From assembly GCF_965363235.1 (NCBI RefSeq), contig NC_134847.1:75894268-75958267 (forward strand): 64,000 bases of DNA, read 5' to 3'. This stretch comes from Mytilus galloprovincialis (lineage: Eukaryota > Mollusca > Bivalvia > Mytilida > Mytilidae). Every line of letters starts with the position of its first letter. The stretch's first letter is position 1. Shown here in pieces: positions 1-64,000 of the stretch. The position numbers and the translations under genes were made by a program. Below the pieces are notes generated by a model. It was given only the letters and a program-made list of their open reading frames with translations. It did no database searches and was not told the DNA's origin.

Positions 1-416
1 AACTTATAAATGTGTGTAATTGTATCTTTCATGTACAAATGTATTTCACTGCTATCACAGTTAATTTTTTTTGCTTCGAGTTTTATTAACACATTTTATT
101 ATTCCTGGTGTATTAATCATCATAGTGATGGTTCAAACAAGCAATATTATTCATACGGACATTCTGATCACTTTTAAGAAACAAAATGACCACAAAACAC
201 AATGTCAAATATTACGCTATGTGTAGTATATCTGAAAAAAAATTTAAATTTTCACTATAACAACTTAAATATATACATATACAAATGTATATAAATGTAC
301 TGACCTACACTCAAACTTTTAGAAATGCAGAATAATAGTGATTGCATACAGTTGTATTAGATATTTCTCTGACTATTTAAGCAAAAAAAAGAAGGTCATA
401 CATTTCTAATAAAAAC
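1..416. other. 3' flank of LRR gene, copy 1 of segmental duplication
   Basis: No gene is seen here. The stretch matches about 16160-16600 with many small differences (for example tgtgtgtaattgtat near the start and the block just before the stop codon), so it is the downstream flank of the duplicated LRR gene. Read on the minus strand, AATAAA signals lie at 82-87 and 95-100 and could serve the LRR transcript. Confidence 0.7.
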
Positions 417-1619
417 TTACATATAATTTGTAAATAATGGAGTAATCAAACTTCCATGTTTTGGTTTTTCATTATTTTCTGATAAATAATTATTTAATAA
501 TAGCTTCTTGTCCATTGGCTGTCCCTTGAATGAACTTACAAAATGTTGAATAGTTTCTCTCTTGATGTAAGAAATTACACTCAAGAATATAGCAATCAAG
601 ACCAACATTGTGACCAAAACACCAACGACTGCATTACTACTAGATCTGTTACTGCTACTGTCCCCAGACAAACACGCAAATTCAGCTGACAGGACTGATA
701 CTATGGATCTGTTAAAGTGCAAACCGTCATGACATTGCAGGCTGTTTTTATGAAAAACATGGACCTCTGTTTGCTCTAACCAGTCATGGAATTCTCGCAA
801 CTGGCAATCACAGTCGAATTCATTTCCAAAGAAATTTACAGAAAGACTTGATTTTTTCTGAATCTGATCTAGTGAAAATAGAAGCCCATTATGGTTAGAA
901 TATGCTTCGAATGTTATTATACTATTGTAAGATAAATCAAGGTATTCCAGATGTGTAAAACACCTTTTATGATAAAAGTTCAAGCTCCAAAGTATGTTAT
1001 GGGCAAGATTCAATCGTTTGAGTGCCGTAAATGTACACATTGTATTAGCAGTATCTGCGTCGAAAACCGATAACTTGTTGTTGTCAAGTGCTAACACTTC
1101 AAGTTTGGCAAATGGACTTTCCAAGAACACAAGTCGAAGATGTTTGATATGAACTTTACTGTCAATCTCGTCATGCAAAGCATCACTTAAATTCAACTTT
1201 TTCAAATTTCGAACATTTGTAAATGTCCGTGTGTGCACTGTAGAAACGTTCCACTGATTATTTGCAAGGTTTAATTCTTCCAAATTTGGCATACATTGGA
1301 GTGATTGTCCATTTATTTTCCTTATCCCATTGTTTTGTAAATCTAACTTTTGCAGAGAATAGAGAATATAACTAGAATCGTCAGCACATGATCCCAAAAG
1401 ATTTCTTGGCAATTCGGGAATCTCGCCATCTGTTATATGAATTCTTTCAAGATCAGTTGTAATTGAGTTAAAAAATTCGTCACTCTCAATGTCATCTTGA
1501 TAAAAACCTTTACATAGAAGAATTTTTTGGTGACAAACGCACTTTCGGTGACAGTTAGTCATGCAATTCGTTGGCTGAAGAATAAGACATAAAATAGCGA
1601 CAATAACACTTGCTTTCAT
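417..1619 (-). CDS. Leucine-rich-repeat single-pass membrane protein, copy 1
   Basis: Single-exon 400-residue protein. It has a hydrophobic signal peptide (about residues 1-19) and an LRRNT cap with Cys23, Cys27, Cys29 and Cys36. Several leucine-rich repeats follow (LQKLDLQNNGI, LEELNLANNQW, LKKLNLSDA, LEVLALDNNKL, LKRLNLAHNIL, LEYLDLSYNSI). An LRRCT cap begins at FGNEFDCDCQLREF, then a Ser-rich stem and one membrane segment (about 330-352). The cytoplasmic tail is about 48 residues, basic, ending in LFTNYM. The ATG is chosen because it is followed directly by the signal peptide and is conserved in the paralogue at 16601-17800. The design is that of extracellular LRR receptors or adhesion proteins with a short tail; no TIR or kinase domain is present. 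The ligand is unknown. By eye roughly four fifths of residues match the paralogue. Confidence 0.9.
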   Translation of the reverse strand: MKASVIVAILCLILQPTNCMTNCHRKCVCHQKILLCKGFYQDDIESDEFFNSITTDLERIHITDGEIPELPRNLLGSCADDSSYILYSLQKLDLQNNGIRKINGQSLQCMPNLEELNLANNQWNVSTVHTRTFTNVRNLKKLNLSDALHDEIDSKVHIKHLRLVFLESPFAKLEVLALDNNKLSVFDADTANTMCTFTALKRLNLAHNILWSLNFYHKRCFTHLEYLDLSYNSIITFEAYSNHNGLLFSLDQIQKKSSLSVNFFGNEFDCDCQLREFHDWLEQTEVHVFHKNSLQCHDGLHFNRSIVSVLSAEFACLSGDSSSNRSSSNAVVGVLVTMLVLIAIFLSVISYIKRETIQHFVSSFKGQPMDKKLLLNNYLSENNEKPKHGSLITPLFTNYM

Positions 1620-3932
1620 AGCTAAATTTCGAGCGTCTAAATTTTCATAAACTTTTTAAAGTGTTTTAAACTATGTAAAAAGGTGTATCTCCTTGATTGA
1701 AATTTTCTTCACAACATTCGCGGTGAGTAATTCGGGTAAAAATTATTTGCAACAGAGTTTTATCTCTTATACGAAATTTCTTTTGTCGTTTTTTTCACCT
1801 TAACTTTTCAATCAGCTGTCTAGACCGGTGTAGATAGAAATTAAAATCCGATCACTCATCAGTAAATGCATTCGTCTAAGGTTGTTTATTCACATTTGTT
1901 TACCTGTTTTAAAGAACTTTTGTATTATTGTAGATATTCATCGACTTCCTTGTTTGTGTATTTTCATATCCAACTATCTCCGTCATCACGTGACTTTTAC
2001 ACTTAAGTTGTATATCATTAATGGCCGATTGATTATCAATAAAAGTGAACGGGGTACATAGATAAAACGGTCATAACTTTTTTGTTATGATGTATATTTT
2101 CCCTCCCAACCCCGAGTTTTACAGTTAATAATTTTTTACAATTAAATATGTTTTAAGTTTCAGTTCAGAAATATGATTTCGTGCTTCGAAATAAGTTTGA
2201 AAATTGAGGTGACATAGCCACACAGCCTCCGTTGACATCTTCGTTCAAACTCGATAAAATTGCAATTAAACCTTTTTGTAAAATCAATTTTCTCAACTAA
2301 TTTATTGTTACTTATATCCTTACAACCCCTAAAAGGATCGACAACATATTCATTTAAATGAAAACGCACACCATATCAGTTATATATAGGTATTAAACTT
2401 TTTGCTTCAATATTTGGTTGAAAAGTTCATATTTTGGCAGTCTTCAGCAATATTTTCAAAATGGCGGCCCCTGTTGAAGGTTCACAACGACACAACATGC
2501 TGGTATTCATTTAGTTATAAATCAAAAGGTAATATTTCAAATATTAATCAAAGTGTGTCTTTTTGTACTTAAGAAATTTCTTTTTTCACATGTTCTTCAA
2601 TATATTTATTAGAAACAGTCTCTCACACTAAAATAAAGATTAACATGCACAGACCATGCAGTTTACATGTACATTGATAGCTTTGGGCGACATGGGAATA
2701 TATATTTTTGAAGATTTGTACGAGGTAAATCGAAAAATCATTATATGCATGTCTTTTCAATAATTGTCTTACCTTAATGCAGCATAGAATCAAACATTGT
2801 TTCCCTCTGTTAAAGTGGATATTTGTTTTGATAAAATTTCGAAGTTACAAAATGGCGACCAAAAATTTTTCAAACGTAAACGATGTTCGACACTTATTTT
2901 GCACATGCAAATAATTCAATAAGATTTAACTGTTTGTATTGCAATTAAATATGACACGTTATTGTAACTCGTATGATAGTTAAGGATAAGGCTAGATTGT
3001 GGAGTTATTAATTAAGTCATCAACATGATCAAAGAAAAAAAACATGGTAAAGTGGCCTAATCACGATGTAAGTTTTGACAAGACCTAATATATATATTAG
3101 TATTATACGATTGTTTATAAAATCATTTTATTATAATATTTTATATTAACAAAAGGAAACCACGGATGGATGGTAACAAAGATGAAATATCTATATATAC
3201 ATCTTTTGAAATTATTACACGGGTAACCAGTACATTTTACATAATCCTAAGTAAACTAGTCACATACAGAGTTATCGAACCTAATTATGACTGGAATAGT
3301 TGCATATGTAATCCAATCTGTTACATGTTTCAGATCTTTTTGCGTCATTTTCGTGTGCTTTCTACACACATGATATAAAAGTTCAACCTTTTTGAAAGAA
3401 TTCAAATATTGAAATTTGTTTTTTGAAATATTACTGTTTGAATTCTTTCAAAAAAAGGGGACATTATGCAGAAAGCACATGAAATCATCGAACCAAGTTC
3501 TGAAACCTTACCTTAGAATAAAAAAAAAACAATTTTATAATCCAAAGATTTTTCTTAAAGAGGCAGGCATTAGCTGTCAAATTGATGATCACCGATTTCA
3601 CTCAAATTATCATATCTGATTTATTATATGCTTAAACGAATTTGTAAATCCAAATTTCACAAAAAGTCAAAAATTAGCCTTGCATGCACGCTAAAATATG
3701 TATAAACATTTCGTTTGTATTTTGTATAGACGTCATCTAACTTACCATCGAGATGACCTTCGAAGACTGTCGACGGTCTTATAACCCAATTTAAATTTGA
3801 AAACAATTATCAACATATACCGACCATACGCAATTAGATTTTTCTAGATCTGTTTGAGCTCAATTTGCAAGTAAAAAGTATGCTGACCATCAGGTTTACT
3901 TGTATCAAAATGATTTTTGGAATCGAATTATT
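1620..3932. other. Upstream flank of LRR copy 1, no gene seen
   Basis: Parts at 1620-1950 and about 3290-3930 match 17801-18140 and 18220-18815, so this is duplicated flank. The middle (about 1960-3280) has no match in copy 2; there copy 2 instead carries an inserted repeat (about 18135-18215). The short ORFs here have no recognisable domain and are not conserved in frame between copies. Confidence 0.6.
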
Positions 3933-4444
3933 CACGGAAAAGGGGGGGGGGGGGTAACTTCGATAATTTTTTGGTAGGGGTGTGCCATTTTTGCCTAAAA
4001 AAACGTACCCATTTTAATATGACATTCACTGAAATTCAATACCTATAGTTATAAAAATATTTAAAAAAGAATGACCTATACTTATTTACAATATTTAGAA
4101 TATGACCCATGCTTTTATAAGCGCTAACTCATCATCACTCACAATTCATAAATATACCAGCTATCCTTAAGTTTTTATATATGAATTGACATCGTTTGGT
4201 CCACATATATGAATTGATTTAATTTAATATAATAATTGACCATTAATAATGTAAGATTCTCCATAGCATATTTATATATCATACCCCAAATCAATATACA
4301 GTTATCAAACGTAAATGCATTTTGATATAGGATGTCATTAAAAAGGAGGATTATTTTTATATAAAATCTCGCAAAATTATGACCCATATATTTGGCACAT
4401 CCCCGTATATCCAATAATAGGAAGTTATCCCCCCCCCCCCCGTG
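3933..4444. mobile_element. hAT-like MITE with poly-G/poly-C ends and 8-bp target duplication
   Basis: The element starts CACGG followed by a long G run and ends with a C run and CCGTG. Just inside both runs, TAACTTC and its complement GGAAGTTA are inverted partners. The 8-bp direct repeat GAATTATT lies at 3925-3932 and 4445-4452. The paralogous region has a single GAATTATT at 18816-18823 followed by CAAC, which is the empty site. No transposase is encoded. The 8-bp duplication and CA...TG ends suggest a non-autonomous hAT element. Confidence 0.75.
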
Positions 4445-4452
4445 GAATTATT

Positions 4453-5050
4453 CAACTAAATTGTTCGTCTTCGTTTCACTTCCAATGTTGACATTATTTT
4501 TTATTTTGATAGCTTAAAAACATGGGTAATAAATCTCTAGCTAAGGGGATTAAATTAAAATCACATTATTACAGATTCGATGAGGTCGAATGATTCACTT
4601 GGAAATGAATATTTATCAGCGATTGTTCTTGGTTATTTAACATAATTGAAACAAAATTGGCTGCTCAAAGTTAATTATTATTTAATTATTTCACGTTCAT
4701 TGATAATTGCACCCCTCCTCTTTCCCCAAAAAATCACAATTTGAACATTTATCATCTCGTAGCTACTGCCCTTTAAAAAAAATTTGTTGGTAACATAATA
4801 CATTTCTGGAAATACTTATTTGGTCATCGACCTTTTTGTACAGTATGTTGTTATCAAATTGTGTTTAATGTGAAAAGTGACCAAAAACGTCGAAATAAGC
4901 GTCACGTCATCGCTTTGTAGACCGTTTAACGTTGATTGTCTACGTTTTTTCCTCCCAATTTTTTTTCTCAATTTTATTCAACGAGCAAAGGATGTATGCA
5001 AAAAATCCGACAATCTTTAACTTTGCCCCTTTACTGTAACTTGACATTAA
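4453..5050. other. Duplicated flank, no gene seen
   Basis: The block after the MITE matches about 18824-19170 with small changes (for example the stretch around aaaacgtcgaaataagc). No coding signal is seen. Confidence 0.5.
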
Positions 5051-5452
5051 ATCCGTTAATGCTATCAAATCCTCGTATCTATGATGAGTTTATTTGCAAC
5101 CACTGGGTCGATACCACTGCTGATGGAGATTTATTTCCCCGAAGATATCACAAGCCCAGTAGTCAGCACTTCTCTGTTGACTTCAGTTATCATTGATATG
5201 TTCATAATTATAAATTAACTATTAACAAAACTTTGCATTTTTGAAAAACTATGTATTTTCTACCTCAGGAATAGATTACCTAAGCTGTATTTGGCAAAAC
5301 TTTTAGGAATTTTTGGTCCACAATGCTCTTCCATTCAACTTCGTACTTTATCTATTCGAGCGTCACCAATGAGTCTTTTAGAGACGAAACGCGCGTCTGG
5401 TGTAATTATAAAATTGTAATCCTGGTATCTATGATGAGTTTATTTACATATT
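5050..5452 (+). repeat. Bivalve dispersed repeat (gacgaaacgcgcgtctgg family)
   Basis: Contains the run gagacgaaacgcgcgtctgg and the upstream blocks cccagtagtcagcacttctc and gtcgataccactgctgatgg, which recur in this order elsewhere in the window (27876-28035, 58240-58470, 59805-59935 reversed, partly 20480-20640). Both ends carry almost the same stretch, gtatctatgatgagtttatt (near 5063 and 5426), so the copy is bounded by direct repeats. No coding capacity. I recognise it as a common mussel repeat; its class is uncertain (SINE-like or tandem-derived). Confidence 0.6.
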
Positions 5453-5459
5453 ACTGAAA

Positions 5460-6198
5460 GATGGTGTTGTCGTGTATAGTTGGTTCAATCAGACACAACA
5501 CAACCTTTTTTTAACAATGTTTTGCTTGATGAAATTTGGAAAGTGTTCGAGGTGAAATTTCTTGTTTGTCTTTTTTGTGGAATGTATTGTAATCGATTTT
5601 CGAACACATTCTCATGTAAATTGTGTTGGGGAAATTCAGTATTTCATTTTACTCACCAACAAAATTCGTTGTTGCTTTGAATGAGTTACAAACACTGATA
5701 TTTGGTATTTACTTCATTTTGCTGGTTATTGTATTTGATTTTTTTACAAAAAGGTAAATGCACAAAGTAAAAACAAAACATTAGTACATTAAGTAGATAC
5801 ACAATAGGTAATACCTTGTATTATCATGATTATATGTCTCTAAGAAACAATATTATTCTATTTATTTAATTTTGAAAAAGAATAGACTGTTTTACATGGT
5901 AGGCCAACAGAAATCTTCCTCATTCACAGGAAACACCTGCCTTATGTTATGTTTTTTTATATTTTGGTTCCTATAGCATGCCATATAATAAATTCAGCAA
6001 AGACATATGTCTCTGACTCATTTTATATAAGTCCATGTAAATATGTTCTGGAACTTTTATGGGTACAAGTCAAATAGAAAATTGGTCTTATTGACATCAG
6101 GTCAAATCGGCACACAGTTTTAAGTCTTGTTAGCATTTTGTTACCCAATTCGACACCTAATGTTTTTCATCGTTTTCTTTCTAGGCATTTTGTTTTAA
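5460..6198. other. No gene seen
   Basis: AT-rich sequence with only short ORFs lacking recognisable motifs. It has no counterpart in copy 2 that I could find. Confidence 0.4.
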
Positions 6199-6471
6199 GG
6201 TGGTACCCAACACCTTGACTAAAATTTATTTGGCTCGTTTAATTTTCATAAAATTTTGAAAAAATATTTTCTTTTACCCTTTGACAAAAATGTAAAAATT
6301 TCAAAAATTTTGAGCCAACTGTATTGTCAGAAAAATTACACTGGTTATATAGCAGTTCGACAAACACCAATTTTGAGCATTGAAAAGCTTAATATTCCTT
6401 TTACAACACAACATATTTAAAACGTTTAACTGACTTTACAGAGTTATCTCCCTGTAGTGTTAGGTACGACC
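6199..6471. mobile_element. TTAA-type MITE
   Basis: Terminal inverted repeats GGTGGTACCCAACAC (left) and GTGTTAGGTACGACC (right) are flanked by TTAA at 6195-6198 and 6472-6475. The 273-bp interior is AT-rich and non-coding, with agagttatctccctg near the right end. A TTAA target fits piggyBac-like or Kolobok-like non-autonomous elements. Confidence 0.7.
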
Positions 6472-6479
6472 TTAAGGAC

Positions 6480-7405
6480 CAAGTGTGGACAAAATCATAT
6501 ATAAACTATTATAATATTATTACACAATTCATTATGTTCCAGATATGTTACATGTATATCAAATGTCAAAATATATATTTCACGAGTCACTGATTATAAA
6601 TTGAGGTTAAAAAATTTCTTTAAAGAAGATAGCAGATATTTAGAGTATATAAAACTGATATACTACAACAGATATCGCAGGTGAAATGACCGCATAGGCT
6701 AATGTTTAAGACAGTTATTAGTTCCTTTGATGACACTGCAGTCCAAGGAAAAATTTGTAAACAACATCAACACAACATCTACAATGAAATGTTGTATATC
6801 ATGATGCACTAGTTGATATTCCATCCTGTATTCCAGTTTCACTCTCTGAAATGATTTTAAAATATTTTCCAAATTGACCACACTGACATCCGACTCTTCC
6901 AATAAAAGACAAAATAGAGAACAACAATAGATGGCCTGACTTAGCACCAACAGTGATTGGTTTGAATAAGAAGTCTTTTGTAATCTCCAATATGTTTTAG
7001 TAATAGCTGTTATTCTTTTTATGAATTTATAAAGATTAACAATGCTTTATAATAAAAAGAAAAAAATCAAGATTGTAGAGCTAAATTTACCTCTTTATAT
7101 ACCAAGGTAGCAAAAAGGGTAGAGGCAGTAGATACAGTATACCAAAATAGATATTCGAAATCCAACTGATATCGCCATCGTAAAACAAAAAGAGAAAACT
7201 ACGAAAAATACGGTTTAAAAACAAGTGAAACTGCGAGATACTGCTCATTGATGATACCCCCGCCGCAAGTGGATAATTTTAATAGTGTAAAAATAGGTAA
7301 GTAATTGATAAACAGGAAGTTGTTGAGTGATGAATATGAAAATGCATTCATATTACATCATTCAGTTTTCATTCTAGATATGCTTTTGACATGAATAATC
7401 CTTAC
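6480..7405. other. No gene seen
   Basis: Several short overlapping ORFs on the minus strand around 6700-6990 have no domain and no conserved paralogue. I treat the stretch as non-coding. Confidence 0.4.
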
Positions 7406-7407
7406 AA

Positions 7408-7618
7408 GTGCCACATGTGGAGCAGGATCTGCTTACCCTTCTGGAGCACCTGAGATCACCCCTACTTTTGATGGGGTTCGGGTTGCTTATTCTTAAGTTT
7501 TCTATGTTGTGTCATGTGTACTAATGTTTGTCTGTTTGTCTTTTTAGTTTTAGTGTTGTCAGTTTATTTTCTATTTATGCGTTTGACTGTCCCTCTGGTA
7601 TCATTCGTTCCTCTTTTA
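7408..7618 (+). mobile_element. 3' tail of a Penelope-like retroelement (tail family A)
   Basis: Begins agtgccacatgtggagcagg and continues through the same sequence found at 42483-42708, 50049-50268 and 57927-58085. At 50049 this tail directly follows the end of a reverse-transcriptase element, which identifies it as that family's 3' end. Here only the tail is present, so it is a 5'-truncated old copy. Confidence 0.65.
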
Positions 7619-7904
7619 CAAACTAAATATTATAATTAATTTGTATTATCGGTAGTTTGAAGAAAAAATCTTTATTATAAAAGAAAAAATCAATCCTATC
7701 GATATACACAACATTTTTCATTTCACAATTTGTCTGTATATCATCATATGATCATTTGTTTATTTGTTTGAGATTTGTTAAAAAACTTTTCGGGTTTTTT
7801 TTTTAATTTTCCTCAGAGTTCTGTGGGTTTTTTTTCTTGAAATATGTTTATGCAAATGAATATTTCCACAATTTACAGTTTTGCCTAGGATCTAGGGTGT
7901 AGTG

Positions 7905-8190
7905 TATGAGTGGCCGTTCGTGTTATTGGCGGTATGAACATACCGTATGAAATTTTCAACGCGTTGGTTTTTGTTATCAACGCGTTGATTTTTACTTTCA
8001 ACGCGTTGGTTTTACTTTCAACGCGTTGGTTTTCAATTTCACCGCGTTGGTCTTCACTTTCAACGTGTTGATTCGTAATTCATACGGTATGAAAAACCAA
8101 CGCGTTGGTTTTCAATTCCATACCGTAGGTTTTTCCTTCCATACCGTAAGTTTTGTACTTTTGTCAACCAATCAAAATGTTTGTTACAAA
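7905..8190 (+). repeat. Left terminal inverted repeat with palindromic-word array
   Basis: Order: TATGAGTGGCCG..., the inverted pair GGTATG-aa-CATACC, then six forward units of the type actttcaacgcgttggtttt (alternating actttc and ttatc/aattt spacers). Next comes attcatacggtatg, then one more CCAACGCGTTGG, then ccataccgta twice, and finally a non-repeated part matching the right end to about 8190. The 12-bp word CCAACGCGTTGG is its own reverse complement, as expected for a dimeric DNA-binding site. Confidence 0.8.
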
Positions 8191-8402
8191 ATATTTTCTA
8201 AAAAACTCATTAATTTCCCTAACAAACTAATTTCCCATAGGTATTAATACACTATAGTAATATGCTATACAAACAATAACTTTATTTGTTTTAGCATGTT
8301 AAACTAACTCTAGTAACTCTAAGACATAAAATAGTAACTTGATATTAAAACCTTAATTATAATGGATGATTTGTGGAGAAAAGTGCAACAAAACATTGCT
8401 TT

Positions 8403-8671
8403 TATGGTACTTGTTATAGTGATTCACGTTATACACACAAAGATTACATAGAGAAGTGGAATTTATAAGATTTCCAAAGCCATGGATGGACAGAGAAAAA
8501 TGCACAAGATGGATACATGCATGTAGAGGAGAATGCTTTACAACTGTCAGAGTTAAAAAGAATACATACATATGCAGTAAACATTTTGTTGGTGGAAAAG
8601 TTCCTATAGATGCTGACCCTGATCCATTCCTGCTACCACTTCTCCAAGTGATATATGTGAATATATTCTAG
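8403..8671 (+). pseudogene. THAP-type zinc finger fragment, frameshifted
   Basis: Reading from 8403 gives YGTCYSDSRYTHKDYIEKW; a shift of frame near 8456 then gives EFIRFPKPWMDREKCTRWI, and further on TYICSKHFVGGKVP and DADPDPFLLP. The Cys...Cys-x2-His layout, the FPKP motif and the final proline-rich end are those of THAP-like DNA-binding domains in invertebrate transposon proteins. The domain is at the N-terminus of such proteins; nothing that looks like a transposase core follows before 9128. Broken by at least one frameshift. It probably once recognised the palindromic words in the element's ends (inference). Confidence 0.65.
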
Positions 8672-9127
8672 TATTTGTTGATTATTTTTTTCTGATCATT
8701 AAGCAGAACAAACTATGTAGTCAAAATGCATCAAATTAGTCATGTGATTTATAAAAAAAAAACGATTAAATAAATTTACTATTAATGTTTTTGTTTCTTT
8801 TGAATAAATTGTATTCTTTATTGTAGTACTTTGATTTTTTATTTGATTGACTTTATTTAAATTAACACCACAACAAGAAGCAAGCATCAAGGACATTACA
8901 AAATACAGTATTCAATCGAAAAAATGAAAAAATACAGATTCCTTCAAAAAAAATTGTACCATCATCGCTCCAGCAAGTGTTTTCACAGGTGATTTTTATA
9001 ATTGGTTGTCTTGTTATTTCCAGGAGCCACTTGTGCAATAAATATATGTACAATAATCTCATAATTTTTATAATGTGTCAGATAAACATAAAATGAGAAA
9101 GAAATTACAAAGGTTTTTGTCATGCAT

Positions 9128-9920
9128 ATAAATAAAGGCAACAGTAGTATACCGCTGTTCAAAACTCATAAATCCATGGACAAAAAACAAAAACGGGGTA
9201 ACAAACTAAAACCGAGGGAAACGCACTAAACATAAGAGGAGAACAACGACACAACACTAAAATGTAACACACACAGAAACGGACCAAGCATCAGACAAAA
9301 TCCAACGAGAATAACAAATATAACATCAAAATATAATAATGGCAATAAGAAATGTAAAACAAACATTTAAAAGGAAAAATGTATATTCTTCATGTTAAAA
9401 TCAACTATTCTGGTAAATCGAAAGGAGGTAATTCTCTAGGTATTATAAATCTGATCCCAAAATAATCCGGACAAAGACGAGTGTGGTGAAATTTAACGAG
9501 TTTCTTGGCCAAGCTTTCCCAGAACACTTTAAAAAAAATTATTATTAAAAAAAAATGTCAGATTCAGACCAAACAAAAGATTACTTCACCTCAGTCCCAT
9601 TGTTTCAATTGCAACTGAATTTGAAAATAGTATTCATGATTTCTTTCTAACCTTATTTGGCGACTGAATAAGTGGTCAAGGCAAAAATTTGTTAGTTGAG
9701 ATTTTGATAAATATTTCTCATAGTCTTTTACGCAACACTTTTAAAGCATAAGCGGATATTTTATTTTCACCAAACTAAAATCATCTTCTTTATTAACAGA
9801 AACACCCCTCACTAATCCATCCGGACGTTGACCTATAGCTGCTAATGTCTGTTTCATTTTGGTCTCTTGTGCATGGTTGTCTCATTGGCAATCATACCAC
9901 ATCTTCTTTTTATATATATG
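9128..9920. repeat. Mussel dispersed repeats nested inside the TIR transposon
   Basis: The left part (9128-9400) begins aaataaaggcaacagtagta and contains taacaaactaaaaccgaggg and acaacgacacaacac; the same family appears at 14400-14475 and 14665-14765 (reversed), 18135-18215 (reversed), 52060-52690 and 56045-56130 (reversed). The right part (about 9835-9920) ends with tgtctcattggcaatcatac, a tail also seen at 12590-12795, 38520-38580, 41555-41700 and 55598-55740. No coding capacity. Confidence 0.6.
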
Positions 9921-9953
9921 CAAGCAAGCTTTGGGTATTTCGAATTAAACCTA

Positions 9954-10704
9954 TTAACAACATTGTGCAACTTCTAGTAAAGGAGATTGTTTTTGCTTCA
10001 TTAATGCGTACTCTTTTATAGCATCATTCTCATGCTCGATTTCACAAGTCATAGCTCTTGTTGTCATTGGATCAGTTTTATTCATAGTTTTCTGCAGTTT
10101 ATTAAACACTGAAGATTCTTTCTTTAGCGTTGATACAGACTTTGCATTTGATGATGTTATCCTCATTGCTCTCTAGTGGAACCATTTATCAATTTTCTGA
10201 TTTTCAACTATTTCAAATGGCACATCAATACCATATGCAGATAAGTCATGCAACAACTCTGTTCGTTTTGTCTCCAGATACATTTTTTTGTCGATACTCA
10301 TTTCATAGTCTTCATAATTGTAAGTAAGCACAGTGAAACACATAGTTTTTCCACAATAATGATATTGTAAAGTTGTAAAATAAAACATTTTCTCCTTCAC
10401 ATCAGTTTTCAGTGAAGGAGGACGTGGGTCAAATTAAACAAATGTGTCCACTTTCTTTTTCTTTCCCCCTATGTATGTAGAGTCAGTCACCTTTTTTGGA
10501 GTCTTTCTTTTTCTTTCGCCCTACGTTCCATTTACACCTTCTGAATGTGCAAGAAGCTTGATCTGTACCAAACTGATGTGCATATTCTAAAAGAGCATAT
10601 AAAACTGCTGCTACATGACTACATCTCCCAAGGAAAAACTTGCATGAACGAGTATGCAACTTTGATAGTTTAATGCCATTGTTTGAAATTAAATAGAAAC
10701 ACAT
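9954..10704 (-). pseudogene. SWIM zinc finger / YqaJ-like exonuclease gene, broken
   Basis: Read on the minus strand: SCKFFLGRCSHVAAVLYALL (10704-10483) is a SWIM finger with the C-x-H pair, though the first Cys of the usual CxC is Arg. It is followed by CTFRRCKWNVGRKKKK. Then comes FDPRPPSLKTDV leading into the 10400-10173 segment, and TTRAMTCEIEHENDAIKEYA (10166-9954), which resembles the conserved helix of YqaJ-family nucleases. The order SWIM - DPRPP - YqaJ matches proteins common in molluscs and cnidarians. Stops separate the three segments, and the catalytic C-terminal half is missing, replaced by the nested repeat. Likely an accessory gene of the surrounding transposon. Confidence 0.65.
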
Positions 10705-10954
10705 AACGTGTAAACTATAGAAAAATTTGGCTGATAATGAGAGGCCAAATAAATTTTATTCCCTTATTCCCGGGTTACATGTACCAATAACTCACACTAC
10801 TGTAAATTTAGTGTAAATTCTTAATTATATATAAATAGCATATAATTTTAAATGTAGCAAGTCAATTAGTATCTTCAACAACGTTACATATATATTTCCC
10901 CACCAAACATAACAACAATCCGGAGTCCGTCCGAACGGTTGACAAGATTTTACT

Positions 10955-11261
10955 TTGTTACAAAGATGTTGATTGGTAGACAGAAGTGGCAATTTTACGT
11001 TATGGAATTGAAAACCAACGCGTTGGTTTTTTATACCGTATGAATTACGAACCAACGCATTGAAAGTGAAAACCAACGCGTTGAAAGTAAAACTAACGCA
11101 TTGAAAATAAAAACCAACGCGTTGATAATACACACCAACGCGTTGAAAGTAAAAACCAACGCGTTGATAATAAAAACCAACGCGTTGAAAGTAAAAACCC
11201 AACGGGTTGAAAATTTCATACGGTATGTTCATACCGACAATGACACGAACGGCCACTCATA
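10955..11261 (-). repeat. Right terminal inverted repeat with palindromic-word array
   Basis: Reverse complement of the left end with the same block order, but eight forward palindromic units before the tacggtat block instead of six, so the arrays differ by two units. The apparent ORFs across this array (10825-11256 and 11031-11219) are simply translations of the 20-bp repeat. Confidence 0.8.
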
Positions 11262-11267
11262 GTAGTG

Positions 11268-12590
11268 CTGCTATACAAAAAATATCAATCTAGAAATATA
11301 TAAGTATTTAATATGAAACCAATGTTCACGTCTTTAACAATTGCTTAAAACTAAATACAATCAACTTACGAAGCCTGGAGGGGGTCACCAGCCCAGTTCA
11401 GACATTTCCAATCTCGTATTGATACATTTCGTTCATAATATTGCATGAAATCTTATAAAATTCTAAAAAAATATTGACTTTTAACTTCAATATTTTCTTC
11501 ATCAACGTACAGTAACATAGAGTATTATAGCTGCCAAAATTTAAATTCATATTAATTACACTTTTTCTGCGTCTGACACAGTTTTTGGAAATGATATTTA
11601 ATCAATTTCAAACATCAGTTCGTTTTGTGGACGAAACGCTCGTCTGGCGTAACATCATGTTATCTATTATGAGTTTATTTTCGTTGTGTTATAAATATGA
11701 GTAAGTAGGGTCATCATATCATAAAAAATCAACTTTTTTGATGAAATGAAACGATTAAATATTGGACCCTTTTGACGTTAATGTGAACCAATTGACAACA
11801 AATGGAAGTGTTTAACGACCTTGACTGGCTATACAGCCCTTGCACGGTCGGACCAATGGAAAATGAGAATCAGAATTTGAAAATTAGATTTACTGTAAGA
11901 TTTAGTATATAAAAGAACCCCCAAAATTATTTTTTTATTAAAATCAAAAAAGAAAAAGGTTAATTTGCCTCCCTTTTTAACATCAAACCTTGCGGTACAA
12001 TAGTTATCAAAGGTACCAGGATTATAATTTAGTACCCCAGACAATTTCATAGAGATTCATAGACTTATACTCAATTTATTGTCCTGAAACCAATTTCAAA
12101 TAGATCAATATATTTATACTCAAGTTATTGTCTGGAAACCAAATGTCTTTAGACGACGGAAAAATCATCGTCATGTCATAATGCGACCACAAAGCTAACT
12201 TTAACTTCACTTCCTCAAACAAGATGCAAGACAAACAATGTAACAACTACTTGCTAAACATTTTTTTTAATTTTCATAGGTAATTATAAGTAATGTATCT
12301 TTCAAAAGTAAGCTTGAAATGTTGTTGTTGTTGAATAATGTCGGTCATATTCGTTTTAGTCAATTGTCTTGTTATAAATTAGATCTTTTGTTTTCCTGGT
12401 AAACAGTTACACATTTTTCATGTTGGGAACTTTTATATCTAATTCAATTTTACAAGGTTTTCTTATTATTGAAGGCTATACTTAAAAACAAAAACCTTAA
12501 ACTGATTCAAATTATGATGAATCGTTATGTCATTGAAAATTATACCATTGTCATTTGTTGATGTGTTGAATATTTGTTTTTCGTTCATTT
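11268..12590. other. Duplicated flank continuing after the transposon, no gene seen
   Basis: From 11268 (ctgctatacaaaaaatat) the sequence again follows copy 2 (20371 onward) for several hundred bases, including cctacgaagcctagaggagg-like sequence. A partial gacgaaacgctcgtctggcg repeat sits near 11628-11690. A roughly 50-bp direct repeat (tatactcaatttattgtc / tatactcaagttattgtc) lies at about 12065-12145. No gene is seen. Confidence 0.45.
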
Positions 12591-12795
12591 CTTGTACATA
12601 AATTAGGCCGTTAGCTATTTCGTTTGAATGTTTTTACATTTGTCAATTCGGGCCCTTTTTTAGCTGACTATGCAATATGGGGTTTGCTCATTGTTGATGC
12701 CCTACGGTGACCTATGTTTGTTAATTTCTGTGTCATTTGCTCTCTTGCGGAGAGTTGTCTCATTGGCAATCAAACCACATCTTCTTTTTGTATTT
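12590..12795 (+). repeat. Mussel repeat ending tgtctcattggcaatc
   Basis: Contains aattaggccgttagctatt, tcaattcgggccctttttta and the end gttgtctcattggcaatcaa followed by ccacatcttctttttg. The same ending is found at about 9870-9920. Non-coding. Confidence 0.5.
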
Positions 12796-13049
12796 GATGT
12801 AGCAGAAAAGGAACCAAACATAAGTACAAGTATTTAAACTATACAGTCTATCAATTCACATGTTATACAAAGAATACAATTTGAATATAGTATATTGAAT
12901 TAGCTGAAAGTCTCAGATCATTAATGATTGTATATATTCATTTGAATAAAAAAGGCAACAATATATATCTAAAAGCTGAAGCAAAATCCAAATACATGTG
13001 AATATATGGCACGCTATGTTGTTCCGTTGTTTTCATCTTATACTTGATG

Positions 13050-13855
13050 GGTTTTCAGGTGTCAGTATTCACCTCAGAAACTTACAAAACCTTTGAATAG
13101 ACTTATTAAGAAGGGATATAATTACGATACTGTTGTCAAGTCATTAAAGATTGCATATTTTGGCGTTAATATTGAGTCACTGATAAGGTCTTTGCGTCGG
13201 AACTAAACACATTTATTCTAAAAACAGTTGTTGGCATGACACGGGTTATGTTCTTCTCATATATGTTATGATGGTATGATACTAAACCCCTAACGGGAAG
13301 GATTGTGCCTGATGTTCATATGATGAAATCATAATCTTTCAGTCAGTTTAATTGAAGTCTGGAGCTGGCATGTCAGTTAACTGCTAGTAGTCTGTTGTTA
13401 TTTATGTATTATTGTCATTTTGTTTATTTTCTTTGGTTACATCTTCTGACATCAGACTCGGATTTCTCTTGAACTGAATTTTAATGTGCGTATTGTTATG
13501 CGTTTACTTTACTACATTGGTTAGAGGTATAGGGGGAGGGTTGAGATCTCACAAACATGTTTAACCCCGCCGCATTTTTGCGCCTGTCCCAAATCAGGAG
13601 CCTCTGGCCTTTGTTAGTCTTGTATTATTTTAATTTTAGTTTCTTGTGTACAATTTGGAAATTAGTATGGCGTTCATTATCACTGGACTAGTATATATTT
13701 GTTTAGGGGCCAGCTGAAGGACGCCTCCGGGTGCGGGAATTTCTCGCTACATTGAAGACCTGTTGGTGACCCTCTGCTGTTGTTTTTTGTTTTTTATTTG
13801 GTCGGGTTGTTGTCTCTTTGACACATTCCCCATTTCCATTCTCAATTTTATGGTA
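13050..13855 (+). mobile_element. 3' end of a retroelement (tail family B)
   Basis: The first part reads as a protein C-terminus rich in basic residues (KLTKPLNRLIKKGYNYDTVV) ending about 13205. A non-coding tail follows: tctggagctggcatgtcagt, gcctgtcccaaatcaggagc, gaaggacgcctccgggtgcg and a terminal gttgtctctttgacacattc. Related pieces lie at 14126-14393, 32150-32700 and 40576-40632. It is a 5'-truncated fragment of a non-LTR or Penelope-like retroelement. Confidence 0.55.
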
Positions 13856-14125
13856 AAGTTTTTGGCTTTTAAAACAAAACACAAAAGAATATCGCCCAAA
13901 AACCCCGTTTTTCTGGATTTATTTAATTAGGAGCGTTTCAAGTAAATTGCAAGTATGTGTAAGATGCGAAACAATTGAAGAGCTATATAAATAAACAGTT
14001 ATAATAAGGGGTCAGTGATGATACTCATGTAGACGAAATGCACGTTTGACATGGCAAATGATAACGCTGGAATCTATGCCGAGTTTGAACAAAGCCGAAG
14101 ATAATTTTAATTAAACAGATTATTG

Positions 14126-14393
14126 CGCCTGTCCCAAGTCAGGAGCCTCTGGCCTTTGTTAGTCTTGTATTATTTTAATTTTAGTTTCTTGTGTACAATT
14201 TGGAAATTAGTTTGGCGTTCATTATCACTGGACTAGTATATATTTGTTTAGGGGCCAGCTGAAGGACGCCTCCGGGTGCGGGAATTTCTCGCTACATTGA
14301 AGACCTGTTGGTGGCCCTCTGCTGTTGTTTTTTATTTGGTCGGGTTGTTGTCTCTTTGACACATTCCCCATTTCCATTCTCAATTTTATTTCC
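14126..14393 (+). repeat. Second copy of tail family B
   Basis: Nearly identical to 13578-13855, with only a few differences and one short indel in the T-rich run. The distance of about 545 bp and high identity point to a recent local duplication or a young truncated insertion. Confidence 0.7.
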
Positions 14394-14770
14394 TAGGTTT
14401 TATTTTGTAACATGGATTTGATTTCTTTTAATCGAGTTATGACTTTGGAACAGCGGTATGCTACTGTTGCCTTTATAAATCAGTTCAATATGTTTATGAA
14501 ATGAACTTGAGTTGAAGTTCTAAATAAAATGTTTTCAACTTGATAAACATGTAGATCTGGCTAGCTGCTATTTCAAATATCACATGTAACATGTATTTCA
14601 TAATACAATTATAAAGTTAAAGAATACGTTTCTATTACAATGAGTTCCTTTGTTTTCCTCTTATAGTTGATGAGTTTCATTCCGTTTTAGTTTGTAACCC
14701 GGATTTGTTTTCTTTCAATTGATTTATGACTTGAGAACACACGTATACTACTGTTGCCTTTGTATTTACT
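14394..14770 (-). repeat. Two reversed copies of the ccgctgttc mussel repeat end
   Basis: At about 14400-14475 and 14665-14765 the plus strand reads gatttatgact...cagcggtatgctactgttgcc and a diverged version of it. This is the reverse of the repeat start at 9128. Non-coding. Confidence 0.5.
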
Positions 14771-15253
14771 TTGAATTTGTTATAGATAGTATCATCATGA
14801 TTACAATTTGCCACTGTGATAACTTTTCTAATAAAAATAAGATTTAACTACTAACACAATGACAATGTTTAAAAAGTTTAACTGAGTGTATAAAAATTTT
14901 ATGTTTTAAGAAAAGTACTTATTCACCTATTTCAGTTACGTTCTGACAGATCAAAATAATATATGAAGAGGCAAATCGTGCTTGTACATTTTACATTAAC
15001 ATGTAATCAAAGGTAAAAAAATAAAGATATAACAGGAATGTAAACCTAAATTATTTTTTTTACCAAGCTAAAAACTATTTTTTAAATACAATATGTAATT
15101 AATAAGCTAGGGAAAATGTTTGCTTCGTGAATGTAGTGAAGCATATTTACAAGAATTGAAGAATAATCAAATAAAGGTTGGGTTTGCTTTGTTTTGTTTT
15201 GTGTTTTTTTTTCCATTTAACAATTTGGTTAATATTTGTTTAAATAAGTCGAC
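14771..15253. other. No gene seen
   Basis: AT-rich, short ORFs only, no recognised repeat except T- and A-runs. Confidence 0.4.
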
Positions 15254-15838
15254 AAAGGAGTAGATTCAGTAAGACCCCTTTTTGGACCCAAAATATAGCA
15301 GTTTTACAAAATTGTTAAAATGTAAACCTTTAGTTATTTATGGAACAGTAGAATGCTTCTGCTACATAAATATGGGCTGTTTTTGACAATACAATGCACA
15401 TATATCTGGTACTAGCACCATTAAGTCATGTTAAATTACTGAAATCCTCATAATTCTAGCATTTTAGTTAAATTTTAGACGGTTTCCGTGAAAAACGAAA
15501 GTGGCCGCATTCGTGTTCATCCTTGATATTGAAATGTAAGTTGTATTTTATGATAATACATAACATATATAAAGGTTGAGGATGAACACGGATGCGGCCA
15601 CTTTCATTTTTACCAAAAACCATCTGAAAAGTGACATTTTTCGGCATATTAGGTAGAATTTTCATATTTGAGCTTGAATTGGATCGTTTTTAATGACTAA
15701 ATCTGTTAAAATCTTTCACATATACTAATCAATTCAAATAAAATAGACACTTAAGTGTTTAAAAAGTGGTCAAAATCTTTCGTCAGATGAACCTGAAATT
15801 TGAGGCCAAAATCGGTTCTTACCGGACCTACTCCTTTT
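15254..15838. mobile_element. Inverted-repeat element with internal hairpin
   Basis: The ends are inverted partners: aaaggagtagattcagtaag at 15254 and the complement of aaaaggagtaggtccggtaa ending near 15838. In the middle, a strong hairpin has arms at about 15493-15526 and 15578-15612 (aaagtggccgcattcgtgtt against its complement), with a roughly 50-bp loop. The minus-strand ORF at 15468-15665 merely crosses the hairpin. A clear target duplication was not found. Confidence 0.5.
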
Positions 15839-16159
15839 ATTTCATTTAAAACTGAAAAAAAATTAACATGTAGTAAAATCTGCCCTTAGCATATATGAGC
15901 AAAATGCAACGTAAACTTCAGTGTCACATTACCAATATTGATTCAAATTTTAAAAACTGAATAGCTCAGTTTGCCCTTGTTTACCATAGCCAAACATGAT
16001 CATTATAAGATCTCTACTTATCTATCTTCAAATTTTAAAAACTACTAAACCGGTGTGCACTTGTTTACCATATCAATACATAATCATTATGAGATCTCTA
16101 CAACTATCATGAATAATTATGTATTTCTAAAGATTGCTCACTGTTTGATAGTTGCTAAA

Positions 16160-16600
16160 CATCCACTTTCATATAATAATGTGTGTAATTGTATGTAACA
16201 TGTACAAATGTATTTCACTGAAATTCACAGCTGATTTGTTTTCTGTGTTGTTCTATTAACACTTTTCATTATTCCTATTTTATTTATCATCCTAATGATG
16301 ATTCGAACAGTCATTATTATTTTAATAGACATTCCGATCACTTGTTAGAAACAAAACATCCCCAAAACACAATGTCAAATATTAAGCTATGTGTAGTATA
16401 TCTGAAACAAATTAAATGTAATTTTCACCAAAACAACTATAAAATATACATGTACAAATCTGTAAAAATGTACTGAACTAGACTCAAACTTTCAGAAATG
16501 CAGAATATAAGTGATTACATACATTGTACAGTACTAGTTGTATTAGATATTTCTAACTATTTTAACAAAAAATGGAAGGTCATACATATCTTATAGAAAT
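16160..16600. other. 3' flank of LRR copy 2
   Basis: Parallel of 1-416. On the minus strand an AATAAA signal lies at 16279-16284. Confidence 0.65.
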
Positions 16601-17800
16601 CTAGATATAATTTGTAAACAAGGTAGCATTTCCATGTCTTGCATTTTCATTTTTTTCTGATGAATAATTACTTAACAAATGCTTCTTGGTCATTGAATGT
16701 CTCTTGTATGAACTAACAACATGTAGAATATAGGCAATTACACTCAGGAATATAGCAAGCAAGACGACCATTGTTACCAAAACACAAACGGCTGTATTAT
16801 AACTAGAACGGTAACTGCTCTTGTCCTCAGAGATGCTAATATCCACCGAGAAACACTCAAATTCAGTTGACGGGACTGACATTATGGACTTTTCAAAGAG
16901 CACACCATCATGACATGTCAGTTTGTCTTTCTGTAATACATGGACTTCTGTTCTATTTAACCAGTCCTGGAATTCTCGCAACTGGCAATCACAGTCGAAT
17001 TGATTTCCAAAGAATTTGACAGAAACATTTGATGCTTTCTGAATCTGATCTAGTGAAAATAGTAGCCCATTAGGGTTGGAATATGATTCGAATGTACTTA
17101 TACTATTATAAGATAAATCGAGGTATTCCAGATGTGACATACACCTCTTATGATAAAACTTCAAGCGCGGAAGTATGTTGTGAGCAAGATTTAATCTCTT
17201 TAGTGATGTAAATGTACACATTGTATTAGCAGTATCTGCATCATAAACCGATAATTTGTTGTTGTCAAGTGCTAATACTTCAAGTTTTGTGAATGGATTT
17301 TCCAAGAACACAAGCCGAAGATGGGTGATATGAACTATACTGTCAATCTCGTCATGGAAAGCAGTACTTAAGTTCAACTTTTTCAAATTTTGAATATTTG
17401 TAAATGTCCTTGTGTGCACTGTAGAAACCACCCACTGATTATTTGCCAGGTTCAACTCTTCCAAATTTGGCATGCAGTGGAATACATTTCCATTGATTTT
17501 CTTTATCCCATTGTTTTGTAAGTCTAACTTTTTCAAAGCATTCAGATGATAACTGGAGTCGTCAGCACATGATCCAAGAAGATTTCTTGGCAATTCAGGA
17601 ATATCCCCATCTGTTATATGAATTCTTTCAAGATCAGTTGTAATTGAGTTCGCAAATTCATCACTTTCAATGTCATCTTGATTAAAACCTTTACATTGGA
17701 GAATTTTTGGGTTACAAACGCACTTTGGGTGACAATTACTCACGCAATTCTTTTGCTGCACAATAAGGCATAAAATAACGACAATAACACTTGCTTTCAT
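16601..17800 (-). CDS. Leucine-rich-repeat single-pass membrane protein, copy 2
   Basis: Single-exon 399-residue paralogue of 417-1619. It has the signal peptide (MKASVIVVILCLIVQ...), the LRRNT cap CHPKCVCNPKILQC, the LRR series (LKKLDLQNNGI, LEELNLANNQW, LKRLNLAHNIL, LEYLDLSYNSI), the LRRCT cap from FGNQFDCDCQLREF, a membrane segment (CVLVTMVVLLAIFLSVIAYI) and a basic tail ending LFTNYI. The ectodomain core aligns without gaps to copy 1. The stem before the membrane is longer by about six residues (SVDISISEDKSSYRSS) and the cytoplasmic tail differs most. The open frame over 1.2 kb with conserved caps argues that both copies are functional receptors or adhesion proteins of unknown ligand. Confidence 0.9.
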   Translation of the reverse strand: MKASVIVVILCLIVQQKNCVSNCHPKCVCNPKILQCKGFNQDDIESDEFANSITTDLERIHITDGDIPELPRNLLGSCADDSSYHLNALKKLDLQNNGIKKINGNVFHCMPNLEELNLANNQWVVSTVHTRTFTNIQNLKKLNLSTAFHDEIDSIVHITHLRLVFLENPFTKLEVLALDNNKLSVYDADTANTMCTFTSLKRLNLAHNILPRLKFYHKRCMSHLEYLDLSYNSISTFESYSNPNGLLFSLDQIQKASNVSVKFFGNQFDCDCQLREFQDWLNRTEVHVLQKDKLTCHDGVLFEKSIMSVPSTEFECFSVDISISEDKSSYRSSYNTAVCVLVTMVVLLAIFLSVIAYILHVVSSYKRHSMTKKHLLSNYSSEKNENARHGNATLFTNYI

Positions 17801-20370
17801 GTCTCACTTTCGGGCGTGTAAACTTTCATAAACTTTTCAAAGTTGTTTTTTTCTTAGCAAAATAGTTTATCTCCTTGATTAAACTTACTTGTCACAACAT
17901 TCGCGGTGAATAGTTCGGTTAAATATTCTTTGCAACAGATTTTTATCACTTAGAAATTTCTTATGTCGCTTATTTTATTTTAACTTTTCAATCACCTGTC
18001 TAGACCAGTGTAGACAAAATTTAAAGTTCGATCGCTCATTGGTGAATTCATCTGCTAAATATGGTTTGCTCACAGTTTTTTACCTGTTTTAATTAGTTTT
18101 GTACTATCGTCTTATATTCATCGACTTCCTTGTTTTAGTTTGTTACCCCAATTTTGTTTTTTGTCCATACATTTACGAGTTTTGAACAACGGTATACTAC
18201 TGTTGCCTTTATTTGTGTACCCAATCGGTTACAAGTTTCAGATTTTTTCGTCATTTTCATGTGCTTTCTAACAAATGTTAAAAAAATTGAAAGAATTTCA
18301 ATATTAATATTTATTTTTTTAAATGTTACTGTTTGAAATCTTCAATAAAGGAGAAAATTCTGCAGAAAGCACATGAAATCGTCGAACCGAGTTCTTACAT
18401 TTTGCCTTTAAATGAACAAATCTCCAGTTTCGAATCCATACATTTTTCTTGAAGAGGCATTAGCTGTCAAATTTATGATTACCGATTTCACTCAAATTAT
18501 CATATATGATTTATTACATGCTTAAATGATATCCGAATTTCACAAAAAGTCTAAATTAAATATTTAACAATACATTGACACTAAAATATGTATAAAAATT
18601 TCGTGCGACTTTTTGTTTAGACGTCATCTAATTAACTATCTAGATGACCTTTGATGACTGTCCACGGTCTTATAACCCGATTTAAACTTGAATACATTTA
18701 TTAACAAATACCGGACATGTGCTATTGGATTTTTCTAGGTCTGTTTGATTTCATTTGGTAAGTCACAAGTATATTTATGATCGAGTTTATGTGTATAAAA
18801 ATAGTTATTTGGATCGAATTATTCAACTGAATGGTTCGTCTTTTATATCGTCAACTATTTTCTATTTCGTAGCTAATGACCTTTAAAAACAATACACATG
18901 TATGTTATTGATAAATTTCTGTTTTATGATAGAAAAATATAAATTCGTCATCGACATGTTTTTACACTATGCTGTATTCAAAATTGTGTTCTAGGTGAAA
19001 AGTTATCAAAAACGTCGAAATAAGCATAACGACATCGCTTTATAGACCGTACAACATGGAGTGTGTATGGTTTTTTTTTCGATATTCATTTGAAGTTCAA
19101 CGAGCAAAAGATGTATGCACAAATCCCACAATCTGTAACTTTGACCCTTTACTTTTACTTGACATTAAATCCTTTACTGCTTTTAATTTTCAAAAAATGT
19201 TCCATTTATGATGAAACAATTATGTTGAATGCCTCGTTGTGACGTTGAAACGAAAACAGCGATAAAATTGTTTTTCTTTTGCTTTTAATTTTGTACACAT
19301 ACTGATTTTATTCATCCTTTTTTTTCTCTATTGCATTTACCGTTTTAAGGAAGTTTCGTCTTTCTTTTTACATGTTTTTGATAAATATTTACTTATCACC
19401 GACGTATAATAAACGCAGTATAACTTCTTTTTCAGAATTTCAAAAAATGATAGGAAACCCAAACTTTGGAGTAACGCATCACCTTGAAGATGGTTTGAAT
19501 GCTGCCTGAATGTTCCGTTTTGAATTTTGCTCAGAGTTCGGATTTTTTGTTAATTTTTTCTCTCCCTATTTTCTACACAAGGAAATACATGTACCAAGAA
19601 ATTGACTTCACCGTTATTTTCCATTCGTTTGATTTTTTTAGTTCTTGATTTTCCCATTTGATTAATGACTTTTCATTTTGAATTTTCAATGGAGGTCGGT
19701 AGTATTGCTATTTTACTTTTGTTGCTTCAAAAAGAATAGAAATAGAACGTTCGCAGTTTTAAAGCTGAAATTGTATGTTTTGTCATAACGTTTGGTTGTC
19801 AGTTTCTCAGTTCCAATTTCTAGATGCAGGTCAAAATATGACGTAGACTTCATGATAAACGTTTGGGTGTGCTTTTCAAAAACACATTCATCCTTTATAT
19901 AGGAAGCAACTGTGCTTCTATTTTCGCTTCGAGATTATAAAAATAATATAGGTTCATAGTTTTACTTAACGTGCTCCTATAAAGATGATGACCTCGTACT
20001 AAAAAAGTAAGGCTACTGTGTTGAACGCACCCATTCCAGTACAATGAAATAAACGATTTCTGAAGAAAGTAATAAATATGTTATCAATCAGTAATAAACT
20101 AACATCCAATGACAAACTAAATAGTATCATACATTTGAATTAACGGTAGTTTGAAAATAAGCTTTTTTCAAAAAAGAAAAATTCAATCCAAGCGATATAC
20201 ATATCCTTTTTTGCAAAGTTCGATTCACAATTTGTTTGTTTATCATCATATGCTGTCATGCGTTTGATTTGTTTGATTTTCCTTTCTGTATTTTTATTTT
20301 ACTCGAAATATGTTTATTCAAACGTATATTTCCACAATTTACAGTTTCACTTAGGATCTAGGATGTGGTG
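17801..20370. other. Upstream flank of LRR copy 2; carries empty transposon sites
   Basis: Matches copy 1 in blocks: 17801-18140, about 18220-18815, 18824-19170 and 20090-20370. It contains the single GAATTATT (18816-18823) and the single GTGGTG (20365-20370) that mark unoccupied insertion sites. A reversed ccgctgttc-type mussel repeat is inserted at about 18135-18215, where copy 1 is different. No gene is seen; about 19200-20080 has no match in the window. Confidence 0.6.
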
Positions 20371-22440
20371 CTGCTATACAAAATATATAAATCTAAAAAT
20401 AGATTAGTTTTTAATATTTAACAAATGTTCATAGTCTTCTACAATTGCGTTAAAATAAATAAAACCTACGAAGCCTAGAGGAGGTCACCATCCCAGTAGT
20501 TAGCACTTCTGTGTTGACATGTATTATCATAAGTATACTCATAGTTATAGATTTACAAAACTTGAAATATTTCGAGGATTATTTTTTTTCCAGGAAGAGA
20601 TGATAACCTTAGCTAAATTTGCCAAAAGCTTTCGAACTTGAAATGTTGGTCTATGGATTTTTCAATTAATTTATGTTTATATTTTACCTTCAACAATCTA
20701 TAGTTCTATTTGGCACGTAAAAGATTGCTTCGGGAGGGCGCAGATGTTCTACTAGATTTCACAATCAACTTTCGAAAACATTAAAAAGACAGGAACGGAC
20801 AAGACATTGACAATCCCGAATTGATTCATGTCGTTGATGATGTTGCATTAAATCTTGACTTTTAACTTGGAAATAGTTGTGACCTAGATTATTAAAGCTT
20901 GTAAAATTGTACATTTTAATATTTTATTTCTGCGTCTGTTACAGTTTGAAATATTATATTTAATCTTATTTTAAAATCAGTAACATGTGGAATAAATCTG
21001 GATCTCTGTTCTACTACGAAAGCTGTCAGCTAAATACGAATTTCTTCTTGTTTAATATATTCAAATATCGGATAATACGATTCTGTGGTCAAACTACTTA
21101 AAGTAGGAATGTTAATTACTTTTAACTAAAATGGTTTGCTTATACTAATTACATTTTTAGTTTTTCAATCAGCTTTTCCTTTGGTCTGAGTGTCTTATTT
21201 AAGTTTCAAATGCATGTAACTATGTTATTTCTATAAATATATGTTACTTGCTAATTTCTTTTTTAATACAAAGATCTCAAGGTTAACTTGATTGTATTTA
21301 TTCGTGCTGACGTTCTAACATTTTATGTAAACTTGTATTAGTTTCTATTTAAATAACCATGAATCAATTCGATGACCCCTACCTACTTTCACTTATAAAT
21401 GCTTGTGTCGTATTCATAGATATTGGAAATGTATGTGTCTGTATGCAATGGACTATGCATCGCAATTATAGTTTGTCATAATTAGTTTTGAGCTAACTTG
21501 TGCTTGAAATGAAATCATGATTTATCGTTCCAGAGTAGCAAAACTACGTTTTTTATTAATAGCCGAAAATAGATCTATCATCAGGAATAAATAAAAAAAA
21601 AGCATAGATAGTCTTGGCCATATTTTGCTATTTCGCGTAACATGTGGTTTTTGATGTTCTACATATTTAATTAACATTCACAACTTCCATTCGAGCGCCA
21701 TTGGTAAGTTTCGTTTACCTAATAATAAGCTTGGTATCTTTGATGAATTCTTACACTATCTTTGAAAAAATGTTACATTCAAAATAAAAAGAAAATAGAT
21801 AATTCAGCGTTTTAATAAGAGGATTTAATTAATTCAAATACCAATAGTGACATCACTGAGCAAGGATTCGCATAGCCAGTGATAATGCATATCAATAGAC
21901 ACTTACTCTTTCGACGCATCTGATCATGCTCCTTTTTGTGTTCATGCTATTTGTGTTTGTTTCATTGATATGTCTTCTCAAACTATTTATTGTGATTAAA
22001 TATGACTTTGTTGATATTTGATTTGGTTTATTTTACCTTATAATTGTAGTAAATATTAATGTGATTATATATAGTAATGTTAAGGATCACTGTCCTAACA
22101 CGAATAAGTTGATCGTTCATACGATGACAAATGAGCATAGTACACTTATTGTCGTCACCCTATGAATATCATTGATACCAAATAGTTGCATTAGAAATTC
22201 CAATTCGAAAGTGTCAAACGATGTAAAATATACTTTCTAAGACACTGTTCCGATACGAGTTAATGTTGCTCAACACCTATGCATAAGAGATTCAATGTCA
22301 GAACACTCTAAAATTTAATGAGATTAAAAGTACCGTTATCATATCATATCGGCCTTCATCATATCGATACTTAAAATTATTAACTGCACAAAGACACGTT
22401 TTCTCAGACTGATTAATGCGCCTTTATATGATTTTATCGT
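20371..22440. other. End of duplicated flank and unassigned sequence
   Basis: Similarity to copy 1 continues to roughly 21000, with a partial dispersed repeat around 20480-20640 (cccagtagttagcacttctg). Beyond that I recognise nothing; no ORF exceeds chance length. Confidence 0.4.
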
Positions 22441-22700
22441 TTTGTCTAGGGAAACATGATTAATGTATTGTTAGTAATTTGCTGTGAAAAAAAGGAAAAT
22501 CACAAAAATACTGAACACAGAGGAAAATCAATTCGGAAAGTCCATAATCACATGGCAAAATCAAATCACAAAACACATCAAAAACGAATGGACAAGAACT
22601 GTCATATTCCTGACTTGGTACAGGATTTTCAAATGTAGAAAATGGTGGATTAAACCTTGTTTTATATCACTAACCCTCTCACTTTGATGACAGATGAACT
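22440..22700 (+). repeat. Mussel repeat (ctgacttggtacaggattt family)
   Basis: Contains tgtcatattcctgacttggt and the following gtagaaaatggtggattaaa, the same family part as 52610-52690. The overlapping ORFs at 22456-22818 come from this repeat. Confidence 0.5.
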
Positions 22701-23560
22701 GTCTTTCAATCATTGCGATTACTCTTTTATCGATTATTTTGTTCTTCAGTCTTTTTCTTTGTTGTTTGTGAGATTTCTGTCGGTCTGATGAGGGTCGAGC
22801 TGTGTTCGACCAATTCATAATTTGTTCTTATCTTGTGCTGTTACACCACGGTATCAGGTTATGGGATTGATAAGTGCTCCGACACATTTTACCTCGTCAA
22901 ATTCTGTATGAGGCTGTCATTGTTAACTGTCCATCATGAATGTTTTCAGTGACATAAACATTAAAGTCCTACTCATAAGTTGTGAATGCTTTGAAAGATA
23001 TTAAAATGATCATTTGTATTGCCTATCACTTAACAATGTTAACAATTTCTCTTAATTATCTATTGTTTTGGCCCAAAATGCAAAAATGGGTAACAATCGG
23101 CATTTAAGGTACTGAAAAAGAATTGAAATTTTCCATTTATGAGCAATAATTTCTTTGTCAACATTATCATTAGCAGTTTACTGACAATTTCAGCTCAGTG
23201 ACTTAATGCAGATATTGGCTTTTTAATCAGAACTGTTTTGCTCTTTTCAGTTTTTCTTTAGTTTCTATAGCTAGGGACAAAAAACAGTATTATAATTCAT
23301 GATTAAAAGGCAATAACTTATAAGAGTTGATGAACTTTTAAAGCTATATGAGTTATTTTGCAGTTGTATAAAAAATTGTCATATAAAGGCAAACGTACAT
23401 GTTATTTCTAGCCTTTGCAGCAATATGGTTGGCATGTAAGACACATATTTTGAACTGTATACCTAAGGATGATGGTGTTTCAATTTTGTCTTCATTTGCT
23501 AAGTAGTTTTATAGAAGAAGTTTTAAAAGACAATTTCACAAGGAAGCAGCCCAAGCTTGG
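22700..23560. other. No gene seen; possibly body of a Helitron-like repeat
   Basis: AT-rich non-coding sequence leading into the Helitron-like 3' end at 23561. Without other copies in the window I cannot define its left border. Confidence 0.3.
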
Positions 23561-23616
23561 CACTTAGTGGTAATATATTAAAGCCCATATGGCCCCAAGG
23601 GCCAGGTGAGCTTTAA
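23561..23616 (+). mobile_element. Helitron-like 3' end relic
   Basis: The sequence tggccccaagggccaggtgagct forms a short GC hairpin (ggcccc...gggcc) followed by aggtgagct. This matches the 3' end of the pearl-like element at 46575-46588 (gcccttcaggcc then aggtgagctaa). Hairpin plus CT-purine end is the Helitron 3' signature. Confidence 0.5.
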
Positions 23617-25626
23617 ATACCACATTTTTGTAGATATCTGTAGCACACCCTCTCTAGAGTCCATAAAATAAATAAAAACATACAAAGTGTATATTCATAA
23701 CTAATTTATTCATAACATGCCAGTTATCACAGTTAATTACAAAAAATAACTAAAGATTTATAAAACAAAACCTGGCAAAATTAAAACAAATACAAAGAGC
23801 ACATAAAGGGGATATCTTTTCCTGCATACAAGCACCTTTCAATAAAATGTTATATATTTCTATAGTGTAAAGAGATTTTTTATGTGTAAAATTTGTCAGT
23901 AGGAAGATAAAAGTAAACATAAATGTAAAGGGCTTTAACTTTTTTGTTAATTCATAATTTACACAATTACTTTATAAAGTTAGATGGCCAATTAGCACCT
24001 ATTGGTTTTAATTCATTTGATAGTACTTTTTAAGAGAAAGTGTATTTTATACCCGTAATAAGTGTTTATAATGTTGTTTGTTTTCTTTTGTATAATTGTT
24101 TTTAATAGTATGGTGTTTTATGCTAAGATATATTGATGTATGTAATAGATGTATTATAAATGTATTTTAATCTGTGTTTTTACAGTCTCTCATAACTCTT
24201 TTTAGAGTGTCTCTCTTAAAAATTGTTAATATTATATTGTGTTGTATATCAGATGTATTAAAGAGGTGAGACTCTATAAATAAATTATTTGTTTGTTTGT
24301 TTTGTTTTTTGTTTTGATAAATAATCATACCCAAGGATTATATTGTTGACCATACTGCCTAAAAGTCTGGACTATAGAATATCACCAATTTACATATTAG
24401 CTTTTTTCTGTTACTAGAGGTTAAATCAGTATGACCAAACATTGATCTGTTGTATACAGTTTATAGTTTTCATTCCTAGAAGTTTGATAAATACCAAGTA
24501 TATAATCAGCTTAAAGCATGTGGTTTTTGTTTTAGAGGATTTTATTCATCAATAAAAATAAGCACCTAGCAAAAAATCTCACTAAACACTGTGGTACACA
24601 TGTTCACATGGTTGTCAGATTTTAATTTTTATTTCTATTGTTTCAAAACAAATGATACTAAAGTTAGTTTCTTATCTTGAATGACAGAAGGGAAGGACAA
24701 CAACTTTGATAACAGGGTGGGGAGGTCTTCACATTGCATACAACCACTTTGCAATTTATATTTGCAAAGGAGATGAAAGACTCGTGATTTCCACATTTAC
24801 TTTAGGTAACATATTATTTAACATTATCAATTCCCTAAAGTAAAATGACAATTGATCCATGTAAAAATGTTTGAACTTATTAGACATATCAATCTTCATT
24901 TTCAAAATCTAATTTCTATATTTTCAGTAAATCAAATAATTTAATAAAATGCATAGAAGCAAGATGTATATCATCATGACATGTGGTTATTTTATGCAGT
25001 CAATGTTTCATAAATCAACAGATAAAATCTTGCCATGAAATGTTTTGTATCAAAAAAGTAAAAATAACAAATATAATGGCATTATTAATTTAACAATATA
25101 CTCCAGACTTGTTTTTTTATCTATTATAAATAACTGTTGCAAAATGTTCTGTGTGCTATTGATCATTAGTTATGACCCCAATCAAGATGTAATAGTTGTA
25201 AAAAGCAGTTAAAAAAACATCAAAGGAACTGAAATTATTAAGGACTTCGGTATAAGAATTTGGCAAAAAAGAAGTAGAACTTTGAAGAAAAAAAATGTGG
25301 AACACAGTGTATCCAGATAAAGGTTGATGCCATACATCAAGAAGCTGTGACTAGATATTCACCCTAAAGATGTAACAGAAATCAGTTATATACTGCAGCT
25401 GTGCTATTTGAGCAGTCAAATAGCATTGAATGTATATTCGTATGTGATATACAGTCACTGACCATATATCGCCTTGTTTATGTTCGTTGACAATGCATTT
25501 CCATACAGTTTTATTTATGACGTCAATAAAACATACAGGTTTCGCAGAATTTTAACCTCATCCACTGGAAATTAAAAAAAAAAAAGGGTTTTACCCTAAA
25601 TTCTTCATTTAGAACATCTATATAAG
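23617..25626. other. No gene seen
   Basis: AT-rich sequence. Near 24262-24320, gactctataaataaattatt is followed by a (TTTG)n run, which looks like the 3' end of a LINE- or SINE-type repeat. On the minus strand an AATAAA at 25510-25515 is the first canonical signal downstream of the NT5DC1-like stop codon. Confidence 0.4.
25510..25515 (-). promoter_or_regulatory. Candidate polyadenylation signal of the NT5DC1-like gene
   Basis: AATAAA on the minus strand about 750 bases after the stop codon at 26263; no canonical AATAAA or ATTAAA was spotted between. It would give a 3' UTR of about 0.75 kb containing the hairpin at 25640-25790. Confidence 0.35.
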
Positions 25627-25639
25627 AGTCGCAGTATAT

Positions 25640-25790
25640 AAAGAATAACCATACATTCTCTCGAAATATCAATATTATTTGTACTCTGCTCCAAACAGGT
25701 AGAAATGCTCGGCACAGCCTTCCTTCTACCTGTTTCTAAACTTTGTACAAATAACATTGATGTTTTCAGACAATGTATGGTTATTCTATA
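25640..25790. repeat. Long imperfect hairpin (foldback) in the likely 3' UTR
   Basis: The left arm starts agaataaccatacattctct and continues through ttatttgtac and aacaggtaga. The right arm has ttctacctgttt, gtacaaataac and ends acaatgtatggttattct. The arms are about 60 bp with several mismatches and a loop of about 20 bp (gctcggcacagcc). It could be a foldback MITE or a transcribed hairpin. Confidence 0.7.
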
Positions 25791-26262
25791 TACAAACATA
25801 CAGTACCCTGTTGAACATATATAACAGATGTCAAACAATAGTCTCTTCCTTTAGAGCAGGGTAATAAAAGCAAAAACATTTTAACAACAATTGATGCAAT
25901 TTAAGTTTGAATTTTATGAAATGTTCCTGGTTTTTACATGTGTATCAACATATGGTCTGCTTGCTCCTTTACAGCTCTTACCAATTATGATGTATTTTTA
26001 AGTTTCCATGTATATATCATTAAAATAAATAAAAAAAATAAAAAATAACTTATTAACTTGAACTGAAACATAATAAGTAATCTAGGATCATTTGGATTTC
26101 TTAATTTATAATTTGTATTTGCAACACAGCATGAACATAAACAGAGATCTTCTTTTTAAAATACTACTTTCAAGTTATTGCACTAAAACTTGAATGATTC
26201 AGCCCTAATTCTTAAATACAAATAATTCATACAGTATGTTATTTTACAATAATGTCTTCCTT

Positions 26263-29200
26263 TCATAACAAAGGTTTTGGTTTAGCAGGTGAAAAGCCAT
26301 CTGTACTGCCCACTTCATCACTAAATCTTTTGTACTTATGATCAATAGGCATTCCTGGAATTAAAACAAATATACATGATTATCAATACAACTTAAAGAT
26401 ATCAAATGTGTCTTGAAATGGGACAGTTTATTTTTCATTCTTTAAAAGTTAATAAAATTTTGCATAAATTTCACTCTGACAAAAGACAAGCATTTCCCTA
26501 AACTTATTAATGAGGCATATTTTTCCTGCATTAAAGCATCATAAATATAACTGGCTTACATAATATAACTTGAGTCAATCATTATATAGTGGGTCAAAAC
26601 CATTATCTGATTCAAAGTTGTTTTAGCAAACTTTTATACCTATTATTTTAACATTCACAAAAACCATAAAGATTGCCTGCCTGTAGGAAGATTTTGTGTT
26701 CAAGGGCAATTACTCCTATAAAAATACATAATTCTAAATATTCAAAAATCTATTAAAAATATATGAAAGTTATTTGGACGGTTGTAAAGACTTTGTCTAT
26801 AGTCATATCAACTGTTTTGTCAAGTGACAACAATTTTTCCACATATAACACATTTTTTTTCTGCATATATATACAATATATGTATGTTATCAGAAAATAT
26901 AAAATGTATTTGTATGAGCTTTAGAAACAGGACCAAAAGCAAGACTCCTTTGGGCTTTTTTCCTGTTTCGTAGCGAGTACAAATAAATTTCATATTTACC
27001 GATAAAGTACATTTATTGCATTTATCCTGAAATTACTCCCAAAACTTGAAAATTTAGTCATTGTCTCTAATTTCTCAAAGAAATTGACATAGTTGAAACG
27101 CAGACTGCAAAGAGGACCCCAAGATGAACTGGTTAGGAAACAAAAATATTCATATTACAGCTTGCTCAACATGGGAGTTCGGTAAACAAGAGACCTTACT
27201 TGTACAAGTACAAATAAAGCAAAAATTTACTTATATACCTGTTATTTGTACATCACAATAGTTGACTAATTGCAGGATAAATATATAAATATTTCGATAC
27301 CTACCTGCTATATATTCTATAAGTGGTACAGCTATTGCATTATATTTGCTGATAAGACGACCCCAGAATGTGTTCATATGTTTATCATGTTTTACATCTT
27401 CTTCTTCATGATAGAAAAATGAGCCCCATCCCTTAGATAACAGGAAAGACTCTTCTTCTGGATCTATATATAAATTAACCTGTAAAAACAAATCATGCTA
27501 TTATGTAAAACATATTAAAGTCTAAAGCCTTAAATTGTTTTATAAATCTAAACCATGACATTCATAATATAATAAGATCTAAACATTCAGTGAAAAAAAA
27601 TTACATTTGAAATACCATAAGCTAATTGGTTTTTTTTCAGGTTAAAATCAGTAACATAATTTTCTCATTAAAAATATTTTTGAATCTTACATCTCTTTTC
27701 GTTTTTTTGACTGTTGCTGTATCATCACATTCAAGATCTTTTGGTGTTAGGTGATATCCCTCTGCTTCCATTTCCTCCAACACTAATACTACATCCCACC
27801 CAGCATAGGTGTTAGCAGGGAAACTGTCAGAACATAAACTATCACCAAAATACACAACCTAAAAATAAAGCAGGGAAACTGTCAGAACTTTTTGGAATTT
27901 TGGATCCTCAATGCTCTCCAACTTTGTACTAGTTTGGCTTTATAAATATTTTGATATGAGTGTCACTGATGAGTCTTATGTAGACGAAACGCGCCTCTGG
28001 CGTACTAAATTATAATCCCGGTACCTTTGATAACTATCAGAACATAAACTATTACCAAAATACACAACCTGAAAATTATTAAAAATAATACTTTGCATAC
28101 ATTGTTCTGTGTTTAACTTAATAGTTTTGATTGATTCATGTTTTAAGTTTGATGTTGTTTGATTTTCTTAGTACAAATGTATCCTGAATTTACAATAAAA
28201 CATTGACCAATCAGTACATAAATGGGTGAATAGAGAACTCATAGTGAATACCAATGCATGGATCAATATATTTTTTATTGTTATAAAAAATTAAAGCTGA
28301 AGAGAAAAATAAGAACTGTCAAATATGAAATAGTTTAAATGTGGATGTAAGTTATTAAGGTCGGACCATGCACTAAGGAATGATATCTAATGCACTGAAA
28401 TACAGATACCGTGACGACAATACTTCTCTTACAAGGATCTCACAAAGATTTCAGGATCATGAAAAAACCCTGGTTTCTGATTTGAAGAACTTTAGGAATC
28501 CTTTGTAATAATGATAAGCTCTGTCCAAAATTAGCTAATATTATAATTACATGAACAGAAATGAAACCAATAGTGGTAAGATCCTTTTAAAACCTAAATG
28601 GGGTCCCAGGATAAGTATTTTATTCAGATTCCAATGCATTTGTACTAATATTAACAAAAATCTGTTCTTGGCAAATGATTGGTTGAAATCTTGTTATGAC
28701 ATCAAATTTTCTTGCTTTCTTTTAAATGTTCTATTGTGACTTTACGAAAGATGGCAACCATGCCTGATAACATCCCATATAAAGAACACAACTTTCTGAA
28801 AATCTTTGAAATGGAAGGATAAAAATCACTAAACAGATTCAATCACTATAATAGAATTTAAGTTAATAGACTTAAATTCAGTTATCGCCGGGGCCACTCA
28901 CGGATTGTGTTTCATGTTTTAGATTTACCCAACATGTGTGACGATATATTCTGTGACGTCATTTAGTCCTTTATAGAATTTCCTCGCAGCAAGCAAGCTG
29001 TTTAAATTTTGTAAGCGGTAAACTTGAAAATTGAAATGATAAAGTAAACTACTGTAAGAATTTGTATGGTTATAAACTGACTCATGCTTCTAATGTTTAT
29101 TAGAAGTACTAATCTTAGAAAGAATTCGTTTTATCGATCCATTTTTTAACCATATTGCATCGCCACGTGGAGAGCACATGAGAAATTGGTCCCATGAATG

Positions 29201-32200
29201 GATTATTCGTTTTCATTTTTATAATTATTTAATTTTTACAAGTGTGAGTAATTAGATGCAACATTGTCCTAAGATTTGCAGACTATAATGATTATCATGT
29301 TTACCATGCGTCATTGTATATTTCTACATAAATTAGATGCACGACGAGTTTAATTTGTTTTTAGTTTAATTTTTTTTTATATATTACCTTTTCCCCATAT
29401 CTTATACTATTGAAATTGAGTATTGACAGATCGTCTACTGCCTATGGGTAAGCCTAACAAATTGTATTTTGCGCTGTAACAGATCATGCAGGTTAGTAAC
29501 GTGTATTTAATGAACTCCTGAAAACTTCCGAATTAAAAGTAAATTTTCCTTAAGAGGGTATACATCGGTAATTGTGTATCTAGATCTTTTATAGCACATA
29601 TATACAGCAAATATTCCATGAAAGGATATGAACGTAAAAGGGACGTACTCTTTGGGGCGAAGGACCCAGGTTCGTAACCGGAAGTTCAACTTTCGATACA
29701 AATAAACAAAAATCTTGGAAATCTTGAACAGAGACGATACCCGGAGTTAAGAAGCAGTAGCCAAAAGAAATCATTGCTAAATGTTAGCTTGCTGGTGGAT
29801 TTAAGCAAATATTATCATTATCTGTATATATCCGGCTATAAATTTTGCGTGTACCTACACATTTGTGTACTAAAAATTGTCCAGAGTCGTTCATCACAGT
29901 GTCATGTATACATTTTTTAGTTGCTACTACTCTCTAGCCTAGACTAGGTCGATATGGTATGAATAGTTCAGTTAAATCAAGAATTTAGCCATATGTAAAC
30001 AGGCCACAGCTTGAATTATTGTTGTAATAACTCAATTATATACTAATATTACACTACATGTATGTTACTATCAACTGACTATGGATTTAAGTTAAATAAA
30101 TATATAAATCTGTATACATTGTGTATATACTAATTTTGAATTAAATTTTTTTAAATTATTGTAACTATTATCGACACAACTACATGTATGAGTATACATA
30201 ATTTTTAATTGTTATTGTTTCTTTGTACAGTCATTTGATTTTCTTATGTCAATGCTATGTAGAATGGTGGAACTAATATTTACTTTTTGTTGAGTTGTAG
30301 CACAATGTTGGGTAAATCAGTTAGAGACCTTGCTCGGCCACAGAACCCGGCCAAGGGTTGGAACAGTTGGACCAGAGACTTGGACAACAAGGACACACTA
30401 GTTTTTACAGATGGGTTACCAGACTGGACTGGATTCACGACTCATAACGCCACTAACTCAACTCCTTTGGTCACCTACATTTGTACATTGAATCATCATC
30501 GATGTTATTTATGCCAACCCCTAGAGCTTTGCATTGGTATGATCCAGTTGAGAATTTTTCAGGTAATCGTCAGATTTACTAGTTAAAAGCAGTATATTAC
30601 TTTTAAGTTAAACCCCCGCATGTACAAATGTACATGTGATTACAACATATAACAAACATATTTATATAGATTACGACAACTTTTTCTAATCTTATGGGTT
30701 AGTTTGAAAAGATTTGTTTAACGTTTATATTTTAGTTTCTAAACTTAATTGCTGAATGTGTTACTTTTACAAATTTATATGGCCTTACAATGATGGGATG
30801 CCGCATCATGTGTTTGAAATAAAAAACTTTCGTAAATATGAGGTTACATTTTGTACATTCTATATAATTGTTATATAATATATATATATATTAAATGAAT
30901 TTTGAATGGAGGACGCTATCGATTTATATAACATTATAATATTTATCTTGTTTAATAACCTGATAAAAAATCAGATATGCATGCACTGCATGAATACAGA
31001 TTTTGCAATAAAGTACCACAATTTAAAGGACAAAAGTTTATAGATGTGTATATTTATTGATCACTAATTTAGGACAGACTTCTTTTTGCTGTTTGCCACA
31101 AACCCTACAAATCAGTCTCAGGGTTTTGAACATTTTCATTATTATTGATTTTTTTTTTCTATACATGTATATATATATATTAAGGGAAAAAAGGGGTGCA
31201 ATGGGTTTATCTTGTAATCAACTTTTAAATGAGACTATTTTAAGTTTTGTGTAATTTAAATTTGTCAGTAGCAGTTAAACGGATATGTACATGTAATATT
31301 AGCAAATCTATTACAAACTAAGTTATTATTTACAGCTTGTCTTGCAGTCTACTCCACCGTTAAAAATCTTTAGTATTTAGGTGTCGAAAACAGCTTTAAT
31401 TTATATATATACTAGTCTAGAATGTATTGTAATCTTCATCGTGGGAATTCTAGAAGTTGCCCAATTTACGAGTATCGTACACTGTATGTTTAGGTGCCGT
31501 TTGTTATTTTAGGCTGGTGCATTACGAGGAACTTTTCATTTGCATAAATCATTGGCCCTACTGATTGCTTAGCAACAGTTGATTCCAAATTATGGTTGTT
31601 ATTTATTATGATTTATAGTACCGGTTGAATTTCAGTATCAGTTAGCATGAATGCTGGGACTATTTGAAATGTTATGCTTTTAATTATGAGGGTATTTAGA
31701 TGTTGTTAAGCACTTGTTTGTGCTTTGTTTTTTGTGTAACACAGGTCATTTTTTATAACTTTTGGATGTCCTAACAGGTAACTTTAACCAGGTTTACTTT
31801 GATTAATATAGGCTTTCTTGTGATATCCAAGTTCAAATCACCTTGTCCTTTAATAGAAATAAGGTTTCATTTGGGCAACCTGGTTCAAACCTAAGATGAG
31901 AGAGGGAGTGGTTGCTGCTGTTATACTAAATGTTTGTTTCTGCATACATGGATTTAGAGTAGACTCTAGTATAGGGTTCTCAAAGTCATTCTTTTAATTT
32001 GCGTTTGCCTGAGTTGATTCAGTTATTCTTGCTTCGTATTTATGGGCGTTTACATTATAATAATTTCACTCCTACAGTGTACATAGTCATCTTACACATT
32101 CAGGTATTGACCATCCAATCTTTTATGGTAATACACTTTACAACGGACAAATGTCAGCTTTTACCTCAAAAACTAACAAAACATAAAGCAAACTCATATA

Positions 32201-35200
32201 AAGTAGAAATACTGTTGCCTGCATATATATGGCTTATTTTGGCTTCAATATTGATTCATTTGCACATCTATGCTTCGACTAAAACTCCTTTATTTTTAAA
32301 CCAGTTGCAGGTATGATAAGAGTTATGTTTTTCTAATATATTTTATGGTGATATGATATTAAACCCCCATGACAGGTTGGTGCTAGATTTTCGTATATTC
32401 AAGACATAGTTTTTCGAACAGCTTAATTGGGGTCTGGAGCTGGCATGTTGGTAACTGTTCGTAGTCCCTTATTGATTTTTGTAATATCGTCATTTTCAAT
32501 TTTTGTGTTGTTAAATTTGATTTTTACTGTGCATATTGTTGTGCGTTGCTTCTTCTTCATTTAGTTGAGATTTTGAAACACTTGTTTAACCCCTCGCCAT
32601 TTAAGTATCTGTTCCAAGTCTGGGGCCTCTGGCCTATGTTAGTTTGGGATGAACTTTTATTTTAGATTTGAGTTTAGTATGATTTTCATTATCACTATTC
32701 AGTGATCTGGAAAAAATCATTATGGATGAAGCCATTACTGGTTTTTAGAGGGATTCCTTCAGATGCTTGGCCCCAACTGCAGATGTTTATCCTGCTATTA
32801 CCCCAAGGGAATTTTTACAGTTATTTCAGACATTTAGTAACCGTTTATTTGTAAGTTCCACACCACCCGTACATACCATGTATCAGAGAGGACAGTCTTT
32901 CTTTTTTTGATGAGTTCGGTTCTCCAGTTGATTTATTGAATTCGTTTCCTATCTCTTTATGAATTGTTAAGGTATTGCTTACTTGTACATTTTGTATCTC
33001 TCTCAACAAAAATTGTGACATTACTTATTTACTAGAATTGGATATTTTTTTTATTTTTTTTTTTTTTTTAGTAATTTAATGTTTGTCAAAATTGAGGTTT
33101 GAGTTTTTAAGAAGGTATTAAACACTCCAGGTTAGAGTCATGCTGAAGTTTAGCACTATTTTCTTATCTTGTGTTGGTATGAATTCAGTGTATTTGAAGC
33201 TGTCCTTTCATTGATTTTGGAGGATTTTTAATGGGTTGGAGATCCAATACTGACACTTAATACAGGGTTTTACAGAAGAATTATTATTTTTCTTGATTTA
33301 TTATGCTTTAAATTGTATTCATATTACTATGTAGCTATACTTCCATGTAGCTATTTGCCGAACAGAATTGTAGGAGATTTTTAATGTTTGATGTTTTAAT
33401 AGTAGAATCCTCAATAGTAAGTATGTTTTTGTAGCAGACTGACATCCTCCAGATGGGGTTGACTTAGGTCTAGCCACAGAAATGCATTTTTGTGGTGGCA
33501 TATTTGTCGCTTGTTAAAAAGTTAACTCAGAATATATAATGAAACTATAAGGATCCGACATATGTTTAATAAACTTGTAGTGGTATTGACACAGGTAGTT
33601 CTAGAGTGGGTCTTTGCCAATGAGATGAAGAACATGATCAGATGGAGTGTGAGATTCATCATTCTTAAGTAAGGATTGTCTCAATTTAGACCAATGCAAA
33701 CATGGACTGGTGCCGCTATAGAAGTTACAACTATTTATTGCCGTTATAATAAGCTGTTGGGTTGCTACATAAAATATTATGATTTTCGATCAGACCAGAA
33801 CATTTTCAACTAGATGTTTTTCACTTGTCACCCTTAACCTGCTTATGAAATGAATTCTTAACATCTTTATATTAGTTGTTGATATACTATAATACTATAT
33901 TTTATGATATACAACTACAATCAACTATCTTGTGGTTTGCTGTAGTTTTGGTAAGTATTTTTATCTGTGTAGGTAAAATTTGTTGTTCACAAAACTTCAT
34001 CAAGATTATTTAACATATATTATGTACCAGTTGTACTTTAAATAAAAATATCTATTTATCTATCTAGACATTTATCATATATATGGACCAGTTGAGCGTT
34101 AAATAAAATAGCTATCTATCTACCTAGATTATTTAATATATATATGTACCAAGTTGTACGTTAAATAATATCTATCTATCTATCTATCTAGATTATTTAA
34201 TATATATATATATTTATATATTTACCAAGTTGTACGTTAAATAAAAATATCTATTTATCTACCTATCTGTAGTTATCTCATATCTGGTTCACAGCTTTGC
34301 AGCGAACCGCCCTTTTTATGGCGGTTGACAGAGTCTCTGTTTTCCTCCGTCAATGTGGCAGAATTCGCTGCATAGAATCTTAATGTTAACTATGAAATTT
34401 TAGGTTTTTGGATAATACAGACTACACTTGTGTATCCCACGGTGTTTTCTAAATTTAAAGCACCAGTGTATCCCACGGTGCATCTTTACATTTTCATATA
34501 TATCTATCTTCACATCTATCTATCTACCTGGTTGCCATATTATCTTCGGGTAACCGACCATAGATCTATCTACATATACATGGGTCTATGGTCTATCTAT
34601 CTATATATATATATTATATATTGTATGAATCTATCATATTATGAATAAAAGCTGTGGCCAGATATCGCCAAACCATATATGTATTTTGTTTTAATGGCAC
34701 CATCTGAGATAATAGAATTTAAGTTAATAGACTTAAATTCAGTTATCGCCGGGGCCACTCACGGATTGTGTTTCATGTTTTAGATTTACCCAACATGTGT
34801 GACGATATATTCTGTGACGTCATTTAGTCCTTTATAGAATTTCCTCGCAGCAAGCAAGCTGTTTAAATTTTGTAAGCGGTAAACTTGAAAACCCGCCCTC
34901 CCACTCCTTTTTATTGAACAAGATACTGCTCTTTTGTATTTATTTTTCAGGTTTGTGTCGGTGATAGTGATGATACAGATTTGACTGATGATGTTAACTT
35001 GTTTGCTGTTGAGAAAAGTGACTTTTATTTGAACTTTGAGTATCATAAATATATTCCCGTAAATGGCAGAATTCGCTGCATAGAATCTTAATGTTAACTA
35101 TGAAATTTTAGGTTTTTGGATAATACAGACTACACTTGTGTATCCCACGGTGTTTTCTAAATTTAAAGCACCAGTGTATCCCACGGTGCATCTTTACATT

Positions 35201-38200
35201 TTCATATATATCTATCTTCACATCTATCTATCTACCTGGTTGCCATATTATCTTCGGGTAACCGACCATAGATCTATCTACATATACATGGGTCTATGGT
35301 CTATCTATCTATATATATATATTATATATTGTATGAATCTATCATATTATGAATAAAAGCTGTGGCCAGATATCGCCAAACCATATATGTATTTTGTTTT
35401 AATGGCACCATCTGAGATAACTCCACTCTCAACAGTAAAATTCTTTTTATCTTAAAAGCTCGTCAAGCCTTGTTCTTTAAACATAGTGCCACAGAGTGGT
35501 GAAATCTATATATTCTGTAAGATATGTTAGTTAGGATATTCTTGTTTCCAGCCTTAACAAACTGATGTATTCTGATTTCACTTTAAAATTATCTTTTTTA
35601 ATTTGTTTGAAATTATTGAAGTTTTTTCTCTAACTACGGTTCTGATGATGTTTTGTTACTGATACATACATTTCCCTTGAAATAAGTATGAAACTTTACC
35701 TTAGGTTTAACTCTCTGTGTTTGCTGTGATATAAACTTCATCAGATCGGGATGGTTACCCATGGAATAACATGTTTTGGCTTGTAATTCTGTAACAGGAG
35801 TAGTTTCAACATGGCCATCTAAAACAAATATGGTCTTCATTAAATCTCAAACAATCTAGATCTTTTGATATCAACAACAAAATGCTATATTTAGTCTAAA
35901 GTTGTCTTTGTTTACACTGAGTTAGGGATAAACAATTGGCAGGAATCAGGGGTCGAATTTAAGCTTTTTTGTGTACTGGCCAGCCGGACCAGTGGACTGA
36001 AAACTCTACTGGTCCGACTCCAAATCTACTGGTCCTGCAAAAATGACATTCATTTGACAAACACTAATATAAACGATAGATGTTTAATTTTATTTTGATG
36101 CTTTCGTTTTCACAAGTTAGACAGGAACAAAGGGATAGTCTTCATTCTGATTTTGATAAAGGCTTTGATAATCTCAATGATTTTCGAATCTTTATCATCA
36201 AAATCAGATTTGTTTGTGCTGTTCTAATTGCTGATGAGCAAGTACAGAATCCAATTTGAAATTTGACGATCCAGTTACGAAAATACATTTCCTATCTAGG
36301 GTTGTCACTGCAAATTTTTCACATGTTGTACAGTTCATTAAATTCCAACTAACCATTTGCGACACAGGCACTTGTTTCTGTCCAAAAGGAAGGTCGACCA
36401 TCCATACTTCTATTTATATGGATAGTCGACCTTCGTATGGACAGAAACAATTGCCTGTGATTCGCGATCTTTTTCCCATGATTTTTGGTATTTGCGTTTC
36501 CTTTTGTCAATTTCATATACTTTATTTCGATCTTCCTTTTGATTTTCACTTATTTTAATTTTTTTGTCCGGCGTTTTAACTCCTTCCAAAAATTTCTTCA
36601 TTTTATATTGTTATAAAGGACGCTCACCCGAGATATTAATCAATTTGATCAATTGTAATACCCCCCAGTACTGTGTTATTGATTTTACAGGTAAATTGTA
36701 AACAAACGATGCAGTCAGTGTTTTTTATCAACAAATTTCTACTGGTCCAGCGGACCACCAGCTGACAAAATCTAATGGTCTGACGCACATTCTACTGGTC
36801 CCGGACCAGCGCTAATTTCGACCCCTGGCAGGAATAAGTAATTAAATACTGATTAAATTGGTGCTAATTGGCAAAATGAGTACATGTTAAATATGGTAGC
36901 TACATACCAATATGTATTGACTCCACAAATACACCTTATACTGTAAGCACATAATTTTATTATCAAATTACTGTTTTTATCATACTAAACATTATCTGAC
37001 ATTATTAAACCACTCTTCAAACTATTTTTGTTCTGCTTGTTCCAGCAACAGACAAAATCATTATCTAAATTCAAAATAATACATGGAACAATTACAAACT
37101 TATTTATTGAGAATGTTTTCTTTTGAAAAATATTCTTGTGAAATGACACATCTGAATGCAGATCCAAGTAAAGGTTTGTTGGTAATGGGACCCTGACTGT
37201 CAGGGATTAATCTTTTAGCAGGTAACAGAGGAATCTTTATTTCAAAATCAGAAAACTAAATATGAAAAAACACCATTAAGTTATTCACTTTATTTATCTT
37301 TAGTAATATACTGTTAACCAACTAATTTTGGGAGTAAATTATTTTCAAGACTTCCTCGAGAAGAAAAATTAACACAAATATAAATTATTGTGACAATCTA
37401 AAACCTGGATCTTTCCTTGTCTAACTTCAACAACTTAATTTGACAATCCTGAATTTTGATCACAATAGATTGGGATAGAAAAAGGCTAAATGCGAAATAA
37501 AGTTAATGTATCCATGAAAATAAGTTGGTTGACACTATGTAACTTTCTCAGGGTTTTGTCCACTTTATTTCCTTGCTTACCTAGACCTAGAAATGAATTC
37601 CCATCAGTGAAGAAGGCTGGCTTCTTTGCATTAAATAAAAATATATCAAAATATTGTTGCCAATCTGATCTGGAATTATATAAAATGAATAATGTCATGG
37701 CACATAACAAAGTGGCAACTGCAAACTACAACAAATAGCAATCTTCTCATTTAAATGTTGCAAGTCTATCTGACCTATATAATAAACAATCTCTCCAAAA
37801 TTTGACCTGAGATATTATCTTTTTTATTATCAATATTTTAGCTGGCTACTAAAATTTTGATGATAATTTTTATGCTTAGGTTTCAAGAGATTGGTTAGCA
37901 AACAGACTGGTTGAATTATAAAAAAAAGTTTTTCAGATGCTGAAGTGGCTAAGTCAAAAGTTTCATTCATATGCAACGTTATCATATTCCAACAAAATTG
38001 GGTTTTTTTCCATATCAAAGAATTTTAAGTTAGCAGTAAGTTTAATCCTACATGAACATATTACTCGTCTGAAGTTTCGTTTGCATGAGCACTCAAATAC
38101 AATTCCTATACTGAGGATTTATTTATTTCCGTGGATTACAGTTTTTGTAAATTGAGGAAAAAATTTAATTCATGTATATTTGGTTTATGCAAAGTCTGCA

Positions 38201-41200
38201 TAGATGCCTCTTGAAAATATATAAAATGAAATGTATACTCACGAAATCAAAGAAAATTCTTATTTAAACAATTATAATAGTTAATACACAATATTTTTAA
38301 ACATTTTAAAAATATTTCTCAAATGAGATCTTCAAATGGCAAACTATTTTCAGGAACAAAAAAGACGATGATTGTTTCAGCTATTATTTTTAAAAGTTTC
38401 TTTCTATTACTGACTCAGGATTATTTATCATCTTATATTTTTTTCAGACAGTTATGCTAAGGACATCAACTTGATATTGAAATAATTTTTTGGATAAAAT
38501 AACAAAAAGGTTTAGTTTTACATTTTGTGACATGGATGGAGAATTGTCTCATTGGCACTCATACCACATATTCTTATATCTAAATTACCTACTTGATCAA
38601 TACAAAAGAGTAAATCAAATAATTACCCTAAAACAACCTTCAAAACTGTAGTAGCAAAATCATGAGCTGATGATGTCATTAAGAAGACAACTTTCCCCTG
38701 CTTTTTTAACTCCAGTAGCCATTGTTTAACACCGTCACTACAAGGTTGTAAAAACTTCTCGGGATTTCTTTTAAGTGTAGGAAAAAAATAACCAGTCTCC
38801 TCTGAAAATTAAGAAATTTAGGAATTAAAAAAACATCATTTATGATTATTTGTATCATACAATTTTTTTAAAATGGGGAATGTGTCAATGGCACACAGAT
38901 GATGCCCCCACTTGCATACAGAATTTTAAAGGGACAGAACTCAAAAACAGTAAAATTGATGCTACCTTAAATTCCAACTTGATCTGAATATTGTGGTAAT
39001 AAACATTGTGTATAAGATTTCTTACGTTAAGTTGAGGCAGACTAATGTTAGATAACAGCAATTTTTCCATTTGTAAAGGGGCATAACTCTGGAATGGTAA
39101 AAGTGACCACACCAAAGTTCAAATTTGACCTGCATTTAATGGTAATAGGCATTGTGTATAGTTTTCATACCATTTGGTTGGTCATACGTAAGGTAGAGAA
39201 GGGAAATGTAAAATTTAGCAATTTTTTCATTGGTAAAGGAGCATAACTCTATAATGGTAAAAGTGGTACAACCAAAATTCAAACTTGATCTACATTTTGT
39301 TGTAATTAGCATTGTGTAAAAGTTTTATAACATTTGGTTGAGGTAAACTAAATTTAGAGAACAGAAAAAAAATGTTGGGACGTACCCACATACTGACTGA
39401 CATGGGTTAAACTAAATGCCACCTCCTCTACGGTGGGGCATAAAAATTAAGATATTCAAATCATCATGCAACCACTGGTTCAATCAAGAAGATAAATCCT
39501 AGCAATAAAAATGTTTTGTTTAAATTGTTTCTGATGGTTAAAACATGTCTTTTTGAAAAAAGTATTATGCACAATATATAGTTTAAACAGAGCCCTAGTT
39601 ACCTTCAACTTGTTTGAGACGTCATGAAAAAATTCTGTACTTACAGAACTTATCCGATCAGAATAAATAGCAATACAGTCAATGAATTTAAGGCATAAGT
39701 TTCTATGTGTGATTATCACAAACAATGGGACATGTAAACAATAAATGCAGCTCAGTTAAATGTAATCATCAATGGAACATTATTAGTCTCATGGTTAAAG
39801 TTTTGTGGTTTATTTTGAAGAAAATTGGTTTGAAGACATAAATTAAAATTGTGTTGATACCTGCAAATGCTTTAGGTATATAATTATGTCCTAAAGAGGC
39901 ATAGACATCTTGCCAGAAAGTATATTTCTCTTGAGGACCATCCTGAAATGATATAAAATTGATTTAGTACATATCTAATTATCTCTCATCTAAAACGAAA
40001 TAAAAACAAGCATTCTGTGAGTATTGCATGGCAATGCATAGTCCCTTACTGGTTAAAAATTCATTGTATTGGAACAAAATTATTATTTGATCTATAAGTT
40101 CATGAAGTTGTCATGTTGTTAATGTACTCGCTATTATGCAAATAACTTCTGATAATATCAATAAAATGTCATTCAAACTAGTTTTATAGTGATGCTGGTG
40201 TATCAACCTCCTATTCTGTCACTTCAAATTTGTTAAAATTGCATTCATTTCATCACAAAATGGTACAGAATGCAAACAGTGTATTTAAAAAAATGGCATG
40301 GATTGCATTAACAAATTCACAAACCATATTAACACTTCACATCAAATAAATCATACTTATTTTGGTCATCCTATATGACAAAATATATCTACTTTGTGAT
40401 AGAACTTGTATTCATTTACGATTAGAATTATGTTGTTAACTTATTGAGCAGTACCGATAGTTTTTCAGTCAGTCGCTACAAAAATCCATAAATCTGACGA
40501 AGTCTTAAGGAGCCCGAGATTTTCTCATATTCATACTGAAAAGCCAATAAGATTCATTTCCAGATTATACTGTTGCCAGGGTCAGGTTGTTGTCTCTTTG
40601 TCACATTCCCCTTTTCCATTCTCAATTTTATTTGTCGTATGTTTAATTTTGTGGTTTCCCTATACTGACAAAATCAAAGAAAACTGGAACCTAAGGGATA
40701 ATATTGCATTCAGAGTATTTGATTTAAGAGAAGATTTAAATGTGCTAACATACCTTCTGATCAATGAAATCTACCACATGGGCACATAATACTGCAGACG
40801 GTATATCAAAATAATTCTCAAAAAATCTGTATTTCAGTTTACCTGTAACAAATAGTATATGCTTATAACTTGTTTGGAATAATTGTTCAATAATATTGTA
40901 AGATTAATTATATACATTGCATTACAGAAGTCCAGATTTTCCTAAAATTGTTCAATTTCATACTAACTTGTCCATTATTGCCTGACATTTTTAATTCTGA
41001 TTTCAACAACAATCCGTATTTTAAAACCTCAATTTCCTATAACCATATATTTGAAGTTTAACAGTTATAGGAAGACAACTGTGTTGTACATTTGATATAT
41101 ATGTTTATATGTTTTTGCTTTAAATTTCAATTTGACATCAGAAAATTAAGAGTTCAAATCCAAATATATGGGAACATCAACTTATTTATAATTAGCTATT

Positions 41201-44200
41201 GTAATATCATCTGTAGAAGTATAAATATGAAGTACAGGATATCAAACACGTCAATAAAATGTTATGTTTTTTTACCAATAAAAGCTGATTTATTGCTGAA
41301 AATTATGCAACCTTTCTTTTCATACATCATTTAGAATTTAACTATAATCATTATAATCAATCACACTTGTTTAACTGTTGATATTTACTTATAGATTCAT
41401 TACGTCAGTTCTATCCTTCTCCACAAATTTTCAAGGGAGCTTTCCTTTCAACTTGACACAAGCAAATTAAATGTTTCTAATACTGTTTCCGTAACATCAT
41501 GTTTATATAATAGTAACAGTGTGTATCTGTAAAATCTTCTTACTTGAATTAGAAATAAGAAAATGTGTAAGAGTGCCAATGAGACAACTCTCCATCAAAG
41601 TCACTATGTGTAAAAAGTTAACAATTATACAATGTAGGTCAAAGTACAGCCTTAAACACAGAGCATTGGCTAAAACAAGCTATAAAAAGCCATCAAACTG
41701 ACTAGTGAAAAACAATTCAAACCAGATAAACAATGGTCTAATTTAAATAAAAAGACAAGAACAAATTGAAAGAACATATTGTGAGAACATGCCGTGATAA
41801 ACCATTAATCTCACTCAATTAAACAACTATTTTGCAAATTAGATGTTAGGTCAAGAAGAATTAAGTTCTTTTGACAATGTTTAGAATGATTTGCTCAATT
41901 AAGATAATTTCACTGTATAATAATTACCGTCAGAACTTTTGACATTATCTTTAGCCTCCTGGAAATGTTCCCAGTGTAGATCTGCTCCATATGTTTTCTT
42001 TAATTCATCTTTTGTTAACATTTTTGTCCCATGACTTGCTCTGAATAACAAACAAACATACCACAAAATTCTTCAAACAATTTACAAAAGAAAAAGGGAA
42101 AAAATCCAAAATGTCATTTATCATTAAAACAATGTCTTTTAAAAATCTATAAAACTTATCTGTAAGTGTAATCAAACTTTATATATATATATATATATAA
42201 TTAACCATTTCTGTTCAAAGGGAAATAACTCAATCACATAATAAGTACCACTTTTGACTATTGGAAAGGGAAATAATTAAACAACTTGAAAATATAAAAT
42301 TGTGAAAATTGAACTTTAGTCACAGGAAACAGCATATTTTGATTTGAAAAAAAAATCATTGAAGTGTTAATACGCCTTAAGCAGTGACAAAAAACAGATA
42401 CTGTACGGCCGACAATAAGAGGCCACAACATGAAAGTATTGTAAAACTGATTTTTTAACTCATGTTTTATTCATGCAACACGACGGGTGCCACATGTGGA
42501 GCAGGATCTGCTTACCCTTCCGGAGCACCTGAGATCTCCCCTAGTTTTTGGTGGGGTTCGTGCTGTTTATTCTTTAGTTTTCTATGTTGTGTTATGTGTA
42601 CTATTGTTTGTTTGTCTTTTTCATTTTTTAGCCATGGCGTTGTCAGTTTATTTTAGATTTATGAGTTTGACTGTCCCTTTGGTATCTTTCGTCCCTCTTT
42701 TACTGAAAATTTATGAAACAAAAAAATCTAAAACATTGCAGGGATTTAAGGGAGTAGACCTTGGTTCAGGGAGATAACTCTTTAAATCAGTTATGTGTTT
42801 GTAAAATTCAAGTTTTATCTATGTATTTCAAAGCATTTACCTGAAACAGATTGGAAATAATCTATGTAACATAGAAGCTTATAACATATTTATGAAAATG
42901 GTTGACAAAAACGTACTGATGATTTTAAGAGTTATTTCCCTTAGCCAAGGTCTACCTCCTTAAATTAACCATCAAACTGACTTTATCCAGAGACATTATA
43001 TGAATTAGTTGCGTATCTCTAAATTAAACTGATATTTAAGAATTACCTCAAAACTTTACCACCATGCGACAGTTTAAGAATGTTTCCTTTATCTGCATCC
43101 AAAAACAATCCTTTACATCTGTAAAATAATTATATCAAGTATAAATTGCCAGATTAAAATAACTTAAGATTTATAATATCATGTATATGTTAATAGTGTT
43201 ATCCTAAATATTTCAAACACCACATTAGAATGAAAAATAAATGATATAAATTGCTGTGTACTGATGTTTTGTTCAATGATTTTAATATACCAATATCAAT
43301 TTGTTCAAAGCATATTCTATAGCTTGCTTTACATGTTTTTCTCAGCCTTGTACAAATACAGCTGATATTATTTATATAAAATGTGTATATGTATATACAT
43401 TGACCTGCTTATTTTCATAGAACCATATGCAGTCATTTCCTAATAATTACATATACGTACATGTATATATGTAAAAGTCTGTTCATTCAAAAATGCATGC
43501 AGCAAATAGATAGTCTTTACAATGTGTACAAAGAAATAATAATTCCATGAACTTCTGGGCAACTATCACAAATTTACCATCAATAACCTATTGCCAAGCA
43601 TAATAACCATTGTCAACATTGGTTTTTTTTATTATGAGTAAAATCATATGGGAGCACTGTTTACATTTATGCATTTTTCATCAAAGTACCCAGGCACATA
43701 GATATTGCAGGAATGCTTACAACAAAATACAAAATATTTTATCTAAAAATAAAGCTCAATTATGAGCACAAGTCATGATCAATAATAGCAGAGATACAAC
43801 AAAGAATAACATTTACACAATCTCACTGCAATCAATACTGAAAGTATCAAAATATAGTGTGTTCCAAGGGGGGTTACTCTAGTATACTTACATGAAATCT
43901 TTATGCAAAGCTATGTCATCTTTGAGTTTTTTATCATAACCTTTTGTATTGATGAGCGCTTCACATGCTCCTTCATATGCAAGCTGAAAAGGATATTAAA
44001 TGACTAGAGGTATAATATAGATCTGTTGAATTTGGATTAATGAGAACACAGATTAAATAAAATTAAAGATTGTCTTTGTAATGTAAATATATAACCAATA
44101 ACAATGTGATAGGTAACAACTATCATGACTATAAGCCTCATGTATCTTCAATCAGTTTAGAACAGTTATCTTTCCTTGAAATTGAAAGGAAACTACTTTT

Positions 44201-47200
44201 TCATTTAGTTTTTGTAAAATAATTGAAAAATGTATTTTTTCAGGAAATATACGGCGTTTATGAAGAAATATGTAACTAATCATTTTAAAATAATAATGTA
44301 TTTTTCTTTGGAATGAATGCAACCATATGTTAGCATTCTGATTATTATTTCCTTGGTGCCAGTGTTGGATTTATCCACGAAATCATAATGACATTTTATG
44401 AACTAACCTGCTTTAATAAATCATTTCTCAGTTATATAATACACTTATAATGTAATATTATTAAATAATCAATGTTTAAAAGTCACCAATATCTGTCATT
44501 CAGACCAGGGACTTTCTATACTAACAGGACTCGTCTCTATTGATTTTAACTGATTACTGAGCTGCCTGTTTAAAGCTACCACCCAACAATAAACTTAGTT
44601 TTGTATCTCTGAAGCAAGTATACGATGCTAGTAGTTATTTGCATATTTCACAGTACATTGTAATTATATAAATATAGATTCTACCACTGCATTCAGTGAG
44701 TTACGATATTTATCCACTATAGACAGTTAAATTTCCAAATTTAAAACGTGAGGCTTGCCAAGCGTTTTAAATATTTAAAATTTAACTGTGGAGAGTGGAT
44801 AAATATCGTATTACACGAGATTTGGTGGTGGAATCTGTTTCTCTAATGATTTTCAAACAATACGCAAGCAAACTAAGTATTCCTTCTGTGCGACTGATCT
44901 GCAAAAAGATTTGTTCTTTCTAAGTGACGTCATCAGGCATGGTCGCCTTTTTTCATGCCGTCACACTAGGATATTCAAAGGAAAACAAAAAATTTGACGT
45001 CATAATCGGATTTTAACCAACGAAGACCTGAGATCAAACGAACCACACATTGATAACATTTTATACAAAGGGTGCAGAAAGGGATAAATTTACAAAGAAT
45101 TAGAAGTATCATTTTGAAGAACATCCCAGTTGTGTAAAATGGTTTACATATCAAACAAGATTGCATCTACTGAAAATTCAAAGAACAAATACCTCAAAGT
45201 TCAAAAATCAATATTGAAAAAACGATCCAAGAAATCTTTTGAAAAACAGCATTTTGCGATGACAAAATGTAAAAAATTTCATAAAAAATATTTTTTGTTA
45301 AACTTGAACATATAGTTATCATTTGGTTATGAAGAATACTTTGTAAATGTGAAATGATTTGCTATAATTGAGACACGTGACAATAGCCATGGCCAAGCTC
45401 AGTCTCATAATTTGTATAGACATCATTATAAGTGACCAGTCCTGTAAGAATAGAAAGTCCCTGTTCAGACTTTTAAGTATCATAGGGTCATTCATGTTAC
45501 CCTAAATTTACTATCTGGATGATCAGTTCTTAGAACTTCTATTCAGAGAAAAAGTAACAGGTTATTACATGTGGATGTGTGGGGGAAATAATTATAATAA
45601 TTAATCATTAACTGGGAACATTATATTTTCAAAGGGATGTAAGAAGACAAAACTAGAGGCTGTCAAGAGCCTGTTTCGCTCACCTAACTTTTCTTAGGTT
45701 TTTGAAATTATATAAAAAAAAAAAAAAAAATTTTAAAAATTGGCTACAAAGTAACAACACTTGGCCAGCACCTCAAAACGAAAGGAACAAACATGTTTGG
45801 TTTCATTCAATTCAGTGGTTCTCTAAAAGAAGAAATTTGTATGTATTTTCCATAGGATCCTATGTTAAACTAAGTCCCCTGTTGGCATCCATCTTGGATA
45901 ATGGATCGGCTACAAAGTAACAAAACTTGGTCAGCACCTCATAAGGAACATTCATGCTATGTTTGGTTTCATTCCATTCAGTGGTTCTCTAAAAGAAGTC
46001 ATTTGTATGCATTTCCCATAGGGTTCTATGTTAAACTAAGTCCCCCGCTGGCAGCCATCTTGGATAATGGACCAGCTACAAAGTAACAACACTTGGTTAG
46101 CACCTCATAAGGAACATTCATGCCATGTTTGGTTTCATTCCATTCAGTGGTTCTCTAAAAGAAGTCATTTGTATGATTTCCCATAGGGTCCTATGTTCAA
46201 CTAAGTCCCCCGCTGGCGGCCATCTTGGATGATGGATCAGCAACAAAGTAACAACACTTGGTCAGCACCTCATAAGAAACATTCATGCTATGTTTGGTTT
46301 CATTCCTTTCAATGGTTCTCTAAAAGAAGTCATTTGTATGCATTTCCCATAGGGTTTTATGTTAAACTAAGTCCCCCGCTGGCGGCCATCTTGGATGATG
46401 GATCGGCTACAAAGTATCAACACTTGGTCAGCACCTCATAAGGAACATTCATGCCATGTTTGGTTTTATTCCATTCAGTGGTTCTCTAGAAAAAGTTCAA
46501 AATGTAAAAAGTTAACAACAACGACGGACAACGACGGACAACAAGTGATGAGAAAAGCTCACTTTGCCCTTCAGGCCAGGTGAGCTAATAATAAATGGTT
46601 GCGTGACAGGTTGAATGACTTAATTTGAAGGCCTATTATGAATGATTCAGATACCAGAAATAGCTGTGTGGATTATACCTCAATTGGCGTATAATCCACC
46701 AATTGACATATAATGGTATAGACCAATTGATGTATAATTCTTTGTTTTTCAAATCAAATTATTCATTTTTCAAATCAAATTATTCAACCAAAATTGAGCA
46801 TTGTTTTCTTAAAACCATAATATCATGATTATGGTATGAAAACATATGAAACATTCCTAGTTTAGTATAGTGACATAGCATATAGCATTTAATCAATAAT
46901 TGTATTTGCAGTTTCTTCTATTGTTATCTTGTCAATTCTTGATTGGCAAACTAACCACTAATCACCCGTCAATGAACACCAATACTGTCTGCAGTCATGT
47001 GATTATGAGTACAACTCCACAGGTGAATGGAGCTCTTTGTTAAAACTTGACTTTCATTATTAAAAGTCAATTATGGTCAATAGTACAGATGTTTCAACAA
47101 AAGAATTGTTGTACACATGCATTCCCAAGAGATGCAGCAGGCTTTGACAAAACTGAAACTTTAGGAGGACTCAACATTGGTCATAAAATAGGTTTTAAGT

Positions 47201-48110
47201 TGCAAAATGATGCTCCTATCTCACACTAGTATTTTATTACAAAAAACTTGCATTATACGTCAATTGGTCTATACCAATATACCTCAATTGGTGGATTATA
47301 CATCAATTGAGGTATAATCCACCAATTGATGGTTATTCCTGACCTGACTAATGTCTAAAATACCTCCTTGGTTTTATATGGGGACATAGTCCCCAATTAT
47401 GGTAGAATTTTTCATTCTACTAATGAACTCAAAATCGTTAACTTTTTTTTTCAGATCTACTTCCTGTTCTGGTTTTCCCTGCATTCGCGCAGAAATCTAC
47501 TTCCTTTTCTGGTCTTGTTTGCATGAGACTTCGAATAAAATATATATTTATCAGTCTAGTAAAATATAAGATTGGAACTCAATACAAATTCATTTTTAAT
47601 AATTGTTTGATATGAAAAAACGTTACCTGATGAAAGCGTTTCTTTTGTTTACATTGAATATGACCAGATGACGTCATAATTTAAAGAATGTCACAGCTAC
47701 CTAACAACAGAACCAAAATTGGGAACGTTACGGTATTTCCGTTTCTTTAATCAATATGTTTGAATTAAAAAAATAATGCATACAGACTTCGTCCCCATTC
47801 ACAGGTTATGCCTGCGGCATATTATAATTTTGAGGATAATTCAATGTAGATTTTATGGGATAACGAAATGTACCAGAAGTTCATGACCGGGTGAGATTTC
47901 TCAAATTTATGAGTTTTTAAGTACCTTGAGTTATATACACACCCTAATTAAGATATAATTTATGGGGGAGGGGGTTCAGACACAAGTTAAGCTGTTAGTG
48001 TTAGTTACTTATTTTTTTCTTACACGACAAAGTTCTGTGAGTTTATATTTAGCAAGGGTGTGATCTAAGTCAAAACCATAAGCATCATAATCTGTCAAAC
48101 AGAATGTCAT
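26263..48110 (-). CDS. NT5DC1: 5'-nucleotidase domain-containing protein 1-like, 12 coding exons
   Basis: Coding exons in order on the minus strand: 48110-48024, 43983-43892, 43118-43047, 42040-41928, 40842-40754, 39942-39861, 38801-38627, 37669-37581, 35818-35700, 27858-27691, 27479-27305, 26354-26263. Every intron is GT...AG, all phases agree, and the total is 1353 nt: 450 residues plus TGA, close to the vertebrate NT5DC1 length I recall (about 455). HAD phosphatase motifs are present: GFDLDHTL (Asp14, Asp16, Thr18), FLMTSS (Thr220-Ser222), NAKKPAFF (Lys near 252) and YFGDSLCSD (Asp312, Asp317). Further family stretches are LFLDADKGNILKL, ASHGTKMLT, FDIPSAVLCAHVVD and GWGSFF. The first ATG is chosen because the HAD motif follows at the usual distance; an in-frame open stretch upstream to an AG at about 48170 leaves a slightly longer N-terminus possible. 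HAD-type nucleotidases act on phosphate monoesters in the cytosol; the substrate of this subgroup is not well defined. Confidence 0.92.
27876..28035 (+). repeat. Dispersed repeat (gacgaaacgcgcctctggcg) in intron 9
   Basis: Runs from ctttttggaattttggatcc through gagtgtcactgatgagtctt and gtagacgaaacgcgcctctg to cccggtacctttgataact. Inserted just upstream (in gene sense) of exon 10, between a duplicated exon fragment and the real exon. Confidence 0.7.
28026..28073 (-). pseudogene. Duplicated 5' fragment of NT5DC1-like exon 10
   Basis: On the minus strand the sequence ttttcaggttgtgtattttg then ggtaatagtttatgttctg repeats the splice acceptor and about the first 40 nt of exon 10 (27858 downward) with a few changes. 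A second small piece (gcagggaaactgtcagaac) is duplicated at 27869-27887. It arose from a tandem duplication of the exon edge into which the repeat at 27876-28035 inserted. It keeps an AG acceptor, so mis-splicing is conceivable. Confidence 0.75.
28680..28785. repeat. Dispersed repeat piece, inverted match to 44940-45020
   Basis: ttggttgaaatcttgttatgac, atgacatcaaattttcttg and gcaaccatgcctgataac correspond in reverse to 44940-45020 (ggcatggtcgcc, aaaatttgacgtcataatcg). Same repeat family, diverged. Confidence 0.5.
28848..29030 (+). repeat. A1 repeat of the split-repeat element
   Basis: Starts ataatagaatttaagttaat, includes cgccggggccactcacggat and a TGACGTCA-like motif (tgtgacgtcattta), ends gtaaacttgaaaa. 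Same as 34709-34891 with no difference seen. Confidence 0.85.
30280..30600 (+). other. Unassigned ORF segment inside the split-repeat element
   Basis: A stretch of about 60 codons reads as plausible protein (for example RDLARPQNPAKGWNSWTRD, then DGLPDWTGF), with richer base composition than its surroundings. I do not recognise a family; a gag-like or first ORF of the host element is possible from position only. Confidence 0.3.
31260..31990. other. Interior of split-repeat element, nothing recognised
   Basis: AT-rich, no ORF with a motif. Confidence 0.3.
32150..32700 (+). mobile_element. Diverged retroelement 3' end (tail family B) nested in the split-repeat element
   Basis: Contains cctcaaaaactaacaaaaca, ggtctggagctggcatgttg and ctggggcctctggcctatgt in the same order as 13077-13640. 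More diverged than the copies at 13-14 kb, so an older fragment. Confidence 0.55.
32710..34008. other. Interior of split-repeat element, nothing recognised
   Basis: Traces of protein-like reading exist around 32710-32900 and 33420-33500 but no family can be named. A long T run lies at 33044-33070. Confidence 0.3.
34009..34275 (+). repeat. GATA-rich minisatellite, about four units of ~70 bp
   Basis: Each unit has tgtaccagttgtacgttaaa-like sequence followed by tatctatctatc and tagattatttaatatatata. Units vary in length through the tetranucleotide and TA runs. Confidence 0.75.
34302..34328 (+). repeat. Short GC-rich hairpin before B1
   Basis: gaaccgccctttttatggcggtt: an AACCGCC stem with its complement GGCGGTT around an 8-base loop, about 30 bp before B1. 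Unusual GC content for the region. Confidence 0.6.
34356..34712 (+). repeat. B1 repeat of the split-repeat element
   Basis: Starts tggcagaattcgctgcatag, includes two tgtatcccacggtg words and short tatctatc runs, an aataaa near its end, and ends caccatctgagataa. Matches 35064-35420 at a constant offset of 708 bp with no difference seen. The ORF inside it is a by-product. Confidence 0.85.
34709..34891 (+). repeat. A2 repeat of the split-repeat element
   Basis: Copy of 28848-29030 at a constant offset of 5861 bp. Confidence 0.85.
35064..35420 (+). repeat. B2 repeat, right end of the split-repeat element
   Basis: Second copy of B. The sequence after it (ctccactctcaacag) differs from that after B1, so the element ends here. 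Confidence 0.8.
35947..36827 (-). mobile_element. hAT transposon remnant with 8-bp target duplication
   Basis: Ends: CAGGGGTCGAATTTAAGC at the left and the complement of CAGGGGTCGAAATTAGC at the right; GCAGGAAT is duplicated at 35939-35946 and 36828-36835. Subterminal copies of the word ctactggtccg and relatives (ctggtccggaccag) occur at both ends. An 8-bp duplication and CAGGG ends are the hAT hallmark. It encodes only the N-terminal part of a hAT-like protein, so the 881-bp copy is an internally deleted, non-autonomous form. Located in intron 8 of the NT5DC1-like gene. Confidence 0.85.
36204..36601 (-). pseudogene. hAT transposase N-terminal TTF-type zinc finger fragment
   Basis: Minus strand: MKKFLEGVKTPDKKIKISEN, a Lys/Glu-rich stretch, VDYPYK, then after a small imperfect inverted repeat around 36388-36440 a second segment SWNLMNCTTCEKFAVTTLD, FVTGSSNFKLDSVLAHQQLE and HKQ. 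The C-x2-C ... GSSNFK ... H-x4-H pattern is the TTF-type finger preceding the dimerisation region in ZNF862-like hAT proteins. The two segments are in different frames, and the DDE core is missing. Confidence 0.65.
38520..38582 (+). repeat. Repeat tail tgtctcattggcactc
   Basis: agaattgtctcattggcactcataccacatattc is the shared end of the 12590-12795 family. Confidence 0.5.
38890..39446. mobile_element. Dispersed element with ~150-160 bp tandem core
   Basis: About three core units start at 38928, 39076 and 39236 (aaaggggcataactctggaa, then ggtaataggcattgtgtata, then catttggttg). The right end has aaatgccacctcctctacgg and tggggcata, an imperfect hairpin. A core of tandem units flanked by unique ends is like the pearl-type elements of bivalves. 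In intron 6 of the NT5DC1-like gene. Confidence 0.5.
40574..40632 (+). repeat. Terminal piece of retroelement tail family B
   Basis: cagggtcaggttgttgtctctttgtcacattccc matches the last bases of 13855 and 14393 copies. Confidence 0.5.
41552..41775 (-). repeat. Reversed mussel repeat (gtgccaatgagacaactctc)
   Basis: Reads gagtgccaatgagacaactc, tccatcaaagtcactatgtg, aggtcaaagtacagcc on the plus strand; same family as 55598-55740. The ORF at 41519-41701 lies in it. In intron 4. Confidence 0.5.
42483..42708 (+). mobile_element. Retroelement 3' tail family A, solo copy
   Basis: Very similar to 50049-50268 (gggtgccacatgtggagcag ... gtatctttcgtccctctttt). Truncated copy with only the 3' end; the ORFs over it are by-products. 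In intron 3. Confidence 0.65.
42750..42959. mobile_element. TTAA-type MITE, 210 bp
   Basis: Ends gggagtagaccttggttcag and the complement of ggaggtagaccttggctaag, each continuing as agggagataactc / agggaaataactc. TTAA flanks at 42746-42749 and 42960-42963. The gagttat motif near both ends is shared with the MITE at 6199-6471. In intron 3. Confidence 0.75.
44680..44842. mobile_element. Foldback element
   Basis: Almost the whole piece is an inverted repeat: gattctaccactgcattcag ... tacgatatttatccactata ... ttaaaacg, a loop of about 14 bp (tgaggcttgccaag), then the complementary arm ending ggtggtggaatc. In intron 1. Confidence 0.7.
45652..46588 (+). mobile_element. Pearl-like / Helitron-like element with 166-bp core repeats
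   Basis: The left end ctagaggctgtcaagagcct contains an aggct...agcct inverted pair. About 4.5 tandem core units of 165-166 bp follow, starting at 45744, 45910, 46076, 46241 and 46407. Then an ACGG-type microsatellite (acaacgacggacaacgacgg) and a right end with a gcccttcaggcc hairpin and aggtgagctaa (CTAA, followed by T). This order (unique left end, core repeats, tetranucleotide microsatellite, CTRR end with hairpin) is that of bivalve pearl elements, regarded as non-autonomous Helitron relatives. ORFs across the units are by-products. In intron 1. Confidence 0.75.
46669..47335. mobile_element. TIR element with CAATTG palindromic-word ends
   Basis: The left end (gtggattatacctcaattgg, tataatccaccaattgacat, tggtatagaccaattgatg) is repeated inverted at the right (about 47255-47335), giving inverted repeats of about 75-80 bp. 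The ends are made of alternating caattg words and ggattatac/gtataatcc spacers. The roughly 500-bp interior has a 60-codon ORF without recognised motif. No target duplication was identified with confidence. Confidence 0.6.
47345..48018. other. 5' part of intron 1, no gene seen
   Basis: Contains a short imperfect direct repeat (agatctacttcctgttctgg / aaatctacttccttttctgg at 47454-47512). Nothing else recognised. Confidence 0.4.
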
Positions 48111-48179
48111 GTCTTTAAAGTGACGGCGTGGTGCAGTGAGGCAAAATAATTTTCGTGTGATGAAATGTTTGATCGCCTG

Positions 48180-48300
48180 AAACATTAGAGTTATCTCCCA
48201 TGTAAGACGACAGAGGACATTTCGGCCACCCTGCCAGTTCCGCCACAGTCGTTTCGGTCACATTAGTAAAGTTGTTTCGGCCATGCTACTCAATCTTTAA
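48180..48300. other. Region upstream of NT5DC1-like start, with ttcggccac words
   Basis: acatttcggccaccctgcc, cgtttcggtcacattag, tgtttcggccatgcta: three or four near-copies of ttcggccac in about 90 bp. No TATA box is seen. Could be promoter-proximal sites or simple repeat decay. Confidence 0.3.
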
Positions 48301-50268
48301 AGACCCAAATGTTGCAAAGCACCTATCCTACCTCCATGACAAATATGTTGTTGTCCCCGCAGATAAAGCCCCAAACAACATCGTTTTTGTGTGTAAAACT
48401 AATTACATTACTGCTTGATAAAAGAATTAGGTATTGACAGTTCACTTGGAAACTCAACATATACCCTCACGACACTTACCAAAGAGGAAATCCTGGATAA
48501 TCATAGGTCTGTTCTATGTTCCTTTGGAATTTCAACCAAAGATGAAAAACTGGATCTTCCATCACTGTATTGGATACCTAAACTACATAAGTCCTTAAAA
48601 CAACAGTATATTGCTGGGTCTTCCAAGTGCTCCATGAAACCTCTTTCTAAATTATTAACATCTATTTTATCAGCAATCAGAGACGGGCTTCAAAGTTATT
48701 GTGAAACTGCATATTCTAGAGGTGGTGTGAATCAGATGTGGACACTTAAAAATTCCAAAGATCTTTTAGAGTACATACAATCTAACTCTCTTTCATCTTG
48801 TAACAGTATTAAAACATTTGACTTTTCTACCCTTTACACAAGTATTCCACATTCCAAACTAAAAGACAAATTAAAAGAGTTGGTATTGCTTTGCTTCATA
48901 AAAAAAGAATGGCCAACGTAGATACAATTTAAGTATCTTGTCTTAGGGAGGGAGAAATCCTACTTTGTATAGGATCACTCTGATTCAAACAAAAAATTCT
49001 CTGAAACTGATATCATCAAGATGCTTGATTTCTTGATTGACAACATATTTGTTACGTTCGGAGGACGTGTTTTTCAACAGACTGTCGGCATTCCAATGGG
49101 AACAAACTGTGCCCCTCTACTTGCCGACTTGTCTCTTTATTATTATGAGGCTGACTTCATGCAGGAACTTCTTAAGAAGAAAGATAAGAAGTTAGCAATA
49201 TCCTTTAACTCTACTTTCCGCTATATAGATGATGTTCTTTCACTTTGATACTTTGTAATAATATGCTGATACTTTGTCATTATGAAACTTTGTCATAAAT
49301 GGTGATAGAATTTAGGTTGAACAATTTTGATGTGCTGATACATTATGAAATATGAAATATGAATATTGTAGTCGGGTAATTCTGACTGTGAATTTCGCCA
49401 TTGACCACTATGATCTATGATAGCAAAACATTGTCCGAATTGTGTTTTGTTGAGTTACTTTTATACTGTAGCACTTAAATTGACAAAACATCATACTGAC
49501 CTAAACCTTGACTGTTAGATTTTAAATAATTCAAAATTTGGTGACTATGTGGAACGCATCTATCCCATCGAACTAGAGGTAAAAGATACTACAGATACAG
49601 TTAAGTCGGCCTCATATCTTGACTTACATCTAGAAATTGACAATGAGGGTCGGTTGAAAACAAAACTTTACGACAAAAGAGATGATTTCAGTTTTCCAAT
49701 TGTGAACTTTCCATTTCTAAGTAGCAACATTCCAGCAGCATCTGCATACGGGGTATATATCTCCCAATTGATACGATATTCCCATGCTTGCATTTCCTAT
49801 CATGGTTTTCTTGATAGAGGATAGCTGCTCACAAAGAAGATATTGAACTAATAGCTCCAAATGGTGAAGTTGAAATAATCCCTTCGTAAATTTTATGGAC
49901 GCCATCACGAGTTGGTTGACCGTTATGAAATAACCGTTTCACAAATGATATCGGATATGTTCCTTACGTCGTAACTACAATCCCCTTCCCTTTCATGAAT
50001 GTGACCTACCGAATTAGACTATTTACCGGATTTGTAATCACATAAGCAACATGGGTGCCACATGTGGAGCAGGATCTGCTTACCCTTCCGGAGCACCTGA
50101 TATCACCCCTAGTTTTTGGTGGGGTTCATGTTGTTTATTCTTTAGTTTTCTATGTTGTGTCATGTGTACTATTGTTTGTCTGTTTTTCTTTTTCATTTTT
50201 AGCCATGGCGTTGTCAGTTTATTTTAGATTTATGAGTTTGACTGTTCCTTTGGTATCTTTCGTCCCTG
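48300..50268 (+). mobile_element. Penelope-like reverse transcriptase element, broken
   Basis: Protein segments typical of this mollusc RT family are visible: LPSLYWIPKLHK, FDFSTLYTSIPH, GIPMGTNCAPLLADLSLYYY, FRYIDDVL (the catalytic YIDD) and, further on, SASYLDLHLEIDNEGRL and IVNFPFLSSNIP. The element ends with the non-coding tail A (50049-50268). The PKLHK and YIDD motifs suggest the Penelope-like group; this is from memory. It is broken in several places and is interrupted by a 277-bp piece of neighbouring sequence (49252-49528). A fossil copy. Confidence 0.7.
49252..49528 (+). repeat. 277-bp piece interrupting the RT element, copy of 50574-50853
   Basis: Nearly identical to 50574-50853 (gatactttgtaataatatgc ... 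cttgactgttagattttaaa), with very few differences. It sits between two RT segments. Confidence 0.8.
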
Positions 50269-50289
50269 TTTTGTTATTTTGCACAACTT

Positions 50290-50640
50290 ATATAAATATA
50301 TATGCTGATACTTTTAAATATTATCAAGAATTTGTATAGTAAGATACAAATTGATATTATTATATGATGATACTTTGTCATTACTTATTGATACATTTTC
50401 TTTATTTGCTGATATTATTTTCATTATATGCCAAAAATACTTTATGATGAAACTTTGGCGTTCCATATCATATGCTGATATAGTCATTATGATACTTTGT
50501 CATAAGATGCTGACACTTTTTCCTCATATTCTTATACTTAGCCACTTCATGCTGACACTTTGTCATCATATGTTGATACTTTGTAATAATATGCTGATAC
50601 TTTGTCATTATGAAACTTTGTCATAAATGGTGATAGAATT
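50290..50640 (+). repeat. Degenerate minisatellite, ~20-25 bp unit
   Basis: Many variants of tgctgatactttgtcattat. Its last units are also present at the start of the 49252-49528 copy. Confidence 0.7.
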
Positions 50641-50853
50641 TAGGTTGAACAATTTTGATGTGCTGATACATTATGAAATATGAAATATGAATATTGTAGT
50701 CGGGTAACTCTGACTGTGAATTTCGCCATTGACCACTATGATCTATGATAGCAAAACATTGTCCGAATTGTGTTTTGTTGAGTTACTTTTATACTATAGC
50801 ACTTAAATTGACAAAACATCATACTGACCTAAACCTTGACTGTTAGATTTTAA

Positions 50854-51210
50854 ATTTACAGTATACAAACCTTACAGTTCGTACCTAGGTCAGAATATTT
50901 TTGTCATATTCTTTTATCAATAACTATTTATCTTTCCAACACAAAATCAAGGATTATATGTTGTTGGAATACCTCTTGCAGTCACGTCAATACTTAATTA
51001 TTATATACAAGTTGACCTACTTTCGTATCTAATATAACTTAATGCTGGGATGCCTTTTTCTGGAGACTGCCAGCACTCAACCAAAAGTAGTGTATATATA
51101 AACAAAAAAAAGTTCCAGTGGAATAAATATCACAGGAAATATGTTCTGGAAGAAATTTTTTCACAGATAATTTCTATATTATTTGTTACATCTCTTTAAG
51201 TTCTGGGTTT
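50854..51210. other. No gene seen
   Basis: AT-rich, no motif. Confidence 0.4.
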
Positions 51211-51355
51211 TGGAAATTTGTTCCTTACATGTACCTGGTGAAGTAAGTTCCTGTTTTGTGAGATTTGTTCCTTACCTGGTAAAATAAGTTCCGGGTTTGT
51301 GACATTTATTCCTTACCTGCTGAAATAAGTTCTTTGTCTGTGAAACACGTTCCAC
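51210..51355 (+). repeat. Minisatellite, ~50-bp unit, about three copies
   Basis: Units of the type ttgttccttacctggtgaaa followed by taagttcctgttttgtgag at about 51220, 51268 and 51311. Confidence 0.65.
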
Positions 51356-51459
51356 TGGCTATAAAAGTGTCTCGTTGTTATATTAGTGTTTTAAATATGA
51401 ACTATTTTGCAGTATATTCTATTTTCACCGGATGATAGGAAATACAGAAATCAGGGAAA

Positions 51460-52060
51460 TGTTTCCTAGAAATGGAAAGTTCACAATTGGGAAGCTGAAA
51501 TCATATCTTTTGAAGTGAATTTATGTTTTTAATTGACACTTATTGATAAATTTCTACATGTAAGTGAAGATATGAGGCGGACTTAAATATTACTGTTGAG
51601 TCCTATATCTCTTGTTCGATTGCATAGATGCACTCAATACAGTCACCAAACTTTAGAATTATTAAGTTAGAGAACATCATCTATATAGCGGCAAGTTAAG
51701 TTTAAGGATACTGTTAACTTCTTTTCTCTCCTACGAACTGCCTGTATGATGTCAGTCTCATATGAATGAAGGAACAAGTCGACATGAAGAAGGGCACTAT
51801 TGATACCCATGAGAATGCTGATTGTTTGTTGAAAAACACGTCCACCAAATGTTACAAATATGTCAATAAAGAAGTTTAACATGTTGATAATGTAGATTTT
51901 TAAGATATTTTTGTTTGAATCAGAGTGATTTTATAGTAAGTACGATTTTTTCCACCTTAAGACAAAATACTAGTATCTACGTATGTTGGCCAATTTTTTT
52001 TTTATTAAGCAAAGCAGGACCAATGCAACTCTTTCTGTGTTTCTTACAACAGTGGTTAAA
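51460..52060 (-). mobile_element. Penelope-like RT fragment, reversed and broken (duplication copy A)
   Basis: On the minus strand it shows FVTFGGRVFQQT and CRYIDDVL and corresponds to the middle of the element at 48300-50268. The same fragment is at 60260-60680, so it was part of the unit before duplication. Fossil. Confidence 0.7.
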
Positions 52061-52690
52061 CAACATAAATAAAGGCAACAGTAGTATACCGCTGTTCGAA
52101 ATTCATAAATTGATTGAAATAACAATTCCAGGTTACAAACTAAAACAATCTAATTAAAAACTGATCTCTCATCGCTCCTGTTTCTGATATGTCGCGTGGG
52201 AGATCTAACGAAACCCGCTTTGAGGTCACATGTGAGTGACCTCGTAGATGTGTCTTTTTCGACCCATGAAATTGAGTCTTCCACGATCTTGGAAGTTTAA
52301 CGTAAGGCAAAGGGATGTAACTCATTTTATTTACGACGAAATCGTCAGTCATAATAATTCATAAACTTTTTTGATTGGCTTATTAATAGGTCGTCAACTC
52401 ATTTGCATATCTTTATAAATTCATGACTTTTAGTTCACTCACATGTGACCTCAAAGCCGGTTTCGTTAGATCTCCCACGCGACATATCAGAAACAGGAGC
52501 GATGAGAGATCGGTTTTTAATTAGATTGAAACTAAAACTGAGGGAAACACATCAAATAAAGAAAACAACGACAACAACAGAAACACTCAAATGCAACACA
52601 CACATAAACGAACTATTAGATAACAACTGCCATTTTCCTGACTTGGTACAGGACATTTAAAGAAAAAATGGTTGGTTGAACCTGGTTTTA
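52060..52690 (+). repeat. Mussel ccgctgttc repeat inserted in duplication copy A
   Basis: Begins aaataaaggcaacagtagta and ends near gacttggtacaggacattta and ttgaacctggttttacggct. Copy B lacks it: 60668-60690 reads straight from aacaacataaa into accaccgtacg. A MITE is nested inside. Confidence 0.65.
52146..52528. mobile_element. MULE-like MITE with 94-bp inverted repeats
   Basis: The left arm 52146-52239 starts CAATCTAATTAAAAACTGAT; the right arm 52435-52528 is its complement with two mismatches seen. AAACTAAAA is duplicated at 52137-52145 and 52529-52537. A 9-bp duplication with long inverted repeats fits Mutator-like (MULE) non-autonomous elements. The near-identical arms suggest a young insertion. 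Confidence 0.8.
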
Positions 52691-52798
52691 CGGCTAGCCA
52701 AACCTCGCCGTACGGACTTGAGTAATGAGCAAATATTATACTGCTTAGTTAGCTTTTATTTCGTATGAAATAATCTTAGATAATACATCTGTTTCTTG

Positions 52799-55700
52799 CT
52801 ATACTCTGTAAACTCTGTAAATGTTTCCTTGGTGACATGAATGCTCCCATCGAGCGTCCCTCACCTCAAAATCGTCATGAGTCCACAATCTAAATTGTTT
52901 CTTGGCCAATTGTTGCATCATAAATTCCTATAACGAGACGGTAATTGATGTTTGAATACAACAGATATGTTTTGTATCAACTGAACAAGTAAAAACAACT
53001 GTTACATTCCTGACTTGGTACTTTCCGAAGACAACGGTAGATAAAACCTTAGTTTTAGGCAAACTGAATCTCCCATATTTGTGTCAGTTCTGTGTTATTG
53101 ACAACATTTGGTGAGCAACCCAAACATAAGCAATAGATAATTTAACAATAACTGCGATCCATTAACCTAAATTAAATCAACTGGGACCCACTAGCCCAAA
53201 TCGTGTAGATATCCATCACAACTGACTAAAAAAATGCTAACAAACATACAGATAAATCTAACTAAGACACAACCAAAACATGTGTTTTAGCTGACAGTAA
53301 ATTTGATAATGATGCCAATAAAAAAGATTTTTTAGTTTAAAGCATATTGAGGAAAAAAACATTTTTTTTAGTTCATCGTACATACCGTATATTGTACACA
53401 ACTTCCCGATAAAGTACAAATTGGGGAAAATATGAATACAAGGCTAAAAAAATTAAAACAACACTGTAAAAAACCCATGCACATTTTTCCCATACCCTGA
53501 AACTATGAAATAGTTCACATCCCACTGTTGTTTGCACTGGTCTCGTGTTTCAATGAATGTTGACCGGTCCCTTAGTTGGTCTAGATGTAAAAGTGACCAG
53601 ATATTGTAATTATAAGTCTTAGATAATTAAATGTTCTGAATTTGCTTGTGGGAAACAACTATTTCAACGTCGATGCTGACACAGACCTTTCTAAATATAT
53701 TTTATGAAAGTTAGGCTGAACCTGTACTACCCTTAGTATGAACAGGGTATCAAATATTAATATATGATGTTCATAAGGCATGTAAATTCCGATACGACAT
53801 ATATGTGTTATGATTCAATGAAGTGATCAGTACTTACAATTATGATTTAATAATAGATTGTAATACATAACTAACCATGAACTATTTCCAGTTATTAACG
53901 CCCACGGTCTTTTCCCTACCTATGCTTACACATTCTAACGAGGTCCGTGTTTTTCTCAGAATGCCTAACAAGTCGTTTAATTAAATGTGTTGAGGGTGCA
54001 CTGATTGACTCCTAGCCTTTGTTTGTTTTTAGTTGAAATTGTGCTTTAACTAGCTGTTATTAAATGGTACTCTCAGAATGTACTTTTTGTCCTTTGTTTA
54101 GTGTTATTCTTATTTGTACTGATCTGATGAGGTAAACATTTTCCAACAACTTTGTTCAGTTTGTTCTTATGTTGTACGATAACACTACTATAACGGTTCG
54201 GAAATTTTTAAGCGCTCACTAACATTTTAAACTCGCATTTTTTTTACATGCGGCTGTTCCGTGCTAGTAGTCTGTTATCCAGTGGTTGTCGCTGGTAACT
54301 GTCACATCATAAATGTTTTTAGGTTTATTCTTTTCTAGTATAACATGTATAAATCAGGCCGTGGCTTTTCACTCTTGAATTGTTTCATTTTTTGTTATAT
54401 CTGAGCTTTTATAGCTTACTAAACGGTATGCATGCTTTTCTCTCATTAATGAAAGTGGCATTAAGTTTGTCACATTCATGTATTTTTTTTTTAATTTTAT
54501 GGATAGTTGACATGATGAAAATCATACCACATCTCCATATTCTTATATCTAGGGTACAGACAGACATTTTTTTTTCATCACGCCACATACAGACAAAAAA
54601 GAGTTTTTAAGGTGGTATGGGAGTCTAAAATAAAAATGATAGAATAAATGTTCATACTTTGCCAAAGCGTAGTATCTATTGATAAAAAATATGATAAAAA
54701 TTATAGGTCACCGCGCACTTTCTCAAGCTACAGGTTGTAACAAAATGACACATTTTGTATGGATTATACAGGAAAAAACTACCATTTTGTGATAAGAAAC
54801 AAAACATAATGATAGAATTGTAAAATAAATTAGGAAAAGATAGCTTTCAGACAATGCTTTGAGAATATCAAAAAAAAAGGATAGGGTCACCGTACGATTT
54901 TTTCCGGCTAAATTCCATGTAGATTCCTTCAGAAAATCCACCGTTTTAGAGTTACCTCTCCTTAAAATGCCAATTTAAAAACATTTTAACGCAACCAAAA
55001 ATAATCTTCACTTGTAAAAATATTAATATCTATAAGTTATATTCTTATAAATTGGTTCTATTAAATGAAAATTCGCACTTGATATCTGCATTCCTGCATA
55101 AAAGTTTGCTAAATTGATAGAAACTCTGGACCTTAAGGTTCTCTGGGTTTTTTTTACAATCTAAGACGGCGAAATACACCCTTAAAACCTTAAAAGATTT
55201 TTCACTTAAAAATGGGTCTCTTTTGTAGAAACATTAAATTCAACATTTCTATTCTTTCCGGAAGTGACTCCGTACTTCGAATTCAATCACAGCTTTACCA
55301 TTTGGTGTAACGTTCGACACATAGGGTACACACTCGTTGTTTAAGTTCGTTTGGCGACTTATAAATTTCTGTGTTGTTTTTTACCGTTGCTATGTTTATT
55401 TGACGCATCACCATTTATTATTGGCATACCAGTTGAACCCGAACGCGTATTTTTCTCATGTTTTTCTTCTTGTTGTCATTTTGGGTTATTTGCGTAGTGA
55501 TATGTATTTTTTATTCTCTATTTTTTTAGACAGTTTTAAGTTTTCATCGCGCGTTATCTGTGGTATTTGAAGCCTAAACATGAAATTATTAGATATAAGA
55601 AGATGTGATGGGAGTACCAATGAGACAAATCTCTATCCAAGTCATTATTTGAAAAAGTATACCATTATAGGTCTTCAACAGGGAACCTTGGCTCCCATCG

Positions 55701-57665
55701 AACACCAAGCTATGAAGCTTAACATGAACTAATCATAGACATACTTTTAGTATTACCCTTATTTATATTAATTTCATAATAATCATTAACAAACCTCCAA
55801 GTGATGCAAACCAAGGCGATCCTGTATAGTTTGTACATCATCATTACTTAGCGGCATGACATAACAGTCTTTACTGTAATGTGAGTCAAACTGTATTATC
55901 AGCAAGTGCTTTATATAAAAAAAAATAAAGTGAAATGATCATCTATACAATAACTTAAGTTAAACAAATTGTAAATAAACATTATACATTTTTTCAACTA
56001 TTTCAAATAAGGCTAAAGCCTTAAAACCTCTAATAGTTGATGTGTTTCCCTTGGTTTTAGTTTGTGACCCAGATTTGTGTTCTCTTAATCGATTTCGAAC
56101 AGCGGTATACTAATGTTGCCTTTATTTGCAATGACATTATTGTAAACATGCACAATTTTCTTAACAATTATGAAGCTTAGAAAAGTTCTCACCATTGTCG
56201 TCAGTGCTTTTCCGGAAAGACAACCTTTTTAATGACAATAGTAATGATGTTATTGAACATGGATGTTGGAGGTTGCCGGCTTTATTGGGACTTTTCATTG
56301 AAATGAGAACCAGATCCATATTTAATAATAATAATAAATACAAGACTTTGAATCTTAGTATTTTTTTAGCTTAAGTAATCTTGCTCGGGCTTTTTTCAGT
56401 GACAAATTCGAAATGTTTCATCAACCTATTTTTTTGTGTATTGTTTTCGAGACGTTTGTTTTTAATATAACATTTGCTTACCTCTATTGACCTTGAGTTG
56501 TAGTGAAAGTACAACCCATGGTTTACGTCTGGCTCCCTGGTAGGTTTATGAGAAGTTGGTGTCCTGGTTGTCACAGCTGTGTTAACTGACTGAATAAATT
56601 TATAAAATCTTTGCGTTCGTAAAACTATTTCTCAAAATATAAATGTATGATTTGATTATCATCATTAATAAATTTGAATACACTCAGTTATGTTAAGTGT
56701 CTATCTTTGTATGGAAGAAGTACAGTCTTTTTGGTTATAAAAAGAGAGGATTAATGCATGACAAATTCTCCTCGTGCACTGGTAAAGACTGAAATTTCCA
56801 TCGGGTTTTAAAAAAAGTCCTACTGGCTAGAATCATCATTTTGATATTAAGAGTATGGCATTTTTTTTTATTCTTTTATTATGTGTTAAAATGAAATTAA
56901 GCTTTATTATTCTCTACTGTGAAACTTTTATACAGGAAACTTAGGTTTCCTACATGAGAAAAAACGTAATTATTTTATTTGGACTGTAAAGTAAACTTTA
57001 AAAAATCTGAATGTTTAATTATAGTCATTTGATCGGTTGAATAACGAAGTCAACCTAACCTGAGCATTATCATTCAACCTTAACAGGTCCAAGATACGTG
57101 TAATTTGTTATCTGTTCTGTATTTTGACTTATTCTGAAAGTACACTAAATATCTTCGAAGGAACCAAACGCATGTCAACATTTGTGTTAGGTTGTTGTTG
57201 TCGTTGGTAGATAAGGTCTGTTTTTAGGCGTTTAGTTTCTATACCCTGTGACATAAAACACATCAAATATAGCAGTTTGTACATTTGTTTTTAGATAAAC
57301 CGTGTTTCGTTCACAAAATACTCCGCAGTGATAATCGAATAAAAAAACTTCAAGGCAAAATGAAGAAATAGCATTGAGGACCTAAATTCAGAAAGGTTTT
57401 GTCGAATACAACTAAAGTAACCTTTTCTTGTGATAGACAACTCTTAGTATTTCGAACAATTCAAAGTTTTGTAAATAGTTATTTTATAAATATGACAATA
57501 TCAATGATAATTCATGCCAAACATTAGATATCGGTTTTATGTATAGGCTTGCACAGAACAAAAACTGTTTGCAACTGTATTAAGAATTGTTAATAAATTC
57601 GGAAAATTACCTACCTGTAAAACACAGACTAAAATTATTAAATCGAAAAAGAAAATGGTCTTCAT
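52799..57665 (-). CDS. Small secreted BRICHOS-like protein, copy A, 4 exons
   Basis: Exons: 57665-57615, 56589-56482, 55908-55795, 52927-52799; all introns are GT...AG and in phase 0. The product has 133 residues. Exon 1 is a signal peptide (MKTIFFFDLIILVCVLQ). Exon 2 is a Thr/Pro-rich linker (TTRTPTSHKPTREPDVNHG) then YFHYNSRSIE. Exon 3 carries LLIIQFDSHY and DCYVMPLSNDDVQTIQDRLG. Exon 4 ends WEHSCHQGNIYRVYRV and TAG. The conserved Asp followed by CYVMPL and a second Cys near the C-terminus match the BRICHOS pattern of one Asp and two Cys. BRICHOS domains act in secretion and anti-aggregation of proproteins, but here the domain is nearly the whole mature protein. Copy B has the same exon lengths. 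Family call by pattern only. Confidence 0.75.
52940..54600. other. Intron 3 of BRICHOS-like gene A, 3' half
   Basis: Parallels about 60930-62605 of copy B. No gene on either strand; ORFs are short and not shared in frame. Confidence 0.5.
54611..55189. mobile_element. TTAA-type MITE, 579 bp, absent from copy B
   Basis: Left end GGTGGTATGGGAGTC, right end ...ACACCCTTAAAACC, flanked by TTAA at 54607-54610 and 55190-55193. Copy B has one TTAA at 62608-62611 between the same flanks (gagtgt...aagattttt). Non-coding. Confidence 0.75.
55433..55607. repeat. 175-bp block identical in both duplication copies
   Basis: No difference seen against 62857-63031, while sequence on both sides differs every few bases. 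Intronic in both genes. A plus-strand reading frame crosses it but also runs through non-conserved flank. Confidence 0.8.
55598..55745 (-). repeat. Reversed mussel repeat (gtaccaatgagacaaatctc)
   Basis: agaagatgtgatgggagtac, caatgagacaaatctctatc, gaaccttggctcccatcg; same family as 41552-41775. Copy B has a shorter, more diverged version near 63021-63130. Confidence 0.5.
56040..56132 (-). repeat. Reversed ccgctgttc mussel repeat end
   Basis: ttggttttagtttgtgaccc ... gaacagcggtatactaatgttgcc on the plus strand; in intron 2 of BRICHOS-like gene A and not found at the same place in copy B. Confidence 0.5.
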
Positions 57666-57728
57666 TCTGTAGTTGGTAGATTCCTTATCAAGTGTAAGAA
57701 TCGAGGTACAAACTTGACCTCCTCTGTG

Positions 57729-57736
57729 TTATATAA
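57729..57736 (-). promoter_or_regulatory. Candidate TATA box of BRICHOS-like gene A
   Basis: TTATATAA on the minus strand about 64 bases before the ATG at 57665, a position compatible with a short 5' UTR. Confidence 0.5.
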
Positions 57737-57926
57737 TGTACAATAGAATCGTTGTAAGCTGACATATAACTTGTTCGAACATCTCGCTTGATTCACCTAG
57801 TTTGAACCGAACCTCTTGTTTGAATTAAATGTCAGCATAGTTACCTTCAATCACAGGAAATCCAATATGTAACAACAATTTTCAGTCCAAATACCACTTT
57901 AGATTTAGAGAAAATAAATAATCATC

Positions 57927-58085
57927 CCATGTTTTTGGTTGGGTTCCTGTTGCTCACTTTTAAGTTTTCCATGTTGTGTTTTGTGTTCTTCTGTTTATCT
58001 GTTGGTCCTTTTTCTTTTTATTCATGGCGTTGCCTGTTTATTTTTTACTTATGAGTTTGTATGTTCCTTTGGTATCTTTCGCCTC
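57927..58085 (+). mobile_element. Diverged retroelement tail family A
   Basis: gttgggttcctgttgctcac, ttccatgttgtgttttgtgt, ttcatggcgttgcctgttta: an older relative of 50049-50268. Confidence 0.5.
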
Positions 58086-58610
58086 GCTTATTTATGTTAG
58101 GTATTTTTTGTCATATAGCTCTTCAACGGGTTCGGTACTTATACATCTTCGGATTTCAAATGTATGGCTTTGAGCGTTCCTGCTGAAGGTAAATCCATAA
58201 AAGCGCTTCGGACGCATGAAATTATATAACGTGTTGTTTTCCATTTTTTACATCATTTGGTCGATACCTCTGCTGGTGGACTGTTAGTCCCCGAGGGTAT
58301 CTTCATCTCAGAAGTCAGTAATTCGGTACTGACACGATTTAACAAACTTTCCTGAAATTATCCTTTTATAAATTTTGAAATTATTAAGAAACTTAGATTT
58401 CAACTCCCTCAGGCAAAGTTGACTTTAAATGAAATTGGCTATTCATTTTAGGTATTTTTTTGTCATATAGCTCTTCAACGGGCTCGGTACTTATACATCT
58501 TCGGATTTCAAATGTTTGGCTTTGAGCGTTCCTGATAAATGTAAATCCAGAAAAGCTCTTCGGACGCATGAAATTATTAAACGTGTTGTTTTCCATTTTT
58601 TACAGTATTT
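58086..58610 (+). repeat. Direct repeat pair with dispersed repeat between
   Basis: 58092-58245 and 58451-58605 are two close copies (ttgtcatatagctcttcaac ... cgtgttgttttccattttt). Between them are ggtcgatacctctgctggtg and related blocks of the gacgaaacgcg family. This looks like a partial dimer of that repeat. Confidence 0.6.
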
Positions 58611-58699
58611 TGCAGATGTTAAAATTTCTTCGTTAAGAATAATACAAAATTATCTGTATAGTACAAGGAAATATATGCAAAGTTGTCGTGTTTTAACTG

Positions 58700-59800
58700 A
58701 TAGACTTTGAAAATGATTTGAAACAATGTTATAAAGTTTGAACTGTTTATTCCGCTTCCATTTTTACAATTGTTAATTTAAAACTATTGATATACTGCTG
58801 TGTAATGTAGATTGATAAGCTCTCCTAACTAACCAATTTTTAACTTATTTTACTGGTACGGTTTTAATTTCTCCTTAATTTTAAAATGTCCATTTCATAT
58901 AAATTTTATTGTTAATCAGTAAATTTAATAACATAGTTTTATATTGATTCTTTTTAAAACCTGTTTGTGTTTTAGCATTTTTTAACATGGGCTTTGGTAT
59001 TTTTAGTTAAGGCAAACAAATACTTATATATGTGAATTGATATGTATTGTAAAACGCCAAGATTAATTTTAATATTGTATAATGTGCTGTTATAAATACT
59101 GTATAATGAAAATAATAATAAGAATAATAATAATAAATCTACTTAATTCATGAAGTTAGTCACCATTTAGCGTCAGTCACCGTTTGTTATTTCTTTCTTA
59201 AATTGTTTAAAGAAAAGCTAACATAGAACATTCCGTCAAATACTTTGTCAAAAAAAAACTTGCACAACTGAATAGCTGAAAGGTTAAAGATCTTGTAGAG
59301 ATGTTTATTAAAAAAATATATAAGCGTTGTTTGGTTTTCTGTTAGATTTATTTTTGTACACTTCTAAAATAAGAAAAAAAACAATTGCAAGTTAACTTGA
59401 TAGGAAACGTGACTGGAATGACTAAGAAGGTTATTTTTGATTGGATATTCATAATCATTTACGTAACTAATGATTGTTATCCTCATCAAAATAACAGAGA
59501 ACAAGAATATGCCTTATAATTAACTTACAGCTATGAAAACAAACAAGTGTCTTGATAAAAATTATTAAAAATAATTTAAACAATTATTATCCTATCCTCC
59601 AAGACAATATACAATAAGTAAAAACAATTGCTTAAAAATAAAAAATAAACGAAACATGGGTGCAGTATGAAAATATGAAATTTAAAAAAAAAAGATTTAG
59701 GGCTTTTGTCGAGAACAGTCACGTTTTGGTCCTACCATTCTAGTCACAGCCCAGATTCGACAGCCAAAATCCTCAATACTAGATATTTCGTATGTAGTGC
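58700..59800. other. No gene seen
   Basis: AT-rich spacer between the tandem BRICHOS units. A short (AAT)n stretch lies near 59107-59140. Confidence 0.4.
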
Positions 59801-59804
59801 GTTA

Positions 59805-59935
59805 ATGATGTTCCGCCTTGAAATAAACTCATCATGCGCGTTTCGTCTACAAAAGACTCATAAGTGACGCTCGAATAAAACAAAGTTATATAGGCCAAAT
59901 AAAGTACGAAGTTGGGGTGCATTGGAAAAATATAT
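59805..59935 (-). repeat. Reversed dispersed repeat (gacgaaacgcgc family)
   Basis: gaaataaactcatcatgcgc, gcgtttcgtctacaaaagac, cataagtgacgctcga: reverse of the family at 5330-5440. Confidence 0.6.
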
Positions 59936-60229
59936 ACATGTATATATTGATTTTATTAGAAACTGTTTATTAGTATCACACGAATATTCACGGACTATTT
60001 TCAAAATAGTTTACCCCTTCTTATTTTGAATTAATTTATATATTTTTGTATTATTCAAAATATCAGTCAATATATGTTCTACAAGGATCCCTAGTTCTAG
60101 ATCACCTATAATTTGATACCCAAATTACTAATCTACATTCTGCTTAGTTAAGTGTTTACACCTATGCGTAGGATTTTTTTTTAAATATGTACTATTTTTT
60201 CAGTATGTTCTATTTTGACCGGATGAAAA

Positions 60230-60680
60230 AAATTTCAAAATCTAGAAAATGCTACCTAGAAATGGGAAGTTCACAATTGGGAAGCTGAAATCATATTTTT
60301 TGTAGTAAAGTATTTCGATTTAATAGATGCGCTCTATACAGTCACATAATTTCTGAATCATTAAGTGAGAGAACATCATCTATATACCGGCAAGTGAAGT
60401 TAAGGGATACCGTTAACATCTTTTGTCTCCTACACAGTTACTGTATAAAGTCCTCCAAACGTTAATATACATGTATATGTCAATCAAGAAATTTAACGTC
60501 TTGATAATGTAAATTAAAAGATATTTTTGTTTGAATCAGATTGATTTTATACTAAGTATGATTTTTCCACAAAAGACAAAATACTTGTATCTACGTTGGC
60601 TATTTGTTTTTATTAAACAAAGCAGGACCAATGCAACTCTTTCAATTTTTACTAGTATCAAACAACGGTTTAACAACATA
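60230..60680 (-). mobile_element. Penelope-like RT fragment, copy B, broken
   Basis: Parallel of 51460-52060 (gggaagttcacaattgggaa; gagaacatcatctatatacc), shorter. Fossil shared by both duplication units. Confidence 0.65.
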
Positions 60681-60790
60681 AAACCACCGTACGTCCTTGA
60701 GCAATGAGCAAATCTCATACTGCATAGTTAGCTTTTATTTCATCATTTCATTTCGTATGAAATATCATAGATATATACATCTTTTCCTCG

Positions 60791-63700
60791 CTATACTCTG
60801 TATACTCTGTAAATGTTTCCAAGGTGACATGAATGTTCCCATCGAGCGTCCCTCACCTCAAAATCGTCATGAGTCCACACTATAAATTGTTTCTTGGCCA
60901 ATTGTTGCATCATAAATTGCTATAACGAGAAGATAATTAATGTTTGAATATAACTTATACCTTTTGTATCAACTGAACGAGTAAAAGCTAATGTTACTAT
61001 CCTGACTTGTTGCAGTTATTTTCCGAAGACAAAGGTAAATTTAACCTGGGTTTTAAGCTAGTAGATTCTCCAATTTGTATGTCAGTTGTAAATAGTTCTG
61101 TGTTATTGCCAACATTTGGTTAGCAACACAAACATTCATAATAGATCAATTTAACAATAACTGGGACCCACCAGCCCAAATCTTGTAGATATCCATCACA
61201 ACTGACTAAAAGATGCTAACAAACATACAGATACGTCTAACAAAGACGCAACCAAAACATGTGTCGTAGCTGGGAGTAAATTTGGTAATGATGCCAACAA
61301 AAAAGATTTTGAGAAAGACCCCGATATAAAGTTGTCGCTTTTTTTTTGTTGCATTGTACATTCCGGATATTGTACACACTTTCTCGATAAAGTACATATT
61401 AGGCAAAATATAAATATAAGGCTAAAAAAATCAGAACAGGACTGAAGAAAAAAACATGCACATTTTTGTTGAGACAAACCATGGTTCTATGCACTGCAAC
61501 TGTGAAAAAAATCTTGTCCCACTGCTATTAGCACCGGTCTGGTGTTTCAATAAATTTCGACCGGTCCCTTAATTTGTCTAGATGAAATAATTACCAGATA
61601 TTGTAATTATAAATCTTAGATAATTAAATTTTCTAAATGTGCTTATGTAAAAACTAGTCAATTTGCCAGTTACTACTATTTCAACGTCGATGCAGACGCA
61701 GCACTTTCTAAATATATTTTATGAAAGTTAGGCTGAACCTGTACTACCCTTAGTATGAACCGGATATCAAATATTTAATATATGATGTTCATAAAACATG
61801 TAAATTCAGATACGACATATATATGTTATGATTCATTGAATTCATCAGTACTTACAATTATAATAAAACAGATTGTAATACATACAAGTAACTAAACATG
61901 CATTACTTTCCAGATATGAACGCACACGGCCCTTTTTCTTACCTATGCTTGCATGTTATAACAATGCACGCGGTCGTTTTTTCAAGTCGTTTAGTCAAAT
62001 ATGTTGGAGATGCACTGATTAACACTTAATCCGTGTTTATTTATTTTTTTCAGTTGAAATTGTGCTTTTAACTAGTTTCCATCAAAATGGTACTCTCAGA
62101 TTGTAGTTTTTGTCTTTTTTAGTGTTTTCTTATTTATACTGATCTAATGAGGTAAACACTTTCCAACAACATTGTACAGTTTGTTTTTATGTTGTACGAT
62201 AACACTACTATAACAGGTTAGGAAATGTTTAAGCGCTCACAAACATGTTTAACCTCGCAACATTTTACATGAGGCTGTTCCGTGCTAGTAGTCTGTTATC
62301 CAGTAACTGGTAACTGTCACATCATAAATATTTTTAAATCTATTCTTTTCTAGAATAAATCAGGCCGTTGCTATTCACTCTTAAATTGTTTCATTATTGT
62401 TTATGTCGGAGCTTTTATAGCTTACTATACGGTATGAGTTTCACTCGGTATGCATAATTTTCTATCATTAATGTAAGTGGCGTTAAGTTTGTCACATTCT
62501 TTTATTTGTTTTGTGGATAGTTTACATACCACATCTCCATATTCTTATATCTAGGATACGGACAGACATTTATTTCTCATTACACCACATACAAACAAAA
62601 AGAGTGTTTAAAAGATTTTTAACTTAAAAATGATGTGTCCCTGTTGTAGGAAACATTAAATTCAACGTCTCTATTCTTTCCGGATGTGACTCCGTACTTA
62701 GAATTCAATTACAGCTTTACCATATGATGTATGGTTCGATACATATGGTACACACTTTTTGTTTTATTTCGTTTGGCGACCTCTAAATTTCTGAGTTGGT
62801 TTTTTTTCCATTGCTATGATTATTTGATGCATCACCATTTATTATTGGCATATCAATTGAACCCGAACGCGTATTTTTCTCATGTTTTTCTTCTTGTTGT
62901 CATTTTGGGTTATTTGCGTAGTGATATGTATTTTTTATTCTCTATTTTTTTAGACAGTTTTAAGTTTTCATCGCGCGTTATCTGTGGTATTTGAAGCCTA
63001 AACATGAAATTATTAGATATAAGAAGATGTGGTGGAAGTGCAAATGAGTTAAATCTGCATCCAAGTCATAATTTGTAAAAGTATTTGTTATAGGTCAAAG
63101 AACGATTTTCACATTCGTCATTGACTCACATCGAACATACTCCTAAAATTACCTCTGATTAATTTAAAAAAAAATCATGAACAAACCTCCATGTGATGCA
63201 ATCCGAGGCGATCCTGTATAGTTTGTATATCATCATGACTTAGCGGCATAACATAACAGTCTTTAGTGTAATGTGAGTCAAACGATATGATCAGCAAAGG
63301 CTTTATAAAAATAAAAGATAAGTGAAATGATCATCCATACAATAACGTAAGGACAAAAAATTGTGAATAAACATTATACATTTTTTGAATAATTTAAATA
63401 AGCCTTAAAATACCTTATTGTATTGACATTCTGTGCCAATATGCGCGCTTTTATTAACAAATTATGTAATATGGAAATGTTTTTTTCCAACGCCGCTTTT
63501 TATGAAGGACAATCTTTTTTATGACATAATTATGATGTTATTGAATTTAGATTTTTGAGGTTGTCGGTATTATTTTGGCGCATATTTGAAATAAGAATCA
63601 GATCCAGATTAAATAAATACTAGCATTCGAATCATAGTATTTTTTTCAGCTAAAATAATCTTGTTTGCTAGCCTATTTTCAGTGACAATATCGAAACGTT

Positions 63701-63871
63701 TCATAGACTTGTTTTTTTTGGAGTGTTTTCGAGACGTTTGGTTTTAATATAACATTTGATTACCTCTAATGACCTTGGGTTGTAGTGAAAGTACACCGCA
63801 TGGTTTACATCTGGCTCCCTGGTAGGCTTTGGAGTAGTTGGTGTTCTAGTTGTCACTGCTGTATTTACTGA
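60791..63871 (-). CDS. Small secreted BRICHOS-like protein, copy B, exons 2-4
   Basis: Exons visible: 63871-63764, 63300-63187, 60919-60791, with exactly the lengths of copy A (108, 114 and 129 nt) and the same phase 0 GT...AG borders. The signal-peptide exon should lie just beyond the window end. The product has the linker TTRTPTTPKPTREPDVNH, then ISFDSHYTKDCYVMPLSHDD, IQTIQDRLGLHHME, VWTHDDFEVRDARW and ends HSCHLGNIYRVYRV. About 16 residues differ from copy A over 116, all without frame change; the Asp and both Cys are kept. This points to a functional tandem paralogue rather than a pseudogene. Confidence 0.75.
60930..63180. other. Intron 3 of BRICHOS-like gene B
   Basis: Parallels copy A but lacks its TTAA MITE. 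Contains the identical 175-bp block at 62857-63031. No independent gene is seen. Confidence 0.5.
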
Positions 63872-64000
63872 CTAAATAAATTTTGAAAATCTTCGTAAAA
63901 CTATTTCTCTAAATATAAATGTATGAAATGCTTATCCTCATTTACAAATTTGAATACATTAACTGTTATGTTAAGTATCTATCTCTGCATGGAAAAAAGA

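Follow-up and report, generated by a model that had tools for sequence, protein, structure and literature searches.

Palindrome-array ends, 6-bp duplications and ISL2EU-type gene remnants in a decayed DNA transposon of Mytilus galloprovincialis

The 64,000-nucleotide stretch of DNA analyzed here (the window) carries an element that raises the question of which kind of transposase moved it, given that its gene remnants recall one group of transposons and its ends and duplication do not. The initial annotation had described perfect outer ends, long inverted repeats built on a palindromic unit, a 6-bp duplication with an empty site, and THAP and SWIM-YqaJ fragments facing each other, and had considered an undescribed family or an ISL2EU relative with unusual ends. 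The same annotation named two observations that would speak against it, i.e. full-length relatives with a 2-bp duplication and a standard ISL2EU transposase, or relatives devoid of the THAP and YqaJ parts.

The insertion and its family in the host genome

Positions 7905-11261 of the window (3357 bp) correspond to a complete but decayed DNA-transposon insertion, and the reality of this insertion, with ends made of palindrome arrays, is confirmed. The element opens with TATGAGTGGCCGTTCGTG and closes with its complement; its outer ends agree over 19 bp, precisely the length initially reported, and first differ at position 20. The inverted repeats, previously put at about 300 bp, cover around 290 bp, with inner limits at about 8193 and 10951, and consist of pieces of 68-98 nt that are 72-94% complementary. 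The left repeat (7905-8193, forward strand, THAP side) contains the 18-bp family end TATGAGTGGCCGTTCGTG, CATACCGTATG-type words and a CAACGCGTTG array, and the right one (10951-11261, reverse strand, SWIM side) presents the words of the left end in inverted order. The 6-bp duplication GTAGTG is located on either side of the element, at 7899-7904 and 11262-11267. Elsewhere in the window, a paralogous segment contains a single GTGGTG at 20365-20370, the empty site that had been proposed; the joined flanks of the insertion match this site at 73% over 429 aligned columns. Two stretches of the window copy were gaps in the alignment with its sister copy L046, namely 9142-9560, specific to the window copy except for short shared pieces, and 9827-9920, and both may be nested repeats.

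The host genome (1.38 Gb, large contigs) was searched with the 18-bp end, allowing up to two mismatches, which gave 173 matches (82 + 91), versus 2 + 0 for the control. Family ends can be written as TATGAGTGG..CCACTCATA (TATGAG..CTCATA; TATGAGTGGCCGTT ends). The copies examined were twenty stretches, the window and L026, with L037 being completed by L055 and L056. A 6-bp duplication was present in 20 of the 22 copies in which both ends were read, 14 of them exact and 6 matching at five of six positions, a count that omits the one-ended L052 and L053 and the alternative pairings L038in and L050out. The consistency of the duplication, one of the checks proposed in the initial annotation, was therefore borne out. 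Among the first 20 copies, including that in the window, there were 12 exact duplications, 6 with five matches and 2 with non-matching flanks (L042 and L047, the left flank of the latter holding part of another end), while the two additional copies, one of which extends over 25.4 kb (C7:63555481-63580924), have exact duplications. When left and right flanks were swapped between copies, six matches were never obtained in 380 combinations and five matches in 1.6%. The 20 tabulated duplications lean to S-W-T-A-W-S, a tendency noted without a background control. Family copies range in size from 187 bp (L036) to the 25.4 kb mentioned above. None of the copies read combined TATGAG ends with a duplication of 2 bp, and no autonomous copy with TATGAGTGGCCGTT ends was found in the host genome among the matches listed.

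Word arrays, CCAAT boxes and leader regions

Internal to its outer ends, the window copy has an array of CAACGCGTTG words, in steps that are mostly of 21 bp, corresponding to the palindromic unit of roughly 20 bp noticed before. Between positions 19 and 450 of the ends there are five CG-holding 8-bp palindromes on the left and six on the right, with shuffle means of 0.71 and 0.78, and these counts were reached by none of 200 shuffles on either side. This is the test we cite, since including AT-only words makes the count of all palindromes of at least 8 bp a weak test for AT-rich ends (for positions 19-320, the count was reached in 3 of 200 shuffles per side). Genome-wide, the pattern CAACGCGTTG-N{1,31}-CAACGCGTTG appeared 159 times per strand, versus 0 for the reversed control, so that the search for ends and words suggested in the initial annotation was productive on both counts in the host genome. 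The step between paired words was exactly 21 bp in 35 of the 50 places listed and 20-22 bp in 41 of them, 21 bp being the commonest word spacing (69 times).

At least four word types could be distinguished among copies with the same 18-bp end. Type 1 corresponds to CAACGCGTTG arrays, as in the window copy, type 2 to TAACGCGTTA and TATCGCGATA (L040, L041, L043 and L050), type 3 to TATACGCGTATA (L048, L049 and L051), and type 4 to ATCGTGAT / ATCATGAT-type words, present in an 11.8-kb copy (C1:92433856-92445703). An ACGCGT core is common to types 1-3, with different surrounding letters, and the commonest word of type 4, ATCGTGAT, is only nearly palindromic. An excess of CG-holding palindromes (counts reached in at most 2 of 200 dinucleotide shuffles) was observed in 17 of 18 type 1 ends, 5 of 8 type 2 ends, 1 of 6 type 3 ends and neither of the two type 4 ends. 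Self-complementarity thus exceeds chance in type 1, partly in type 2 and weakly in type 3, and from these tallies it is only in types 1 and 2 that there is good support for both half-sites having changed together. Penelope-like RT pieces are also present in four of these copies (L040, L048, L049 and L051).

A second feature of the ends is a CCAAT box bordering each array on its inner side, at 8168-8173 on the forward strand (element position 264) and at 10971-10976 on the reverse strand (286 from the right end), with a putative promoter role. Of 34 ends, 29 have CCAAT[CG] between positions 201 and 480, versus a shuffle expectation of 3.2; it is usually just internal to the array and occurs in all four word types. 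Further inside, the leader regions differ between the THAP-side and the SWIM-side repeats, and copies L035, L044, L045, L047 and L046 have one of each. The first four gave no THAP, DDE or YqaJ match, and since they keep both leaders without genes they look like deletion derivatives, from which the two-gene plan seems older than the gene-bearing subgroup. Relatives lacking THAP and YqaJ do exist, as the initial annotation feared, yet both leaders are retained in them. Neither leaders nor THAP, DDE or YqaJ genes were seen in the eight copies of other word types. The SWIM-side end is clear and the THAP-side end marginal in L039, one end of L054 is ambiguous, and the mirrored copy L038 has two THAP-side ends.

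Gene remnants and the origin of the element

Genes fill the interior of the window copy, the THAP reading starting around 170 bp past the inverted repeat. The THAP-domain remnant, with a broken frame, occupies 8385-8692 on the forward strand (Pfam PF05485, E 2.1e-8 on 8423-8668). It is followed on the same strand, at about 8862-9042, by what is left of a broken DDE_Tnp_4 C-terminus, identified by tblastn with the DDE piece of L046 (3.6e-9), and a frame-broken SWIM-YqaJ remnant converges on both from the reverse strand (9606-10632). L078 (C10:4754400-4760900), the closest relative whose frames are open, encodes a THAP protein of 126 aa, a protein of 376 aa with HTH_Tnp_4 and DDE_Tnp_4 (5.2e-45), and facing them a SWIM-YqaJ protein of 584 aa (YqaJ Pfam 3.9e-10; SWIM 0.0046, just under the cut-off), i.e. 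the same convergent order as in the window. In tblastn, its intact THAP matches the window with 1.4e-16 and its SWIM-YqaJ protein with 1.8e-17; the assignment of the latter remnant is based on this homology, because its own Pfam scores are below cut-off (SWIM alone 0.066, YqaJ 0.19). The facing THAP and SWIM-YqaJ fragments pointed out initially are therefore real. Neither an inverted repeat nor a matching end was found in the 6.5 kb of L078 that were read, so that it is through defective copies that the genes can be connected with these ends.

The DDE_Tnp_4 remnant and the defectiveness of the window copy had gone unmentioned in the initial annotation, which did call for a DDE core to be sought. 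The C-terminus could be detected and the core could not. In L046, the DDE_Tnp_4 C-terminus lies directly after THAP on the same strand, above the curated cut-off (PF13359, 4.5e-8), and it is through this sister copy only that the window remnant was recognized, as Pfam did not reveal DDE_Tnp_4 in window positions 8866-9093 and the L078 DDE gave no direct match to the window at E 0.01. The gap of 170 bp between the THAP and DDE pieces of the window leaves no room for a DDE core. The same loss affects all four gene-bearing copies (window, L046, L038 and the C12 copy), which gave no match to a DDE core or HTH: the L078 DDE matches L046, L038 and the copy at C12:3.54 Mb from residue 313-315 of 376 onward, and all DDE matches of at least 68% identity fall within these three coreless copies. 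Remnants of THAP, DDE and YqaJ were found in these four copies, all of word type 1, to which a SWIM piece in L039 and a THAP match at C9:40094636, a further type 1 candidate, can be added. Values of dN/dS between gene-bearing copies were 0.62-1.82 in 12 comparisons, near neutral for THAP and DDE and mostly 0.6-0.9 for SWIM/YqaJ (with a poor alignment in the L046-C12 YqaJ comparison), and prove neither neutral drift nor constraint.

Our best explanation, to which we assign a probability of roughly 0.55, is that the window element is a non-autonomous, decayed copy of an ISL2EU-related cut-and-paste lineage with TA..TA ends and 6-bp duplications. Its ancestral gene pair would have encoded a THAP-HTH-DDE_Tnp_4 transposase and, in convergent orientation, a SWIM-YqaJ protein, and the gene set is probably native to the family. 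The gene remnants together with the 6-bp duplication thus support the ISL2EU relative with unusual ends considered initially.

The first alternative is that an IS3EU-type (rve/IS481-like) transposase moves the family, an ancestor of which captured the ISL2EU pair, later decayed and carried along by word type 1. The TA..TA ends and 6-bp duplications match IS3EU (PMC10045372) better than ISL2EU, ISL2EU genes were unseen in other word types, and arrays with a period of about 20-23 bp lie beside the gene in six of nine rve loci, which were partly read (the exceptions being L066, L071 and L073). This capture nevertheless seems rather unlikely: none of 65 scored rve/IS481-like matches (of 2265 candidates) comes closer than 100 kb to any of the 106 ends listed, Pfam did not identify an rve domain in six frames of L037, L039 and L046, the rve element end, where seen, is different (TGTAAG or TGTAGG beside TATATA), and asymmetric leaders are also present in gene-less copies. 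The ends of L066 (TAAGGCCGTTAG) share GGCCGTT with the window family; its duplication is not clear and it was not used. A MULE transposase was considered as owner based on a piece of L037 (PF10551, E 0.031, below cut-off), and discarded because this piece is a common repeat (at least 150 scored matches of 1203 candidates) also found beside several rve matches. The THAP relatives L076 and L077 lack inverted repeats with window-family ends.

A different proposal concerns the arrays, which could act by folding into hairpins or cruciforms, or as signals for methylation or chromatin owing to their density of CpG, instead of being protein sites. The words that occur most often contain CG and are self-complementary, and 15 of 41 single-letter variants of AACGCGTT near type 1 ends consist of a C>T or G>A change at a CpG position. 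We regard this as unlikely, since the near-constant step of 21 bp points to helical phasing. Finally, it is very improbable that an ISL2EU element nested in an unrelated TATGAG element of another, unknown superfamily and spread with it as one unit: such gene pairs are common in the host genome, with at least 23 places, L078 included, where a DDE and a YqaJ match are at most 3 kb apart, and with near-identical sets at C1:30.54, C3:69.08 and C3:72.71 Mb, but neither the window copy nor L046 showed a clear second pair of inverted repeats lying inward of the TATGAG repeats and outside the genes (best local scores of 11 and 12), and identical leaders occur in copies without genes.

Under the ISL2EU-related reading, a full THAP-DDE transposase encoded by another element would act on the copies in trans, binding the common 18-bp end and producing the 6-bp stagger. 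The words, which have dyad symmetry and are spaced by two helical turns, may be dimer sites for a THAP protein or the transposase, and a dimer bound to phased words could help end pairing. Both convergent genes could be driven by the CCAAT boxes on the inner side of the arrays, and differences in words between subfamilies might reflect joint change of a site and its binding protein. A nuclease or repair role of SWIM-YqaJ is suggested by the domain itself. We tentatively propose, at somewhat less than even odds, that this is a separate ISL2EU-type lineage, defined by THAP-DDE_Tnp_4 and SWIM-YqaJ genes, 6-bp duplications and helically phased self-complementary arrays that switch letters with their half-sites matched; we go no further because the palindrome counts of types 3 and 4 do not establish self-complementarity beyond chance. 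If true, it would constitute a natural record of binding specificity changing along with its sites. The word types associated with one outer end offer a ready set for analyzing co-evolution of a transposon binding protein and its sites.

Comparison with known transposons

The window family resembles the ISL2EU group (PHIS superfamily) in having remnants of THAP and of a DDE_Tnp_4 C-terminus facing SWIM-YqaJ, in an animal host. As described in PMC4482050, ISL2EU elements have a THAP-HTH-DDE gene and a separate YqaJ gene, inverted repeats of 6-259 bp, ends that are usually GG, and a 2-bp AT duplication at A|AT|T. The initial annotation was right in considering the 6-bp duplication at odds with that 2-bp target, and the family also departs from ISL2EU in its word arrays and in ends of the form TATGAG..CTCATA. 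For PHIS elements, PMC10045372 reports duplications of 0-4 bp. As the gene set fits and the ends and duplication do not, the family is not filed as an ISL2EU member, and the window element has the appearance of a new lineage, not of an ordinary ISL2EU. Published ISL2EU elements with 6-bp duplications or word arrays were not found in a search of open-access literature. Canonical ISL2EU ends were also sought beside C3:8830-8834 kb (L079 and L080), with no clear inverted repeat, so that the ISL2EU ends and duplications used here come from the literature alone. The type of a transposase is commonly read from the length of its duplications, and an ISL2EU-type set within 6-bp-duplication ends implies either a longer PHIS stagger than described or gene sets that cross superfamilies, both of which bear on element classification.

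Other transposons share single traits with the family. Galileo has a THAP domain and long repeat-rich ends, with duplications of 7-8 bp in P element / Galileo, and Rehavkus-type MuDR elements have long ends with tandem repeats and a duplication of about 9 bp. Both differ from the window family in their longer duplications and their transposases. IS3EU elements always have TA..TA ends, usually 6-bp duplications, and an rve-like transposase, according to PMC10045372. IS3EU / GingerRoot elements thus share termini and duplication length with the window family and differ in their rve/IS3-IS481-like transposase, of which no gene was found with the family ends examined, in contrast to the ISL2EU-type remnants found here. 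In their arrays, the window family resembles rve-type elements of the host genome itself (L065, L069, L070, L072, L074 and L075), where short words are repeated every 20-23 bp or so beside the gene, although the words (CAAATCTATGTCC, ATCGACGTCC), the transposase and, where seen, the ends are different. Since these loci have arrays of their own, ends of the array type have arisen, or been retained, in either kind of element.

Insertion site and large copies

When the flanks of the decayed transposon are joined with the insertion omitted (window 7618-7904 plus 11268-11397), they align to a paralogous segment at window 20112-20497 with 73% identity. Elsewhere in the host genome, a 9.5-kb family copy (L038:282-9816) carries THAP-side ends at both extremities and, with its mirrored pieces arranged around other repeats, is apparently a big inverted duplication of the family element. 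Two further family ends enclose 25.4 kb (G000 C7:63555481-63580924), a stretch that is flanked by an exact 6-bp duplication, CAACTG.

Reverse-transcriptase-like pieces and rve-type loci

Family copies whose arrays use TAACGCGTTA- or TATACGCGTATA-type words contain pieces resembling Penelope-like reverse transcriptase (L040:5106-5663, L048:626-1348, L049:2932-3435, and two in L051, at 1377-1664 and 6671-7093); the Pfam scan, done on the L040 piece, gave a weak RVT_1 match (E 0.0028). Word arrays of CAAATCTATGTCC or ATCGACGTCC type, with a step of around 20-23 bp, also lie next to rve/IS481-like transposon genes at six loci of the same genome (L065, L069, L070, L072, L074 and L075), and TATATA adjoins the element end wherever such an end was visible among them.

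Nearest relative with intact genes

The THAP, HTH-DDE_Tnp_4 and SWIM-YqaJ frames are all open in L078 (C10:4754400-4760900), the nearest relative with intact genes, and no inverted repeats are visible around these genes within that interval. Contig C11 carries many of the nearest YqaJ matches. This locus could be a domesticated ISL2EU pair, or an ISL2EU pair without ends.
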